Origin: Anaerolineaceae bacterium
Lineage (GTDB): Bacteria; Chloroflexota; Anaerolineae; Anaerolineales; Anaerolineaceae
Assembly: GCA_030653365.1 (NCBI GenBank)
Contig: JAURZL010000010.1
Location: 124,001 to 188,000 of the forward strand
Length of the DNA: 64,000 nucleotides
Direction of reading: 5' to 3'
Translations under genes and position numbers: made by a program
Notes under the pieces: model-generated
Seen by the model: only the letters and a program-made list of their open reading frames with translations
Database searches by the model: none
What the model was told of the DNA's origin: nothing
In this document: positions 1-64,000 of the stretch, one piece after another
Layout of the letters: every line of letters starts with the position of its first letter
Numbering within the stretch: position 1 is the stretch's first letter

Positions 1-84
1 TTGGAGCATGAGAGATAATAACGCTTCCTGAAGCCATTTTTTGGTTTTTCGGACACGAGGATCAACGGAATCTTTTTTTGACAT
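1..84 (-). CDS. TetR/AcrR-family regulator, N-terminal fragment
   Basis: Reading the minus strand from the ATG at 84 gives 28 codons that run off the left edge. The peptide contains DPRVRKTKKWLQEALLSLM, the usual opening of the TetR DNA-binding domain (DPRVRRT-type start followed by the first helix). Only helix 1 is visible, so the ligand and the true length are unknown. It is divergent from the ABC exporter operon that starts at 222. TetR proteins in this position commonly repress the neighbouring exporter, and a TGTAAA-N4-TTTACA palindrome lies in the shared intergenic region. The family call is from the short conserved N-terminus only. Confidence 0.6.
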   Translation of the reverse strand, partial: MSKKDSVDPRVRKTKKWLQEALLSLMLQ

Positions 85-96
85 TTATTGCCTTTC

Positions 97-112
97 TGTA
101 AACTATTTTACA
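97..112. promoter_or_regulatory. Palindrome TGTAAA-N4-TTTACA, candidate TetR operator
   Basis: A perfect 6-bp inverted repeat with a 4-bp centre lies 13 bp upstream of the divergent TetR start and 30 bp upstream of the exporter -35 box. Related half-sites GTAAAATAA occur as direct repeats at 195-203 and 213-221, just before the first ABC start codon. Assignment to the TetR protein is inference from position and symmetry. Confidence 0.4.
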
Positions 113-141
113 AACCAAAAAAACTCATTTTGATGATTATA

Positions 142-170
142 TTGACATCTTTCTTTGATTATTTTACTAT
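142..170 (+). promoter_or_regulatory. Sigma-70-type promoter of the ABC exporter operon
   Basis: TTGACA at 142-147 and TACTAT at 165-170 are separated by exactly 17 bp, which places the transcription start near 177, about 45 bp before the start codon at 222. The GTAAAATAA repeats at 195-221 would lie in the 5' leader, where a bound repressor could block transcription. Confidence 0.65.
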
Positions 171-221
171 AAAAACATGAGTAATACATCATCTGTAAAA
201 TAAACTACATTAGTAAAATAA

Positions 222-932
222 ATGATGAATGACAAGAATAGTTACATAGAGCTTTTGAATATGACCAAGACTTATTATTCACCTGCAGGAAACGTGCAGG
301 CTCTCAATAATTTAAATTTAACCATTGATCGTGGAACTTTTGTCGGGGTTGTTGGCAAATCAGGTGCAGGTAAATCCACCCTGATAAACATGCTGACCGG
401 TGTCGATCAAATGACTGAAGGAGAAGTGTGGATCGATGGATTTCCTCTTCATTTATCCAGCCAGGAAAATATTACCAGATGGCGCGGGAAAAATATTGGG
501 GTTGTCTACCAATCTTTTGAATTGCTTAATCAAATCAGTATCCTGGACAATGTTATCTTACCAATGGACTTGTGTGGCGATTACACTCGTGGAAAAAGTA
601 ATCAATATGCCATGCACCTGTTAGAACAACTTGAAATTTCCGATCATGCGCATAAATCCCCTCAATCGATCTCGGGGGGTCAACGACAGCGGGTGGCTAT
701 TGCTCGTGCTTTGATCAATGATCCGCCATTGATCATTGCAGATGAGCCAACCGGATCATTGGACTCACAAACCAGTGAAGTGATATTCAGCATTTTTAAG
801 TCAATCGTTTCAGGCGGAAAGACGGTCGTGATGGTAACACATGACAATCTATTGGCTCCCCGATTTGACCATCTCATTTATTTGGAAGATGGTTTTATCA
901 TAAAAGAAAAAAAACGGAGAAAACATGGTTGA
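222..932 (+). CDS. ABC transporter ATP-binding protein, MacB/LolD type
   Basis: This 236-residue nucleotide-binding domain is of the family that pairs with FtsX-like permeases (lipoprotein release, peptide or drug export). Walker A GKSGAGKST lies near residue 45, the Q-loop near 97, the signature SGGQRQRVAIARAL near 151, Walker B IIADEPTG near 171 and the switch histidine near 207, so it should be catalytically competent. A second ATG three bases downstream is an equally possible start, and no clear Shine-Dalgarno precedes either. It overlaps the next ATPase gene by 8 bp and is the first gene of a four-gene operon. The substrate cannot be read from the sequence. Confidence 0.9.
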   Translation: MMNDKNSYIELLNMTKTYYSPAGNVQALNNLNLTIDRGTFVGVVGKSGAGKSTLINMLTGVDQMTEGEVWIDGFPLHLSSQENITRWRGKNIGVVYQSFELLNQISILDNVILPMDLCGDYTRGKSNQYAMHLLEQLEISDHAHKSPQSISGGQRQRVAIARALINDPPLIIADEPTGSLDSQTSEVIFSIFKSIVSGGKTVVMVTHDNLLAPRFDHLIYLEDGFIIKEKKRRKHG

Positions 933-1668
933 AAATAACCATACCAGGCCATTTATTCATCTTGAGGAGATAAATAAGGTCTTTCTCGTTGCTGACAAAC
1001 AATTTGTAGCATTATGCGATATTTCGATTTCATTTCATCAAAATGAATTTACAGCGGTAGTTGGCCGGTCTGGGAGTGGTAAATCAACCCTGATGAATAT
1101 GATCACAGGAATCGATAAACCAACCTCTGGAAAAGTAATAATCGAGAATATGGAGATCAGTCAATTTTCAGAAACTGAAATGGCAAAATGGAGAGGAAAA
1201 AATCTAGGAATTGTGTTTCAGTTTTATCAATTAATCCCGGTCTTATCTTTATTGGAAAATGTGATGTTGCCAATGCAGATTGCTGGATTGTATACGCCTT
1301 CCGAACGATTGGAACGTGCAAATAATCTCTTAAACCAGGTAAATCTTCAAAAATTTGTAAACCAAAAACCATTTATGGTATCCGGAGGTCAACAACAAAG
1401 CACAGCAATCGCCAGAGCATTGGCAAATGACCCTCCCATACTCATTGCTGATGAACCAACCGGAAATTTGAGTTCAAAAGAAGCAGACCAGGTGTTTGAG
1501 ATTTTTCAAAACCTTTCCTCAGTTGGAAAGACAATCATCATGGTAACTCATGATGAAGACCTGGCAAAACGCGCGAAACGGGTTCTCAAACTGGTGGATG
1601 GTAAATTATCAACAGAAAAAATTTCCTCACCATCTTTCTTTTCACGTTTATGGAGACGGAAAAGATGA
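925..1668 (+). CDS. Second ABC transporter ATP-binding protein, MacB/LolD type
   Basis: This 247-residue ATPase is related to its upstream neighbour. Walker A GRSGSGKST is near residue 47, the signature is VSGGQQQSTAIARAL, and Walker B ILIADEPTG is followed by a conserved H-loop. The signature helix carries QQQST where the first copy has QRQRV, but the LSGGQ core is kept. The C-terminus is extended and basic. The stop codon overlaps the ATGA start of the permease at 1665. Two non-identical ATPases beside one permease with two FtsX halves suggest a heterodimeric engine. Confidence 0.88.
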   Translation: MVENNHTRPFIHLEEINKVFLVADKQFVALCDISISFHQNEFTAVVGRSGSGKSTLMNMITGIDKPTSGKVIIENMEISQFSETEMAKWRGKNLGIVFQFYQLIPVLSLLENVMLPMQIAGLYTPSERLERANNLLNQVNLQKFVNQKPFMVSGGQQQSTAIARALANDPPILIADEPTGNLSSKEADQVFEIFQNLSSVGKTIIMVTHDEDLAKRAKRVLKLVDGKLSTEKISSPSFFSRLWRRKR

Positions 1669-4052
1669 AACCACGCTGGAAGAAGGTGATTGCTGATTTT
1701 TGGGAAAATAAAGCCCGCTCCTTATTAATCATTGCTTCCATTTCGGTTGGAATTTTTGCTGTCGGAGTTGTAGGAATTGGACATTTTGTCATACCGGACA
1801 GTATGGTGGAGACCTACCTTTCGTCAAATCCTGCCAACATTCAAATTAGCACCGATCTGTTTGATGGGGATTTCGTTAAGACAATTCAAAATGTTGATGG
1901 TGTTAAAGATGTGTCAGCTAGGGTGACAACCACATCCCGGGTCAGAAACCCAAATAATGAAGAGTGGCTCTCTTTGAGCATTATTGCAATGGACGATTTT
2001 ACAGACCAACGTGTGAAACTGCTAACACCGAAACAAGGTAAATCCATTCCTGATCAAAAAGAAATTCTCATATTAGCTGAATCTTTGGAGACATTATCAG
2101 TAACGACTGGCTCAGACATTGAAATCGAGTTACCTGATGGTACACAGCGAAACTTAAAAGTGGCTGGAACGGTATATGATTACAGTTCAAATCTGGCAAT
2201 TACTTTTAATGAACGTTTGGGATTTGTGAACATGGATACCCTCGAATACCTTCACAAACCCAGGCAATTTGATACCTTAATCATTACCGTGACAGGTGAT
2301 CAAAATGATCTTGCCAATATAGAATCAGTCGCAAATCTGGTCAGCAAAGAGATTGAGAAAAGTGAACGCAGGATTTTGAGTCAATCAGTAAATCGATCAA
2401 ACGATCAACCATATGCAAATTACACCGATGCGATTGGTGTAATTATCAGTTTTATAGGTTTATTCATCCTGATCTTGAGCAGTGCCTTGATCTTCAACAC
2501 AATGAATGCCCTGATGGCACAACAAATCCGGCAAATTGGCATTATCAAATTAGTTGGTGGATTGCGAAAACAGATCATTGGAATGTACCTGTCTCTTGTG
2601 ATGGTTTTTAGTTTCATTTCATTAATGATTGCGATTCCTGCGAGTGCGTATGCAGGTAGAATCTTTTGTGCCACAATTTTACCCGTATTAAATGGCAGGT
2701 TATTAACACCGGATTTGTTCATATTTCTTCCACAGGTCTTGATCATCCAGATATTAGTAGCTTTAATCATTCCGATCATTGCGGCATTAAGTCCAATCAT
2801 TCAGGGGGCAAGTGTAGCCATCCAAAAAGCCCTGACCGCGAATCTAATTAACCAAGAAGAAAAGTCTGGTGCTTTTAACAGTTGGGTAGAGAATTTTCGG
2901 AGTAAAGATGGGGTCATCAACCTTGGGATTCGAAATACATTCCGGCAAAAAGGACGATTAATCCTGACAATCTTTACCCTTTCTTTAGGATGTGCCATCT
3001 TTATCTCAGTATTTAATGTTGAGTTGTCTCTGGATAAACAGATTGAAAGGGTAATTGGATATAATCAGGCGGATATTTTCATCAATATGACCAGAAATTA
3101 TCCAATGGAAGAAATCAATCATCAGTTACGTCGAATCCCCGGGGTAATTACTTCCGAAGCCTGGTTAACCACATTCCCCCAGTTGAAAACAGCCAGTAAA
3201 ACTGAAAATGTATATCTTGTTGCTCCCCCTGATGATAGTCAATTGGTGAAAAAGGAAGTGGATGTTGGTCGGTGGGTTTTGCCGGATGAGAAATATACAA
3301 TTGTCGTGAATGATGCTTTCTGGAACACTTACCCCCAACTAAAACCAGGTGACCAAATCGTATTAGAGATTTCCGGAAAAGAAGATCTTTGGACAGTTGT
3401 CGGAATTTTTCGCTACACAGGCATTGACCAGAAATTTGCCTTTACTTCGATGGACAATCTGGCTGATATTTTAAAATCACTTTCGCACTCAAATTCCTAT
3501 CGGGTTGTCACGGAGAAACATGATCTCGCCTTTCAAATGAAGATGACAACAATCATCGATGATCACCTCAGCGCTGCTGGATATCATGTGGATACGATCA
3601 CTGCAAGGGAGGAAATAGTCAAACAAGGTCTGGATAAAATCCAGATTTTGATCTTTGTTCTGCTTTTCCTTTCTGTTTTAACCGCTATTGTGGGTGGAAT
3701 TGGATTAAGTGGAACATTGAGTCTGAATGTAATGGAAAGAACAGCAGAAATTGGTATTTTGCGAGCGATTGGAGCCTATGACGCGGTTATCTCAAGACTG
3801 ATAACATTTGAAAGCCTCTTTATTGGATTAACCAGTTACCTGATTGGTATTGTTGCTTCTTTTCCAATTTCATTTATTTTGACCAATCTGGTTAACCAGG
3901 CTATTTTCGGAGCAGCATCCAAAATTGTGATTTCATCAAAAGGTATTATCCTGTGGTTTTTTATATTGATTGTATTGTCACTTGTTGCCAGTTATTTTCC
4001 TGCCCGCAACGCGGCCAGGCTTACTATTCGTGAGGTATTGGCCTATGAATAA
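1665..4052 (+). CDS. ABC transporter permease with two FtsX domains
   Basis: The protein is about 795 residues long. A first membrane helix near residues 13-40 is followed by a large extracytoplasmic MacB-PCD-like domain, then three helices (about 255-385), a further helix near 430, a second extracytoplasmic domain and three C-terminal helices. This is the duplicated FtsX layout of LolCE/MacB-like exporters fused in one chain. The start at 1665 is preferred over the in-frame ATG at 1650 because it forms an ATGA overlap with the upstream stop and has GGAG at 1652-1655. It probably works with the two ATPases and the lipoprotein adaptor that follows. The transported molecule is unknown. Confidence 0.88.
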   Translation: MKPRWKKVIADFWENKARSLLIIASISVGIFAVGVVGIGHFVIPDSMVETYLSSNPANIQISTDLFDGDFVKTIQNVDGVKDVSARVTTTSRVRNPNNEEWLSLSIIAMDDFTDQRVKLLTPKQGKSIPDQKEILILAESLETLSVTTGSDIEIELPDGTQRNLKVAGTVYDYSSNLAITFNERLGFVNMDTLEYLHKPRQFDTLIITVTGDQNDLANIESVANLVSKEIEKSERRILSQSVNRSNDQPYANYTDAIGVIISFIGLFILILSSALIFNTMNALMAQQIRQIGIIKLVGGLRKQIIGMYLSLVMVFSFISLMIAIPASAYAGRIFCATILPVLNGRLLTPDLFIFLPQVLIIQILVALIIPIIAALSPIIQGASVAIQKALTANLINQEEKSGAFNSWVENFRSKDGVINLGIRNTFRQKGRLILTIFTLSLGCAIFISVFNVELSLDKQIERVIGYNQADIFINMTRNYPMEEINHQLRRIPGVITSEAWLTTFPQLKTASKTENVYLVAPPDDSQLVKKEVDVGRWVLPDEKYTIVVNDAFWNTYPQLKPGDQIVLEISGKEDLWTVVGIFRYTGIDQKFAFTSMDNLADILKSLSHSNSYRVVTEKHDLAFQMKMTTIIDDHLSAAGYHVDTITAREEIVKQGLDKIQILIFVLLFLSVLTAIVGGIGLSGTLSLNVMERTAEIGILRAIGAYDAVISRLITFESLFIGLTSYLIGIVASFPISFILTNLVNQAIFGAASKIVISSKGIILWFFILIVLSLVASYFPARNAARLTIREVLAYE

Positions 4053-4091
4053 GTCGCCAGGATTGGAAATTTTTGAAAGGTGGAGGAACCC

Positions 4092-5267
4092 ATGAATATC
4101 AGATTTTCTTTAATGTTTACTCTTTTTGTTGGACTTTTTATGCTCAGTGCCTGTAATACAAATAATACCCCGAATGAGACTCCAGTTGTGTACGACTCTG
4201 TACAGGAAAACTCATCAGGAATTGTGATTGCTGATGGTGAAATTGTGCCAGCTAAGGACATGCAGATCATTTCGCAAAGCAATGGGAAGGTGACAGAATT
4301 GCTGATCGAAGAAGGTCAACAAGTTCAAGCCGGACAGGTGATCATTCGGTTGGAAATTCCCCAGCAATTAATCGCAGAATTGAAAAGCGCTGAGTTGGAA
4401 CAGTTGCAAGCCCAGCAAAGCCTGGATGAATTGGTCTTATATGGTTATCTTCAAAAACAATTGGCTTATCAAAGGGTTTTGGATGCCCAGGTTGGACGGA
4501 ATGTAGCATTAGCAGTCTGGGATGATTTTGATGAAGATAAATACGAACAAGACCTGGAAAAATTAAATGAGGATATGATCGATGCGAAACAGGAGCTAAA
4601 AGATGCAAAAAATGACCTAGAAGATTTTTTGGATCTTGAAGAGGATAATGCCCTCCGAAAAAGACGTCAGGACACATTGGATAAAGCCCAAATCTCACTA
4701 AATCAAGCCGAACGTGCTTATGACAATCTGGAAATCAACTATGAACAATTGCAATTAAATTTGGAATTGACAAAAGCAGTATTGGATACTGCTATCGCCG
4801 AATACCAAAAATTTGGCCAGAGCGATATTCAAAGAGAACAAAAAGAGTTAGCGGAAGAACTTCTTTCCACGGCCAATACACAAGTAGAAGCTCTACAGTC
4901 AGCAATGAATGATTTGGAAATTACTGCTCCTTTTAACGGCAAAATGGTATCCCTGAAAATTCAACATGGAGAATGGATTCGAGTTGGACAGGTTGTGGCT
5001 GTTATTGTTGATGATTCTTCCTGGTTGGTGGAAAGTACTGATATCAATGAAATGGATATCGTTCAAATTAAAATAGGTGATGAAGTGACCATTGAATTGG
5101 ATGCATTTCCTGGGGAAATGATCCGAGGGAAGATCATCGAAATTGATGAGTACCCGCAATCAAAATACAATGATGTGATTTACCCGGTACGAATTCAATT
5201 GGCTGAAAACAATCTGCCATTGCGTTGGATGATGTCAGTCATTATCAAGTTTGATGAAAATAAATAA
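4092..5267 (+). CDS. HlyD/MacA-like membrane fusion lipoprotein
   Basis: A signal peptide ends in the lipobox LSAC, so the mature protein is likely lipid-anchored on the outer face of the membrane. After a short linker comes a biotinyl-lipoyl-like half-motif, a long charged coiled-coil hairpin (about residues 95-260, rich in Glu, Lys, Leu and Gln), the second lipoyl half and a beta-barrel domain, the usual order in periplasmic adaptor proteins. ATG 4092 is chosen over GTG 4080 because AGGTGGAGG ends five to six bases before it. As the last gene of the exporter operon it would couple the FtsX permease to substrate capture or release. Confidence 0.85.
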   Translation: MNIRFSLMFTLFVGLFMLSACNTNNTPNETPVVYDSVQENSSGIVIADGEIVPAKDMQIISQSNGKVTELLIEEGQQVQAGQVIIRLEIPQQLIAELKSAELEQLQAQQSLDELVLYGYLQKQLAYQRVLDAQVGRNVALAVWDDFDEDKYEQDLEKLNEDMIDAKQELKDAKNDLEDFLDLEEDNALRKRRQDTLDKAQISLNQAERAYDNLEINYEQLQLNLELTKAVLDTAIAEYQKFGQSDIQREQKELAEELLSTANTQVEALQSAMNDLEITAPFNGKMVSLKIQHGEWIRVGQVVAVIVDDSSWLVESTDINEMDIVQIKIGDEVTIELDAFPGEMIRGKIIEIDEYPQSKYNDVIYPVRIQLAENNLPLRWMMSVIIKFDENK

Positions 5268-5318
5268 AAGGAATTGGTGCAGATTTCTCTGCGATAGCTT
5301 TACCTTGCTTAACAAAAA

Positions 5319-5347
5319 TTGACAAACCAATACCAAGATGATATCCT
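5319..5347 (+). promoter_or_regulatory. Promoter of the VOC dioxygenase-like gene
   Basis: TTGACA at 5319-5324 and TATCCT at 5342-5347 are 17 bp apart, placing transcription start near 5354, 22 bp before the ATG at 5376. The TTG inside this -35 box could be mistaken for an in-frame start codon, so the promoter also helps to fix the gene start. Confidence 0.55.
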
Positions 5348-5375
5348 GCCCTTATGCTTGGAAATGGAGAAAAAT

Positions 5376-6236
5376 ATGGAATCACCTGAGTCAATCCTTT
5401 TGAAAATCGGAAAAGTACACTACAACGTATCCAATCTGGATCGTGCAACTTATTTCTTTGAAGAAGCCCTCGGTATGAAAGTGATATCAAAATCAGATCA
5501 AACAGTCACGCTGGGCACAATCGCCAGCGAACCCCTGTTGGTTTTGTATCGGGTCAACAACCCACCCCCACGTAAAAAAACCACCGGACTTTATCACGTT
5601 GCCATCCGCTTACCCAATCGTGAAGACCTCGCTCGACTGATTTTTCATCTCGTAAATAATCAGGTTGAACTGGAAGGAATTGCTGACCATGGTGTATCAG
5701 AAGCCCTTTATCTGACCGGTCCTGACGAAATGGGAATCGAACTTACCTGCGACAGGGATTATGAAGAATGGCCAATTGATGAAGAAGGTCAACTGGACAT
5801 GGGCTCCGATGATCTGGATATAGATGATTTGATGTTGACTATCAAAGGAAAAAGTAAAAAATGGACAGGCTTGCCGGCTGGTACCTCAATCGGTCACATC
5901 CATTTAAGTGTAGCTGAATTGAAAAAAACAGCAGAATTTTATTCTGATCTGGGATTCGATTTGACGCAGGTATATGGCGATCAAGCGCTTTTCTTCGCCA
6001 GCGGAGAATACCACCATCATATTGGTGCCAATACCTGGCATAGTGCTGGGGCAACTCCCCTTGCAGTTGATACGGCAGGATTACGGTACTTTGAAATAGT
6101 TCTACCCGATCATAAAAGTATTGATCTATTGAATGACAGCCTCAATGAGGTTGGTTGGGAAACTCTAAAAGAAGAAGCTGAAGTATCGCTAATCGATCCG
6201 AACGGAATCCAAATCCACTTGGTTGTTAGAAATTAA
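5376..6236 (+). CDS. Two-domain VOC (glyoxalase/extradiol dioxygenase-like) protein, CatE-like
   Basis: This 286-residue cytosolic protein has two vicinal-oxygen-chelate modules separated by an acidic linker. The second module contains HHHIGANTWH, typical of the CatE/YfiE branch annotated as catechol 2,3-dioxygenase-like. In module 1 the three classical ligand positions read H15, H74 and E122. In module 2 they read H176, a histidine among 213-215 and H281 in place of the usual Glu. Which module binds metal is therefore uncertain. ATG 5376 follows GGAGA with a 5-base spacer. The family is clear. The substrate is not, and no aromatic-degradation neighbours are present. Confidence 0.8.
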   Translation: MESPESILLKIGKVHYNVSNLDRATYFFEEALGMKVISKSDQTVTLGTIASEPLLVLYRVNNPPPRKKTTGLYHVAIRLPNREDLARLIFHLVNNQVELEGIADHGVSEALYLTGPDEMGIELTCDRDYEEWPIDEEGQLDMGSDDLDIDDLMLTIKGKSKKWTGLPAGTSIGHIHLSVAELKKTAEFYSDLGFDLTQVYGDQALFFASGEYHHHIGANTWHSAGATPLAVDTAGLRYFEIVLPDHKSIDLLNDSLNEVGWETLKEEAEVSLIDPNGIQIHLVVRN

Positions 6237-6254
6237 TTCAAATTATTTTGAAAG

Positions 6255-7757
6255 TCAGTCCGTTGCATACCATAATGCTTCTTCCGCCACCCAACCATAT
6301 ATTTTAGATTCTTCGATTTCCACCAACCACCAGTTAAATTTATCAACCACAGCAGGACCATCTATGATCTTGAGGCGCATACCCGGGATCAAATATCTTT
6401 TAACAACCCCATTCAATGAGGGCATTTCCCGCAATCGCAAATCATTTCCTGACATTTTTACGATTAATGGTCTTCCAGGTTCAAAGACAGGCGATAGCAG
6501 ACCATACGTCCAGTCATCCTGAAAATGGTTTGAACTTTCCACCACCCAGCCAATCGAATCCCCGACTCGCACTCGCCACCATTTTTGACCATCTACGACT
6601 TCAACCTGATCCATTACCCTGACTTTTTCGCCAGCCAGGAATAATTTTGAATCAAAATCATCAACTGATGGACCTGCTTTCATCCAGAATTGATTTTCCG
6701 AAGGTAATACGATGTATTGTTCTGTTGGGTTAAAATCGGTAATCGCGTTTAGCCAACCCACCAGTTTAATTTGATTTTCACTTTGATAAAATAATCTGGG
6801 TTCACTGCCCAACACATTGAATAGATAGATGGATGAAAGCTCTTTCTCTGTTTGTGTATAAGCGATAAATCGACCATCCGGTGACCAGGCGATATCATCC
6901 ATTATTCCTGTTTGTGTGGAGGTTAGTAATTCCGTTTTACTGCCTGTACTTAATTCAATCAATTCGATACCCTGACGTTGTTCAGAAAATGCAATTAATT
7001 TTGCATCCGGAGACCAGTCAAATAAAACATCATCACAAGTAGAAGATATTTGAATCAGATCACATTGACCCTCAAGCATGCATTGTTGTAAATCGGACCG
7101 ATATAATCGGGAGGTCCCATCCAACATACAAAAAGCGATTTGTTCATGATCCGGTGATAATTGGATTTGTGAAAATTGATAATCAGGGTACAGTAATTCC
7201 CAATCCCCACCGATAGAAAAAACAGCAGCACCATTCTCCTCACAACCAGCAACCAGTAAATCTCCTGTTCTCGATATCGATGAGACTGTACAATCGTCAC
7301 GTCCACCAAATTCTGGAACCAAAAAATTTTCTCTGGTTTGAAGATTGATTAATTTTTGCCCCACCAACGCAAATAAAGTATTGTCTGAATGTTGGAAAAT
7401 GCCATTTCCATTTCCAATTGTTGTCAACTTCAATTGAAAGGATAATGCCTCTAATGTTTCTTTTTCCAAATCATAAAAGACCAGATATAAACCGCCCGGT
7501 AAAAAACTCAATCTGGAATCAATAATCAGATTAGGTCCGGGTTCAGTAATTTGTTCGGGTTGAGATGTCTCTTCGGGGGAAATTGGTTGCTCGGTTGACG
7601 GGGTTATATCGATGTCGATAAGTGTTACTTCTGTCCCTTTAGGGATAACATCAGTCGGCTGGTTCGTGGAGTTGACAGGTTGGTCAGATTCTGTACATCC
7701 GACCAAAAATAAAATCAATAACAAAAAAAGAATTGCCTTGCCAGCTTTCACTTTCAT
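6255..7757 (-). CDS. Lipoprotein with beta-propeller and two C-terminal SH3-like domains
   Basis: This 500-residue secreted lipoprotein has the lipobox LVGC at about residues 18-21 and a Pro/Thr/Glu-rich linker. The middle half has TolB/WD40-like beta-propeller blades, with repeated phrases such as SPDAKLIAFS and SPDGRFIAY. Two bacterial SH3-type repeats close the protein; each ends in a WWRV or WWLV strand and a GWV strand. Propeller plus SH3 suggests cell-surface or peptidoglycan binding and perhaps protein-protein scaffolding. No catalytic residues are visible. It converges with the VOC gene, the stops being 18 bp apart. Confidence 0.75.
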   Translation of the reverse strand: MKVKAGKAILFLLLILFLVGCTESDQPVNSTNQPTDVIPKGTEVTLIDIDITPSTEQPISPEETSQPEQITEPGPNLIIDSRLSFLPGGLYLVFYDLEKETLEALSFQLKLTTIGNGNGIFQHSDNTLFALVGQKLINLQTRENFLVPEFGGRDDCTVSSISRTGDLLVAGCEENGAAVFSIGGDWELLYPDYQFSQIQLSPDHEQIAFCMLDGTSRLYRSDLQQCMLEGQCDLIQISSTCDDVLFDWSPDAKLIAFSEQRQGIELIELSTGSKTELLTSTQTGIMDDIAWSPDGRFIAYTQTEKELSSIYLFNVLGSEPRLFYQSENQIKLVGWLNAITDFNPTEQYIVLPSENQFWMKAGPSVDDFDSKLFLAGEKVRVMDQVEVVDGQKWWRVRVGDSIGWVVESSNHFQDDWTYGLLSPVFEPGRPLIVKMSGNDLRLREMPSLNGVVKRYLIPGMRLKIIDGPAVVDKFNWWLVEIEESKIYGWVAEEALWYATD

Positions 7758-7880
7758 CCTGCCCTTTACATAGAACCATCTACTGGATTCGGTCTACTCT
7801 TATTCTGACATTTTTTCACAATAAATCAAGACTTCGAATGGTAGTTTATAATCTTTCCCTTTTTTAATGGGGTTCGGTTT

Positions 7881-8744
7881 TCAATGATCTAAAGATAATT
7901 CACGAGCCATTTCAGGCAGTTGATTCGTAGTAATCAGATCCACACCTGACGTAACCAATTTTCTGGCAAGGTCTGAGCGATTCATATCCAGCGTCCAGGC
8001 ATTGACAAGGCAGCCGTGATCATGCAGATAACTTATCCAATTAAAACCGGAATTCATTGCTTCATCCAATAATTGTGCATTGATAAACCAGGTAACACCA
8101 ACAGGTACTTGTTGGAGCAAAGATTCTGCGCGTGCACCAAAATATTCTTTCAATTCTCCCCACCGTTGTGCTGCCAGAGGATGTTCATCCAGATAACCAA
8201 ATGCACCTATCCGAAAAGGAGGTATACCTTCTTCACGGGGTTCACCCTTCACTACGTCCAGATACAACAATGGATCAAAACCAAGTAACAAATCCGGAGC
8301 CATTTTATTTAAGAAACGAATTGCCCAATCTGCTACAGAACTCACCAGGATTTTGTTTTGAACTGGTTTAATCAGAAGGAGTAAATTTTTCAGACTGGAT
8401 GGTGTTAACGGCGCATAAGGTTTCAAATCCAATTGTAAGAATCCATCAATAGGATGATCTTGTAAAAGCTGGACAGCCTGACTGAGTGTGCCTAATTTTT
8501 CCAAAGAGTTTAGATAATAAAGGTTCTGAACATCTAGTGCCGCCTTATCTGTGACCGATCCAGTCCCATTGCTGACATGTTCCAGTTGTGGATCATGCAA
8601 TAAGGCAAAGTCACCGTCTTTTAAAGGAATCACGTCCACTTCAATGTGCGATATCCCGGCTTTCAAACTCATTTCCAGGGCAGGTAATGAACCAGTTGGT
8701 AAACGCTTATCGATGTTGGCAGAATGCAGAATCAATTTGGTCAT
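7881..8744 (-). CDS. Glycerophosphodiester phosphodiesterase-like protein
   Basis: This 287-residue TIM-barrel protein of the GDPD family has the EVDV strand, KDG and LLHDP motifs and the C-terminal VNAWTLD and GVDLITTNQLPE motifs. The N-terminal HRG...ENT motif, which supplies catalytic His-Arg and a metal-binding Glu in canonical enzymes, is altered to HSAN...TGSLPA, so activity on glycerophosphodiesters is not assured. It overlaps the upstream membrane phosphodiesterase by 4 bp and is certainly co-transcribed with it. A phospholipid head-group role is likely but inferred. Confidence 0.8.
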   Translation of the reverse strand: MTKLILHSANIDKRLPTGSLPALEMSLKAGISHIEVDVIPLKDGDFALLHDPQLEHVSNGTGSVTDKAALDVQNLYYLNSLEKLGTLSQAVQLLQDHPIDGFLQLDLKPYAPLTPSSLKNLLLLIKPVQNKILVSSVADWAIRFLNKMAPDLLLGFDPLLYLDVVKGEPREEGIPPFRIGAFGYLDEHPLAAQRWGELKEYFGARAESLLQQVPVGVTWFINAQLLDEAMNSGFNWISYLHDHGCLVNAWTLDMNRSDLARKLVTSGVDLITTNQLPEMARELSLDH

Positions 8745-10414
8745 ACGATTAGAGATTCCTTATTTTTTACAATGCGAGAGGTTATCAAGCTGAAAATAAG
8801 TCCTGCGATACTCAAGAAGAAGATCTGAATCAGACTTAATAAAGCCAGATAATGTAAAGCCAGGGTTGGTAAATGCCAGCTAGCAAATAATCCATTCCAT
8901 AATATATGGATAATAAGTGGAATTGCTGTCACTACCATGGCCATAAAAACAAGATTAAGAACTTTACTTACAGCCTGTCCTTTTTGCCAATCTTTCCATT
9001 TTCGCCAGGTAAACACAACCCAGACAATGGCAAAAGATAAGATCGATATTAACCCATTTTGCAAAAGGAGTTGTGTTGGGCTGACCACAGAACTATACGA
9101 GTAATTTCGTTGTCCGATCGTCAGGTAAGCGATATGGAAAAGACCTGTAAAAGTTAAAGCTCCGACAATAGATATAAACCAATCAGATGGCTTCCATCGC
9201 CAAAATAAAACAATGCTTAAGATAAATACAACCAGAATAATGACGAAACGAATCAGTCTTTCTCTATTCAAGCGTGATTGCTGAACTTCTTGAAGAATAA
9301 TCATTAATTCACGATCGTAGTGAAAAGACAAATCGTTTATGGCTTCATAAGTCATTGGTTCACCAATCGCTTTAGCGTATTCTTCTAATAATTGAGATTG
9401 TTGTCTTGACGTTTCAGTACTTAAAGCTTCTTTTTCACTTTCCGACAATACCATCATCTGCGATAAAGCCCGTCCTTGAGTTGTCGCCGGCAAATTAATG
9501 CCTGCCAAAGCTGCCAGCGTAGGCGCAACATCCACCATCAGGACATTATTGAAGTCCCCTGGCTGAACTCCTTTTCCAACCAAAACAAAAGGCTCCGTCA
9601 ATGTTATCGATTCATGACCTCCATGCCCACCCTGATCAATTTGACCGTGATCTGATACTACCAATAAAACATCTTTTGTAAAATCCAATTCAGCAACAAT
9701 CTCGCCCAGCAATCCATCTACTCTGGATGCAGCCTGATCCCAGTTGATGCTCTCAGGTCCACCTTCGTAATGTCCAGCATAATCGACCTGGTCAAGGTGG
9801 ATCATGATCAAATCATAATCATCTGACTTGAGCCAGGGCATGGCTGCATCCACAACCAGTCGGTCTGCATGTTGATCCTCATCAGGTGTAAAAAATCCAA
9901 TATCCAACGCAAACTGAGGAATCAGTTTTTCAAACCAGTAAAATCCTGAAAAAGCAGTCTTGAGACCATGTATCTTTGCTGAACTGAATATATTATCCTG
10001 GGTGAGAGGATAAAAATTCTCATAATCCAGGTTAAAGACTGGTGCATCATTCAAGTACGGCCAGGCACCAGTAAGCAGGGTTCCATAGCCAGGAGATGAG
10101 TAAGAGGGCGGTTCAGAAATCATTTTTGCAGTTGCCCCCTGGGTTCGTAACTCATTTAAAACAGGCATTACATCTGTTTTTAAGGATGTATCATATCGTA
10201 AGGCATCAATTAAAACGAAAACAACCCTGTCTGCTAAAGGTTCGGTAAATGAACGTCCTGGAATCGGAGGTGTCTCTGATAATGGAGAGCGATAATCATA
10301 AAGATTATCCATTAATGCCAATGCTATTAAGATGGCTCCAACCCCAAAAACAATGGTCAAAGTTAAACGAAATAAAACAGAAAACCAGTTTTTCATGTCA
10401 TCTCTCAATCCCAA
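8741..10414 (-). CDS. Membrane-bound alkaline-phosphatase-superfamily phosphodiesterase/phosphotransferase
   Basis: This 557-residue protein has one N-terminal membrane helix, an extracytoplasmic phosphodiesterase/nucleotide pyrophosphatase domain and four to five C-terminal helices. Metal-site motifs are visible: FVLIDALRYD near residue 67, a Ser/Thr-rich nucleophile loop before GTLLTGAWP, HLDQVDYAGH and SDHGQIDQGGHGG. The layout resembles the catalytic part of eukaryotic GPI ethanolamine-phosphate transferases (PIG-G/PIG-O) and related bacterial proteins. A role in adding or removing phospho-head-groups at the membrane surface is inference. It shares an operon with the GDPD-like gene. Confidence 0.8.
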   Translation of the reverse strand: MGLRDDMKNWFSVLFRLTLTIVFGVGAILIALALMDNLYDYRSPLSETPPIPGRSFTEPLADRVVFVLIDALRYDTSLKTDVMPVLNELRTQGATAKMISEPPSYSSPGYGTLLTGAWPYLNDAPVFNLDYENFYPLTQDNIFSSAKIHGLKTAFSGFYWFEKLIPQFALDIGFFTPDEDQHADRLVVDAAMPWLKSDDYDLIMIHLDQVDYAGHYEGGPESINWDQAASRVDGLLGEIVAELDFTKDVLLVVSDHGQIDQGGHGGHESITLTEPFVLVGKGVQPGDFNNVLMVDVAPTLAALAGINLPATTQGRALSQMMVLSESEKEALSTETSRQQSQLLEEYAKAIGEPMTYEAINDLSFHYDRELMIILQEVQQSRLNRERLIRFVIILVVFILSIVLFWRWKPSDWFISIVGALTFTGLFHIAYLTIGQRNYSYSSVVSPTQLLLQNGLISILSFAIVWVVFTWRKWKDWQKGQAVSKVLNLVFMAMVVTAIPLIIHILWNGLFASWHLPTLALHYLALLSLIQIFFLSIAGLIFSLITSRIVKNKESLIV

Positions 10415-10546
10415 TCACTAAATCCTGATTAAATCTAACATATCTATTTCATAGAGACAAATAAAAGCACATACAATCATAGACAAATTTCTTGAATTTC
10501 TATTTATAATACAGTTAATCATATTAATTAAATAAACTGGGTTAAT
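10415..10546. promoter_or_regulatory. Divergent intergenic region
   Basis: This short AT-rich spacer lies between the minus-strand phosphodiesterase and the plus-strand lipid kinase. TATAAT at 10505-10510 is a plausible -10 for the kinase gene, but the best -35 candidate, TAGACA at 10480-10485, is 19 bp away and weak. No further structure is seen. Confidence 0.3.
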
Positions 10547-11554
10547 ATGGTGTTATTGGTGGATACCACCGCCAATATCACCCAAACCGCAATTGAATGT
10601 GGTTTAATCCATGCAAACAATTGCATAAATGTGAAATCGGTTATGGCGAAAAAAAACGTCCGTATTATTCTAAACCCAAGCGCAGGATCCAAAAATCCTC
10701 CCTTAAGGATATTAAATAATCTCTTTCAAAAAGCCAATGTTGAATGGGATCTGGTCATCACAAAAGATCGATGTGATGGAATTTGTCTCGCAGAACAATG
10801 CATCAAGGATGGTGTAGATATCGTTGCAGCGTACGGTGGTGATGGCACAGTGATGGAGGTTGCCAGTGGACTACACGGGAGTGGAATACCTATGGCAATC
10901 CTTCCTGGCGGAACCGGAAATATTTTATCCGTAGAATTGGGAATTCCACAAGATATACAGGAAGCCTGCGCACTCATAACTGATCCAGAAAAATCCTTTA
11001 TACGTTCGATCGACCTGGGGATAACAAATGATGAAAAAATTCCAGCTTTTGCCTTACGGGCAGGCGTGGGATTGGAAGCAGCTATGCTGGAAGGAACTGA
11101 TCGTGAGCTCAAAGAACGGTATGGCATTTTCGCTTACATAATGGGAGCAACCCAGGCTTTACACAATGTAAAGGAAGCGAATTATCATCTCGTTCTGGAT
11201 GGTGAACCGGTAGAATGTACTGGATTGACCTGTCTGATCGCCAATGCAGCTTATTTTGGTGTTCCCGGATTAACCCTTGATCCGAAGATCAAGATTGATG
11301 ATGGTTTGCTGGATGTATTTGTCATCCGAAAAATGGACCTGGTTCAATTGTTTTCTTTGGCAGCCAATCTGGTTGGCGGAAATGAGCTCAAAGACCAGGC
11401 ACTTCATTGGCAGGTGCGTTCCGTCTCCATTGAATCAGATCCTGTTCAATCCACCCAGGCAGATGGTGAAATGTGGGGAGAATCCCCGGTGGAAATCAAA
11501 GCCGAAAAAGATGCTTTGCAGGTTATTGTTCCAAAGGAAAAACCATCAAAATGA
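10547..11554 (+). CDS. Diacylglycerol kinase-family lipid kinase (DagK/YegS-like)
   Basis: The catalytic domain begins with VRIILNPSAG and contains the nucleotide-binding motif YGGDGTVMEV and the loop LPGGTGNILS, hallmarks of the DAGK catalytic fold. The C-terminal half has the DGLLDVFVI strand typical of YegS/DagK proteins. The family enzyme phosphorylates diacylglycerol or a related lipid at the inner membrane face. The first 32 residues are unlike the family and the ATG at 10643 would give a normal N-terminus, but neither start has a strong Shine-Dalgarno, so the longer form is kept. Its last 9 bp overlap the convergent phosphatase gene. Confidence 0.85.
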   Translation: MVLLVDTTANITQTAIECGLIHANNCINVKSVMAKKNVRIILNPSAGSKNPPLRILNNLFQKANVEWDLVITKDRCDGICLAEQCIKDGVDIVAAYGGDGTVMEVASGLHGSGIPMAILPGGTGNILSVELGIPQDIQEACALITDPEKSFIRSIDLGITNDEKIPAFALRAGVGLEAAMLEGTDRELKERYGIFAYIMGATQALHNVKEANYHLVLDGEPVECTGLTCLIANAAYFGVPGLTLDPKIKIDDGLLDVFVIRKMDLVQLFSLAANLVGGNELKDQALHWQVRSVSIESDPVQSTQADGEMWGESPVEIKAEKDALQVIVPKEKPSK

Positions 11555-12037
11555 TTGTGATGCATGCATAACAAATTGGAACTGCATTTCGTTTTCGACA
11601 GCACCAGGGATGAATTGCCGAATCCATAATACTGAGTCCAGTGGATTCCAGCCAAAGCGCAGTACAGCCATCATCGAAAGGAATGTTCCCGTGCGGCCAA
11701 TTCCTGCAAAACAATGCACAGCAATATTATCTCCATCCGAAGCCCATGATAAAACATTTTGAACTTCAGTCAGATATACATCCCGATCATTGGGAACCTT
11801 AAAATCGACAACCGGGAGATGCAGCATCTCAATGCCGTGTTCTTTATAAATGCATGGGAGATCAATCCCCGCTCTTTGCAACCATTCAAATTCTTCAACC
11901 AGGGTGACAACTCGCTTTACTCCATTTGTTTTCATTTCTTGTAAAGTTGTTGAACCAAAATCAAAACTACCATTCGGTAAGGGACAGCGGTAAATTTTTC
12001 CAGGCAAATCAAATGGAATAAGGGTTAAGTTTTTCAT
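11546..12037 (-). CDS. Dual-specificity/tyrosine phosphatase family protein
   Basis: This 163-residue cysteine phosphatase has the P-loop HCFAGIGRTG with nucleophile C109 and R115, and a candidate general acid D78 in PVVDF. The compact size matches archaeal and bacterial dual-specificity phosphatases and PTPMT1-like enzymes. The sequence cannot tell a protein phosphatase from a lipid phosphatase. Its neighbours (diacylglycerol kinase-like, GDPD-like and membrane phosphodiesterase) make a lipid-phosphate substrate worth considering. It converges with and overlaps the lipid kinase gene by 9 bp. Confidence 0.85.
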   Translation of the reverse strand: MKNLTLIPFDLPGKIYRCPLPNGSFDFGSTTLQEMKTNGVKRVVTLVEEFEWLQRAGIDLPCIYKEHGIEMLHLPVVDFKVPNDRDVYLTEVQNVLSWASDGDNIAVHCFAGIGRTGTFLSMMAVLRFGWNPLDSVLWIRQFIPGAVENEMQFQFVMHASQSF

Positions 12038-12169
12038 TCAGTAGTTCCCGTTGTCTTGATTGTGTTCAAGACTTGATTTTTAAATATATTCTTGGATAAT
12101 ACAATTAACAGGCGGACCTGCCCACTCAGGGCACCCAGTACAGGGCACTTCGAATAGTGCTCTGTTCAT

Positions 12170-12508
12170 TTAAGTATTTCGGTTCTTCTTTAATGGTGCC
12201 GGCTTTCGGAAACCATCCAGAAGGTGTAAGATCGCTAAACCAGGATACTGTTTTAACATGCGTGGCCCAGCATGGCGCATCACTTCTCGAATTTTTTCCC
12301 GCATGGTTTTTTGATAACAATGTGTTGGGCACTTGGCACAGGTTGTCTTCTTCTCCTGATAGGGACATTTTTGCAACCTAAGATGAGTATAATCTTTCAA
12401 AGCCTCACAATCCTCACAAAGCCCATCTGAAATTTCATGATGGTCACGACAATACAACTCAATCATAATGTCAACTGTTTTTTGTTCGCGAAGTAATCTA
12501 GGATCCAT
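12170..12508 (-). CDS. ygbA: YgbA-like nitrous oxide-stimulated promoter family protein
   Basis: This 112-residue basic protein has a conserved cysteine set: YCRDHH, CEDCEAL, KCPYQ and CAKCPTHCY, followed by MREKIREVMRHAGPRM. This matches the family named for E. coli YgbA, whose gene is controlled by the nitric-oxide sensor NsrR. The cysteines suggest metal or Fe-S binding. The molecular function is not known to me. The start overlaps the end of the upstream HAD gene by 11 bp, so it is translationally coupled to it. Confidence 0.8.
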   Translation of the reverse strand: MDPRLLREQKTVDIMIELYCRDHHEISDGLCEDCEALKDYTHLRLQKCPYQEKKTTCAKCPTHCYQKTMREKIREVMRHAGPRMLKQYPGLAILHLLDGFRKPAPLKKNRNT

Positions 12509-13256
12509 AAGTCTCTTCCATTAATAAATCATAAAATCCCCATTGACCTTTGCCTGAAGTAAGGTTATTGTCTCGCAGCAAGAAATCTCCAATTTCATCT
12601 AGATTACTAAAAACCTTTGATGCTTTGGAGAGTATCTCTGGTGGATTGGTTGTCGAAACAGCCAGACAGATCAAACCAGCAGCCCGACCTGATTCAACTC
12701 CTAAAGGAGCATTTTCTATTACCAGTGAATGTGCAGGTTTCGTCCCCAACTGTTCTAATAATATCTGGTACGGTTGTGGATGAGGCTTGCTGAATTGCAC
12801 ATCTTCTGAGGTAATTAGAGTAGAGAAATACTCTTTAATTCCCGTTTTGGCCAACACTTCCTCTGTTACATTTCGGGTACTACCTGTCGCAACCCCCATC
12901 CGGTAATCTACGCGAGCTATCAATTTAACCAGATTATCCGCTCCATCAACCAGCCGTGGAGTAAATTCCTGTAAGAAAAGCTGGTCACGATAATCACTCA
13001 CCTCTTGCCAGGTATCATTATCAACATCAAGTTGATATTGTTGAATCAATTCCTGAAGTAAATCTTTAGAATTTTTGCCTTCATTAATCAGGAAATGTTT
13101 TTCAGAAATCTCTATTTTTAATAATGTTTGGATAGCTTTTTGCCAGGTACGTGCATGAATTTCCATCGAATCTATCAGGACACCATCCAAATCAAATAAA
13201 ATTGCTCTTTTCAATGTAGTCACCTTAGTAATAAATGATTGGCCGATTATAACCAT
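12498..13256 (-). CDS. HAD-superfamily phosphatase, beta-phosphoglucomutase-like
   Basis: This is a subfamily I HAD hydrolase with motif I FDLDGVLIDS (nucleophile and acid/base Asp), a helical cap, motif II VATGSTR, motif III Lys in SKPHPQPY and motif IV VIENAPLGVESGRAAG. The ENAPLG form and the cap are typical of beta-phosphoglucomutase and sugar-phosphate phosphatases. The substrate cannot be assigned. The listed start lies upstream of conserved sequence; a TTG at 13214 preceded by AAGGTG is a good alternative that begins two codons before the first beta strand. It forms a two-gene operon with the YgbA-like gene. Confidence 0.82.
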   Translation of the reverse strand: MVIIGQSFITKVTTLKRAILFDLDGVLIDSMEIHARTWQKAIQTLLKIEISEKHFLINEGKNSKDLLQELIQQYQLDVDNDTWQEVSDYRDQLFLQEFTPRLVDGADNLVKLIARVDYRMGVATGSTRNVTEEVLAKTGIKEYFSTLITSEDVQFSKPHPQPYQILLEQLGTKPAHSLVIENAPLGVESGRAAGLICLAVSTTNPPEILSKASKVFSNLDEIGDFLLRDNNLTSGKGQWGFYDLLMEETYGS

Positions 13257-13363
13257 CTTTTAACAACCAATGAAATAGTCTTTACAATCAAAAATATTCC
13301 ACTCAATTAGGAGATTTTCATAACCTGTTAATCAAAAATTAACCACTGAAAATTACCCAAAAG

Positions 13364-14314
13364 TTATGGTTTTAATGATTCGTTCTCTCCATTCAGATAA
13401 GATATGATCTTTAATAATGCGTCACTTTTAGGTTCTGTTGCTATTTTCCAAAACGCCACCTGAGCGGATGTAGCAGGAATTCTTCGATGTTGTCCAATGT
13501 AAATATCCTGTGCGAGGTCAAGACCATCCACCTTTACCATGGCGACCTGCCCTTTCACAATTCTTTGAGCGACTAACATCGAAACAAATCCAACCCCAAC
13601 ACCTTCCTGTACAGCGAATGCAATTGCTTCAGAATTTCCCAATGTGAGGACCTTTCGTAGATCATTAATGTCATAACCTTGTTGGGCTAACCCATCGCGC
13701 AGCACCATATAAGAACCGGCGGATGATTCTCTCACAATCAAATTTGCTTTACGCAATTCATCGAGGTTGATACTTTCTCTTCTTGTCCAGGGGTGATTGG
13801 TAGGAACAATCAGAACAAGTGGTTCGGAGATAAATTTATGAAACTCTATATCCGGATGGTAATTGAATACACTTGATACCATAATCTGTGCTTTACCTTC
13901 ATTTAAGAAACGCATAGCATCATTACGATTGCCGACAGTAATGGTTGCCTCCACCTTAGGATATCTTTTTAGAAAGTCTGCCATGAGTGATGGCAATATA
14001 TATTTCCCTGGAGTAGTTGTACAGGCAATCCATAAATGGCCATGAATCTCTTGTTTAAGTGTATCCATCATCTCATCAGCCCGAATAGCAGACAATACCA
14101 AATCTCTCGCCATGGGTAACAGGGTGACACCAGCTTCTGTTAAAGTTATTTTCCTGCCTGACCGGATAAATAGTTGCATACCAAAATGCGTCTCCAGGTT
14201 GTGAATATGTTGAGTCACGCTCGGTTGTGACATATGCAATCGTTTCGCAGCCTGTGAAAAATTTAGAGTCTCAGCTGCAGCCAGAAAGACTCGTAATTGA
14301 TGTGTATCTAACAT
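13364..14314 (-). CDS. LysR-family transcriptional regulator
   Basis: This protein of about 316 residues has an N-terminal winged helix-turn-helix (FLAAAETLNFSQAAKRLHMS, recognition helix SQPSVTQHI) and a periplasmic-binding-protein-like effector domain with the LxxGNSEAIAFAVQEGVGVGF signature common in CysL/CbbR-type LysR proteins. ATG 14314 is chosen because GGAGA lies six bases upstream; the in-frame TTG at 14320 sits against that SD. It is divergent from the multihaem cytochrome and rhodanese genes, and LysR proteins usually control the divergent unit. The effector is unknown. Confidence 0.9.
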   Translation of the reverse strand: MLDTHQLRVFLAAAETLNFSQAAKRLHMSQPSVTQHIHNLETHFGMQLFIRSGRKITLTEAGVTLLPMARDLVLSAIRADEMMDTLKQEIHGHLWIACTTTPGKYILPSLMADFLKRYPKVEATITVGNRNDAMRFLNEGKAQIMVSSVFNYHPDIEFHKFISEPLVLIVPTNHPWTRRESINLDELRKANLIVRESSAGSYMVLRDGLAQQGYDINDLRKVLTLGNSEAIAFAVQEGVGVGFVSMLVAQRIVKGQVAMVKVDGLDLAQDIYIGQHRRIPATSAQVAFWKIATEPKSDALLKIISYLNGENESLKP

Positions 14315-14410
14315 AATCAATCTCCAAAAATTAATATATTAAATTTTATCATGTTTGCCAGGATGATAAGGATTACTTATAGATTCAACATAAAAAATCA
14401 AATATTTACT

Positions 14411-14426
14411 TGTGATATATGTCACT
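14411..14426. promoter_or_regulatory. Crp/Fnr-type palindrome upstream of the cytochrome gene
   Basis: TGTGATATATGTCACT contains a perfect GTGA-N6-TCAC inverted repeat, the classic Crp half-site pair and spacing. It lies about 52 bp upstream of a TATAAT at 14463-14468, close to where activator sites act. Crp/Fnr-family proteins often control anaerobic electron-transfer genes. The protein that binds here is not in the window. Confidence 0.45.
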
Positions 14427-14462
14427 AACAGATTAAAGATTTCTTAATTATTATTGATCTTG

Positions 14463-14468
14463 TATAAT
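14463..14468 (+). promoter_or_regulatory. Candidate -10 box of the cytochrome-rhodanese operon
   Basis: A consensus TATAAT lies about 100 bp before the start codon at 14570. No good -35 is found at 16-18 bp, which fits an activator-dependent promoter served by the palindrome at 14411-14426 or by the LysR protein. Confidence 0.35.
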
Positions 14469-14569
14469 TTTCTTTATAGTGAAATGAGTAACGATAATAA
14501 CCCCAATATTTCCAACAAGAAACTATTATTATCCAAACCTATCAAAGAGAATTTATTGAAGGATATCTC

Positions 14570-14833
14570 ATGAGAAAAATTATTTTAATTATATCCCTTA
14601 GCTTGTCTATGCTATTGCTTGGCGCATGTACAGCTAAAAGCACACCATCAACTGTGCCCGACGAAACCGAAGTTGCCATTTCTCAAGCAACTCCAACAGC
14701 TGTTATACCAGTTGCTTTCGAACCGCCGGTAGACAATTGTGTCGTCTGCCATACAGACAAACAAATGTTGATTGATACGGCAATTGAGGAAGAAGAAGAT
14801 GCTCATGGAGCTGAATCAGAAGGCGTTGGCTGA
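14570..14833 (+). CDS. Multihaem cytochrome c lipoprotein, N-terminal part (ends at in-frame TGA)
   Basis: An ATG preceded by AAGGA opens a signal peptide with lipobox LLGAC (cysteine about residue 22), then a Thr/Pro/Val-rich linker and the first haem motif CVVCH, then an acidic stretch. The frame stops at TGA 14831-14833, yet the same frame continues immediately with ten more CxxCH motifs. The lower part has no export signal of its own, and haem attachment by cytochrome c maturation needs export, so the two parts make sense only as one chain. Explanations are selenocysteine insertion, another recoding, a nonsense mutation or a sequence error. Confidence 0.75.
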   Translation: MRKIILIISLSLSMLLLGACTAKSTPSTVPDETEVAISQATPTAVIPVAFEPPVDNCVVCHTDKQMLIDTAIEEEEDAHGAESEGVG

Positions 14834-14864
14834 GGTGGCTCTGTGGCTCCGTTGGAGCCTTGGG
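14831..14864 (+). promoter_or_regulatory. In-frame TGA followed by a SECIS-like hairpin
   Basis: After the TGA comes GGCTCC (14845-14850), loop GTT, then GGAGCC (14854-14859), a perfect 6-bp stem. The stem can be extended past one mismatch by G-U and G-C pairs. The loop begins 17 bases after the TGA and its first base is G. Bacterial SECIS elements are small hairpins of this kind at about this distance, with a G at the start of the apical loop. A competing reading is that AGGTGG at 14833-14838 acts as a ribosome site for GTG 14843. The structure is seen; the recoding function is inferred. Confidence 0.4.
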
Positions 14865-15943
14865 AAAAAGTTTTGGTTAACGCTGGATTTTTTGAAACTG
14901 AGCATGGTCAAACATCCTGCTCCGCCTGTCATGCTGGAGATTCTTCAGCGACTGAGAAAGATACTGCCCACACTGGTTTAATACAAGCTCCTGATGCCGA
15001 TGCACAAAGAACCTGCGGGAATTGCCACAATGAAATCGTAGTGAGCAATACGAATAGTCTTCATACCACCCAGGCTGGGTATTTCCAGACGATGTATTCA
15101 CGCAGTCTGCCTGAAAACCATGTTGCGTTGGAGGAGATGTTTGGCAATCATTGCCAATCCTGCCACACAACCTGTGGAGACTGCCACATTGCCCAACCAG
15201 ATAGCGTTGGTGGTGGTTTATTAAATGGTCATGAATTTGTAAAAACTCCCCCAATGACTCGCACCTGTACCGCTTGCCATGGTTCACGCGTAGGAAATGA
15301 GTATATGGGCAAAAATGAAGGTATTCCTGGAGATGTTCATTTCCGCCAGGGGCGCATGAATTGTGTTGCCTGCCATGATGGCGCCAGCATGCATGATTCT
15401 GAAGGAAACAATCACCGCTATGAAGGTGAACAGGGACCAAGCTGTGAAAGCTGCCATGATCAAGTCGGTAGAACATCCGATACCATCGTGCAACATCAAA
15501 TCCACCAGGGTGCTCTCTCCTGTCAGGTATGTCATTCCGTCTCCTATACGAGCTGTGACAGTTGCCATGTTGCGATCAGTGAAACAACCGGCAATCCTTT
15601 CTTTAAGACAGCGGCAACCTATATGACATTTTTTATAGGTCGAAACACCCGACAATCCTCAGACAGGCCGTATGAATATGTACCGGTTCGTCATATCCCG
15701 GTTGATCCTGAGAGTTATGCTTATTATGGTGAGGATCTGCTCTCCAATTTCAATTTGCTTCCCAATTGGGCATATGCAACCCCCCATAATATTCAACGCA
15801 ATACGCCACAGAATGAATCCTGTAATTCCTGTCATGGTAATGCTGAAATCTTCCTGACCGCAGATAAAGTCAAACCGGAAGAATTAGAAGCCAACCGGAA
15901 CGTCATCGTGGAGAATGTTCCAGGATTAATTCCGGAACAATAA
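14843..15943 (+). CDS. Multihaem cytochrome c, main part with ten CxxCH motifs
   Basis: This stretch is in the same frame as 14570-14833 and is probably the rest of that protein. CSACH, CGNCH, CQSCH, CGDCH, CTACH, CVACH, CESCH, CQVCH, CDSCH and CNSCH bind ten c-type haems, eleven with the upstream CVVCH. Many extra histidines can serve as distal ligands. CQSCHTTCGDCH packs two motifs closely. The C-terminal quarter is haem-poor except for the last motif. Read independently from GTG 14843 it would lack any signal peptide. As a lipoprotein it would lie on the outer membrane face and move electrons to or from periplasmic or extracellular partners. The following gene encodes a rhodanese lipoprotein, suggesting sulfur chemistry. 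Confidence 0.85.
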   Translation: MAPLEPWEKVLVNAGFFETEHGQTSCSACHAGDSSATEKDTAHTGLIQAPDADAQRTCGNCHNEIVVSNTNSLHTTQAGYFQTMYSRSLPENHVALEEMFGNHCQSCHTTCGDCHIAQPDSVGGGLLNGHEFVKTPPMTRTCTACHGSRVGNEYMGKNEGIPGDVHFRQGRMNCVACHDGASMHDSEGNNHRYEGEQGPSCESCHDQVGRTSDTIVQHQIHQGALSCQVCHSVSYTSCDSCHVAISETTGNPFFKTAATYMTFFIGRNTRQSSDRPYEYVPVRHIPVDPESYAYYGEDLLSNFNLLPNWAYATPHNIQRNTPQNESCNSCHGNAEIFLTADKVKPEELEANRNVIVENVPGLIPEQ

Positions 15944-15960
15944 AAATAATAAGTGAAATA

Positions 15961-15983
15961 CAACTGATTATTAAAATCAGTTG
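15961..15983 (+). other. Intercistronic hairpin between cytochrome and rhodanese genes
   Basis: CAACTGATT and AATCAGTTG form a perfect 9-bp stem around the 5-base loop ATTAA. No T-run follows, so it is not an intrinsic terminator. It may stabilise or process the transcript. The next gene starts 32 bp downstream after a GAAGGAAG ribosome site. Confidence 0.5.
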
Positions 15984-16014
15984 ATTAATAACAAAAAAAA
16001 AGAGAAGGAAGAAT

Positions 16015-17760
16015 ATGTCTAGAAAATTATATTTACCAATCATGTTAGTAGTAATGTTCGCGATGTTGTTAGGTGCTTGTGCTCCTGCAGCAACCCCAAC
16101 AGCAGAACCCGTCGTAGAAGCTCCTGTTGTTGTTGAAGAGCCGACTACTGTTCCGGTAGTTGAAGAACCTGTTGTTGTCGTTGAAGCTCCTGATTTCCAG
16201 GCGATTTTTACAGAAATCATCGCCAATTATGGAAAAGATAAAGCATACGGCACGATGGCAGCTGACGCACTCAATACTGAATTGATCGAGAATTCCGATC
16301 TTTTTGTAATCGATGTGCGCGAAGCTTCCGAGTTAGAAGCTAACGGCCATATTCCTGGTGCAGTCAATATCCCCGTAAAAACCCTTGCAGATAACCCTGC
16401 TTTATTACCAGCAGATCTTGACACCCCAATCGTGGTTTATTGTAAAAGTGGAACTCGATCGACCTATGCCTGGACTATCTTAAGTGCATTAGGCTACACC
16501 AATGTTCGCAATATGTCAGCCGGTATGGATGGTTGGTTAGCAGCTCAATTACCATTTGAAGAAGGTCTTGCTCCCGCTGAAGAAATAAGCACCGCCATCA
16601 TCGAAAATGAAGCACTGTACATGGCTGTCAAAGATTTCGCCAATAATGCGCCTGAAGGTTGGGCAAACGTTACCAACGTCGATGTCAATGAGATGATGAT
16701 CAATGGTGAAGATTTCGTTCTGATTGATAATCGTCGACCGGATGAATTCGAAGCTGGTTACATTGACACGGCTGTCAGCATTCCTTTAGAGGAAATGATG
16801 TCACGCCTTGATGAAATCGATCCAAGCAAGAAAATCGTTGTATATTGCCGCAGTGGTATTCGAGGTTTGATTGGTGTGATCGCATTACGCATGAATGGAT
16901 ACGATAACGTATTCAACATGGCTGGTGGTTACCTTGGATGGCAAGCTGAAGAACTACCTGTTGTTGGTGCTGCTCCCGATTTCAAAGGGATCTTTGCTGG
17001 CATTATTGCCAACAATGGTCAGGATAAAGGCTATGGAACCATGCCTGCTGATGCACTCAATACGGAACTGATTGAGAATCCTGAACTCTTCGTGATTGAT
17101 GTGCGTGAACCTTCTGAATTGGAAGAGAATGGTCATATTCCTGGTGCAGTCAATATTCCTGTGAAAACCCTTGCGGATAACATGAATTTACTTCCTCAAG
17201 AACTTGATACCCCCATTGTTGTTTATTGCAAAAGTGGTACCCGCTCAACTTATGCCTGGACAATTCTACAAATGTTGGGTTACACCAATGTGCGTAACAT
17301 GTCAGCTGGTATGGATGGTTGGTTAGGTGCACAATTAGGTGCTGAAGAAGGTCTTGCTCCTGCTGAAGAAATCAGCACTGCCATCATTGCTGATGAAAAA
17401 CTCTACATGGCTGTAAAAGATTTCGCCAACAATGCTCCTGAAGGTTGGGCAACCACCAAAAACGTTGATGTGCAAGAAATGTTAATCAATGGCGATGAGT
17501 TCATCCTGGTTGATGTCCGACGTGCTGATGAATTCGCAGCTGGTTATATTGACCCTGCCGTGAATATTCCTTTGGAAGAACTGCTCACCCGAACAGGTGA
17601 AATCGATCCAACTGCTAAGGTTGTTGTTTACTGCAAGAGTGGTATCCGCAGCTTGATCGCTACCATCGCCCTTCGCCTGAACGGTTATGCCGATGCTCTC
17701 AGCATGAGTGGTGGTATCCTCGGCTGGGAAGGTGCTGATCTGCCAGTCGTTACACCATAA
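16015..17760 (+). CDS. Lipoprotein with four tandem rhodanese domains
   Basis: This 581-residue protein has a signal peptide and lipobox LGAC (cysteine at residue 22) and a Val/Pro/Glu-rich linker to about residue 56. Four rhodanese domains follow. Their active-site loops are CKSGTRS (C143), CRSGIRG (C278), CKSGTRS (C405) and CKSGIRS (C540), so all four persulfide cysteines are present. Domains 1-2 and 3-4 form a unit of about 261 residues repeated twice. Rhodaneses carry or transfer sulfane sulfur, and four on one surface lipoprotein could act as a persulfide relay or sulfur sink. It follows an eleven-haem cytochrome in the same orientation and ends in a strong bidirectional terminator. Confidence 0.92.
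   Translation: MSRKLYLPIMLVVMFAMLLGACAPAATPTAEPVVEAPVVVEEPTTVPVVEEPVVVVEAPDFQAIFTEIIANYGKDKAYGTMAADALNTELIENSDLFVIDVREASELEANGHIPGAVNIPVKTLADNPALLPADLDTPIVVYCKSGTRSTYAWTILSALGYTNVRNMSAGMDGWLAAQLPFEEGLAPAEEISTAIIENEALYMAVKDFANNAPEGWANVTNVDVNEMMINGEDFVLIDNRRPDEFEAGYIDTAVSIPLEEMMSRLDEIDPSKKIVVYCRSGIRGLIGVIALRMNGYDNVFNMAGGYLGWQAEELPVVGAAPDFKGIFAGIIANNGQDKGYGTMPADALNTELIENPELFVIDVREPSELEENGHIPGAVNIPVKTLADNMNLLPQELDTPIVVYCKSGTRSTYAWTILQMLGYTNVRNMSAGMDGWLGAQLGAEEGLAPAEEISTAIIADEKLYMAVKDFANNAPEGWATTKNVDVQEMLINGDEFILVDVRRADEFAAGYIDPAVNIPLEELLTRTGEIDPTAKVVVYCKSGIRSLIATIALRLNGYADALSMSGGILGWEGADLPVVTP
16186..17752 (+). repeat. Internal duplication of a two-rhodanese unit
   Basis: Residues about 58-318 and 319-579 are two copies of the same two-domain module. 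They share long identical phrases such as NGHIPGAVNIPVKTLADN and YTNVRNMSAGMDGWL, and near-identical DNA in parts. Within each copy the two rhodanese domains are more distant from each other, so an older domain duplication was followed by a later duplication of the pair, perhaps kept alike by gene conversion. Confidence 0.85.
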
Positions 17761-17778
17761 GTAAAATTTTCCCAAAAT

Positions 17779-17820
17779 ATAAAAGACCCGGTTCCAATTA
17801 CACTGAACCGGGTCTTTTAT
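17779..17820. terminator. Bidirectional intrinsic terminator
   Basis: A perfect 16-bp stem (ATAAAAGACCCGGTTC and its complement) encloses a 10-base loop, with A/T tracts at both ends so it can work in both directions. It ends the rhodanese operon on the plus strand. The last codons of the minus-strand DUF624 gene lie within its 3' arm. Confidence 0.85.
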
Positions 17821-18454
17821 ATACTTTACTGCTTTCTTCCTCCGGGACGATTCCCCGCCTTCCCAAATAAACTTGTAAACAATAAGTGGTAACAAACAAT
17901 CCCATACTCACCGACACCAAAAGGATCGGCAATATGATGATCGTACTCAATATATAAAACACAACCAAAAACATCGTTGTTAAAACGTATAATCCTGGTT
18001 TCTGATACAACAATTTAATCCCATTCAATAAGGCAATGCGCATTACAGGTTGTTCCTGTTCGACAACAAAAGGTAAAGTAAATGTCTGCAAGAATAGCCA
18101 GATCACCAACATCACCACATTGGCTGCTTGAATGAAAACACTAAGCGTATAACTTTCGACTGCAAAAAAGAGGATGTTATAAACAAAAATAATGGGCAAC
18201 AACAAACTGGGTAATAACCAACGCCAGCTACTGATAAAATAACGTTTAAAAGCTTCCAAGAATATTCCCCAGGAATAATTCGTCTCATCAATAACCATAA
18301 TTCTAATCGTGTATGCCAACGCCAAAGTGGAAGCAGGAATGGTTATTACGGGTAAGGAAAAAAGTAAACAGGTCAAATTAAGCAACATCAATCTCCCGAG
18401 TTGAAAAAACCCTTCTTTAATACCCCACCAAAGTGCCTGACTTGCATATTTCAT
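17798..18454 (-). CDS. DUF624 (YesL-like) integral membrane protein
   Basis: This 218-residue protein has about five to six membrane helices. The N-terminal region LNLTCLLFSLPVITIPASTLAL resembles the start of YesL/DUF624 proteins, which often occur beside carbohydrate ABC transporters. No such transporter is adjacent here. The final residues (KRPGSV) are encoded by one arm of the terminator at 17779-17820. It lies 62 bp downstream of the DnaE2-type polymerase gene in the same orientation. Function is unknown. Confidence 0.72.
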   Translation of the reverse strand: MKYASQALWWGIKEGFFQLGRLMLLNLTCLLFSLPVITIPASTLALAYTIRIMVIDETNYSWGIFLEAFKRYFISSWRWLLPSLLLPIIFVYNILFFAVESYTLSVFIQAANVVMLVIWLFLQTFTLPFVVEQEQPVMRIALLNGIKLLYQKPGLYVLTTMFLVVFYILSTIIILPILLVSVSMGLFVTTYCLQVYLGRRGIVPEEESSKVYKRPGSV

Positions 18455-18516
18455 TCATTCCTCCATAACTTGTTTATTGTACCGTTAAAGCCTTCAGCGA
18501 ATGTCTTCTATCCAAT

Positions 18517-21500
18517 CTACGGATTTTTGTTTCCTGATGGACTACATATTTTCACCTTCTCTGCACGCATCCATAAATCTCCCTCCTCCGGATTATGCTC
18601 CACCACTCCCCGAATCAGAAATGGACCTGAAGACCGTAATATCTGGCGATATTGATGATAAACCTGAGGAAAGAAAACTACTTCCATCATCCCTTCCAAA
18701 TCCTCAATCGATAAAAATAACATCAATTCCCCACGTGCTGTTCTGGCACGATGCGAGCTGAGCCGCAATCCAGCGATCACAACCGATTCACCAACATGGT
18801 AATTTGCATCCGCCGTTGAAATGGCACCTACGGCAGTGATCTGATCCCTGACAAGTTCTAATGGGTGAACATCGACACTAACGCCTAAAATCTGCTCCTG
18901 CGCCAAAGACCGTTCTGCAGAAGACCAATCTTCCGATGAATCATTCTGCCAGTTGAAAAGAGAGAATTGATCTTTTTTCCACGATCCGGTAGTGATGGAA
19001 TTCAACATGTCTGGGACATTGCCAAAGCCATCCAAACCACCGCATCTGATTAAATTCTCCACCTCTGTGCGACGAGGATTAACCCTGGAAAGAAAATCAT
19101 TTAGATTGCTAAATGGTCGTTCCTCCTTGATCCGTTTCTGAGTTTGATGGGTCAATCCGTGTACCTGATCCAATCCCATATAAAGAACTGCCTGACCTTG
19201 AGGATAGCGGACTGAAAACTGGTAGGAACTATGATTAATATGCGGAGGGTGTACGACCAGCCCCATTCTTCTGACCTCACTTAAGTAAACCCGTTGTGAA
19301 TAATACCCGCCACCATTCGCCAAAACGGACACCATAAATTCAGCTGGAAAATGTGTTTTGCACCAGGCTGCCTGCCAGGCTACCCTGGCATAAGAAGCGG
19401 CATGTGCTTTCGGAAAACCATATCCGGCAAATGCAGCCATCATATCCCAGATTCTTTCTGCTGTTTCCATCGGCACATTTCTGTTTTGGAACCCATCAAT
19501 AAAACGTGCCCTTAGTGTCTTCATTTGTTCGCCTGGATCAAAGTGCGACATCGCCCGACGCAGCAAATCTGCATCCACAAGTGATAACCCGCCAACTTCA
19601 TGTGCAATCCGTAACACCTGTTCCTGATATAGAATCACACCATAGGTTTCGGCTAACACTGGTTCCAGGATCGGATGAATGTGTTCCACTTTTTCAAGCT
19701 TTTTAAATCTTCGGATAAACGCATCACGCATTCCACCTCGTAATGGTCCAGGACGATAAAGTGCTAATGCCGCCATAATATCATTGGCGGTTTCTGCCTG
19801 AATTTCCCTCAATGTGGAACGCATGCCTGGTGATTCAATTTGAAAGCATCCAATCGTTTGCCCATTTCTGACCCGTTCAGTGGTGTCGGCATCTTCCAAT
19901 GGAATCTGTTCCAGAACCTGCATGGCATGCTGATATTCTGTTCTCCGCCAGGAGTAGATCATTTCTGCCACATCACCCAGAACTGAAAGGCCACGAATCC
20001 CCAAAAGGTCGATTTTTACCAGCCCGAAGGCTTCCACCCCTTCCAGATCAAATTGGGTGATTGTAAAATTCTTGGATGCTGACCCTGATAGCGGAACCCA
20101 ATCTGTGATCGGACCTGGTGCTACCAGAACGCCGCCTGGATGCATCGAAAGATGACGTGGTTGCTTTAATAATGCCTGCGCGTCCTTAAAAATTCTCTCA
20201 TGTCCCGGATAGGCTGATTTCAATCCGGCGAAAGGATTATCTTTTTCTTCGGCAGACGTTCTTTGAAAACCAAAATAAGGCAACTGGTTCACCCATTGAC
20301 GAATTTCTGTTGCGGATATACCGTATGCTTTGGCTACTTCACCCAATGCGGATCTAGGTCGGAAGCGATTAATCGTACCCACCATCGAGACCCTATCTGC
20401 GCCATACGTATCGAAAACATGTTGTATCACCACTTCCCGCCGTCTGGAACAAAGATCAGTATCTATATCCGGTGGAGAGGTTCGGGCAGGGTTTAAAAAT
20501 CGTTCAAAGAATAAATTCAAACCCAAAGGCTCCGGATTGGTTATCTCCAGACAATAGGCAACCAGTGAAGACGCTGCCGATCCGCGCGATGAAAATGGGA
20601 CACCTTTTTGGCGCGCAAAATTGAGCAACTCTTCAACAATTAGAAATATCGGCTCATAACCGCGTGCAGCGATGATTTCCAGCTCATGATCAAGCCTGGA
20701 TTGAATTTGTGCCGTAATCTGCTTATATCTTTTTTTTGCACCGGATTCGGCTTTTTCTCTCAATACTTGTGAAACCGTCTTTCCTGGAGGAATAGGGACT
20801 TCAGGGAAATGTACTTCCCCACTTGGAATTCGCCAATTACAAAGGGATGCAATGCGAACAGTATTTTGGATTGCTTCGGGAATCCAGTGAAAACGGTTGA
20901 ACATTTCTTGTTGAGTTGTAAAATATGAATTTTTAGGAGCTACATTTTCTGGTTTAATGTCGGAAATTCTACAATTTTCACGCATGGCGCTCAAAGTCTT
21001 TTGAAGCCCTGTTTGATCTAACGAAAGATAGTAAATCGACTGGGTTGCAACCATCGGGATTCCTGAATCCCGGGCAACATCGACCACCCGTCTTGCATGA
21101 ATCTCCTGATCCAGGGAATGTTGTTGGATTTCTACATAGAATCCATCTGTAAAAATATTACCCAGAATTTTCAACCATTCCTTAGCCAATGAAATCTGAG
21201 TAGTTTGAACGAAGAAGTCGAGGATCGAACGCTGTCCCCCACTCAAGGCGATTAACCCCTGATGGTGATTTTTTAAATCATCCAGGCGAAGAACACTTCT
21301 ATGTTCTCCACTTTCCTGCATCAACTTGCTGCTCAGGTTACAAAGATTTGACCAACCTTGCTGATTTTGAACCAGGAAAACCATCTCCCCGCGCTGGTCT
21401 TTCCATTCCACCTCGGCTGTTAATCCATAGATGGGTTGTAGTCCTGCATCCTGACAGGCTTGTGAAAATTCAACCACCCCACTCAGGCATCGATGATCGC

Positions 21501-21633
21501 ACATCGCCAGTACTGCCATTCCATTCTCTCTGGCAGCATTTACCAAATCGGAAGGAGAGATGAGTCCTTCCATAAAAGAAAAATAAGAATAGGCGTGCAG
21601 GTGGACAAATGCAGGGTGATCAATTGTATTCAT
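18517..21633 (-). CDS. dnaE2: Error-prone DNA polymerase III alpha subunit, DnaE2/ImuC type
   Basis: This 1038-residue C-family polymerase has an N-terminal PHP domain (FVHLHAYSYFSFMEG, MCDHRCLSG), palm-domain acidic motifs PDIDTDLCSRRR and TQFDLEGVEAFGLVKIDLLG, fingers, helix-hairpin-helix and an OB domain near the C-terminus (residues about 950-1010). The length fits DnaE2, shorter than replicative DnaE. DnaE2 works with ImuB in mutagenic lesion bypass, usually under SOS control, but imuA and imuB are not in this window. It is preceded 28 bp upstream by a cupin gene. No ribosome site is visible before the ATG, which sits against a TAGAAT-N4-ATTCTA palindrome. Confidence 0.88.
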   Translation of the reverse strand: MNTIDHPAFVHLHAYSYFSFMEGLISPSDLVNAARENGMAVLAMCDHRCLSGVVEFSQACQDAGLQPIYGLTAEVEWKDQRGEMVFLVQNQQGWSNLCNLSSKLMQESGEHRSVLRLDDLKNHHQGLIALSGGQRSILDFFVQTTQISLAKEWLKILGNIFTDGFYVEIQQHSLDQEIHARRVVDVARDSGIPMVATQSIYYLSLDQTGLQKTLSAMRENCRISDIKPENVAPKNSYFTTQQEMFNRFHWIPEAIQNTVRIASLCNWRIPSGEVHFPEVPIPPGKTVSQVLREKAESGAKKRYKQITAQIQSRLDHELEIIAARGYEPIFLIVEELLNFARQKGVPFSSRGSAASSLVAYCLEITNPEPLGLNLFFERFLNPARTSPPDIDTDLCSRRREVVIQHVFDTYGADRVSMVGTINRFRPRSALGEVAKAYGISATEIRQWVNQLPYFGFQRTSAEEKDNPFAGLKSAYPGHERIFKDAQALLKQPRHLSMHPGGVLVAPGPITDWVPLSGSASKNFTITQFDLEGVEAFGLVKIDLLGIRGLSVLGDVAEMIYSWRRTEYQHAMQVLEQIPLEDADTTERVRNGQTIGCFQIESPGMRSTLREIQAETANDIMAALALYRPGPLRGGMRDAFIRRFKKLEKVEHIHPILEPVLAETYGVILYQEQVLRIAHEVGGLSLVDADLLRRAMSHFDPGEQMKTLRARFIDGFQNRNVPMETAERIWDMMAAFAGYGFPKAHAASYARVAWQAAWCKTHFPAEFMVSVLANGGGYYSQRVYLSEVRRMGLVVHPPHINHSSYQFSVRYPQGQAVLYMGLDQVHGLTHQTQKRIKEERPFSNLNDFLSRVNPRRTEVENLIRCGGLDGFGNVPDMLNSITTGSWKKDQFSLFNWQNDSSEDWSSAERSLAQEQILGVSVDVHPLELVRDQITAVGAISTADANYHVGESVVIAGLRLSSHRARTARGELMLFLSIEDLEGMMEVVFFPQVYHQYRQILRSSGPFLIRGVVEHNPEEGDLWMRAEKVKICSPSGNKNP

Positions 21634-21648
21634 AGAATTAATATTCTA
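21633..21648. promoter_or_regulatory. Palindrome at the dnaE2 start, possible operator
   Basis: TAGAAT-N4-ATTCTA (6-bp arms, AT-rich centre) abuts the dnaE2 start codon. GAAT-N4-ATTC differs by one base per arm from the GAAC-N4-GTTC LexA box of Gram-positive bacteria. The minus-strand TAGAAT or the nearby TATGAT could also act as a -10 for a nearly leaderless transcript. The evidence is limited to symmetry and position. Confidence 0.3.
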
Positions 21649-21661
21649 TCATACCATTTAA

Positions 21662-21985
21662 TTATGGAGCCGGAGCAATCCCCATGAGAATCACCAGACG
21701 ATTCTGGCTTTGATTGGTCACTCCATGTGGAACGGAAGCTGGAGCCCAAACCACCATTCCAGCCGAAGCAACCTTTTCCTGCTCACCGACCACGAATAAA
21801 CCCTCTCCTTCAATGACAAAATAGAATTTGTCCTGATCTGTGTGATCATGAATCTTTTGAACCTGACCTGGCTCCAGACAATTCAGTCCCAACAGCAATC
21901 GATCAGAACGAAAAAGAGTGGCTTTGTAAAATTTTTCAGTATTGAAATTAACAGCATCCTTGTAATCCAAAAAATTATTGTCCAT
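21662..21985 (-). CDS. Single-domain cupin protein
   Basis: This 107-residue beta-barrel protein has cupin motif 1 HDHTDQDKFYFVIEGEG (the usual His, His, Glu metal ligands in H-D-H-x4-F-Y-F-V-I-E-G-E-G) and motif 2 with PHGVTN (second-motif His). Such small cupins bind a metal and act as sensors or isomerase/dioxygenase-like enzymes; no substrate can be inferred. GAGGAGAT precedes the ATG. It is the first gene of a minus-strand group with dnaE2. Confidence 0.82.
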   Translation of the reverse strand: MDNNFLDYKDAVNFNTEKFYKATLFRSDRLLLGLNCLEPGQVQKIHDHTDQDKFYFVIEGEGLFVVGEQEKVASAGMVVWAPASVPHGVTNQSQNRLVILMGIAPAP

Positions 21986-22292
21986 ATCTCCTCAAATTTT
22001 TCTGTGTGAAAATTTTTATTATTAAATAAGAAGTATTTTCTCTGATTATTTTATGATTATAGAGTATTTATCCTTCAATAGGTGATAAGGTTGAAGAACC
22101 TCGGCAATTACAACTCAATAATTCTGGAGTTAATATCATTGGTTTCTTGAATTCGCAACCTCTTATTTCAATCCTTAATTTTTCCAGCCGCAGTTGTATA
22201 ATTGCTTTATGAAGATCCATCTTCCATAAATATCACTGATTATTAAGGTGTTCATCTATCTTTTGATCATCATCACAATGAAGGAGACGCTT
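21986..22292. promoter_or_regulatory. Divergent regulatory region upstream of the ribokinase operon
   Basis: This 307-bp AT-rich region contains no gene. TATAAT at 22197-22202 is a likely -10 for the nucleoside operon; no strong -35 is at the right distance. A perfect AGGTT-N4-AACCT palindrome at 22088-22101 and a looser GGTT...AACC pair at 22141-22160 may be operators. TATAAT on the minus strand (22056-22061) may serve the cupin gene. Confidence 0.35.
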
Positions 22293-23231
22293 ATGAAGAA
22301 TAAAATCCTGGTGATTGGCAGCATCAATATTGACCTGGTGGTTTATGCCCAACGTCATCCCATCCCAGGAGAAACAATTCTGGGTGATCGCTTTAATACC
22401 TTTCCTGGTGGCAAAGGAGCCAATCAGGCAATTGCTGCAGCTCGTTTGGGTGGCAATGTTCAAATGGTTGGGCGGCTTGGAAAAGATACCTTTGGGCAGG
22501 CTCTTCTGGATAATTTAAGGAAGAACCAGGTAGATTCACAATCTGTTTTTCAGGTTGATGAACCTACTGGTACCGCATTGATCACGGTGGATGCAAAAGG
22601 ACAAAACACGATCATTGTTGTACCCGGGGCTAATGCTACTTTAACAAAAGCAGATATAGACCAATTGAAAGAAACGATTCGGGACACAAAGGTCTTGGTG
22701 CTCCAATTGGAAATCCCCCTGGATGTTGTCATTCATGCTATTAATATTGCGTATGAATTTAGCACCACGATTCTGCTGAACCCAGCACCAGCCGCACATA
22801 TTCCTATCGAAACATTACGAAAAGTCACTTACATCATCCCCAATGAAAGTGAACTGGCGCTTTTATCCGGTAAAGAAACAAATAGTTTCGTGGATTGCCG
22901 CCAGGCAGCCAATCAACTCTTCGCTTTGGGATGCAAACAAATCATTCTGACTCGAGGAGAACATGGCGCATATTATCTCAGCCCGGATCATCAGATTTTC
23001 GCACCTCCCTTCAAAGTAGCTGTTGTCGACACAACCGCAGCGGGTGATGCATTCATCGGTGAATTCGCTGTTGCATTAGCCGAGGATATGGATCTGCATA
23101 CAGCCTTGTTACGCGCCAGCGCTGCCGGGGCTTTAGCGGTAACCAAAGCTGGTGCTCAAACAAGCTTGCCATTAAAATCAGAAGTAGAGGCTTTTCTAAA
23201 AAAACATAAACAGGAGGTTAAATCTTTTTAA
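22293..23231 (+). CDS. rbsK: Ribokinase (PfkB family)
   Basis: This 312-residue sugar kinase phosphorylates D-ribose to ribose 5-phosphate. The N-terminal GSINIDLVV, the substrate motif FPGGKGANQAIAAARLG (PfkB signature 1) and the C-terminal DTTAAGDAFIGEFAVAL (signature 2 with the catalytic Asp in AAGDAF) are all intact. ATG 22293 is chosen because AAGGAG at 22281-22286 lies at ideal distance. The upstream in-frame ATG at 22248 has no ribosome site. It leads an operon with a nucleoside-type ABC importer and an ADP-ribosylglycohydrolase-like enzyme, so its ribose probably comes from imported nucleosides or ribosylated compounds. Confidence 0.9.
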   Translation: MKNKILVIGSINIDLVVYAQRHPIPGETILGDRFNTFPGGKGANQAIAAARLGGNVQMVGRLGKDTFGQALLDNLRKNQVDSQSVFQVDEPTGTALITVDAKGQNTIIVVPGANATLTKADIDQLKETIRDTKVLVLQLEIPLDVVIHAINIAYEFSTTILLNPAPAAHIPIETLRKVTYIIPNESELALLSGKETNSFVDCRQAANQLFALGCKQIILTRGEHGAYYLSPDHQIFAPPFKVAVVDTTAAGDAFIGEFAVALAEDMDLHTALLRASAAGALAVTKAGAQTSLPLKSEVEAFLKKHKQEVKSF

Positions 23232-23276
23232 TTTCTTCAAATAACGCCAACCAATTAAAAATCAAAAGGAGATGAA

Positions 23277-24293
23277 ATGAAAAATTTCGTATTTGTGATG
23301 ATTGTTGTTGTATTAATTGCCAGTCTGGTCGGGTGTGCCCCTGCCAGCCAAGGACCAGAATCAGAGAAGGTTGTATACCTTATTAATGGAGCTCTTGGAG
23401 ACCAATCATTTTATGATTCCGGACAATTGGGCATGGAAAAGATTAAAAGTGAATATGGGGTTGAGATCAGGACAATTGAGACCAATTTTGATGCCGGTCA
23501 ATATGAACCCGCTTTGCAGGCAGCTGTCGACTATGCTGATGTGATCTTTGTGATTTCTTACGGTTTTGAAGATCAACTAATGTCTTTCGCGGATAAATAT
23601 CCGGACAAAATATTTGTCAATTTAGATACAGTTGTTCAAAATGAAAAGAAATCCATAACATCCGTAGATTTCATCGAAGAAGAATCAGCTTATCTGGCTG
23701 GCGTCGTAGCCGGATTGACCACACTGGAAACAAGCCTGCCCGGTGTCAACCCGGAGAAACTAATCGGAGCCGTTGGTGGGGATGTCGATCCTGTGATTTC
23801 AGCGTTTGTTTTTGCATACACCAATGGAGCAAAATCAATCGATCCGGATATCCAGGTAGAAACCAAGTATCTCGGATCCTGGGATGATACAGCCAAAGGG
23901 AAACAGGCAGCCTTACAACTCTATGACATGGGTGCAGACGTGGTCTTCCAGATCGCCGCTGGTGCAGGTATTGGCGTATTACAGGCTGCCGGAGAACGCG
24001 GTTTATACGCGATTGGCGTAGACACCAATCAAAATGATATCGTCCCCGGACATGTCGTAGCCAGCGATATTAAAGATGTTGGCAAAGCAATCTATGAAGT
24101 CTTTAAAACCATTAAGGATGGAACTTACCAGCCAGGTGCAGTCCTTCAATACGGTCTTGCCTCCGGTGGTGTCGATATCGATATGACCGCACAGGAACAG
24201 GTTCTACCGCAAGCGATTCAGGATCAGGTCATGGCAGTGAGACAACAAATTATTGATGGAACGTTAAAGATCGAAATTTACACGGGTGAATAA
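23277..24293 (+). CDS. BMP-family nucleoside-binding lipoprotein
   Basis: This 338-residue substrate-binding lipoprotein has lipobox LVGC at about residue 19. The BMP/PnrA fold is shown by DQSFYDSGQLGMEKI, YGFEDQLMSFADKYPD, the EESAYLAGVVAG segment, the GAGIGVLQAA loop and IGVDTNQND. Characterised members (PnrA of Treponema, BmpA and CD-type nucleoside systems) bind purine nucleosides and feed ABC importers like the one encoded next. AAAAGGAGATG precedes the start. A 15-bp hairpin follows the stop codon and may raise the level of this component over the membrane parts. Confidence 0.88.
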   Translation: MKNFVFVMIVVVLIASLVGCAPASQGPESEKVVYLINGALGDQSFYDSGQLGMEKIKSEYGVEIRTIETNFDAGQYEPALQAAVDYADVIFVISYGFEDQLMSFADKYPDKIFVNLDTVVQNEKKSITSVDFIEEESAYLAGVVAGLTTLETSLPGVNPEKLIGAVGGDVDPVISAFVFAYTNGAKSIDPDIQVETKYLGSWDDTAKGKQAALQLYDMGADVVFQIAAGAGIGVLQAAGERGLYAIGVDTNQNDIVPGHVVASDIKDVGKAIYEVFKTIKDGTYQPGAVLQYGLASGGVDIDMTAQEQVLPQAIQDQVMAVRQQIIDGTLKIEIYTGE

Positions 24294-24308
24294 TCTACAT
24301 TAATTGCC

Positions 24309-24363
24309 TTTACCACCTTGCGAAAAAAATTCATTTATTCAGGACGACTCGCAAGGTGGTAAA
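24309..24363 (+). other. Intra-operon hairpin after the BMP gene
   Basis: TTTACCACCTTGCGA and its exact complement form a 15-bp stem with a 25-base loop between the binding-protein gene and the ATPase gene. The following bases are TTTCTT rather than a long T-run, so termination is probably partial at most. Such structures commonly protect the upstream mRNA or attenuate the downstream genes of ABC operons. Confidence 0.7.
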
Positions 24364-24410
24364 TTTCTTAATTGATACATATTGGGTCGATGATTAATGG
24401 GAGTGCATAG

Positions 24411-25934
24411 ATGCAAATTTTGATCGAAATGAAAGAAATCATCAAAGTCTTTCCTCCTAATGTGGTTGCAGTGGACAATGTCACGGCTGATTTTAGGAAA
24501 GGGGAAATTCATGCCATCGTAGGAGAAAACGGTGCCGGCAAAAGCACATTGATGAAAGTACTTTATGGGCTGGAGCAGTATAATCAGGGTGAAATCTTTC
24601 TTTCGGGACAATCAGTCAATTTCCAAAATCCGGGTGAAGCAATTGCCCACGGAATTGGCATGGTGCATCAGGAAATCCTGTTAATACCCCAGTACACCGT
24701 CTGGGAAAATATCGTTCTGGGGGCTGAACCTGTCAATTTTTTGGGGATGATCGACCGTCAAAGAGCCAGGCAGCTGGTTCAAAAAAAGGTTGATGAATTT
24801 CAATTCAATCTCAACATCGATACTAAGGTTGATGATATTTCCGTAGCTGCTGCACAAAAGGTTGAAATTCTAAAATTGCTTTATCGAAACGTCTCGGTCT
24901 TGATCCTGGATGAACCGACCGCTGTCCTGACACCTCAGGAGATCCCACAATTATTCAATGAATTGAGTCGTTTACGCGATCATGGACATACAATTCTGTT
25001 TATCTCTCATCACCTCGAAGAGGTGTTAACCCTCAGTGATCGCATCACAGTCATGCGTAAAGGTAAAAAAATAGATACGGTTCAGGCAAGTGAAACCTCC
25101 AAAACTGATCTTGCCCAAATGATGGTTGGTAGAACCGTTCTTTTTACCTCCCATCGTGAAAAAAGCACAACTGGAAAACAGGTCTTTTCGATTGAAAATT
25201 TGACGTATATCGATGGTGTCGATCATAAACGTCTTGAAAATATCAACATTCATGTTCATGAAGGGGAGATTGTTGGTATTGCTGGTGTCGAAGGAAACGG
25301 TCAATTTGAATTGGTAAATTCGATCATGGGTCTCATTCCAACAAAACAGGGGACAATTCAGGTTAATGGTGTAAACCTCACCAAAGCGGATATTCTGGAA
25401 AGGCGCAAGTATATATCCTTTGTATCTCAAAATCGTGGGAAAATGGGTGCTGCCTTAAAAGCATCCATTCTTGAAAATGTCATGATGACCCATCACCGAC
25501 TGAATCCCCAATTCACCACTTGGAATGGTTTGTTGCTGAATGATCAATATGCACGAAAATTCACCGGCCAAATCGAACAGCAATTCTCCGTGGTGATGGA
25601 TCGAATGGACAATCCATTTCGTTCGCTTTCCGGCGGTAACCAGCAAAAAGTAATCCTTGGGAGGGAATTACGGCTGGCAACACCCTTTGTACTGCTTGAC
25701 CAACCTACTCGTGGACTTGATGTAGGATCGATTGAATATGTCCATGATCTCATCCTGAAAATGCGGGAACAGAAGCGCGCTATTTTGCTAATTTCTGCTG
25801 ATCTGGAAGAATTATTCCGGATCGCAGATCGAATTCTTGTCTTACACCGGGGAAAAATCGCTGCAGACTTACCCACTGACCAGACTGATATTGAAGAAGT
25901 TGGATATCTTTTGCTGGAAGGAAAGGAACGCTGA
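24411..25934 (+). CDS. Nucleoside/sugar ABC importer ATPase with two nucleotide-binding domains
   Basis: This 507-residue ATPase is of the YufO/NupA/RbsA type with two fused nucleotide-binding domains. Domain 1 has Walker [10 protein letters not shown] near residue 40, [13 protein letters not shown] in the signature position and Walker B LILDEPTA. Domain 2 has a degenerate Walker A (GVEGNGQFE near 300), the signature [16 protein letters not shown] and [12 protein letters not shown]. This asymmetric pattern is normal for the family. The gene ends in an overlap with the first permease (position 25934). It energises import of the BMP ligand. Confidence 0.92.
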
Positions 25935-26971
25935 TGCAACGAAAAATAACCAGCGGCATTATTGGAATATTTATCGCCTTGCTGATTGGTGCGATCATCA
26001 TGTTATTTCAAGGGTATGATCCGCTCCAAACCTATGGTGCATTGTTTAAATTTTCATTATTTGGTTTATTCCCTTTAGCAACCACGCTACGAAATTCTGT
26101 ACCTCTGATCCTCACGGGGCTTTCGGCATCGGTTGCCTTCGCTTCTGGCCCGATTAATCTTGGACAACCCGGTCAATTACTGATGGGAGCACTCTTCGCT
26201 ACTGTCGGTGGTTTATATCTGGATCTTCCGCCCTGGTTAATGATACCGGTCCTCCTGCTATTATCCATGCTGGGTGGTGCGCTTTGGTCTGGGGTGGCTG
26301 CCATGCTGCGTAAATGGTTCAACATGGATGAATTCATCACGACTTTGATGCTGAACATGATCGCAGATTTCTTCACCTTTTGGGCAATCTCATATCCATT
26401 TTTCGATCGTAGTGCATATTCACCCATGACCCCACAAATTAACACCAATGGCTGGTTACCCATCTGGGGAGATTTTAACTCCAATGTAATCGTCATGATC
26501 CTGGCTTTTATCGTAATATATTTTGTTTTCAACCGACTCACAGCTGGATATGAATGGCGCATCACCGGACAAAACTCATTATTTGCCCGTCTGGGTGGTA
26601 TCAAAATTGATAAGAATTATGTAACCGTGATGCTGGTTACCGGCGCTTTGGCTGGGCTGGCTGGTGGCCTGGTTGTCATGGCTGGTCCCCATCGTTTCCT
26701 CAAAGGCTTGGGTGCCAATTATGCCTGGGATGGTGTCATGATCGCTGTTGTTGCGAACAACGGATTGATAGGAACCATGCTGTACGGTTTGTTCTTCAGC
26801 GCCATGCAGACCGGGTCTCTGGGAATGGAATTAATCACGGCAGTACCCAGAGAATTCATCCAGGTCTTGCAGGCAGTAACAGTATTGGTTATCGTTGCCG
26901 GACGAGGATATCTTGACATTCTGATCGATAAAACCATTGCCAGACGAAAAGCGCGGGAGAGAACAGCATGA
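25934..26971 (+). CDS. Nucleoside ABC importer permease 1 (YufP/NupP-like)
   Basis: This 345-residue integral membrane protein of the branched-chain/ribose permease fold has eight or more helices. The [18 protein letters not shown] region and the [22 protein letters not shown] coupling segment are typical of the BMP-linked YufP group. The start codon overlaps the stop of the ATPase gene, and the end overlaps permease 2 by 4 bp, so translation is tightly coupled. It forms a heterodimeric channel with the next gene product. Confidence 0.9.
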
Positions 26972-27858
26972 ACATTATTACAGGGCTTATCAACGGTATG
27001 ATCAGCGGTGCCACCCCAATCCTCTTGGCCGCGTTGGGGGGAACTTTTACCTTTTATGCTGGTATCTTCAACATCGCTATGGAAGGCATGATGCTGACCG
27101 GAGCATTCTTCGCTGTTCTCGGTTCTTATTACTTTGATTCCTGGCTGATGGGCATTGTCTGCGCCATTTTTGGCTCGCTCCTGATGGCATTGATTTTTAT
27201 CCTATTTGCAGTAACCCTTAAAACGGATGAATTTGTCACCGGTATCGCCCTGAATTTATTTGCGCTGGGAGCTACTACCTACATGATGCGCCAGATTTTC
27301 AACGTCAAAGGTGCATTCTCCAATCCGGGTATCGATCCCATCCCCCGAATTCACATTCCTTTGCTGGAAAAAATACCAATTCTCGGAAATATCCTCAGTG
27401 GTCAAAACCTGATTATCTACATCACCGTTTTGGTTGTAATCCTGTCCGCATTTATCATTTTCAAAACCCGATTTGGTCTGCGATTGCGAGCTGCTGGTTA
27501 TAATGCCCCCAGTCTGGATTCCAGCGGAGTCTCCTCTGCGAAAATTCGCATCTGGTCTTTGATCATCTGTGGTGTTTTATGCGGCCTGGCGGGTGCATTC
27601 CTCTCGCTCGGATATGTAACCTTATTCAGCGAAAACATGTCCGCCGGTCGTGGTTGGATTTCTCTGGCAGCCGTGATTTTGGTCAATGGGAACCCCTGGG
27701 GAATTGCCTTAATCTCTTTATTATTTGGCTTTACCGATGGATTGGGATTACTCCTGCAGCAATACATGCCATCTCAATTTACTTCCATGGTGCCTTACAT
27801 CGCGACATTGATTGCACTCTATTTTTATTCCATTCAAGCAAGGAAACGAAGAATATGA
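26968..27858 (+). CDS. Nucleoside ABC importer permease 2 (YufQ/NupQ-like)
   Basis: This 296-residue partner permease has the [22 protein letters not shown]-terminal signature of the YufQ group, the [15 protein letters not shown] segment and the coupling loop [15 protein letters not shown] before the last helices. It overlaps the preceding permease by 4 bp and the following hydrolase gene by 4 bp (ATGA), so all are one transcript. Confidence 0.9.
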
Positions 27859-29228
27859 AAAAAGCATGGGAATTGGAACACGAACTTCGCACAAACGCTA
27901 TTCCTCTCGATCGCCGTATCCAATCTTCGAATTGGTACGATAGTGATTTTCAAATTCCGTATGGTGATGATTTGATTCGATTATTTTGGGAATCAAAAGT
28001 TCCAGGATCAGGTGCGCCAGAGATTCCCTACCTCTCGATGGTGCAAGCGATGGGAAATCGGGGATATGATGTTTCTGCTGCTGAAAAACTTATTCCTCAG
28101 GGAATAGAGTTGTTTCAAGCAAAAAAAATCGATGATCTTCGGGTGGTGACTTCCCAAATTTTGGCAGCTCTCCATCAAGCACCACAGGATCCAGACAACC
28201 CGATCCACCAATTCGAACATCCTTCCACCTGGGAAGAGATTGTTGGGAGTATAGGTGGTATCTCCAGAGACCCTATATTGCAAGATAAAACAAACCTGCA
28301 AACTAAAATTTACCAAGGGTGGCTAGGACAATTGGCGGGCGGATCATTTGGTACCGCAATCGAAGGATATACTGGCAAACAAATAGCCAAAGTGTATGGA
28401 GAAATCCGTGAATATATCACCACCCCGGAAACCACAAACGATGATGTGGTTTATGAGTTGGTTTTCCTGGATGTGTATGAACGTCTGGGTCACAACCTGA
28501 CTGCACAGGAAATTGGTCTGGAATGGGTTCGACAGATACAATTCGGTTGGTCTGCAGAATGGGTGGCTCTCAGGAACTTGAATAATGGAATTATGCCGCC
28601 CCACTCCGGCTCTTTTCAAAATCCATTTGCCCATTGGATTGGTGCACAAATGCGTGGCATGGTGTGTGGAATGCTGGCGCCAGGCTGGCCATTCGAAGCC
28701 GCCCGATTGGCATATCTGGATGCGATCGTCAGTCATGAACATAATGGTGTGTATGGTGAAATCTACGCAGCTGTTCTGACGTCACTGGCGTTTATCCATA
28801 CAGATACGAAAACGATATTAAAAGAAGCTGCAAAGTTCCTCCCGCAAAAAAGTGAATACGCTTCTGTAGTCCGTTATTGTCTGGAAATGGTTGAAAGCAA
28901 TCATGATCCCGCCAAAGTATGGGAAATTTTCTCGACGCGATTTGAAAAATATAACTGGATCCATGCCTACCCCAATATCGCAGCAGTGATCTATTCCCTG
29001 TGGTTTGGGGATGGAGATATGACCGAAACTTTCAGCTTATTGGCAAAAGCAGGTCTGGACGTGGATTGTAACGCTGGGTTGGCTGGTAATGTACTGGGAA
29101 TTTTACAGCCAGTTCCAATAAAATGGGCTGGCCCATTAGGTGATCGGCTGGAAACCTACATCAAAGGCAAAGAAGTTTTATCCATTCGGGAATTGGCATT
29201 GAAAACGTATAAATTGATTAATTCTTGA
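27855..29228 (+). CDS. ADP-ribosylglycohydrolase-family protein in the nucleoside import operon
   Basis: The protein has 457 residues. The first roughly 150 are a family-specific extension. Then comes the ADP-ribosylglycohydrolase domain with [17 protein letters not shown] (Gly-rich helix with the metal-binding Glu), TTNDDV (the TxDD metal motif) and [14 protein letters not shown] (the second metal motif, usually DTDT). Magnesium-dependent enzymes of this fold cleave N- or O-glycosidic ribose links. The ATG at 27855 overlaps the permease stop as ATGA; a longer upstream reading frame lies inside the permease gene and is not real. Position after the importer and with ribokinase suggests it hydrolyses the imported ribosyl compound to ribose. 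The true substrate is untested. Confidence 0.82.
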
Positions 29229-29231
29229 TCG

Positions 29232-29588
29232 TCAAATCTTTTTCATCAACCTATATATATTATAGAGGTTTGTAACTATCAATAATCCAAACATAATCAC
29301 GATAGGCCATTCTCCTGATTGGGCAAAATATCCTGGACTTACAATCGTGGTGTATAACAACATACCAGCAGCAACCAAAGCAAAAGGTTTGGATAAAGAA
29401 GTCTTTTTTAACAACACGTAACCACTAAGAATAAGTGCAATAGCTGTAATTAATTCTGCTGCCAAATGAAATGCTATCCGAACAGGCTCGGTTTGCAATT
29501 CTGGAACTTGCCCAGCTACCAAAAAGAAACCCCATTGACCAATCATTAACATTCCAACCAAAATTGAATACCATGCAGAAAATTTCAT
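29232..29588 (-). CDS. Small four-helix membrane protein of unknown function
   Basis: This 118-residue protein has four predicted membrane helices and a basic C-terminus (YRLMKKI). It has no motif I can name; its layout resembles small DoxX-like or DUF-type membrane proteins. GGAGA lies before two adjacent ATGs; the second (29588) has the better spacing. It converges with the glycohydrolase gene, with only three bases between the stops. Confidence 0.6.
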   Translation of the reverse strand: MKFSAWYSILVGMLMIGQWGFFLVAGQVPELQTEPVRIAFHLAAELITAIALILSGYVLLKKTSLSKPFALVAAGMLLYTTIVSPGYFAQSGEWPIVIMFGLLIVTNLYNIYRLMKKI

Positions 29589-29729
29589 CATTTCTCCTTT
29601 ACTTGATCAATTTTTTCTTATTAATTTACGGTCATCATAAATTTTTTAAACTATCCAAAGGGATAGATCAACATCAATCTTCTGTATAATTTTTTCCAAT
29701 TAACAATCAAAAATCGTCACACCTGGATA

Positions 29730-29738
29730 TGATATAAT
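29730..29738 (+). promoter_or_regulatory. Extended -10 promoter of the small CxxC protein
   Basis: TGATATAAT is a TGN extended -10 with a perfect TATAAT at 29733-29738, 55 bp before the ATG at 29793. No -35 is needed for this promoter class. Confidence 0.45.
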
Positions 29739-29792
29739 TTGTCCTAATTGACCAATTAAAATAAGAAAAACAATATGAATAAAGGAAATTCC

Positions 29793-29966
29793 ATGGAAAA
29801 GAAATGTATCGTATGTGAAATATCAAATCAAAAAGCTCCCTTGATTCAATTAGATTACCAGAATCAATCAGTCTATATTTGCCCCACACATCTACCGGTA
29901 TTAATCCATCACCCTGAGGAACTTGTCGGAAAAATGTCTGGCGCAGAAGAATTCAAAGCGGGATAA
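29793..29966 (+). CDS. Small CxxC/CPTH zinc-binding-like protein
   Basis: This 57-residue protein begins MEKKCIVCEIS and has CPTH about 30 residues later, a CxxC...CxxH arrangement suited to one zinc ion. AAAGGAA precedes the ATG at 29793 at good spacing; the in-frame ATG at 29775 lacks one. A promoter and a strong terminator frame it as a single-gene unit. Function is unknown; it may bind a partner protein or nucleic acid. Confidence 0.6.
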   Translation: MEKKCIVCEISNQKAPLIQLDYQNQSVYICPTHLPVLIHHPEELVGKMSGAEEFKAG

Positions 29967-29972
29967 TAAATA

Positions 29973-30006
29973 AAAAAAAATTCGTTGTAACCAACGAATT
30001 TTTTTT
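29973..30006. terminator. Bidirectional intrinsic terminator
   Basis: TTCGTTG-TAAC-CAACGAA is flanked by eight A and eight T residues, giving a 15-bp stem with a 4-base loop. It separates the small plus-strand gene from the end of the minus-strand topoisomerase operon and can serve both. Confidence 0.85.
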
Positions 30007-30021
30007 ATTTAAGCCAAAGAA

Positions 30022-30441
30022 TTACTCCCTATCCTCATCGGATGGATATGGATCATGTTCATAGCGATAATCCAGGAAGGGAACCGACGCTTTTAATTCC
30101 TCTAATTCCCTTCTTGCCATTTCAGAAGTCTCCGGATAGGCTGCCAATCTGGCAATCTCTATCAGACCGTCGAGCAACCGAATGCAATCAGCCAAAAGTA
30201 TTCGTTCCTTGCTACGAACTTCCGAACTGCCTTTTCGCAGTAAAGGATGCTTTTGGTAAGCAAGTTGTAGATTTTTCTTCTCCTCAGGTAAATATACCGT
30301 CGAAACCAATACCTTGATATGATTGAACAAGTGGTCAATTGCTAAAGCCAATGAACCATCATAGACTTCCTGGGTGTCAAAAACATGAAAGATATGAAAA
30401 TCGTTGTTTTCAACTTCAATGGTACTGGATGTAATAGGCAT
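30022..30441 (-). CDS. Conserved-looking hypothetical protein downstream of the topoisomerase genes
   Basis: This 139-residue soluble protein is rich in Leu, Glu and Arg in its second half, with predicted helices and an acidic tail (DPYPSDEDRE). It shows no known motif. Its ATG lies three bases after the stop of the GyrA/ParC-like gene, and GGTGAG overlapping that stop can serve as ribosome site, so it is translationally coupled to the topoisomerase and may be functionally linked to it. Confidence 0.6.
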   Translation of the reverse strand: MPITSSTIEVENNDFHIFHVFDTQEVYDGSLALAIDHLFNHIKVLVSTVYLPEEKKNLQLAYQKHPLLRKGSSEVRSKERILLADCIRLLDGLIEIARLAAYPETSEMARRELEELKASVPFLDYRYEHDPYPSDEDRE

Positions 30442-30444
30442 CGC

Positions 30445-32952
30445 TTAACTCACCACCAAACCGGCTGTGGATTCACCCTCCGCGAAGAGATCACCATTCG
30501 CATATTTCTTTCCAAGATCCAATCCTTTGGTTGCACGCGTGACAATCGGGAGTGACTTTCCATCCAGTCGTAGCCGTTTTGCTTTGCTGGAATAGATATC
30601 GATTTGATCTTTTTCAGTGCCAACGGTGAGACCAGTTACCAAACCGGTAATTTCGTTAATTTTCCAGAGTTGAACACCCTGACCGCCACGGCCTTGTACT
30701 GGAAATTCATCCATGGATATCCGTTTAGCATGTCCATTGGCTGTCACAGCATATACGAATCCCTTTTTATACAATTCAGGCTCCACCAAAATTCCACAAA
30801 CCAGGCGGTCTCCCATCATTTTGATGGCACTCACCCCTTTTGCGGATGGCGTTGCCTGCGGATTAATGGAATTGGATTCAAAACGCAGAACGCGAGGTGC
30901 TAATGAAGAATTTCCAGAGGTACAGATCATCACATGCGCGTCATCACCTGCGACACCGGCAAAAAGCACTTCCTCGCCACCACCATTCAATCCAATAATG
31001 GCAGCCCAGGTAGCTTCTGCGCGAGAACTGAGCACGTCAGTCAACTCTACCCGTTTGATCATACCAGCTGTGGTTCCAATCACCAACCGTGCACCTTCTT
31101 TAACCACGCCGATACCAACCACTCGTTCCCCACGTTTCAAACCGATATCCTGGAATGAGCCACTAAGCGGTAAACGTCCTGTATTTCCTTGCCAACAGCG
31201 ACCCTGGTTAGTCACCAGGAGTAAAGTCTGTTCGGGTTCAATTGTTTCTCGTAGTAAAGCAATACTGACAGCCCGGCTGGTTGGTTTGTCTTTGGTCACT
31301 ACGTCGCGATAACCTTTTGCATCCACCCGCTGAAAACCACCTTCAGCGATCATCACCAACTGAGCCTCACTGGGGATCACCATATCGGATACGGTGACAG
31401 CTGCCTGGTGCCCTTCCTCACTTTCCACGATAATGGTCTTGCGGGGTTCGGCATATTTATCCTTGATTCCTTCGGTTTCCTCAACAACGATTTCAAGACG
31501 TTTTTCCTGAGAAGCCAGAACAGATTTCAAGTATTTGATGCTATGCAATAATTCCTTGCGCTCATCTTCCAGTTTTTTAAGTTCCAGGGAAGCCAAACGG
31601 CGCAAAGGCATATCCAGGATTGCCTGAGCCTGTACGCCGGTCAAATCCAGTTCGGACATCAGATTTTTGCGAGCCGTTTCTGCCGTTTGAGATTTACGAA
31701 TAATGCTGATCACGCGATCGATCATGCTGATCGCTTTCAATAGACCTTCCAGAATGTGATTACGTTCTTCCGCTTTCTCCAGATCGAAACGTGATCGGCG
31801 GATAATGACAGTCAAACGGTGCTTGATAAATTCAACTAAAAAATCAAGCAAGGTCAAGTTCCTAGGAGAAGCTTTTCCATTTTCATCAAAGACCAGCGCC
31901 AGTGCATTATGGGAAAGACTCGAACGCAATTGTGTATTGGCCAATAATTTATCCAGTGCATCTTCGGTTTCCATACCCCGCGCTACTTCAAACACAACCC
32001 GCATTCCAGTGAAGTCAGACTCATCGCGCACATCCGTGATGCCATTAAATTTTTCACGGTTGGCTGCAATACGCTCCAAAATTGTGTTCTTTTGCACCTG
32101 ATAAGGCAATTCGGTGACAAATATGGCTGATTTTCCGCCACCAATATCCTGAATATCAGCCTTTGCCTGACAAACCAGGGTTGCATGACCTGTCTCATAG
32201 GCCTGGGCGATCATGTCGACCGGATTTTCTTCGCCGTTCACACGATAACGGTACAGGAGTCCGCCTGTGGGGAGATCTGGACCGGGAATGAACTTCATCA
32301 GTTCTTTTACATTGATCGTTTTGTGTCTTTTCCAGTTTTGAGCCACAAATTTAACCGCATCGCACACTTCCCCAAGATTATGAGGCAAAATACTGGTGGA
32401 CATTCCAACTGCAATTCCGGTGGCACCATTGACGATCAGGTTTGGGATTCGTGTTGGTAAAACAATCGGTTCTTCTAATGTACCATCAAAATTTGACTGC
32501 CAATCCACAGTATCCTTATGGATATCATCCAGCATCACCCCACCAACACTCGCCAGACGCGCTTCGGTGTACCGCATGGCAGCTGCGCTATCGCCGTCGA
32601 TCGAACCATAATTCCCTTGACCATCAATTAATGGGACGCGCATGGAGAAATCCTGAGCCATACGAACCATGGCGTCATACACTGATTGATCTCCATGGGG
32701 ATGATACTTACCTAATACCTCACCCACCACACGAACAGATTTCTTGTGGGCGTTCGAATGCCATAGCCCCATATCACCCATTGCATATAGAATACGTCTT
32801 TGCACTGGTTTTAACCCATCCCTGACATCCGGTAAGGCACGATCTAAAATCGTTAAGACAGCATAGCGTCGATAGGCTTCCTCGATAAAATGATCCAGAC
32901 TCTGTTCCTGGACAATGGCTTCTTCGTTTTGAAAATCATTAATCTCTGTCAT
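30445..32952 (-). CDS. Type IIA topoisomerase subunit A (GyrA/ParC family)
   Basis: This 835-residue breakage-reunion subunit has the catalytic tyrosine Y128 in [10 protein letters not shown], conserved [13 protein letters not shown] and KYHPHGD motifs, a coiled coil around 430-480 and a six-bladed C-terminal pinwheel domain from about 500. A degenerate GyrA box, QGRGGQGV, lies near residue 770. At the drug-binding position equivalent to E. coli GyrA Ser83 it has Gln (Q89 here), while the Asp87 equivalent is kept. ATG 32952 follows GAGG; the upstream in-frame ATG overlaps the partner gene. It pairs with the GyrB/ParE-like gene 19 bp upstream. Gyrase versus topoisomerase IV cannot be settled by eye. 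Confidence 0.9.
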
Positions 32953-32971
32953 AATTTGCCTCGTCTTTGCT

Positions 32972-35167
32972 TTAATCTTCTGCACTCCAATCTACATTCA
33001 TTAACCATTCTTTTCGCGGTGCAACCTCAGTCCCCATTAACCGTGTGATTAAAGAGCGGGTTCTGTGGAAATCCTCTATGACCATCCTTAAATCACGCGA
33101 TGAAAAGTCGGCTGCTGTGAATTCCCGTTCTCCCGCTGCAGCTAGTTCTTTTGTTTTCCCCTTGTGTTTTTTCTTTTTCTCAGAAATTTCATCCGGTATG
33201 ACAAATACGGTTTCACGTAATTGATCCGGATTCATTTCACCAAGACCTTTATAGCGTTGAAGTGAAGTTGTCCGTGCCCCACCAAACTCTTTTTCAATAT
33301 CATAGCGGTCCTGCTCTGAATAAGCATAGCGTGATTCTTTTCCGCCCTTATTTTTAATGAGATAAAGAGGCGGCCTGGCAACGAAAAATCTGCCTTCCTC
33401 AATCACAGAACGCATCGTTCGCCAGAACAGTGTTGCTAATAAAGTGGCAATGTGAGAACCATCAACATCCGCATCCACCAGTACCGAGACGCGACCATAG
33501 CGCATACTGCTCACATCACAATCCGCGCCAACACCGGTGCCAACTGCAGCAATAATTGCTGCAATTTCCCTATTTTTAAGGATATCATTTAATTTCATTT
33601 TTTCTACATTCGGGATTTTTCCCCGTAATGAAAGGATGGCATGGTAACGGGAATCGCGACCCTGCTTACAGGATCCACCAGCAGAATCACCTTCCACCAG
33701 ATAAAGCGCGGTGTGTTCCAAGGGAACCATGGGATTTCCGCCGCGGCGTTGAATATCCGCCAGTTTACCAAGCACAAATTCACCAGCATCCATGGCTGAT
33801 TTTTTAATCACCAGTTTGCGCGCCTGAGCTGCTGCCTCACGTCCGCGTGCAGATGCCACAGCCTGATTCACAATCACCTTGCCAACCGGCACATTCTTAT
33901 CCAGATAGTCATTTAAGAAACCATATGTGGTGGAAAGCACCGGACCATGCACTTCGGGGCTTGTAAGGCTTTCTTTCGTTTGAGAAAGAAATTGAGGTGT
34001 GCTGGTCATGGTAAGTTTGATGATGGCCGTTAACCCCAATAAGGCATCATCCCCACGCACATCCATATTGCCTTTTAATAGTTTCTTGTTGGTCGCAAAT
34101 TGCTTAACAGCCTTAGTCAGGCCGGCTTTAAACGCGGAAACATGCGTACCACCCGTCGGTGTTGGAATGGCATTCACAAATGAATAGATCTGAGTGTCCT
34201 CGCCGGCATATTGTAAGGCGACTTCCACTTCAATCGTTCCTTTACCGCCTTCCACATCGATTTCAGTTGTTTCTTTGAACAGGATGGGTTTATGTAACGA
34301 TTCTTGTCCTTCATTCAAATACTCAATATATTCAACCAGTCCACGTTTGGAGAAGAAAATTTCAGGTTCACCATCATTGGTGCGTTTATCCATGAACTCA
34401 ATACAAACACCTGGATAAAGATGCGCAATCTGACGGAAGCGTGTACTCAAGCGTTCAGCATCCCAAGGGACTGATTTAGTAGGATTCGACCATTCCATCT
34501 CCCGCGCGAACCAGGCACGGTTTGGACGAAAACGGAAAATTGTACCGGTTTTTTGGTCAGGATCAGAATCGACTGCCAGTTGTAAATGATTCACTTCCAG
34601 GGATTTGGCAAGTTCTTTTTTGCCAGTCAGGACCAATTTTGTCTCTTTGTTGATCTCACCTGCTTTTTTTCCAGGCTTTATTGCTCTGGTGTAAATTTCG
34701 ACTGGTGTAACTGGTAATCCTCCATCTTCAAAGCGTTGGTAGAAAATCAATCCATGCCGGTGAACTTCCACCTCTAAGAAGCTCGAAAAAGCATTCGTAC
34801 ATTTCAAACCGATCCCATGTAAACCACCCGAGCTGCTGTAAGCTGAATCATCACCGCCAAATTTTCCACCCGCATGCGGTTTCACCAAAACCTGTGTCAA
34901 AGTACTCATCTTTACATCAGATTTGTAATCCACCGGGATTCCACGGCCATCGTCAGTTATCTCTATCGTTCCATCAATCTCAATCACAACTGTGATCTTT
35001 GTTGCATAACCTGCCATGCATTCATCCACCGAGTTATCCAGCACTTCCAATAAAATGTGGTGGAGACCATGCAGGTTATTATTTCCAATGTACATACCCG
35101 GACGACGTCGGACGGCATCCAGAAACTCTAATTCAACAATTTGATCAGCACTGTATTGCTTACTCAC
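32972..35167 (-). CDS. Type IIA topoisomerase subunit B (GyrB/ParE family), diverged
   Basis: The protein has 731 residues: a GHKL ATPase ([25 protein letters not shown] and GGLHGIG), a transducer domain and a TOPRIM domain ([41 protein letters not shown]). It lacks the roughly 170-residue insertion of E. coli GyrB. Unusual points are GLKCTNAFS in place of the usual GVSVVNALS, inserted residues around 165-200 and a longer spacer before EGDSAGG. It starts with GTG after GGAGTAGGA. It is co-transcribed with the A subunit from the promoter at 35229-35257. It may be a second, specialised enzyme beside the housekeeping gyrase. Confidence 0.9.
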
Positions 35168-35228
35168 ACGATCCTACTCCATTCCACCCGATAAAATAGG
35201 TGAGATTTTATTAGAACATTTGTTTTAT

Positions 35229-35257
35229 ATTATACAATAAATAAGTACGTTTTGCAA
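35229..35257 (-). promoter_or_regulatory. Promoter of the topoisomerase operon
   Basis: On the minus strand TTGCAA (35257-35252) and TATAAT (35234-35229) are separated by exactly 17 bp. Transcription would begin near 35222, 55 bp before the GTG start. Confidence 0.6.
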
Positions 35258-35336
35258 CTCACCCCACGTGTGAAGATTGCTAACGATAGCTTAATTTTAC
35301 CACTGCGAGCCGTGCAAAGGATTGTTGGTCAGTGGT

Positions 35337-36017
35337 TCATCTCGAAAATAGTTTCTTCGCTAATTCTTGTGGTGTCACACCATCAGCATTCGCCAAGCCT
35401 TCATCGAGAATTAATTCTCTCGCCTGCGTAGCCGACCAACCCATGGATTTGTCCAGCCAGTCAGTTGGGACCCAATCCATCACCCGGCGATACCGGTTGA
35501 CCGGCCAACCATAAAATTTTCCTTTAGCGCTGATCTTACGATCGTTGCCATCTATCGTGATGTAATATTCTTGCTGCAGTTGCTGGATGGCATTGTCTAC
35601 CGCACTGACACCCTGATTGCGACTGACACCCAGGCTTTGCCGAATCTGGCTGACATTTCGCGTGCCTTTTTCTTCAAAAAGTTGCCAAAGCTGCCAGGTT
35701 CTTTGGTTGACTGTCCCCATAGCCCAACGTTCTGGCATGGAGAGCATTGGAAGGAAGGCGGCGTAGAAAATTGGGTACATACGCTTGGTAACAAAGCCTT
35801 TATGCCCACCCAGAATACAGCCGTATGCCAGGCGCTTCTCTTCAGCAGCGCGATCTTTCCAGCGCCAGGGATCAGTATCAAGTCCGGTATGCCAGAGATT
35901 TTCTGGTGTCTCGCCACACAGAGACGGCAATCCTGGCAATAGGGGTGAAAGCGCCATAAAGCCGAGCGTCTCAACTCGGTCCAGGAAATCTTCATAGGTC
36001 ATTAACATTTTCGTCAT
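35337..36017 (-). CDS. AlkZ-related winged-helix protein
   Basis: This 226-residue protein resembles short proteins annotated as AlkZ-related: an N-terminal MTYEDFLDRVETLGFMALSP segment, WHTGLDTDPWRWKDR, then a winged-helix-like region (QIRQSLGVSRNQGVSAVDNAIQ) and YGWPVNRY. The first ATG (36017) has GGTGG seven bases upstream, while two further in-frame ATGs follow within 15 bases. Full AlkZ glycosylases open cross-links; whether this truncated relative has any activity is unknown. It starts one base after the stop of the Gfo/Idh/MocA gene and is its operon partner. Confidence 0.6.
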   Translation of the reverse strand: MTKMLMTYEDFLDRVETLGFMALSPLLPGLPSLCGETPENLWHTGLDTDPWRWKDRAAEEKRLAYGCILGGHKGFVTKRMYPIFYAAFLPMLSMPERWAMGTVNQRTWQLWQLFEEKGTRNVSQIRQSLGVSRNQGVSAVDNAIQQLQQEYYITIDGNDRKISAKGKFYGWPVNRYRRVMDWVPTDWLDKSMGWSATQARELILDEGLANADGVTPQELAKKLFSR

Positions 36018-36018
36018 A

Positions 36019-37407
36019 TTACGACCACCAATTCTGTTCAATGAATTTCCCATCCAATCGAGATTCTTCCGCAGCGAATGCCAGCATATGACTTTGCAAC
36101 GCTTCGCGTGTGCCTGTTAATGATTCCTCAAAAGATCCATCCCGAACACTTTTTAAAAATGAGTTTACCAATTGGAAATCACCACCGCCATGGCCTTCTC
36201 CCAATTCAGCACCTGTATCAAATTCCATATGCCAATCGGTGCGATGTTCATCCAGTTTAATCCAGGCCCCACCATTGCCAAATTCAGCCAGCAGACGTCC
36301 ATGCGTACCTTCAATTTTCGTGGAACGATATTCATAATGGGAATGGCCATGCATCGTCAATGTAACGGATGATTGATCATCGAATTGCATCATCACCACC
36401 TGATGATCAACAACATCATTGTCGCAATGATAGACACAGCGGCCATAGGGACCGGTCTTTAGCGCTTCTTCGATCGATTCCGGGGTGGGATTTTGTGTCA
36501 GGATGGTTAATGGCCAGCCTGTGTAATTGGGGATTTGTTTCAGCGTTGGGATGACCCAACTTAGCGCTCGTACCAGAGGTGCGTTCTCTGCATATTGATG
36601 AGATGCCCAGCGGGTAAAACCTTTACTCGTGTCTGCAATACTATTCCAGAATGGTGCCATCTCAAGATAAAGATGAGGGGCATAATGCGGGCAGGTCTGC
36701 GCAGCGGGGCAACCATCCAAGCAACGTTGGGGTGCACCTTCCGGTGCATTTTCAGCTTTGTAGTGAATCAAGGAACCTACAGAAGCCAGCTGTGTGGGTT
36801 GTTGTCCTAGAATCCAGGGTAAGATATCGAGATCATGACAGCATTTCGCCAGGATCATGGGGCTTGACTCAGACTCATTCCGCCAATTCCCACGCACATA
36901 AGAGTGTGCCATGTGCCAGAAGGATACATTCTCACGATGATCCACCTGCACGATCTGACCCAGTACCCCGGACTGCACCAACTCTCGCAGTTTAATAAAA
37001 TGTGGTGTGTAACGCAATACATGGCAAATACGGAGTTGACGTTGGGTTTCCTGACTGACATCCAGCAACAATCGGCATTCGTCCATCTTGTTCGCCATCG
37101 GCTTTTCCAGCAAAACATGATAGCCGGCGCGCATAGCTGCCACGGCTGGTGCGGTGTGTTGCCAATCCTGGGTGCAGATCAGCGCCACCTCTCCCATAGC
37201 AGGTTTTTCCAGCAAAGGCTCCCAGGACTCAAATTGCATTTCCTCGGGTATCTGATGTTGTTCAGCAAAAACTTTCCGGCGAATTTCAATCGGTTCGGCG
37301 ACTGCAACAAATTTCAATTGGTCTGGAAGCGCTAAAGCGTACGGGGCATAACTTTGTGCACCGCGGTTGCCGGCACCAATCAGAATGGCATGTATTGGTT
37401 TGGTCAT
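36019..37407 (-). CDS. Gfo/Idh/MocA-family oxidoreductase
   Basis: This 462-residue dehydrogenase has an N-terminal Rossmann fold (AILIGAGNRGAQSYAPYAL), the conserved LLEKPMANKMDECR motif with the family Lys-Pro and a C-terminal alpha/beta domain. A cysteine-rich insertion CLDGCPAAQTCPHYAP near residue 235 is seen in the larger members of the family. It likely oxidises or reduces a sugar or cyclitol with NAD(P). ATG 37407 follows GGAG with five bases; a longer frame upstream is not coding. It is co-transcribed with the AlkZ-related gene. Confidence 0.85.
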   Translation of the reverse strand: MTKPIHAILIGAGNRGAQSYAPYALALPDQLKFVAVAEPIEIRRKVFAEQHQIPEEMQFESWEPLLEKPAMGEVALICTQDWQHTAPAVAAMRAGYHVLLEKPMANKMDECRLLLDVSQETQRQLRICHVLRYTPHFIKLRELVQSGVLGQIVQVDHRENVSFWHMAHSYVRGNWRNESESSPMILAKCCHDLDILPWILGQQPTQLASVGSLIHYKAENAPEGAPQRCLDGCPAAQTCPHYAPHLYLEMAPFWNSIADTSKGFTRWASHQYAENAPLVRALSWVIPTLKQIPNYTGWPLTILTQNPTPESIEEALKTGPYGRCVYHCDNDVVDHQVVMMQFDDQSSVTLTMHGHSHYEYRSTKIEGTHGRLLAEFGNGGAWIKLDEHRTDWHMEFDTGAELGEGHGGGDFQLVNSFLKSVRDGSFEESLTGTREALQSHMLAFAAEESRLDGKFIEQNWWS

Positions 37408-37569
37408 AGGAACTCCAAGCTTGGTGATTTCAGTACGGATACTACCATTAAACCATAAATGCACAAATGCGATTGAATTATGAGTCGTCATTTTTCTATG
37501 AATGCTGATGATATATATTTTTTTAAAGCTGAAAGATAAAAGGGGCACGGGGGAAAATTACCACATTAA

Positions 37570-37768
37570 AGGTGCGCTGCACTTGTGGAGAAAAAGTTTA
37601 CACCGAATGGCGTATTGCGACCAAGAATCCGGAATCCAAAAGTGCGTTGCACCTCTTCTGATGCCACCAAAGGATTAGTTACAAGGTGCTCTACTTCTGG
37701 TTTTGTGTTAATCTATCTCTTTTTCCCGGATGTTTGATTGTTGGTTCATCTCCAAGTGCAATGCACCA
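37570..37768. repeat. Three copies of a 15-bp GTGC-N3-GCAC element
   Basis: AGGTGCGCTGCACTT (37570-37584), AAGTGCGTTGCACCT (37640-37654) and AAGTGCAATGCACCA (37754-37768) share a GTGC-N3-GCAC core with related flanks. The first is in inverted orientation to the other two. Spacing is 70 and 114 bp. They may be operator sites or a dispersed genomic repeat. Confidence 0.55.
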
Positions 37769-37861
37769 TCGATATAAGGTTTGCTTCTATTGGAGATGAA
37801 ATCGAATTTGATCATTTTTTCTGATACTTTTTCGAGACCCGATCTTAATATAGTTGTGCAA

Positions 37862-37897
37862 TAAAAAAAGTGACTGACCCTTGTCGGTCAGCCACCA
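37862..37897 (-). terminator. Intrinsic terminator of the dehydrogenase operon
   Basis: Read on the minus strand, GTGGCTGACC and GGTCAGTCAC form a 10-bp stem with one mismatch and a 6-base loop, followed directly by seven T residues. It lies about 80 bp after the stop of the CBS-ACT gene, the last gene of the operon that begins at 44168. Confidence 0.8.
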
Positions 37898-37937
37898 CCA
37901 AAATTTCTTACATGCTTATTATTGTGTTTTAATTAAA

Positions 37938-37979
37938 TCCTAAACCCTAATTTCTAACACCTAAATCCTAACCACTACA
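37938..37979. repeat. Degenerate CCTAA heptamer array
   Basis: Six consecutive 7-base units read TCCTAAA, CCCTAAT, TTCTAAC, ACCTAAA, TCCTAAC and CACTACA. The core nCTAA is kept in the first five. The array runs into the last codons and stop of the CBS-ACT gene and resembles eukaryotic telomere repeats in sequence, although here it is clearly a 3'-UTR microsatellite or binding-site array. Confidence 0.65.
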
Positions 37980-38622
37980 CCTTGATTTCTCGAAAGTCTC
38001 TAATCTCATTAACAAATGGCATCAACGCTTTTCTCAATGCTTCTTCAGAAATCTGATCAACCTTAATGGTCAATTCACCACCTTCAATATCCATTCCCGC
38101 ATAGGTAGTCAAAGCTATGATATTGCCGCCAGCTTCATCAATAGCCTGTGTGAGTTTATGGAGCAAACCAGGTTCATTCTTTACCATCACAACCACACGC
38201 CATCCCGGACTACGGCCACCCAGCATTTCCAAAAAGACCCGGAAGATATCCGTTTGGGTAATAATCCCAACCACTTCCTCACCGCGCATCACCGGAATAC
38301 CGCCAATGCGTTGATCCGCCATGATCAGAGCTGCTTCTTCCAAAGGCGTGTCTTCTGCTACAGTAACCACTTCTTTGGTCATTACCCGTTCAACCGTAAT
38401 CTTGCTTAACAAATAATTAATTTCCCAGACGGATAAGGAAGTAGCTTCTGATGGAGAAGCATTTAACAAATCGTCTTCCGAAACGATGCCAACCAGCTTA
38501 TCTTTCTTCATAACCGGATATCGGCTGACACGTTCTTTGCGCATTTGTGCCAGGGCGTCCTGAATAGGCATTTCAGGGGTAACAAATAAAACCGGACTAG
38601 TCATTCTTTCACCAACCAGCAT
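37975..38622 (-). CDS. CBS-pair plus ACT domain protein, AcuB-like
   Basis: The protein has 215 residues. Two CBS domains (residues about 1-65 and 75-130, with MTSPVLFVTPEMPIQDAL and VMTKEVVTVAEDTPLEEA) are followed by a C-terminal ACT domain (WRVVVMVKNEPGLLHKLTQAID). This order and length match AcuB of Bacillus, an acetoin-utilisation protein of regulatory nature. CBS domains probably sense adenylates. ATG 38622 follows GGAG. It is the last gene of the operon with E1 and E2 subunits, which supports an acetoin link. Confidence 0.82.
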   Translation of the reverse strand: MLVGERMTSPVLFVTPEMPIQDALAQMRKERVSRYPVMKKDKLVGIVSEDDLLNASPSEATSLSVWEINYLLSKITVERVMTKEVVTVAEDTPLEEAALIMADQRIGGIPVMRGEEVVGIITQTDIFRVFLEMLGGRSPGWRVVVMVKNEPGLLHKLTQAIDEAGGNIIALTTYAGMDIEGGELTIKVDQISEEALRKALMPFVNEIRDFREIKV

Positions 38623-38759
38623 AATAACTCTCCTTTTCAACCTTTTTAATTATTGTACACCGAAGTAGACGATTTTCTCATTCACGATTGTATAGAGTGT
38701 AGAAAAACAATCGATGAATCAATGGAAAATCCATCAATTGTTTCTAATTCAGAAATTTT

Positions 38760-39962
38760 TCAATCTAAAGCATTTGCTATGGATTGAATGGTTTGCAGGA
38801 ATTTCGCAGCCGGAACCCCATTTATAATCCGATGGTCGTGGGTGAGACTCAAATTAAAAACGCGTTTTACAAAAATACCTCTATCAACAATACTGGCAAT
38901 TTCCTGTAAGGCACCTATTCCTAAAATGCCACTTTCTCCCGGATTCAGGATTGGGGTGAAATATTTAATGCCGTAGGATCCCAGATTTGTAATAGTAAAC
39001 GTCCCATGCGAAATATCCACATTTTTCAATGTATGATTTTTTGCCTTACGGATCAACTCCTTTAATTCATCTGAAATCTCAGCGATACTCTTTCGATTTG
39101 CATGTTTAATATTGGGTACCACCAGGCCGTCATCCACATCGATAGCCACGCCAACATGGATCTCCGAATCAGTCACCAACTGGTTATCCTGAAGCGATGT
39201 TCGCATGATTGGATGTGTTTTCAGTGCTTGTGCAACGATTTTGATAAAAATGGCGGTGTATGTCGGGGTATTTGTAGTTTGTTCAAAATCACTTTTTAGT
39301 TTTTGATAATATCGAACCAGATTGGTGGCATCCAGATCCATCGTAAGTGTAGTTTGGGCAGTCGATCGGAGGCTATTTTCCATCGCATTTGCAATTGCCA
39401 GCTCCATTTGACTGAGTTTTCGATGTGAATTTGAAGTAAAAGCTTGCTTGACAATGGAAGCAGGACGGGTAGTTTCTTCGTTATATGCCCGTCGAATATC
39501 TTCGCGGGTGATCATACCCATTCGACCTGTTCCGACCACGGTTGAAGGATCAACACCAAGCTCATCTGCCAATTCCTGCGCTTTGGGTGTTACAACACCG
39601 CCAGGATGACCTTGTTTGGTTGGCGATGGAACAATATTAGCACTGTAACCATCATCATCTGCAACTTGATTTAGAGCAGGTTGCTGTTCCGGTTCTTTGG
39701 AAGTTTCAAAATCAATGACCTCCCCTGGTTCTCCAATAATTATAATCGGTTGACCACACGCAATCGCCACGCCTTCTTCTGCGATAATTTTTAAGATGAC
39801 TCCATCTTCTTCAGCTAATAATTCATTGGACAATTTCTCAATTTCAATCTCACCTAACACATCGCCTTTGGATACAGTCTCTCCTTCTTTAACTGCCCAA
39901 GTAGAGACAATCCCCTCCTCCATGGTGGCTCCGAAGCGCGGCATTACGACGATAGTTGCCAT
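38760..39962 (-). CDS. Dihydrolipoamide acyltransferase (E2) of a 2-oxoacid/acetoin dehydrogenase complex
   Basis: This 400-residue protein has an N-terminal lipoyl domain with the lipoylated Lys K43 (EIEIEKLSNEL), a flexible linker, a peripheral subunit-binding domain (TPKAQELADELGVDPSTVVGTG) near residue 125 and a C-terminal catalytic trimer domain. The active-site HxxxDG motif reads HRIING, with catalytic H377 kept but Asp replaced by Asn. The E3 lipoamide dehydrogenase is not encoded nearby. It follows E1 beta by 16 bp. Acetoin-type or pyruvate-type substrate is undecided from this subunit alone. Confidence 0.88.
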   Translation of the reverse strand: MATIVVMPRFGATMEEGIVSTWAVKEGETVSKGDVLGEIEIEKLSNELLAEEDGVILKIIAEEGVAIACGQPIIIIGEPGEVIDFETSKEPEQQPALNQVADDDGYSANIVPSPTKQGHPGGVVTPKAQELADELGVDPSTVVGTGRMGMITREDIRRAYNEETTRPASIVKQAFTSNSHRKLSQMELAIANAMENSLRSTAQTTLTMDLDATNLVRYYQKLKSDFEQTTNTPTYTAIFIKIVAQALKTHPIMRTSLQDNQLVTDSEIHVGVAIDVDDGLVVPNIKHANRKSIAEISDELKELIRKAKNHTLKNVDISHGTFTITNLGSYGIKYFTPILNPGESGILGIGALQEIASIVDRGIFVKRVFNLSLTHDHRIINGVPAAKFLQTIQSIANALD

Positions 39963-39978
39963 TCTTTCTCCTTATTAA

Positions 39979-40956
39979 CTAAAAGCTCATCACTTGATTG
40001 CAGGCGGTTATCACATCTTCATAATGAGGCAGCACATAATCTTCCAATACGGGTGCAAATGGCACCGGGGTATCAAGTGAGGTAACCCGTTTAATGGGTG
40101 CCTTTAGATATTCAAAAATCTCTTCGTTAATCATGGAACCAATTTCCGCTGCATACCCCATAAATTTCGGACCTTCCTGTATCAACACCAATCGTCCGGT
40201 TTTTGCAACCGAGTTGATAATCGTTTCTTTATCGAGCGGGAATAAGGTGAGTGGATTAATAATTTCACAATCAATCCCTTTTTCAGCCAATTCCTGACTG
40301 GCTCGGGTCGCAAATTCAACCATGGACATGGCTGCCACGATGGTGATATCTGAACCTTCCCTGACGACACTGGCTTTGTATAATGGCAGACTATACAATT
40401 CTTCCGGGACCTCACCTTTTTTGTTGTAAAGTCCTTTGTGCTCCAGAAAAATAACCGGGTTATTGCTGCGAATAGCAGAGACCAACAAGCCTTTTGCTTC
40501 ATACGCATTGGCAGGCGCTACTACCACCAACCCGGGAATATTCATCATCCAGGGTTCAATACATTGCGAATGATGATAGGCACACCGGATTCCACCGCCG
40601 GTCACTGCGCGGATAACAAGTTGGGCAGTTGCCTTTCCTTCAAACATATAGCATAATTTCGCTGCATTATTAACAATCTGGTCATAGCAGACCCCAATGA
40701 AATCAGCAAACATTAATTCAGCCACCGGACGCAACCCACATAAGGCTGCCCCGCAGGCCAACCCAACAAAACCAGCTTCGGATAATGGTGTATCAAATGC
40801 CCGATCCGGCCACTTTTCCCAAATTCCGGATGTGATTCCGAAATCACCGCCCATTTTGGCAACATCTTCCCCGATGATGAAGACTTTTTCATCGCGATCC
40901 ATTTCCTGGATTAAAGCTTCATTGATGGCTTTAGCAAAAGAGATTTTTCGGCTCAT
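39979..40956 (-). CDS. Thiamine-dependent dehydrogenase E1 component, beta subunit (AcoB/PdhB-like)
   Basis: This 325-residue transketolase-like beta subunit has the conserved EDVAKMGGDFGIT, DTPLSEAGFVGLACGAALCGLRPV and PVIFLEHKGLYN segments and a C-terminal transketolase domain (GYAAEIGSMINEEIFEYL, PVPFAPVLEDYVLP). The subunit joins E1 alpha to form the thiamine-diphosphate site and contacts the E2 binding domain. It overlaps the E1 alpha gene by 4 bp. The family includes pyruvate, branched-chain and acetoin dehydrogenases. Confidence 0.9.
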   Translation of the reverse strand: MSRKISFAKAINEALIQEMDRDEKVFIIGEDVAKMGGDFGITSGIWEKWPDRAFDTPLSEAGFVGLACGAALCGLRPVAELMFADFIGVCYDQIVNNAAKLCYMFEGKATAQLVIRAVTGGGIRCAYHHSQCIEPWMMNIPGLVVVAPANAYEAKGLLVSAIRSNNPVIFLEHKGLYNKKGEVPEELYSLPLYKASVVREGSDITIVAAMSMVEFATRASQELAEKGIDCEIINPLTLFPLDKETIINSVAKTGRLVLIQEGPKFMGYAAEIGSMINEEIFEYLKAPIKRVTSLDTPVPFAPVLEDYVLPHYEDVITACNQVMSF

Positions 40957-41945
40957 TTTCTTCCCTCCACCTGAACATCATCGGCATAAACGTGGAGAAT
41001 CGAATCTTCCGGAACGGGGACAGGACTTTCCAACGAAAATTGCAAATATGCTTCGATTTCCTCTTCTACTTCCTGATGGATATCATGAATAACTTTCTCT
41101 GCCACAGCGTGGGTCTCGATTAATTTTTGTCTGGCTAATTTCAGCGGGCACCTTTCCTTCCACTTTTCCAGTTCTCCATCGGGGCGATAAGCAGCAGGAT
41201 CACCAGAAAAATGCCCCTGCCAGCGGTAGGTCATATATTCAATCAGGGTTGGCCCCTCGCCTTTACGCGCTCTTTCAATCGCCCTGTTGGTGGCTTCGAT
41301 TACGACCTCTATGTCATTTCCATCAACCGTTTCACCCGGTACACCATAGCCTTTTGACCAATCAGAAAGCTTCTCCTGAGGATGAGAATCGGTATAGAAT
41401 GTGGAAATGGCGTATTGATTGTTAATTAATGCATAAATCACGGGTAATTTCCAGGTCGCTGCCAGATTCATACTCTCATGACAGGTGCCTTCCCCTAAGG
41501 TGCCATCACCCATGAAAACGACTGTTACATCATCAGTTTTGTTATACACGGATGCAAAAGCAGTACCCAGGCAGGTCACCACAGTCGATCCCTGGATACC
41601 ATTGAAGCCCATATTTCGGACGGATAAATCATTGATGTGCATGGAACCACCACGGCCGCCATTGATGCCAGTTTTTTTGCCAAAAATTTCAGCCATTATT
41701 CGTTTTCTTTCTTCCGGGAAACTGGAAAGGACGATGGCACCATGGCCGCGATGATCCGGAAATTTATAATCCGTTACTTTCAGGGCATCGATGACACCAG
41801 CCTGGGCAGCTTCCTGCCCGATGCTCAGGTGAATAAATCCAGGAATGGTACCATTTATTGAATACTTCTCAACCACTTCCTCAAACCTTCGGATGAGCAC
41901 CATATCTCTGTACACTTTTAGCAAATGTTCTTTAGTTAAGGCCAT
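40953..41945 (-). CDS. Thiamine-dependent dehydrogenase E1 component, alpha subunit (AcoA/PdhA-like)
   Basis: This 330-residue alpha subunit has the thiamine-diphosphate motif GDGTLGEGTCHESMNLAATWKLPVIYALINNQYA (GDG followed by NN about 28 residues later), GGRGGSMHI and the phosphorylation-loop-like YRWQGHFSGDP. The GRGGSMHI-type phrase and short length are shared by acetoin dehydrogenase and bacterial pyruvate dehydrogenase alpha chains. GGAGG lies before the ATG. The presence of an AcuB-like gene in the operon favours acetoin cleavage. Confidence 0.9.
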   Translation of the reverse strand: MALTKEHLLKVYRDMVLIRRFEEVVEKYSINGTIPGFIHLSIGQEAAQAGVIDALKVTDYKFPDHRGHGAIVLSSFPEERKRIMAEIFGKKTGINGGRGGSMHINDLSVRNMGFNGIQGSTVVTCLGTAFASVYNKTDDVTVVFMGDGTLGEGTCHESMNLAATWKLPVIYALINNQYAISTFYTDSHPQEKLSDWSKGYGVPGETVDGNDIEVVIEATNRAIERARKGEGPTLIEYMTYRWQGHFSGDPAAYRPDGELEKWKERCPLKLARQKLIETHAVAEKVIHDIHQEVEEEIEAYLQFSLESPVPVPEDSILHVYADDVQVEGRK

Positions 41946-42000
41946 TCAACCTCCTTGATTTTAAGTTCGGTAATCAACAATAAATAATGACTGCCCTCTC

Positions 42001-42774
42001 TCAAAAGAAAACCAATCCACCATCAATATTGATTGATTGTCCATTGATGAACCCCGCTTCCTCCGATGCCAGGAAGGCCACCAGAGCAGCCACATCTTCG
42101 GGTTTGCCAAAACGAGCAACGGGGATGGTCTTGAGGATGCTGTCGCACCATTCTGCCAGTGTGACACCGTTAATATCAGCCAGATGTTGATAGGTATTGC
42201 GCAGCATCTCCGTTTCAATCGGTCCCGGGCAGATGGCGTTGGCCGTGATGCCACGCCCCCCTAATTCCACCGCCAGGGCACGCGTCAATCCCAATACGGC
42301 GGCTTTGGTTGAACAATAAGCGATTTCTTCAGAATAAGCCATCTTCCCTGCCATGGAAGAGAGATTAATAAAGCGGCCCCATTGATTTTTTTCCATGATC
42401 GGAATGACAGCCTGTGAACACAGGAACATAGCTTTGTAATTAATATCACTGACCCGATCCCATAATTCTTCGCTGACATCCACCGTGGCAGTGTTATCAA
42501 AAATCCCGGCATTATTCACCCAGATATCGATCCGATCCCAGCATTCATACACATCCTGAACAACCTGGTGGATCTGGTTCTTGTCCCTCACATCCAGGAA
42601 ATATCCCTGCGCTTCAGAACCTTTCTGCAGGCAGCGTTTCACCGTAGTGTCGGTATTCTGAATATCCATGACAGCAATTTTCGCCCCTTCGCTTGCCAAT
42701 CGGACACAAATTTCCTGACCAATTCCCTGGGCAGCACCAGTCACACAGGCTACTTTTCCTTTTAATCCTTTCAT
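42001..42774 (-). CDS. Short-chain dehydrogenase/reductase (SDR)
   Basis: This 257-residue classical SDR has the cofactor motif TGAAQGIG near residue 12, NNAG, and the catalytic Ser (INLSSMAG), Tyr and Lys in YCSTK. NAD is suggested by the Asp at the end of beta 2 (VMDIQ). The overall sequence resembles acetoin/butanediol or 3-oxoacyl reductases. It overlaps the amidohydrolase gene by 4 bp and precedes E1 alpha by 55 bp. In an acetoin operon it could interconvert butanediol or diacetyl with acetoin. That assignment is an inference from context. Confidence 0.85.
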   Translation of the reverse strand: MKGLKGKVACVTGAAQGIGQEICVRLASEGAKIAVMDIQNTDTTVKRCLQKGSEAQGYFLDVRDKNQIHQVVQDVYECWDRIDIWVNNAGIFDNTATVDVSEELWDRVSDINYKAMFLCSQAVIPIMEKNQWGRFINLSSMAGKMAYSEEIAYCSTKAAVLGLTRALAVELGGRGITANAICPGPIETEMLRNTYQHLADINGVTLAEWCDSILKTIPVARFGKPEDVAALVAFLASEEAGFINGQSINIDGGLVFF

Positions 42775-44168
42775 GCTTGGTTTCCTTTCCAGGAGCGTTT
42801 GACTTTTGAATTAGAACCACAGCGATCAGCCAACGCCAGGCTCATTTCCTGACATTTTCGCAGAATTTCAGGTTCATCCAGATGCTGGATCACTTTGTCC
42901 TGCATCAGAATGACACCATTTGCGATCGTCATCTCAACATTTTCCTGACCACAGGAATACACCAGCGTGGCGACCGGATCGTGAATCGGCACCACCTTGG
43001 CAGAATTGGCTGCGATCACAAACAGATCCGCCTGTTTCCCTACCTCCAAAGAACCAATCTGATCTTCCAATCCAAGGATTTTCGCCCCGCCCAGAGTTGC
43101 CCAGTCGAGAATTTGTTGTGCATTGACAACAGATGCATTCTTTGCTGCCACTTTTTGTAATAAGGCAGCCACTTTCATCGTCTCGATCATATCCTGAGAA
43201 TTATTACTACCAGCCCCATCCACGCCCAGACCAATCCGTAAACCAACTGCCTGCATCTTCATCATTTGTGGGATCCCATTGCCCAGATACATATTGCTGA
43301 CCGGATTGTAGGAAACCTTGACATTGTATTTTCTAAATAATTCAATGTCTTCATCATCCAGGGTCACGCAGTGGATCGCCAGCAATTCCGGTCGCAGGAA
43401 TCCGATTTTTTCGAGATATGGCACCGAGTTCATCCCGAACCGATCCAGACTGCAATGGTTATCGACCCAATTTTCTCCAATGTGCATCACCATGGGTGTT
43501 CCGGTACGTTTGGAAAAAGCCAACGCTTTATCCAGCCCTTCTCCTGAGACGGTCCAGGGAGCTCCAATCGCAACCCAGACAGCCAGACGATCGGTTGGTG
43601 GATATTTCGCAATCAATTGTTCATATTGATCAATGAACCAATCAGTCGGTCGCATTAGATAATCCGGAATACCATATTGCAGGCCGTAATCGGAAATGAT
43701 GCTGGTGTAAATGCTTCGAAGGCCACTGTCCACCAGAGCATGGATATTTTCATCATGCAAACCAAAGGTATAAGCCATATAATTCATATCAATAACAGAT
43801 GTAACCCCGCTGTGGATCAATTCAAGACAACCTGTTAAACAAACGGTATAAATATCTTCCGGTGTTTGCTGGGCTGCTGTAGGTGCCGTAACCACCGTTA
43901 CCCAATCTTGCACAGCCATGTCTTCCCCAAGACCTTTGGTGGCAACCTGGAAGAGATGATCATGCGTATTGATCAGTCCCGGAAAGACTATTTTTCCGCG
44001 CAGGTCGATTGTTTTTTCGGCGGCAAATTGAGCATCAATTTGGTTGGAAGGACCGATCGCTACAATCCGGTTACCGGAAATAACAATCGAACTTTCTGGA
44101 AGAATACTGCGTTTTTCATCCTGAGTCACAATTAATGCATTCGACAATAATAGATCAACTTTTTTCAT
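42771..44168 (-). CDS. Amidohydrolase-family deaminase/hydrolase (SsnA/TrzA-like)
   Basis: This 465-residue metal-dependent hydrolase has the first metal motif LINTHDHLFQ (HxH), VMHIGENWVDNH with a metal His, AIHCVTLDDED with the second His, and GLGVDGAGSNNSQDM with the catalytic Asp. It is of the cytosine deaminase, chlorohydrolase and guanine deaminase branch (subtype III). A preference cannot be read. Its place at the head of an acetoin-type operon is odd, because members of this branch act on N-heterocycles or amidines. Confidence 0.85.
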   Translation of the reverse strand: MKKVDLLLSNALIVTQDEKRSILPESSIVISGNRIVAIGPSNQIDAQFAAEKTIDLRGKIVFPGLINTHDHLFQVATKGLGEDMAVQDWVTVVTAPTAAQQTPEDIYTVCLTGCLELIHSGVTSVIDMNYMAYTFGLHDENIHALVDSGLRSIYTSIISDYGLQYGIPDYLMRPTDWFIDQYEQLIAKYPPTDRLAVWVAIGAPWTVSGEGLDKALAFSKRTGTPMVMHIGENWVDNHCSLDRFGMNSVPYLEKIGFLRPELLAIHCVTLDDEDIELFRKYNVKVSYNPVSNMYLGNGIPQMMKMQAVGLRIGLGVDGAGSNNSQDMIETMKVAALLQKVAAKNASVVNAQQILDWATLGGAKILGLEDQIGSLEVGKQADLFVIAANSAKVVPIHDPVATLVYSCGQENVEMTIANGVILMQDKVIQHLDEPEILRKCQEMSLALADRCGSNSKVKRSWKGNQA

Positions 44169-44497
44169 TCAGCACCTGTCTTATCGTAGGAAAATTGAAA
44201 GCAAATGAGAAAACTAATGAATAGATTCAGTTAATAATCAATGGTGAATTAAAGAAATTTATTTGGTAAAGGCTATGGAGTTTTGAAGATCAATAATATT
44301 GTAGCAGAAATTTTAGTAATTTGTACACTACAGCTAAATAAAATAACAAAATTATTAAGTAGCGCTTTAAATAGTTGAGTTTTAGGATCCTATTGAAAAA
44401 GAGGATATCGATCATTTGACCGATATCCTCTTTTTCTAGATTGTTATTTTGGTTTGGAGATTGCGATTATTTTTGAATTGATCGCAGTCACACCATT
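44169..44497. promoter_or_regulatory. Leader and promoter region of the amidohydrolase operon, with terminator
   Basis: These 329 bp are AT-rich and gene-free. The terminator at 44395-44436 ends the upstream minus-strand gene. The next about 225 bp must hold the promoter of the six-gene operon; TACAAT on the minus strand (about 44297-44302) is a possible -10 but the -35 is poor. No riboswitch or conserved RNA is recognised. Confidence 0.35.
44395..44436 (-). terminator. Intrinsic terminator after the small secreted protein
   Basis: GAAAAAGAGGATATCG and its exact complement form a 16-bp stem with a 10-base loop; each arm carries a five-base A or T tract. It lies 62 bp beyond the stop at 44498. 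Its geometry (16-bp stem, 10-base loop) is the same as that of the terminator at 17779-17820. Confidence 0.8.
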
Positions 44498-44977
44498 TTA
44501 CCTGTTTCGACCGCGTCCCATACCCATTTGATTTACAAATTCTCTTACGGGTTGTCCATCTTCCAAACAGCTGCCGTCAGCTAAGTATAGTGGACCGGGT
44601 GCAAATTCAGCGTTCTCGCCAGCTGCCATGAAACCACGTCCCATCCAGCCTGCACTGCGTCCACCAAAATTACCAACTGGCATTAAGGCTTTGATCTCTT
44701 CAAAGGTCATTCCTTCTGACAGTGCAATTTCTGCGATTGTCTCACCAGCATCAATTCTTGCTTCGAGTTCCTCTATAGGAATTTCGAGTGCTTCCGAGAA
44801 GATAGCCAGGATTTCATCATGGTACAGTCCAAGACCATCTTCGGTCTGCAATTGCTGCTGAGTTGCTACACCATATCCACTACCAGGATTACCTGCTTGA
44901 GCGTAAACGCTCCCTACGACACCAAAACTTGCTACTAACACTGCTGCCACTATGATGGCAATAAAACTCTTTTTCAT
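44498..44977 (-). CDS. Small secreted protein with a short helical repeat-like domain
   Basis: This 159-residue protein has a signal peptide cleaved after VYAQA. The middle (LHDEILAIFSEALEIPIEELEARI... and ETIAEIALSEGMTFEEIKALM) is helical and acidic and resembles the helical units of DUF2680-like surface proteins. The C-terminus is rich in Gly, Met and Arg (NQMGMGRGRNR), similar to small metal- or phosphate-interacting exported proteins. Function is unknown. It is a single-gene unit with its own terminator. Confidence 0.65.
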   Translation of the reverse strand: MKKSFIAIIVAAVLVASFGVVGSVYAQAGNPGSGYGVATQQQLQTEDGLGLYHDEILAIFSEALEIPIEELEARIDAGETIAEIALSEGMTFEEIKALMPVGNFGGRSAGWMGRGFMAAGENAEFAPGPLYLADGSCLEDGQPVREFVNQMGMGRGRNR

Positions 44978-45118
44978 TTTGAACTCCTTTGTTCTGTATG
45001 TTTGTTACTTACTCACAATCATACAGGGAGCGTGTTTAGAAAGTGTTAAGAAGAGATTTGGATCATGTTTGTCTTTAATTTCGAATTTAATGGCTTTTGA
45101 ATGCTTCAATCCCACATA

Positions 45119-46486
45119 TCAATCAGACGCAGGTACCAATTTTTTCGCGAAAGCGGGTTGATTTTCATCTTCTTCTTGCTCAGGGATTACATCCGGGATG
45201 GATGTTTCGATGGTTCTGATTTTGGGATTCAGGTATGCCAGCCAGGTGACAATCACAGTCCCTAAACCGGCAATAATGAAAATAAGACCGATGCCACGGC
45301 CTGGCCCCACCCCAACAATTTGGGATAAAAACGTATTGGCCAGAAATCCACCATCCCGCATCATCGGCTCAAAGATAAAGTCTGCCAAAGGACCAGCGGA
45401 GAGAAAAGCAATCGGCATAATGGAGCGTGAGATCATACTGCGCATGGCAAATACCCGTCCCTGCAAACCCAATGGGACTTTGGTCTGAAAGATTGCCTGG
45501 CTGGAACCAGAAGCCATCGGGATCAATAACAACATCATAAAATATCCGGCTGCGATTAAATACGCATTAGGTCGTAGTCCAGCCAATGCCAGTCCCAGAC
45601 TGGAAATGGTGATGAAAATCATGATGGAAAGAATTTTCTTTTTGGGTCCTCCCCAAATAGATAACATGAGACTTCCAATCAACATGCCCAGACCACCCGC
45701 TGTCTGCACATACCCCAGAATGGCTGGTGAGAAAACTGCCAATACCATCGGGCTGGTCAGAACTGCTGCAAAATTGATCATAAAATTCACAACGGCAAAG
45801 TAAAATACCAGACCTAATAATCCACCATTCACACGCAGATAACGCCAACCTGCCATTGCCTCACGCCATTGGCTGCTCTTTTCCTCGGTTACATCCATTT
45901 CTGGTTGTGGAATCCTGGAGATGATAATGGTTCCCAGTGCCGCAAAATAGGTGATGAAATCGATCAGAATAATTCCTTGAAGTCCGATCAGACCAAATAA
46001 AAGTCCAGCAATTAGAGGAGGAACCAGGTTTCCCAAGGCATTTGTCATTTGTGTCAAACCATTGGCACGCTGTAAATCTTTTCTCGGTACCAACATAACG
46101 ATGGATGCTGCAAATGCTGGCTCCTGAAAAGCACTAAAAATCGACCCAACCAGGGCAATCAAATAGATATTCCAGATTTCCAATTGGCCGGTCATGAGCA
46201 ATAAAAATGCAATGAATGTGACCAATGCATTTCCTGTATCCGCCAGCAGCATCACTTTCTTTCGGTTAAAGCGATCTGCAACCGACCCAGCCACCGGACC
46301 TAATAATACGGCTGGCAGACTGCCAAACAAGACAGTGATTGCAAATGGAGTTGCTTTTCCGGTCTGCTGAAAAATCCAAACACCCAGTGCAAAACCGGTT
46401 AATCCTGATCCTACGATGGACACAAGTTGCCCGATCCAGATCGTAATAAAAGCGTTCATGTTTTTGGGTTCTTTAATGGATGACAT
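45119..46486 (-). CDS. Major facilitator superfamily exporter (MFS_3/EntS-like)
   Basis: This 455-residue protein has about twelve membrane helices. The VAGSVADRFNRKKVMLLAD loop between helices 2 and 3 and the central cytoplasmic linker fit drug or siderophore exporters of the EntS/MFS_3 group. The C-terminal tail is acidic and soluble. It is preceded by an ArsR-like regulator on the same strand (82 bp), a common pair for inducible efflux. The substrate is unknown. Confidence 0.85.
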   Translation of the reverse strand: MSSIKEPKNMNAFITIWIGQLVSIVGSGLTGFALGVWIFQQTGKATPFAITVLFGSLPAVLLGPVAGSVADRFNRKKVMLLADTGNALVTFIAFLLLMTGQLEIWNIYLIALVGSIFSAFQEPAFAASIVMLVPRKDLQRANGLTQMTNALGNLVPPLIAGLLFGLIGLQGIILIDFITYFAALGTIIISRIPQPEMDVTEEKSSQWREAMAGWRYLRVNGGLLGLVFYFAVVNFMINFAAVLTSPMVLAVFSPAILGYVQTAGGLGMLIGSLMLSIWGGPKKKILSIMIFITISSLGLALAGLRPNAYLIAAGYFMMLLLIPMASGSSQAIFQTKVPLGLQGRVFAMRSMISRSIMPIAFLSAGPLADFIFEPMMRDGGFLANTFLSQIVGVGPGRGIGLIFIIAGLGTVIVTWLAYLNPKIRTIETSIPDVIPEQEEDENQPAFAKKLVPASD

Positions 46487-46567
46487 AACAATCCCTTTCA
46501 GAAAATTGGAACATTAATCAGACATTGATGGGTTCAATGGTAATGTTCGCATTGGATGGATCAGTGG

Positions 46568-47191
46568 TTACTTGTTCTCTTCGCCCGTCAAATCTCGAAA
46601 ATAAAAACTTGGGTACATGGCAATTGTCATGGCAAAGGTCTGATGCTCAGGGTCTTTTGTGTCATTATCAATAAATTCTTCTAATAATTCTTCCATGCGT
46701 TTATGGAATTCATCCGCTTTTTCGTCGGTCATATTGCTAAGATAACGGGAAAGCGTTACCGACCTGGGTTTCCCGGAGGCGCCTTGCTCAATTTGTAACG
46801 AGCGCGCCTGCAAACTGCGTAACAAATCTTCGCGGGTGGTGTCGATCGTTGAGGTCACCAGTGTAAACATATTCTCTTTGCCATCAGCGGTGGAAAAATT
46901 GAGCAAATTATGGTCAATATCAATAAAGGAGGCTGTCGATTGGTAATATTTTTCAATTAAATTAGCTACCTGGCGTGTCTCCACCACTTTAATCAACCCT
47001 ACTTTTTCAAGCATATTAAAGTGATAATAAAGCTTACTGGGTGCCAATCCGAGTTTGTCAGCCACTTCTTTCACGTTTTGCGGCTGTTTCTCAAGCACCT
47101 CCATGATTTGATTTCGCACGGGGTCAGCAATCACTTTTAAAGTTTCCAAATCACTGATTGTAAAAACGCCTTCTCTTTTTTGTTTACCCAT
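46568..47191 (-). CDS. ArsR-like winged-helix regulator
   Basis: This 207-residue regulator has an N-terminal winged helix: IADPVRNQIMEVLEKQPQNVKEVADKLGLAPSKLYYHFNMLEKVGLI fits the HTH_20/ArsR pattern in which helix PSKLYYHFNMLE contacts DNA. The C-terminal half is helical and may bind a ligand; no metal-binding CxC site is present. ATG 47191 is preferred over the upstream ATG because AAGG lies five bases before it and the fold begins here. It probably regulates the MFS exporter gene downstream. Confidence 0.82.
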   Translation of the reverse strand: MGKQKREGVFTISDLETLKVIADPVRNQIMEVLEKQPQNVKEVADKLGLAPSKLYYHFNMLEKVGLIKVVETRQVANLIEKYYQSTASFIDIDHNLLNFSTADGKENMFTLVTSTIDTTREDLLRSLQARSLQIEQGASGKPRSVTLSRYLSNMTDEKADEFHKRMEELLEEFIDNDTKDPEHQTFAMTIAMYPSFYFRDLTGEENK

Positions 47192-47289
47192 CGCAACCTT
47201 TTCTTTTATCGCTAAAATTATTTTTAATGATAAAAATAGTTTACAACGTTTAAAAGAGTTTGTCAATACCTATTTTGGTATTTTTTCGA

Positions 47290-50200
47290 TTAAAAATCAT
47301 CCAGATTAACGAATTGAACCGCGTTGCCACAATTCAGGAAACATAACTGAGCCAGCGGTTTTTCTTGGAGTTGTTGAAAAACTGCATTCTGATACCTTAA
47401 CAACTGCGTGCGGTATTGAGATTTACGCTCTTCACTCAAGTCGTTCAAGCTTCTAATCCGATCGGTTTTGAAATCCACAATTTTCCATCCACGCTGATCT
47501 CGATAGAGCACGTCCAACCTGCCGCGTTCTTCCAGAATTTCATAAGGAACCTCATGATGCCGTTGAGATGCCTGATTAATCTCCTCATAAATGGGATGCT
47601 CTCGTAAACGTTGCAGAAAAGTCATAGCATCCTGAAGAACCTGCTCACGATCCTGTGGATCGATAATCCCGATTGACATCGCTGCTCGATATAAAAATTG
47701 TAGATCCGTAGCTTGGTCCGGAAAATTCCAGCGATGAATTGCGTGATGGAGCAGTTGCCCAACCCACAAAGGTATATTCCTGGAACTTTCAAATAATTCA
47801 CTGTTTTTTTCTTCTACCCGGGATTCTTTAGGTTTCGCTTCTTCCACCTCGCGAGCTTTAACCATCTCACTGATAGAAATGAGCTGTTGCTCAGTTTTAT
47901 CTTTCTCCCATGCAGGAAACAGGGTTGGCTGTGTACGAACTTGAATACCAATCGGTTCCCCACTTTGCAAGGAAAGCGGTTCCATTGGTGGATCCATAAC
48001 CAATCCATCCGGATCAAGATCCAATATTTCAAGGAATTGTTTCAACCAACCATTGGTTGTGAATTTTTCTCTGGAAAGCGATAAATGTCCGCTGATGATC
48101 AATTTATCTCTGGCGCGTGTCATCGCCACATACAATATTCTTTTATTTTCAGCTTCTTCGCGCTCATTATCCAATTGCTGTAGGTAGCGTGCCAGCCAGG
48201 GCTTGTAGTCAATTTTATCCGGCGTCATCGAAAGTGTTTGGTCGATTAATAACCAGCGGTCACTTTTCATATTGGGTCGCCGGCCTGCATCTGCCAGAAT
48301 GACCCAGGGGAATTCCAATCCTTTCGATTTGTGGATGGTCATCAGCTGTAACGCATCCTCGGCTATACCGGCTGCCTCTCCTTCCCGAACACCAGTTTCC
48401 CGCACTTTTTGCACCATTTCCAGATACGCATGAATACTAGTTTGATCATTGTCGTAAGCTTCCAGCAACAATTTTTCAATATTTCGCCAACTTCTTTCGG
48501 GTGAAGCTGCCAGAATTACCCGGTAGTTGGTTTGTTCAATTAACCTTTGTATAACAGCTGCGACAGGAATCCTACCCACCGATGGCTCTATCTCGTTGAA
48601 TAATGCCCTTGCTCTTTGTGTTGCCTGGATATCTTGAGAGGATAGATAACCAAAGTCCATTTTCAAGGCCTGGTTAAATCCAACCGGTTTTTTTCCTGAT
48701 TGAGACCAACGCATCCTGGTAATACCCAAATCACTCATACCTATCGCAGGGGAACGTAACAGACCCACCATCGCCAGATCATCCCAGGGATCAGCCAGGG
48801 CACGCAGTAAATTAAGTACATCGCGAATCTCCGGCCGATCATAAAAACCGCGACCAGCAATTGTCACATACGGGATCCCTGCAGCTTCCAAAGCCTGTTC
48901 ATATATAGGAAATGCACCGGATGCGCGAAACAACAAGGCAACGTCCTTCCAGTTTTTGATTTCTCCAGTGCGTTTGTTTTCCAATAATTGTTCTGCCAGC
49001 AGATTAGCTGCCAAAATCCTGCCCATTTCAGAATCTTTGCCAGCTCCTATCAGGATTTCTAGATAAGGAGCATGGATTTCTTCAGGAGCTGCTGTCCGAT
49101 GGGGATCCATCCGGGTGAAAGGAACAAGAAATGGTTTGTTGCTTACTTCTTCCATTCCCATTACAGTACCTAATAAATCTTCCATTGCATTCATCAGGCA
49201 GCGATGGGTGCGGTGCGAGATATTCAGTTCATTAACCAGACCCCCTGATTGATCTACAACTGACTGTACATCCCGGAAAACGGAAACATCAGCTCCACGA
49301 AATCGATAAATGGATTGGCGTGCATCTCCAACGACAAATAATCCGCCGGGTTTGCCCTCCGTCAGCGCATCAACAATTTGTCGTTGGCGTTGATTGGTAT
49401 CTTGAAATTCATCCACCAACAGCGCTAGTACATTTTCCTGCCATTTTCGGGCTATTTCAGGTTTTTGCAATAATTGCAGCGCTCTTCCTTCCAGATCATC
49501 AAAGTCGAGCGCGCCTTGGTTGGATAAAAAGTTGTTATATTGATCAATTGTCAAAACACAGGCGTCTTTCAACAGCAAGATCGCTTGCCATATTTTCTCT
49601 TCCAAATCCGGATCAATTCCATCCCTGAGCCAACCCAAGTGTTGATCATAGCTGTCCCGCCATTCACTCAAAAGAGCTTTACAAACACTGGTAGCGCTGC
49701 CAACCATTCGATTGAGCACCCTTTTTCGAATTGCAGCCAGTGCAGTTATACTATCCAGAAAATTTCCTTGTCGGGTTGCCAGTTCCACCTGTTCCCAGGC
49801 TGCCAGAAAATCAAGCACCTGCTGCACCCCTTTTTCGGTTGTATCCAGCTCAATTTTGTGACGGGAAAAAGAGCGTAATTCTTTAATATTCATTTGAATT
49901 TCTTCTGTTTGAAGAAATGATTGCAAAACTGATTTGAGGAGTTGATCCTGAGATGGATGACTTTGCAACCACACTGCAAGGTCTAGCCGTTTTTGAAGCA
50001 TTTGGGTGAGTATTTCTTCCATGGATGAAACCCGAACCAACTCGAAGAGCGGCAGGTATTTCTCATCCATGGTTAGTTGTGACAGCACGATTTCAACAGC
50101 ATCTGAAATCAAGATCGCTATTTGCCCTTCATCGACAACATCAAACAGCGGATCAATCCCAGCCTGTGCCGGATGGGCTCTTAAAATCTCCGAACACAAA

Positions 50201-50547
50201 CTATGAATGGTACCAATCCTGGCAGCATCAATCTGACGTTCCAAATCAACCCAAAATTGTTGATCGTCCTGATCCTCGAGCGATGTGATCTGAGCACGAA
50301 TGGCGGTACGAACCCGCGAACGCATTTCGTTGGCTGCTTTGTCAGTAAATGTGATCGCCACGATTCCTTCGGGTTTCAGTCCTTCCGATAATAAACTCAT
50401 ATAGCGTGCAACCAGGGTCCTGGTTTTCCCGGAGCCAGCCCCAGCGGTAAGAATAACATTTCTTTCTCTTTCAACGGCTGATCGATATTGGACTTCGGAG
50501 AGATTCTGTTGCTTCAATGTATTCATGGTTCGTTCATTTAATGTCAT
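47290..50547 (-). CDS. addA: AddA-like helicase-nuclease
   Basis: This 1085-residue UvrD-family protein has a Q-motif (LSEVQYRSAV), Walker A AGAGSGKT near residue 35, VDEFQDTNQRQ (Walker B), VGDARQSIYRFRGAD, TIHKSKGLEFPWV and VAMTRARDKL (helicase motifs V and VI). The C-terminal RecB-type nuclease domain has GRLDVL and VDFKTD (PD-D/E-x-K) near residue 1035. AddA and AddB process double-strand breaks for RecA loading. GGAGG stands five bases before ATG 50547, two bases after the addB stop, so both are coupled. A longer upstream frame lies inside addB. Confidence 0.9.
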   Translation of the reverse strand: MTLNERTMNTLKQQNLSEVQYRSAVERERNVILTAGAGSGKTRTLVARYMSLLSEGLKPEGIVAITFTDKAANEMRSRVRTAIRAQITSLEDQDDQQFWVDLERQIDAARIGTIHSLCSEILRAHPAQAGIDPLFDVVDEGQIAILISDAVEIVLSQLTMDEKYLPLFELVRVSSMEEILTQMLQKRLDLAVWLQSHPSQDQLLKSVLQSFLQTEEIQMNIKELRSFSRHKIELDTTEKGVQQVLDFLAAWEQVELATRQGNFLDSITALAAIRKRVLNRMVGSATSVCKALLSEWRDSYDQHLGWLRDGIDPDLEEKIWQAILLLKDACVLTIDQYNNFLSNQGALDFDDLEGRALQLLQKPEIARKWQENVLALLVDEFQDTNQRQRQIVDALTEGKPGGLFVVGDARQSIYRFRGADVSVFRDVQSVVDQSGGLVNELNISHRTHRCLMNAMEDLLGTVMGMEEVSNKPFLVPFTRMDPHRTAAPEEIHAPYLEILIGAGKDSEMGRILAANLLAEQLLENKRTGEIKNWKDVALLFRASGAFPIYEQALEAAGIPYVTIAGRGFYDRPEIRDVLNLLRALADPWDDLAMVGLLRSPAIGMSDLGITRMRWSQSGKKPVGFNQALKMDFGYLSSQDIQATQRARALFNEIEPSVGRIPVAAVIQRLIEQTNYRVILAASPERSWRNIEKLLLEAYDNDQTSIHAYLEMVQKVRETGVREGEAAGIAEDALQLMTIHKSKGLEFPWVILADAGRRPNMKSDRWLLIDQTLSMTPDKIDYKPWLARYLQQLDNEREEAENKRILYVAMTRARDKLIISGHLSLSREKFTTNGWLKQFLEILDLDPDGLVMDPPMEPLSLQSGEPIGIQVRTQPTLFPAWEKDKTEQQLISISEMVKAREVEEAKPKESRVEEKNSELFESSRNIPLWVGQLLHHAIHRWNFPDQATDLQFLYRAAMSIGIIDPQDREQVLQDAMTFLQRLREHPIYEEINQASQRHHEVPYEILEERGRLDVLYRDQRGWKIVDFKTDRIRSLNDLSEERKSQYRTQLLRYQNAVFQQLQEKPLAQLCFLNCGNAVQFVNLDDF

Positions 50548-50549
50548 CT

Positions 50550-53500
50550 TCACCTCCCCGCCTTGTATCGCCAGCACCACAATCTGGCAGGGCAATAATC
50601 TGGACATCCTCCCACGGGCACTTGCGGCCGAAAATCTGCATTTCCTAAACCATCCATGATTAATTGAAGATGTTGTCTGGCGATCTGAATGGCACCTTCG
50701 GTACCTTCGAAGCCTTCATAGTCAAATTTACTCAATTTTAATGAACCAGCTTTTTTGGCATTCAAAGAATAGTAGAATCCTTCCACCACAGCGGTTTTCT
50801 TAAAGACCTGCATGGCAGCCAGCGCATACAGTGGCAACTGCAATCGGGTTCCCCGGATCAGGTCCTCCTTCGACAGATGACTGGAACCGGTTTTGTAATC
50901 AATCACCCGCAAATTACCCTGATCATCCTGGTCTACCCGATCGATAACACCATGCAAACTAATTTTTCGATCATCATCTAACCAAATTTCAAGAGCAGGA
51001 TTCCCATCTAAACCAAACTTTTGTTCGAATGCAATCGGTTTCCAGCCATCCACGCCTAATTCTGTGATCGCTGCCTCCAATAATAACAGCCACTCTTTTT
51101 GTTGGGTCTGCCAATAAGCTGTCGGTTCAAATTTATACAATCCGGGTGCTGCCACAAAGATCCTGTCAGCAACATTCGGAAGTAGTCTTAATAATTGTTC
51201 CACATTGGAAGGATCATCAGCCTGTTTGTATACTTCTTCCAAAATTTGATGCAAAATGCTGCCCACCTGACTTGCCTGCAGTCCCAATTCAGGAACACGT
51301 TGTTCCACTACCTCCAATGCATATTGCGTCCAGAATCTCATTGGGCAACCTTTATACGTTTCCAGACGGGATGCACTCCAATCTGTATTGTTTGCATTGA
51401 ATCGATCCAAGGGTGCTGGTAAATCGAATAATTCACCCTCAAACACACCTTCAATGGTTCTCTGTTGTCTTGCCTGAAAAACCATCTGCTGGTGGACTAG
51501 TTCATCAAATTTTTGAATGAGCACCTCATCTTCCAAACGCACTGAAGTTCGAAATAATTGTGTCCAGAAGAATAATTCTTCCAGTGAAGCTGCATCCTCC
51601 AAATCACGTTTGGTGGTTGAACGAACATATTCAATATCTGATTCCTTTAGAGAAGCTACCATGGCATTCCAATAAGGAGAAGGTTCCAGACCTTCCCCTT
51701 TCTCAGACATATACGGACGAGTCACTAAAAGGGATGCATTCGCCCTGGTGATGCCCTGGAAAAAAACACCGGCCTGATCCTGTTCCAATCTGGAGTCCAA
51801 TCCGACCAGAGAGCGAAACGCTTCCGGTAAGAACGGATCTTCTCGTTGCAGTTTGGGGAAAACTCCTTCTGCCAGCCCAAGGATTGCTACATGTTCAAAA
51901 CGGGAACCACGTGCTTCCACCAAACGAAGTACCTGGATTTTACTATCATCCATTTTTTCTTCGAAGGTGCTCAGATGAAACAGCATCTCCAATTCAGCGA
52001 CAAATTGTTTATAATCCAGATTCCAATCACCTAATTCCAATTCTGTCAGGTGGAGAGAACGGAGATCCTGTTTCATTTTTTGAAACCAGGGTTCGTCTTC
52101 CTCAGAAATTGATTGTTCTATCCACCCGAGAGTCTGCAAGAGTTGCCAGAACCATCCAATCCAATCTGAAATACGGCGGGGTGATTCTGGTGGTTGAAGA
52201 TGCTTGGCAAGTTTTTCAAGACTATTCAGTAACCGTTGTGATTCCTCGACACCAGGTAAAGCATACATGTCGCCTTCATCATCCCCATCGGATTGTTGCT
52301 TATGATTTTCTCCTTTTTCACTCATTCGCGACAATACACGTTGCCAGTTTTCATACCCGGCTGCTACTGGTCCATAACGACTGACTCTTTCCATTCGAGC
52401 GGCATCGGTTGATTCAAAACCCAGGTTTTTTAAGTTCAGATAGGGACTTCTGAGGACATCCAAAAATGATCGGCGAGGAAAATCATCCAAATACAGTCGC
52501 AATAATTTCAGTATCAAATCAATTTGCGGTTTATTGAGCAAAGGCTGTCCCCAACTAAAATGCAGCGGTAATCCATATTCATGAGCGACCACTCGCAACA
52601 AAGGCGGGTATTGAACCTCATCCGGTAATAGAATGGCACAATCACTTAAATTTGCTCCTTGCACAACGAAACTTTTCATCCACCGCAACACCTCCCGAAC
52701 CTCCTGTAATGGGGAATGGGTGGATAGCAAGCGTACATCCTGTTGTTTAATTATTTTTTGTGGTTTTTTCACTAAAAAATTATTCGATAAGCCCAGAATG
52801 GATGGCGGTAAAAATGATTGGTTGTTCTGTTGTATCTTTTCAAGATGAGGATAATCCAGTTGTAGTAGCATAAAACTATCCTGAGCCCGTTGATACACCT
52901 CCCTGTCAGGATTATCATTCCCAGGTAAGGAAACCAAAACCTCGATGCCCGCATTTGCCAGGAGCGAGATTAATTGTCTTTGTGGTGGCGTGAAGCGGTC
53001 AAAACAATCAACAATCACCAGATTAATTCCCTTTGTAATGTAAGGATTTGACTGTAAAGCCAGGACAGCCTCTCTTATCAGCCAACTTGGATCCACCCAT
53101 TGCATTTTTTGCAAGCGTTGTTGGTAGGATTGGTAAAGTTCCAGTAAGACCATCAATTGAGGATCAATTTCAAACCCGACTTTTACTGAAGATTTTCCTT
53201 CAAATCCCGCCTGACCCAACTCATTGAATTTCTGATGGAGTAATTGAATAAAACCAGGTTTAGCTTTGATGGCTTCAAACTCCCCTAATTCATTCTGGAT
53301 GCTATGGGTATTTACGATTTCTAAAACAACCCGATGGATTAAGGCACCGGGAGCCTGGGGATTAAATTTTCCCGATCCGATCATTATTTCATTACATAAA
53401 TCATGAAATAAACCTATGGAAACACCCAGTATCCCCCCACTTTGTGTCAATGTTGTCCGAAAAGCCTGGGACTGGCGTCTGTCCGGAAGGACAACCCAAA

Positions 53501-53600
53501 TTCTCACCAGGTCACCCTTAGACAATTCTGTACGCACCCGATTCAAAGCTGTAGTTGTCTTTCCACTCGCCACAGCCCCCATAAGAACTCGTAGAGGCAT
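50550..53600 (-). CDS. addB: AddB-like ATPase-nuclease with Fe-S cysteines
   Basis: This 1016-residue protein has a Walker A-like GAVASGKTT near residue 8, a UvrD-like core without a full helicase set and a C-terminal nuclease (GVIDRVD and VIDYKTG). Four cysteines expected to hold a 4Fe-4S cluster are seen: one in YKGCPMRFW and three in GCPDYCPARLWCW at the C-terminus. The last three are spaced C-x3-C-x5-C instead of the C-x2-C-x5-C of Bacillus AddB. ATG 53600 has GGAGA upstream. The pairing with AddA fixes the identity better than the sequence alone. Confidence 0.87.
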   Translation of the reverse strand: MPLRVLMGAVASGKTTTALNRVRTELSKGDLVRIWVVLPDRRQSQAFRTTLTQSGGILGVSIGLFHDLCNEIMIGSGKFNPQAPGALIHRVVLEIVNTHSIQNELGEFEAIKAKPGFIQLLHQKFNELGQAGFEGKSSVKVGFEIDPQLMVLLELYQSYQQRLQKMQWVDPSWLIREAVLALQSNPYITKGINLVIVDCFDRFTPPQRQLISLLANAGIEVLVSLPGNDNPDREVYQRAQDSFMLLQLDYPHLEKIQQNNQSFLPPSILGLSNNFLVKKPQKIIKQQDVRLLSTHSPLQEVREVLRWMKSFVVQGANLSDCAILLPDEVQYPPLLRVVAHEYGLPLHFSWGQPLLNKPQIDLILKLLRLYLDDFPRRSFLDVLRSPYLNLKNLGFESTDAARMERVSRYGPVAAGYENWQRVLSRMSEKGENHKQQSDGDDEGDMYALPGVEESQRLLNSLEKLAKHLQPPESPRRISDWIGWFWQLLQTLGWIEQSISEEDEPWFQKMKQDLRSLHLTELELGDWNLDYKQFVAELEMLFHLSTFEEKMDDSKIQVLRLVEARGSRFEHVAILGLAEGVFPKLQREDPFLPEAFRSLVGLDSRLEQDQAGVFFQGITRANASLLVTRPYMSEKGEGLEPSPYWNAMVASLKESDIEYVRSTTKRDLEDAASLEELFFWTQLFRTSVRLEDEVLIQKFDELVHQQMVFQARQQRTIEGVFEGELFDLPAPLDRFNANNTDWSASRLETYKGCPMRFWTQYALEVVEQRVPELGLQASQVGSILHQILEEVYKQADDPSNVEQLLRLLPNVADRIFVAAPGLYKFEPTAYWQTQQKEWLLLLEAAITELGVDGWKPIAFEQKFGLDGNPALEIWLDDDRKISLHGVIDRVDQDDQGNLRVIDYKTGSSHLSKEDLIRGTRLQLPLYALAAMQVFKKTAVVEGFYYSLNAKKAGSLKLSKFDYEGFEGTEGAIQIARQHLQLIMDGLGNADFRPQVPVGGCPDYCPARLWCWRYKAGR

Positions 53601-53668
53601 CAATTTCTCCTTCAGGACAGGATATTTATGATTGTAGCCTGACTATGCATTTAATCAAAACATCAAGC

Positions 53669-54355
53669 TCATTCTTTATCAGTGACCTTCTCTAACCATC
53701 CCAGAATCTTCTCGCGGATTTCAATCCGATAACGCCAGACAAGCCCGGCCAGGAGCATAAAGATAAGCGTAACCACAATCCATTGCCACAATTCTAATGA
53801 TTGTGCTTGCGATCCCAACAGGTTCGCAACAAAGACCCCGGGGAAACGCCCTATGATCGCTAACAGGACCAATTCCAGTAGTGGAATCGGGGTTAGACCA
53901 GCTAAAAAACAGACCGCATCATCCGGTAAAAACGGCAATAAAAAGACCAGGAAAATCACCAGAGACCCGCGTTTCTCGACCAAACGGTCAATACGATCCA
54001 CCGATTTCGAATCAACAAAACGCTCGACCAATGGTCGCCCGAAGCGACGTGTTAAGGCCATCACGATTGTGGATCCAATGATTAATCCAGTCATACTATA
54101 TAAGGTGCCGAGCCAGGGCCCAAACAACAGCCCATTAACTGCATCAATCGCTGTACCCGGAATGGGTGCAGTCAATACCTGCAGCACATGCAAAGTGATA
54201 GTTACAACCGGTGCCCATTGCCCCCATTCTTGAATCATCAACATCAATTGATCCTGATCCCGTAATATTGTACCCAGAGGACTTATCCAACCAATGATCA
54301 GCAGACCAGACAAAAGTATCGCGAACAGAACCCAAAGCCAGATTGATCTCATCAA
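53669..54355 (-). CDS. DedA/VTT-domain membrane protein (TVP38/TMEM64-like)
   Basis: This 228-residue membrane protein has about six helices. The central VTT signature is present: IPGTAIDAVNGLLFGPWLGTLYS, and FLLPFLPDDAVCFLAGLTPI, close to the FxxR/GxxxG half-helical patterns of the TVP38 group. Family members are thought to move or scramble lipids. It is followed by a racemase gene with no obvious link. Confidence 0.85.
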   Translation of the reverse strand: MMRSIWLWVLFAILLSGLLIIGWISPLGTILRDQDQLMLMIQEWGQWAPVVTITLHVLQVLTAPIPGTAIDAVNGLLFGPWLGTLYSMTGLIIGSTIVMALTRRFGRPLVERFVDSKSVDRIDRLVEKRGSLVIFLVFLLPFLPDDAVCFLAGLTPIPLLELVLLAIIGRFPGVFVANLLGSQAQSLELWQWIVVTLIFMLLAGLVWRYRIEIREKILGWLEKVTDKE

Positions 54356-54429
54356 TTCTATTCTAGCACGCCAATTTAAAATTCAAAACACTCTTAAAAC
54401 TCACCAATTCGTGAGTTATTTTTCCGTGA

Positions 54430-55146
54430 TTAAGGTAAATAATCCTGTATCGATGTATTTCCCAGTGCGAAATCAACTGCTGCCAGGGCATGGTTCAGCG
54501 TCGTATCAAAAACTGGCAGGGAAGTATCTTCCGGTTTTATCAGTAGACCGATTTCTGTACAGCCCAAAATGATAGCTACCGCACCACCAGCCCGAAGATT
54601 TTCAATGATGTCCAGATAAGCCTTGCGGGATGGTTGCAGGATTTTTCCCAATACAAGCTCCTGGTAGATGACTCGATGCACAATCTGACGTTCTTCTGGA
54701 GAGGGAATCAATACATTCAGACGATGTGCTCGCAAACGACCCACATAAAAATCTTCTTCCATCGTGAATCGTGTGCCAAGAAGACCAACTGTTTGAAGTT
54801 CCTTAAGTTTTATCTTTTTTACCGTAGCATCAACGATGTGCAAAATTGGGATGTCAATCACTTGCTGCACTTCATCAGCCATTTTATGCATGGTATTCGT
54901 ACAAATCGCAACAAATTCTGCTCCACCGCGTTCCAGACTTTGGGCTGCATGCACCATGATCTTAGTGGCGTTCTCCCAATCACCCTGATGTTGATATCGT
55001 TCAATCTCTTCAAAATCCACCGAATACATAATGCATTTTGCGGAATGCAAGCCACCCAATTGTTTTTTTACAGTTTCGTTGATCAGACGGTAATATTCAA
55101 TCGACGATTCCCAACTCATTCCACCTAAAAGACCAATTGTTTTCAT
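54430..55146 (-). CDS. Aspartate/glutamate racemase-family protein
   Basis: This 238-residue PLP-independent racemase has the N-terminal IGLLGGMSWESSIEYYR (asparagine-binding and Gly-rich start of the aspartate racemase family), catalytic cysteines in AICTNTMHK and LGCTEIG, and two pseudo-symmetric domains. The WESS form is common in RacX/YgeA proteins, which racemise broad amino acids. It makes D-amino acids for the wall or for signalling. It stands alone. Confidence 0.85.
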   Translation of the reverse strand: MKTIGLLGGMSWESSIEYYRLINETVKKQLGGLHSAKCIMYSVDFEEIERYQHQGDWENATKIMVHAAQSLERGGAEFVAICTNTMHKMADEVQQVIDIPILHIVDATVKKIKLKELQTVGLLGTRFTMEEDFYVGRLRAHRLNVLIPSPEERQIVHRVIYQELVLGKILQPSRKAYLDIIENLRAGGAVAIILGCTEIGLLIKPEDTSLPVFDTTLNHALAAVDFALGNTSIQDYLP

Positions 55147-55189
55147 TTAGTCCTCAATTTGTATCTAATCAATCATCCGGGTTGGCGGA

Positions 55190-55219
55190 TATTTTTGGTG
55201 GTTATCACCGCCAAAAATA
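55190..55219. other. Intergenic palindrome
   Basis: TATTTTTGGTGGT and ACCGCCAAAAATA form a 13-bp stem (one G-U) with a TATC loop between the GNAT and racemase genes. T-runs are inside the stem rather than after it, so it is not a textbook terminator, although it may end the GNAT transcript. Confidence 0.5.
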
Positions 55220-55228
55220 CCCTTACCA

Positions 55229-55825
55229 CTACTTATTGAAAAGACTCTTCATCTTTTCATAATCATCGCTGGTGAGTGCAAAATATGTCATATCGGTCAA
55301 CTCACCTGTATGATGGCGGCGTTCGAAATTCCGAAAAGTACCTTCATACATATAACCCGCACGCTTTGCCACAGATTGGGAACGGATATTCTCAATATCA
55401 CAACGAATGAAAATCCGGTTCGCTTTCAGTATCTCAAATCCAAATTTAGTGATGGCATTGACTGCTTCCAGAATATAGCCTTTACCTTCATAGCCGGTAC
55501 GAACCCAATATCCAATTTCAAAAGAAGGCACATCCCATTTTTGACTGTGGAGACCACTACATCCAATTAATTTGTTTTCGTTCTTTAAAATGAGAAAGAG
55601 CATCATATCTTCTTTTTTTATAAAGCGGGCATACTGTTCCCGCACAAATATTTCACGTTCCTCTACACTGCTTTCATTTTGTGCCCAGGGAAACCAGGGT
55701 TTAAGGCGTGGATATGATTCCAGATAAGCTTCTTGCAGTATTGCACCATCTCCAGGACGGGGAACCCGAATTAATAACTTCTCGCTCTCAAACTGCTCAG
55801 GGATATCCAATAAAATTGGTTGCAT
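55229..55825 (-). CDS. GNAT-family N-acetyltransferase, RimJ/RimL-like
   Basis: This 198-residue acetyltransferase has the acetyl-CoA-binding segment FEIGYWVRTGYEGKGYILEAV, in which the usual RxxGxG/A loop is TGYEGKG, and NRIFIRCDIENIRSQSVAKRAGY near the end. It belongs to the group that acetylates ribosomal protein termini or small amines. ATG 55825 is chosen because GGAGGTG precedes it; the upstream ATG 55837 is part of that ribosome site region. Confidence 0.85.
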   Translation of the reverse strand: MQPILLDIPEQFESEKLLIRVPRPGDGAILQEAYLESYPRLKPWFPWAQNESSVEEREIFVREQYARFIKKEDMMLFLILKNENKLIGCSGLHSQKWDVPSFEIGYWVRTGYEGKGYILEAVNAITKFGFEILKANRIFIRCDIENIRSQSVAKRAGYMYEGTFRNFERRHHTGELTDMTYFALTSDDYEKMKSLFNK

Positions 55826-55978
55826 ATGCACCTCCATTGATTCATCTTAATTATCCATAAAAACTCAATTGAATAAAGAAATCCGGATTTCAAATTCTGG
55901 ATGATAAATTTTTCTGGTTTTAAATTGAAAATATATGAAGAATCATTATCCCTTCAGGAATTATTGATTGATTTCCTT

Positions 55979-56281
55979 TTACCCACCTGTCATTACGGAA
56001 AGTAAAGTCAGTCGATCTCCATCATTTGGATGTTGATCCATGACAAATACCGGCTCCGTCATTTCATCATTAATGATGAATAGATTGGAACTGAGAAAAT
56101 TCTTTTTATCGGGTGCAATTAAAATATTCACAAGATTAGGATATAGGTCAGCCAACCGTGAAACAACATCATGATATGTTTCATCCGATGCTATCTCTAT
56201 CTGAATTTCCTTTTGTCCAGCGATGTCTTTCGCTATTCCTGTCAACTCAACAATCAGATGAATAACATTATTGCTCGTCAT
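55979..56281 (-). CDS. moaD: MoaD/ThiS-family sulfur carrier protein
   Basis: This 100-residue ubiquitin-like protein ends in TGG, the C-terminal diglycine that is adenylated and thiocarboxylated in MoaD, ThiS and related carriers. The middle contains the NDEMTEPVFVMDQHPNDGDRLTLL pattern. MoaD supplies sulfur to molybdopterin synthase for the molybdenum cofactor, which the xanthine-dehydrogenase-type enzyme downstream would need. No moaE is adjacent, so the pathway assignment rests on the family. Confidence 0.75.
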   Translation of the reverse strand: MTSNNVIHLIVELTGIAKDIAGQKEIQIEIASDETYHDVVSRLADLYPNLVNILIAPDKKNFLSSNLFIINDEMTEPVFVMDQHPNDGDRLTLLSVMTGG

Positions 56282-56334
56282 ATGTTAAAGCATAACGGGA
56301 CAGGATTGGTTTTTCAATCCGATTTACAATCTGA

Positions 56335-56694
56335 TCATTTAAATGCAAACATAAAAAGGACGAATCCAAGAGAAGGGCCAGCCCACCAGTAATCACTTAA
56401 GACCTGAGGAAGATTGAGATCCGGATAATTTTTTACCAGTATTCCAATCAACATCAGTATGATCGCAATAATAACAATGAACCAGCTTTTAACTTCCACG
56501 GCTGGTTGCCCCTTTTTTGCTTCAATCGCTGCCATACGATCTTTCTGTCGTTTCCCTTTTGCCATCTGCATCACTTCCGCCATCTCTGTTCTAGCCAGGC
56601 GTCGTTTTTTACCCCGTAACATTGCTAGACGAAAATAGAATAACAAGGCGGTGAAAGCTGTGATCGCATACCCAAAATCAAATTTAAAATTCAT
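56335..56694 (-). CDS. Small membrane protein of unknown function
   Basis: This 119-residue protein has an N-terminal membrane segment, a basic cytoplasmic stretch (about residues 27-60, many Lys and Arg) and two C-terminal helices. No family is recognised. It starts two bases before the stop of the upstream 167-residue gene region and is probably in the same operon. Confidence 0.55.
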   Translation of the reverse strand: MNFKFDFGYAITAFTALLFYFRLAMLRGKKRRLARTEMAEVMQMAKGKRQKDRMAAIEAKKGQPAVEVKSWFIVIIAIILMLIGILVKNYPDLNLPQVLSDYWWAGPSLGFVLFMFAFK

Positions 56695-56695
56695 T

Positions 56696-57199
56696 TCACT
56701 TGGCTCCTAATCCTTTTTTCCAAACGTATGAGATTACTTTATGATGGAATTCATCCAATTCGGGTTGAGGACCATCATGATAACGAATATAACGTGCACT
56801 TCTGGTTATTTCACCGAAACTGGTTCCAGTGGTGCTGACATTGGCTGGTACGTATTCAAGTACAAACACCCGGGTATTTGGCAATCGTACAGGCCAACGT
56901 TTCTGAGGTTCCTCCAAAAAAGCCATGAAATAACACTCAAACAAATTTTTGGGTGCAGGCATGGTTAATAAAACTAACCGGGATTTTTTCTCAGGGATGT
57001 CTTTGATCTCAAACGAAACATTCTCAAATGGATCCGACTCCTCCTGACCCAAGCGAACGCCCATGTGATCCCACCAAAATTCAAGAAATTTCAAACCATC
57101 TTTTTCCAGATAGGTGAAGAAATTTTTTGTTTGACTGTGGAAAATGGTCGGTAAAGATTCAAATGTGTAATTAAAGTGTTGGCTGCGTTTATTATCCAT
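56696..57199 (-). CDS. Hypothetical soluble protein
   Basis: This 167-residue protein has alternating beta strands and helices and no signal peptide. Conserved-looking patches include FLEFWWDHMGVRLG, RLVLLTMPAPKNLFECYF and RYIRYHDGPQPELDEFH. I do not recognise the family. It lies 19 bp after the NmrA-like gene and adjoins the small membrane protein gene downstream (one base gap), so the three may form one unit. Confidence 0.5.
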   Translation of the reverse strand: MDNKRSQHFNYTFESLPTIFHSQTKNFFTYLEKDGLKFLEFWWDHMGVRLGQEESDPFENVSFEIKDIPEKKSRLVLLTMPAPKNLFECYFMAFLEEPQKRWPVRLPNTRVFVLEYVPANVSTTGTSFGEITRSARYIRYHDGPQPELDEFHHKVISYVWKKGLGAK

Positions 57200-57218
57200 G
57201 CATTAAACTCCAATGTAA

Positions 57219-58073
57219 TTAGGGATTGTATGCTTGCCTGAAAAATGTTTCAAAAGAATTTGGTTCTCGACCTAACAACCAGGTCAACTGGTTGGAATTT
57301 CCAATAAAATCATTTTCTTCATAATACTGGAACATTTTTAGCAGGGTTTCAACCGCATAATCAGAAAGACCTGATTTGCGAGCATCTTTTTCCCATACAT
57401 TCCGATCGATTGTTCCTGCCAGAATTATTTTTCCAGTAATATTCGCTACAACGGTAGCGATGTCCAATGCTGAAAGGTATTCATGGGATGCTAATTCATA
57501 AATTGCATGCTCATGACCTGCTTCTGTAAAAATCTTAACCACAACTTCTGCAAAATCATTTAAATCAATCATGCTGGAACGGGATGAAGTCGAATACGGA
57601 ATCCGGTACTCTCCCGATTTGATCATTTTATCCAGATATCCCAACACATTCTGCATATACGCCGCTGGTTGTAAGATGGTGAATGGAATCTTCATTTTGA
57701 ATAATTGATCCTCCATGCGCATTTTTTTCCAATGATGCGGCATGGCTTCTACCTGCGGGTGTAACACAGAATGGTAAACAAAATGTTTCAAATGCATTTT
57801 TTGAGCACCCTGGATCATTAACTGACCGATTTCTTCCTCTTGGGGATGCATATTAGGACATATATGATAAATCGCTGTGATGCCCAAAAAAGCTTGATCC
57901 ATTGCATCCTGGTCAAGTAAATCAGCGATCACCACTTCTTTCGCCCCCAGTCCCTTTAATTCATCCACCTGTTTTTGATGACGTACAACTGCACGCACTT
58001 CCAAACCCTGCTGAGAAAGAGCTTTGGCAATTGTTCTGCCAGTTTTTCCAGATGCTCCTGTTATTAAAATCAA
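57219..58073 (-). CDS. NmrA/SDR-a5-like NAD(P)-binding protein
   Basis: This 284-residue atypical SDR has GASGKTGRTIAKALSQQG at the N-terminus, the dinucleotide motif of the NmrA/QOR2 group, followed by the VRHQKQVDELKGLGAKEVVIADLLD second strand. There is no classical YxxxK. Members act as redox sensors or quinone reductases. It is followed by two hypothetical genes. Its substrate is unknown. Confidence 0.8.
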   Translation of the reverse strand: MILITGASGKTGRTIAKALSQQGLEVRAVVRHQKQVDELKGLGAKEVVIADLLDQDAMDQAFLGITAIYHICPNMHPQEEEIGQLMIQGAQKMHLKHFVYHSVLHPQVEAMPHHWKKMRMEDQLFKMKIPFTILQPAAYMQNVLGYLDKMIKSGEYRIPYSTSSRSSMIDLNDFAEVVVKIFTEAGHEHAIYELASHEYLSALDIATVVANITGKIILAGTIDRNVWEKDARKSGLSDYAVETLLKMFQYYEENDFIGNSNQLTWLLGREPNSFETFFRQAYNP

Positions 58074-58214
58074 AACAAACTCCTTTCGTTTAATTAAAAT
58101 GATTCTTAACTATTCGGGATTCTTTTGAATACTGATTCAAGAGAATCCTGAATTCTCAAGATTATTATAAACGATCAAGAAATCCTGATTTCTTTCTGGT
58201 GGATTTTTTTCATA

Positions 58215-58250
58215 ATACTCCCGACGCCAGAGCATCGACGTCGGGAGTAT
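58215..58250. repeat. Palindromic element with 12-bp perfect arms
   Basis: ATACTCCCGACG and CGTCGGGAGTAT enclose a 12-base loop. GC-rich arms in an AT-rich context and no T-run downstream on either strand argue against a simple terminator. It sits in a 247-bp gene-free gap with further symmetric pieces, CAGGTTTGCACACCTG at 58262-58277 and GTGCAC at 58285-58290. It may be a dispersed repeat. Confidence 0.55.
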
Positions 58251-58320
58251 CTTGGGGGTGACAGGTTTGCACACCTGCTCTACTGTGCACCTACCTGCCA
58301 CGAGTGAGGTCTAAAATTTA

Positions 58321-59712
58321 TTAGACTGCTTGCTCGCGTACTACTGGTGGCTTAAAGATAACCAGGATAAGGTTCATCAGGATACCCATAACTGCAGCGG
58401 TTGCAATCGCGGGCCAACCACTTGGGAATAAACCAGTGAGCCACGGGATCGGCAGGAATCCACCGGGGAACCCGATGTTTCCACCAATACCCACGATGAG
58501 GATTACCGCACCGATTGCCAATTGAGCCGGATCAAACAGGTTGACTTTCTCTGCCATCATAAGCGCAATACCTTGCATACCAATGACACCAAACAGGTAG
58601 ATGGAGAGCCCACCACTAACAGCTGTTGGAATGGTTGAAACAAGATCTGCCAATGGTCCAATGAAGCCTAATAACATGGATATGATACCGGCTGTGATCA
58701 ACACTGGACCAGAGTAGTTTCGTGTAATAACCATCAATGAGTTGTTTTCACCGTAGTTGGTGCCTGCGGTTGAACCGAAGATACCATTGACCAGGTCGTT
58801 CAAACCATCAAGCATCAGGTTTAGACCAATGTATTTGCTGAGACCATATCTCTCTTTGCCCAATTCATCGGCAGTGTGATCAACATACAATGAAATCTGA
58901 TACAGGTGAGCGGTTGATTCTGGAATGGTCGCAATCGCCATAATACCAATACCAAACATCACAGTAAATGTCAGATCACTGGTGAAATCCGGGAAGGTGA
59001 TTTGGGGTGCACGAACCAAAGCTGAAGTGAAGGCACCTGACCAGTTTACCAAACCTAATGGGATTGCTGCAATGTAACCTATGAGGGCTCCCAAGAGAAT
59101 CGGAAGCATGGAAATGAAGCCTTTTCCCTGTAGATAGACAGAACACAGGAAGGCAGCCAACAATGTAATGATGGCAGCAGCCCACCATCTCATGTCACCA
59201 GTCATGATACCACCAGCAACACCACTGGACATTTGCAGGGCAGCAGCTCCTAAACCAATACCAATGGTTGCTGCAACAGGACCGGTTACGATTGGGGGTA
59301 AAACTTTGTCCAATGCTTCTTTGCCACCAGAAAAGCGAATGATTAAACCAACGATGATGTTGATCACACCAGTCGCGATAAAACCAGTCTGCACAATGGA
59401 GAGCAAAGCCGGGTCAGCGGGTACACCAAATTCAGCTTTGGTGATGGCTGTTACTGCAGCAATATAGCTGAAACTGGAACCATAGTACAGGGGGATGAAT
59501 TTTCCCATTGCTAATTTGGATCCAACTAAAGCTACGACTGTTCCGAAACCAGTAACTGTAAGAACGGTGCTGACGGGGAAACCCATCAATAACGCGCACA
59601 GAACGGTTGCGGGGAACATTGTAATTACGTGCTGGAAACCCAGCAGAATCATTTGCCCAATGGGTGGGCGATCATTTGGAAGATAAGCCATTACTTTTGA
59701 TTGAGTTGCCAT
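58321..59712 (-). CDS. Xanthine/uracil permease, NCS2 family
   Basis: This 463-residue nucleobase transporter has the N-terminal GFQHVITMFPATVLC and the substrate-binding region GSTAGTNYGENNSLMVITR, corresponding to the conserved P-x-T-x-Y-G-E-N motif of the family, and about fourteen membrane helices. ATG 59712 is preferred because GGGAGG lies eight bases upstream; the longer frame upstream has no ribosome site. Its position below the xanthine-dehydrogenase-type genes suggests xanthine or hypoxanthine uptake for oxidation, though uracil is possible. Confidence 0.88.
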   Translation of the reverse strand: MATQSKVMAYLPNDRPPIGQMILLGFQHVITMFPATVLCALLMGFPVSTVLTVTGFGTVVALVGSKLAMGKFIPLYYGSSFSYIAAVTAITKAEFGVPADPALLSIVQTGFIATGVINIIVGLIIRFSGGKEALDKVLPPIVTGPVAATIGIGLGAAALQMSSGVAGGIMTGDMRWWAAAIITLLAAFLCSVYLQGKGFISMLPILLGALIGYIAAIPLGLVNWSGAFTSALVRAPQITFPDFTSDLTFTVMFGIGIMAIATIPESTAHLYQISLYVDHTADELGKERYGLSKYIGLNLMLDGLNDLVNGIFGSTAGTNYGENNSLMVITRNYSGPVLITAGIISMLLGFIGPLADLVSTIPTAVSGGLSIYLFGVIGMQGIALMMAEKVNLFDPAQLAIGAVILIVGIGGNIGFPGGFLPIPWLTGLFPSGWPAIATAAVMGILMNLILVIFKPPVVREQAV

Positions 59713-59961
59713 ACGAGTCTTCCTCCCTCTAAAGGAATTTAGGATGAATAAAAAAATATGATTTGTTGATTCGATTGGAACCTGTCCCAAATAGCTGATG
59801 AATGAATCTCTCCTCCACACAAATTCGTGCGCGTCATCGTGTATAAGGGTGTTCCGAAGGAAACAGTAGGGGAATTATGGGGTCTACTCTCTGACGTCAG
59901 TTACCTCCTTTCAATCCTCTTCAAACCTCATTCAATAATGATTACTGATTGAAGATTTGTT
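59713..59961 (-). promoter_or_regulatory. Long leader of the NCS2 permease gene
   Basis: This 249-bp gene-free region lies upstream of the permease and downstream of coxG. A GGAGGTAACTGACGTCAG segment near 59905 contains the TGACGTCA palindrome (59892-59899). I checked for a purine riboswitch on the coding strand and did not find its conserved pairing pattern. A promoter of its own is likely but not assigned. Confidence 0.3.
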
Positions 59962-60597
59962 CTATCCGCCACAGTTTTTTAGGATAACAGCAAACAGGAT
60001 AATGACTGCTATGACAGGAACGATGTAAAGAATCAATTTTGTTTCAGCAGACCAATTTTTCAGATTCACCATATCCTTTGCAACATCTTTTGCAAATTGT
60101 GCTTCTGTGGGTGCTTTGAAATCTACAACTGCTTCGCCAGTTTCTTTTGCCACCAGGCGGGCAGCCAAAGCCTTATCAAGGGTTTCAAATCCAGTGCGAA
60201 TCATGCTTTTGGCAACGCTGTCGATCATTCGTTGTCCGACACTGGCAAGGGCACCACCAATATTGACTTCACCATCATATTCCATCAATGTAGTGGCATC
60301 TTCCTGCTCTTTGAATCTGACATTTCCAACACCATTCAAAAATCCTGGTGCACCTTTTCCGCCACCCTTTAAGGTCAGGCTGTCAGGTTTTACGACATTT
60401 TCCAATTGCATTTCACCAGTGAAAGCACCAGAGACAGGACCAACGCGAACGTTCATATCAAACTTGTATTCGTTCTCGTTGACCATTTCCATCTTTTGTG
60501 CCCCTGGCAAGGCACTCGCTAGAACATTGGGATCATAGAACATATCCCATACTTCTTCACGGGGACCATTAAAAACGTGAGTACCTTCGATTTTCAT
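59962..60597 (-). CDS. coxG: CoxG-family protein with C-terminal membrane anchor
   Basis: This 211-residue protein has an N-terminal START-like CoxG/SRPBCC domain (GTHVFNGPREEVWDMFYDP, ALPGAQKMEMVNENEYKF and GGALASVGQRMIDSVAKSMI) followed by one C-terminal helix (LILYIVPVIAVIILFAVI). CoxG anchors carbon-monoxide dehydrogenase to the membrane in Oligotropha. Here the partner hydroxylase is not a true CO dehydrogenase, so the role may be recruitment of the hydroxylase to the quinone pool. ATG 60597 follows GGAGG. Confidence 0.85.
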   Translation of the reverse strand: MKIEGTHVFNGPREEVWDMFYDPNVLASALPGAQKMEMVNENEYKFDMNVRVGPVSGAFTGEMQLENVVKPDSLTLKGGGKGAPGFLNGVGNVRFKEQEDATTLMEYDGEVNIGGALASVGQRMIDSVAKSMIRTGFETLDKALAARLVAKETGEAVVDFKAPTEAQFAKDVAKDMVNLKNWSAETKLILYIVPVIAVIILFAVILKNCGG

Positions 60598-60655
60598 TTC
60601 AACTTCCTCCAATAAAAAATAAACGTAGATTTTCCAGGGTTATAGCGGAAAGCGC

Positions 60656-63004
60656 TTATGCGCCTTTCACTTTCTGAACATAATGATAGAGTTTGCTTGG
60701 GTTGATCGATGATTCAGTAATAAACATGTCATTCAATCCCATTGCATCTTCAAATGCCTGCATCATACAGGCTGGGGGAGCGATGGCTCCGGCTTCGCCA
60801 ACACCTTTGATACCCAAAGGATTTAGGGGTGATTTGGTGAGTGAATGGATTATTTCAAATTTATCAGGCATATCTGTGGCTTGTGGGAAGAGATAATCCA
60901 TGAAGGATGCGGTCACTAATTGACCATAATCATCATACACTAAATTTTCATAAAACGCTTCGCCAATACCCATCTGAAGTCCACCATGGATCTGACCATC
61001 CACCACCATTGGATTAACTGGTTGACCACAGTCATCGGTAATGACCAGACGTTCAATCTTTATCTTTCCGGTTTCGGGATCAACATCCACAATCATCGCC
61101 AGACTACCAAAACCCGTTGCTCCATGCGGAGGACCATAGTAGGAAGCAGCTTCCAAACCAGGTTCCATTCCAGGTTCTACTGTACCACGGGTAGGATTAC
61201 TGCGCATTGCCAGTTCACCCAATGAGATGAATTTTTCAGGTATGTCTGCAACACGTATGACCCCATCTTCCATTTCAAGTTCATCCGCTGGTGTTTCCAG
61301 AAGTTTGCTCGCCAGATTCAAAGCTTTTTCTCGAACTTTCAAGGATGCATTGTGAATGGCAGTACCAACTAGGGTAATACCACGACTGGCAAACGCACCC
61401 ACACCCCAGCTCCATTGGCCAGAATCACCGGTGACAACATCAACATCAGTTACTTTTACACCCAAATTATCCGCTGCGATTTGAGCAAAAGTGGTGTAGT
61501 GTGCCTGTCCCTGGTTACTATATGCAGTAACAACACTGACCTTGCCTGTTACACCAACCATTACTTTACAACCTTCATAAGGGCCAACTGCTGTACCTTC
61601 GGTAAACATGGTAATCCCGATACCTTTATATTTACCTTCAGCACGTGCTTTCGGCTGGATTTCTTTCTTGAATTTTTCGTATTCTATTTTTTCAAAGGTT
61701 TTTTCCAGTGCATAGGGATAATTACCACTATCCAAAACACCTTCCACAAAATCCTGACCGATAATGCCGGTTCTAATTGGAAAATCTTCCGGTTGTGCGA
61801 GGTTCCTACGGCGGATTTCTGCATTATCCATTCCCAACTCTTTTGCAGCTGCATCCAATAAGCGTTCCATCACAAATACACCTTGTGGACGCCCAGCACC
61901 ACGTACCGGTGTTACCACCATCTGATTGGTGAATACCATTTTTATTTCTGTGAGGAAATTCGGTACGCGATAATTGGAAACAGTATGAGTTTGTGTGTTC
62001 AAAGGAACAGTCATGCCATACGGATTATAGGCACCCGTATTGTGATAGAACACATCTTTGACACCCAAAATGGTGCCATCTTTTTTCAAGGCCATCTCAG
62101 CATAATGCAACTGATCTCGTTCTGATGTAGTACCCAGAAAATTTTCCCGGCGATCTTCAATCCATTTAACCGGTCGTTTAAGTCGTAATGCAATCCAGGG
62201 GATAACGACATCATCTATTTGTGATGACATGATTTTGGGACCAAAACCACCACCGATGGCAGGGTTGATCAAGCGTACCTGATTTTCCAGAAGTCCAAGA
62301 TATTTTGCGATACTGTTACGCATTGGGATGGGACCTTGGGTAGTAGCCCAAACGGTCAACAGACTCAAATTTGCATCCCAATTGACAACAATTCCTCGGT
62401 TTTCCAACGCTGCACCGGCAACACGGTTCACCAGCAAGCGTTTCTTCACAACCACATCTGCTTCAGCAACTGCTTTTTCCCAGCTCCCAACTTCCTGGAT
62501 AACATCTGCAGCCAGGTTTGATTCCAGATCTTCATGAATCAAGGGAGCATCAGGAGCAATTGTTTTTTCCAGATCGCCGACATACGGGAGAATTTCAACA
62601 TCAAGTTCAATTAAATCGAGGGCATCCTCAGCGATATAGCGATCTTCCGCTACCACCACTGCAACCGGTTCCCCAGAGTACCGAATTTTGTGTTTTGCAA
62701 TACATTCCAATGGACGTGCATGAAAGATTGCCCCTTTAATCACGGAGGGAGGTGGTACTTGCAGGGGACCTGGTTTCCAATAATCACCTAGGTCTTCTGC
62801 GGTATATACAGCCACCACACCGGGTAATGCTTTTGCTTTTTCAACATCTATTTTGTTTATTTTTGCATGTGCGAAATCGCTGCGTTTTATGGCAACGTGT
62901 AACATACCAGGCAAATTAATATCATCAATAAAGGTTGAATTTCCGGTTAATAAACGCGGATCTTCATTCCTTTTTATAGATTTTCCAACATATTTTTCAG
63001 CCAC
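60656..63004 (-). CDS. Xanthine dehydrogenase-family molybdopterin-binding subunit
   Basis: This 782-residue large subunit of the molybdenum hydroxylase family has GGGFGPKI near residue 255, VRGAGRPQGVFVMERLLD near 365 and GVGEAGAIAPPA near the C-terminus with the catalytic Glu. The loop AYRGAGRP-type (here PVRGAGRPQG) is that of xanthine and aldehyde oxidases, unlike the AYxCSFR loop of aerobic CO dehydrogenase. It works with the 2Fe-2S and FAD subunits encoded immediately upstream and is likely a purine or aldehyde hydroxylase. It is 19 bp after the 2Fe-2S gene. Confidence 0.9.
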   Translation of the reverse strand: MAEKYVGKSIKRNEDPRLLTGNSTFIDDINLPGMLHVAIKRSDFAHAKINKIDVEKAKALPGVVAVYTAEDLGDYWKPGPLQVPPPSVIKGAIFHARPLECIAKHKIRYSGEPVAVVVAEDRYIAEDALDLIELDVEILPYVGDLEKTIAPDAPLIHEDLESNLAADVIQEVGSWEKAVAEADVVVKKRLLVNRVAGAALENRGIVVNWDANLSLLTVWATTQGPIPMRNSIAKYLGLLENQVRLINPAIGGGFGPKIMSSQIDDVVIPWIALRLKRPVKWIEDRRENFLGTTSERDQLHYAEMALKKDGTILGVKDVFYHNTGAYNPYGMTVPLNTQTHTVSNYRVPNFLTEIKMVFTNQMVVTPVRGAGRPQGVFVMERLLDAAAKELGMDNAEIRRRNLAQPEDFPIRTGIIGQDFVEGVLDSGNYPYALEKTFEKIEYEKFKKEIQPKARAEGKYKGIGITMFTEGTAVGPYEGCKVMVGVTGKVSVVTAYSNQGQAHYTTFAQIAADNLGVKVTDVDVVTGDSGQWSWGVGAFASRGITLVGTAIHNASLKVREKALNLASKLLETPADELEMEDGVIRVADIPEKFISLGELAMRSNPTRGTVEPGMEPGLEAASYYGPPHGATGFGSLAMIVDVDPETGKIKIERLVITDDCGQPVNPMVVDGQIHGGLQMGIGEAFYENLVYDDYGQLVTASFMDYLFPQATDMPDKFEIIHSLTKSPLNPLGIKGVGEAGAIAPPACMMQAFEDAMGLNDMFITESSINPSKLYHYVQKVKGA

Positions 63005-63023
63005 GTTTCACCTCTCTACTCTA

Positions 63024-63503
63024 TTAGTGCGCAGCCATCTTCTTAGCTGCTAATTGGACAGCTTCGACGATGTTTTCATAACCTGTACAGCGACAGAAAT
63101 TGCCGTCAATTGCTTCACGTGCTTGCTCTCTGGTCGGGTTTGGATTTCCTTCCAGGTATTCCACAGCTGTCATTAAGAAGCCAGGAGTACAAAAACCACA
63201 CTGCAAAGCATGTACTTCGGAAAACGCTTCCTGAATAGGGTGCATTTTTTCCATTGTTCCGAGCGATTCAACTGTTTTAATGTCTGAACCGTCCACCATG
63301 ACTGCAAACAATGTACAAGAACGTGCCGAATGTCCGTCAATCAATACGGTACAGGCACCACATAGACCATGTTCACAGCCTACATGTGTACCCTTTAATC
63401 CAAGATCATGTCGGATAAAATCACTTAATAACAATCGGGATTCAACCTCACGTTCATATAACGTGCCATTGACTGTGATTGCAACTTTTACTTTTTGAGT
63501 CAT
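63024..63503 (-). CDS. 2Fe-2S subunit of the xanthine dehydrogenase-type enzyme
   Basis: This 159-residue iron-sulfur subunit has a plant-type ferredoxin domain with C43, C48, C51 and C63 (GCEHGLCGACTVLIDG) and a second all-helical domain with C102, C105, C137 and C139 (QCGFCTPGF and CRCTGYENI). Both clusters are intact. It passes electrons from the molybdenum site to FAD. Confidence 0.92.
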   Translation of the reverse strand: MTQKVKVAITVNGTLYEREVESRLLLSDFIRHDLGLKGTHVGCEHGLCGACTVLIDGHSARSCTLFAVMVDGSDIKTVESLGTMEKMHPIQEAFSEVHALQCGFCTPGFLMTAVEYLEGNPNPTREQAREAIDGNFCRCTGYENIVEAVQLAAKKMAAH

Positions 63504-63512
63504 CGTTACCTC

Positions 63513-64000
63513 CTACTTCCTTGCTTGTTGAACAGCTTCGGTTAGAGCTCGGCGAACCAAAACATGAACGAGATTGCGGCGATATTCTTCTGTTCCATGA
63601 ATATCTGTTCCAGGATCACATTCATTTTTTGCCACATAAGCGGCTACTTCTTCTATAGCTTCTTCTGTGGGTACCTGCCCAGCTAATATCTGATTGGGTT
63701 TATTGGCAAGAAGTGCTGACTCGCCGACACTGAACAATGCGACACGTGCTTCTTTTACTTTATCTGACCCATCCAATGTTACCGTACTGATCACAGCTGC
63801 CTGAGCATAGCCACCTTTTTGTCTCGATACCTGCTGATAGCTGGCACCAGTGTTGGCTGGCATCGGGGGAAACACGACTTCAGCCAACAATTCTTCGGGT
63901 TCCAAAACCGTCATGAAAGGTCCAATAAAGAAATCGGTAGCTTTCACCCAACGTTCTCCAGATTTGGATAATATTTTTAAGTTGGCATCCAGAAGCAATG
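63513..64000 (-). CDS. FAD-binding subunit (CoxM/XdhB type), C-terminal part
   Basis: The C-terminal about 162 residues of the FAD subunit are visible, running off the right edge. They include FFIGPFMTVLEPEELLAEV (the loop after the FAD site), the strand VVFPPMPANTGASYQQVSRQKGGYAQAAV and a CoxM C-terminal domain with TDIHGTEEYRRNLVHVLVRRAL. The N-terminal FAD-binding half is missing. It ends 9 bp before the 2Fe-2S gene and is in the same operon. Confidence 0.85.
   Translation of the reverse strand, partial: LLLDANLKILSKSGERWVKATDFFIGPFMTVLEPEELLAEVVFPPMPANTGASYQQVSRQKGGYAQAAVISTVTLDGSDKVKEARVALFSVGESALLANKPNQILAGQVPTEEAIEEVAAYVAKNECDPGTDIHGTEEYRRNLVHVLVRRALTEAVQQARK

Follow-up and report, generated by a model that had tools for sequence, protein, structure and literature searches.

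The cytochrome gene at 14570-15943 (plus strand) of the window, that is, of the whole 64,000-nucleotide stretch of DNA analysed, is apparently broken by an in-frame stop codon, and comparison with its homologues suggests that it is almost certainly intact. SelB-dependent insertion of selenocysteine (Sec) is predicted with very high confidence at the UGA of 14831-14833. By the sequence tests run, and the usual cysteine homologue apart, the product is a selenoprotein. The explanation that best covers all observations, and which we hold to be highly probable, is an intact selenoprotein gene in which SelB directs the insertion of Sec88 and whose product works with a rhodanese lipoprotein. Taken by itself, the cooperation of the cytochrome with this neighbouring rhodanese is considered likely because of the gene context.

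The frame 14570-15943 of this Anaerolineaceae bacterium starts as MRKIILIISLSLSMLLLGAC, and its signal peptide (14570-14629) runs up to a lipobox-like LGAC with Cys20. Read through codon 88 and compared with its homologues, it would encode a Sec-containing eleven-haem lipoprotein cytochrome of 457 residues, in which the TGA supplies the U of a GVGUGG motif. Haem motif 1, CVVCH (residues 57-61; 14738-14752), is the only one before Sec, and ten further CxxCH motifs at 14918-15835 bring the total in the frame to eleven, one 5' and ten 3' of the TGA. The earlier note had placed the signal peptide, lipobox, first CxxCH, TGA and ten later CxxCH motifs in one frame, and these coordinates are confirmed by direct reading. 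The protein has the several CxxCH motifs and the export signal of a multihaem c-type cytochrome, and it scores above the Pfam cut-offs of PF22113, PF14522, PF14537 and PF09699. Under the standard bacterial code, ORF prediction splits it into two ORFs; since the protein is cut in two in this way, misannotation is likely in many Anaerolineae and their relatives.

The AlphaFold2 model of the cytochrome has a mean pLDDT of 65, with residues 73-95 below 50. A Foldseek search of this model against the PDB gave no match at E 0.001, and the family profile gave just weak cytochrome matches in the PDB, the best at 23.4 bits. Since the model is poor at the Sec loop and the fold and profile searches brought no match and weak matches, respectively, the Sec-to-haem geometry is left without a claim. 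Nine histidine columns outside the CxxCH motifs are at least 93% conserved over the Sec genes, as against eleven haems, and some haems may have ligands other than histidine. A Sec-ligated haem was also considered; nothing connects Sec to any one haem. A plasmid search gave no match.

The first scan of contigs, whose search peptides did not cover the TGA site, revealed 43 homologous loci, and in 42 of them a TGA at the residue-88 column, within a GxGUGG motif, is the only in-frame stop; the sole exception, L006, has the codon CTC. At E 1e-30 the family profile found matches in 78 of 396 genomes of the window's class; the TGA is present in 70 of the 80 match rows, and the ten rows lacking it include distant matches as well as short and cut ones. 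In a second phylum, that of Syntrophaceae bacterium CG2_30_58_14, matches came from 48 of 395 genomes, with the TGA in 50 of 53 rows. In an even sample of Chloroflexota, the phylum of the window, 13 of 400 genomes were matched, G019 among them by a distant match only. A further 60 stretches were taken beside loci found by the profile searches, not beside every match row, and the Sec column was scanned in 103 loci. After removal of duplicates, of distant partial matches (L079, L118, L119) and of cut genes (L116, L168), and with the best gene per locus kept, the first set included, 119 of 125 distinct family genes from Anaerolineae and the second phylum display an in-frame TGA at the site. In 13 of these 119 the TGA is displaced from the aligned column by one to a few codons, positions within six codons being accepted; they belong mostly to a diverged branch of the second phylum, and their proteins read GxGU[GA]G or similar. 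In 118 of the 119 genes a single CxxCH stands 5' of the TGA, in frame and 21-31 residues away, the exception (L087) being a gene cut by a contig end. Locus L115 (G1063:C10) carries two family copies close together, one with TGA and SECIS and the other without the Sec loop. To judge from these alignments, conservation of the TGA at this site is far beyond chance.

The hairpin 3' of the TGA, GGCTCC-GTT-GGAGCC at 14845-14859, consists of arms at 14845-14850 and 14854-14859 and a GTT loop at 14851-14853, with 17 bases from the TGA to the first loop base, G. The earlier note had described this hairpin as SECIS-like and had named RNA folding as a check; its geometry is confirmed, and folding agrees with it, as the 19-nt piece holding the hairpin reaches −10.3 kcal/mol (z −3.64), a value equalled by none of 200 shuffles. 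The bSECIS limits, as given in the accessible part of a 2026 review, are a loop of 3-9 nt, a stem of 4-16 bp, a distance of 16-37 nt from the UGA, a G in the first two loop positions and an MFE of −7.5 or lower (PMC13188914), and the hairpin of the window lies within all of them with its loop of 3, stem of 6, G first, 17 nt and −10.3 kcal/mol. The same limits hold for 104 of the 119 TGA genes, as compared to 70 of 2351 random in-frame downstream positions in the same loci (3.0%) and one of six TGA-less genes; the other 15 TGA genes fail the strict test for an uninterrupted stem.

The hairpin was also followed across the family at the level of codons and of base pairs. Codons 92-96 (GTG GCT CCG TTG GAG) stand alone among 146 conserved columns of the 43 first-set TGA genes, window included, in showing zero codon entropy, taken at each of these five codons over the genes that retain the residue, 40 to 43 of the 43. 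Conserved columns have a median of 1.0 bit, which rises to 1.77 over the 65 columns with at least fourfold degeneracy. The six stem pairs at fixed spacing are formed in 648 of 714 cells (91%) over the 119 TGA genes. In 500 shuffles the mean was 536 cells and the highest value 557, and with the partner slid the pairs formed in 37-52%. As the sequences are related, the shuffles overstate independence; the evidence from the invariant codons and from the losses is unaffected by this. All six pairs are present in 94 of the 119 genes, in 15 different stem-loop sequences with stem variants such as GCCTCC/GGAGGC, GGAGCC/GGCTCC, CCCTCC/GGAGGG and AACTCC/GGAGTT, and 87 of the 94 have a GTT loop. Among 27 first-set sequences alone, covariation is thin, with one pair showing a two-sided change. 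An Rfam search of the window at the gathering thresholds gave no match. As these comparisons indicate, the hairpin 3' of the TGA is a SECIS.

A nonsense mutation or sequencing error, leaving a dead or misread gene, would account for the single TGA in an otherwise open frame and has a parallel in the extra TAA of each of two related genes (G096, G896), and is nonetheless practically excluded by a TGA that recurs in nearly all distinct genes, across many assemblies and two phyla, by haem motifs retained on both sides of it and by five invariant codons lying exactly at the hairpin. Termination at the TGA followed by reinitiation at GTG 14843, to give a separate ten-haem protein, is very improbable. 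It draws on AGGTGG and a GTG just 3' of the TGA and on codon 92 being GTG in 42 of the 43 first-set TGA genes; however, some relatives (L090, L115, L137) have GTC or GTA as codon 92, and the covarying hairpin would be left unexplained. Moreover, attachment of c-type haem is extracytoplasmic, whereas an export signal is missing from the downstream piece, and the one haem motif upstream is kept in frame, at 21-31 residues from the TGA, in 118 of the 119 TGA genes.

The genome of the Anaerolineaceae bacterium, whose source assembly has a rated completeness of 100% and contamination of 6.18%, was searched for selA, selB, selC and selD, the check that the earlier note had proposed, and all four were found: selB at 335.7 bits (cut-off 242), selA at 541.9 bits (cut-off 268), selD at 348.2 bits (cut-off 125) and a tRNA-Sec (selC) with anticodon TCA. 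The selD gene (L063; G000:C14:307774-308703, minus strand) has an in-frame TGA of its own, in SNCAG-U-ASKLN, followed by a GUA-loop hairpin, and itself looks like a selenoprotein gene. Among the first-set genomes selA was matched in 41 of 43, in 40 above the cut-off, and the genome carrying the Sec-less L006 is one of those matched; in the second phylum it was matched in 41 of 45 TGA genomes as compared to 27 of 30 background genomes. The two first-set and four second-phylum TGA genomes in which selA was not found are perhaps incomplete bins. As selA is common in both phyla anyway (322 of 400 Chloroflexota genomes), it is uninformative as a discriminator and provides consistency, not proof. 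Taken with the conserved TGA and the covarying, codon-invariant hairpin, the full machinery in the genome strongly supports the Sec reading that the earlier note had put forward.

The six TGA-less genes have CTC, TGG, TTG, CAC, GTG and TAC at the site, so that cysteine occupies the Sec column in none of them; a seventh gene lacks the loop. Cysteine homologues exist for many selenoprotein families, and they are usual, not required. The expectation of Cys, Sec or TGA in this column was hence borne out for the TGA and not for cysteine. L111 (G884:C4), a close relative, has TGG at the site with the hairpin intact, and because its sister genes L123 and L124 have the TGA, this looks like a recent loss of Sec; a tryptophan codon in a close strain, which the earlier note had regarded as evidence against Sec, was therefore seen, in a setting that suggests loss. 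No hairpin within the SECIS model is left in the other five genes. On the FastTree tree, rooted by midpoint and with low support for the placement of L117 (0.235), parsimony gives five changes with Sec at the root. Because none of the six losses goes to cysteine, selenium chemistry itself is suggested to be needed, the Sec-less protein keeping an electron-transfer role only.

Readthrough of the UGA as tryptophan or another ordinary residue, with the hairpin acting as a readthrough enhancer and not as a SECIS, would agree with the TGG and intact hairpin of L111 and with the absence of cysteine among the six TGA-less genes. It is nevertheless improbable, as the hairpin lies within the published SECIS limits, the Sec machinery is encoded in the genome along with a Sec-type SelD whose gene bears a similar hairpin, and the other five TGA-less genes no longer have a hairpin within these limits. 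Insertion of Sec at codon 88 is thus the reading retained below.

Directly downstream of the cytochrome gene, at 16015-17760 (plus strand), lies a gene for a lipoprotein with four rhodanese domains (four stretches matching Pfam PF00581). The active-site loop of every domain reads C[KR]SG[TI]R. With a profile built from these four domains, a same-strand rhodanese was located near 99 of 101 Sec genes having enough flank (at least 1200 bases upstream and at least 2300 downstream) as compared to one of six TGA-less genes, and near 85 of 86 TGA genes when 1700 upstream bases were required. The Fisher p value of this association is ~1e-6, with kinship ignored and three TGA-less loci counted whatever their flanks. 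The sole TGA-less gene with a rhodanese is L117, a cytochrome-rhodanese fusion, and the Sec genes without a rhodanese neighbour are L080 and L143. Pfam confirmed the rhodanese in L121, L130, L145, L149 and L152. In three Sec genes (L077, L125, L144) the rhodanese domains lie upstream in the same open frame, where an internal start is possible; L139 was rejected as a rhodanese fusion, its frame having many other stops. No rhodanese was found within ~3 kb on either side of L111, and its sister gene L124 has one upstream. Across the genes compared, loss of Sec tends to go with loss of the neighbouring rhodanese. The tie of a rhodanese to this Sec cytochrome is strong; it does not appear in the earlier note and is new here.

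On the other side of the cytochrome gene, a divergent LysR regulator (13364-14320, minus strand) has the selenium metabolism-associated LysR family (NF040786) as its best NCBIfam match, at 201.8 bits against a cut-off of 250; the LysR of L152 reaches 247.2 bits, also below the cut-off. A LysR match is found in 35 of the 43 first-set loci, some with only 36-41% identity and positioned elsewhere. Near the LysR gene, 12170-12508 of the window encodes a YgbA family protein (PF11756, nitrous oxide-stimulated promoter), a homologue of which lies near the LysR gene of L006. The place expected for the rhodanese in L006 (L006:4344-5286) holds an opposite-strand ORF with several CxxCH motifs, NapC/NrfH-like by eye. 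Downstream of the rhodanese in L152, a UshA/SoxB-like protein (L152:4996-5904) has the UshA-like (seleno)protein NF041198 as its best model, at 165.4 bits against a cut-off of 275.

In the mechanism envisaged, SelB on the GUU-loop hairpin would deliver Sec-tRNA at the UGA, and the product, exported as a lipoprotein with eleven haems, would have Sec88 placed between the first haem and the second. On the rhodanese, sulfane sulfur would be bound as the persulfide of a cysteine, the selenolate of Sec88 would attack this persulfide, and the haem chain would supply or remove electrons; the pair would reduce, or in reverse form, sulfane sulfur (polysulfide, thiosulfate, sulfur) outside the membrane. 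Selenolate chemistry on rhodanese-bound sulfane sulfur, with electrons passing via the haems, is inferred here tentatively. A haem-wired selenoenzyme family of two phyla, in which Sec and the ten-haem chain act on the persulfide of a dedicated extracytoplasmic rhodanese, is a rather speculative proposal; if true, the cytochrome-rhodanese pair would be an extracellular sulfane-sulfur reductase or oxidase.

The usual chemistry of rhodaneses is that of sulfane sulfur, and the partner is kept across both phyla, which argues weakly against a selenite or metal role of the cytochrome; the argument is weak since rhodaneses are able to carry selenium too. That the Sec protein serves the reduction of selenite or tellurite, or extracellular electron transfer in general, in place of sulfane sulfur chemistry is possible, though short of probable. 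The LysR neighbour has a selenium-associated family as its nearest model, though with a score below the cut-off, and the portions available of two papers on Geobacter report that ExtKL, clustered with a rhodanese-like protein, is proposed for selenite reduction (PMC5877670) and that its cluster contributes to metal reduction (PMC6148476). The rhodanese link leads to a testable function.

The table of 119 selenoprotein families in the accessible part of the 2026 review lists ExtKL, GSU2204 and an octahaem family as Sec multihaem cytochromes and names no other multihaem cytochrome, some entries being without a motif or hypothetical proteins (PMC13188914). In open-access literature without preprints, searched for Sec with multihaem cytochromes, Anaerolineae/Chloroflexi, undecaheme and rhodanese, no description of an eleven-haem Sec cytochrome family was found among the matches listed (in two of the searches, the best 25 of 759 and the best 25 of 229 papers). 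The family did not turn up in the sources searched; Sec multihaem cytochromes as such are already known.

GSU2204 (NF041027) resembles the window protein as a predicted selenoprotein with CxxCH, and octahaem tetrathionate reductase (Otr, TIGR04315) as a multihaem protein with a sulfur-chemistry name and a Sec member taken from GenBank annotation, according to the part of the review table consulted (PMC13188914). The former, however, is a CXXCH outer-membrane beta-barrel family and the latter has eight haems, and the window cytochrome matched neither at E 1. Weak multihaem similarity was recorded to OmcA/MtrC, DmsE and the GSU2203 decahaem family at 31.6, 30.4 and 21.8 bits, far under the cut-offs of 209.3, 192.2 and 325, respectively; to our knowledge, these decahaem cytochromes are without Sec. 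UXX-star is another kind of protein and is not known to be a multihaem cytochrome. The motifs of UXX-star family 2 (NF041211; GxGU) and HgcB (NF040864; GVGU) resemble the first part of GVGUGG, HgcB being entered as a ferredoxin, not a multihaem cytochrome, in the accessible table (PMC13188914), and the window cytochrome matched neither model at E 1. ExtH (NF040901) is likewise a rhodanese lipoprotein clustered with a Sec cytochrome, and its model gives 17.9 bits for the window rhodanese and 75.5 for the second-phylum neighbour in L149 against a cut-off of 200.

ExtKL (NF040886) is also a multihaem c-type cytochrome with one predicted Sec. ExtKL has five haems followed by Sec in GHxxPDGU[PA], as read from 9 of 12 loci (the other three were read in another frame), whereas in the window family, with its eleven haems, Sec follows haem 1 and precedes haem 2 in GxGU[GA]G. 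The window cytochrome did not match NF040886 (cut-off 250 bits) at E 1, and the window family profile scores ExtKL frames at ~12 bits or less. An hhalign comparison reached 97.8% probability, with a template that included the three wrongly framed loci; it aligned the haem motifs and not the Sec site, and is not read as homology of the Sec sites. ExtKL was found in 28 of 277 second-phylum genomes, in 27 above the cut-off; one of them (G715) is also among the 48 with the window family, not all of which need be included in the 277. Ten-haem ORFs in two ExtKL loci (L175, L177) score 46.6 and 53.6 bits against the window family profile and are possible distant Sec-less relatives. Adjoining pairs of ExtKL-family matches without an internal TGA occur at G469:C12:96118-98740 and G645:C132:36179-38365.

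The Geobacter ExtKL cluster includes a rhodanese-family lipoprotein and usually a LysR regulator, as stated in the available portions of the two papers (PMC5877670, PMC6148476). Because no rhodanese lies within the 1.5 kb flanks of the 12 ExtKL loci, a general rule linking Sec cytochromes to rhodaneses is not borne out in these loci; the Geobacter cluster nonetheless hints at a common chemistry, to judge from what is accessible of its description (PMC5877670). Beside ExtKL, GSU2204 and the octahaem family, the cytochrome of the window would add one selenoprotein family, spread over many uncultured anaerobes, to the few Sec multihaem cytochromes.
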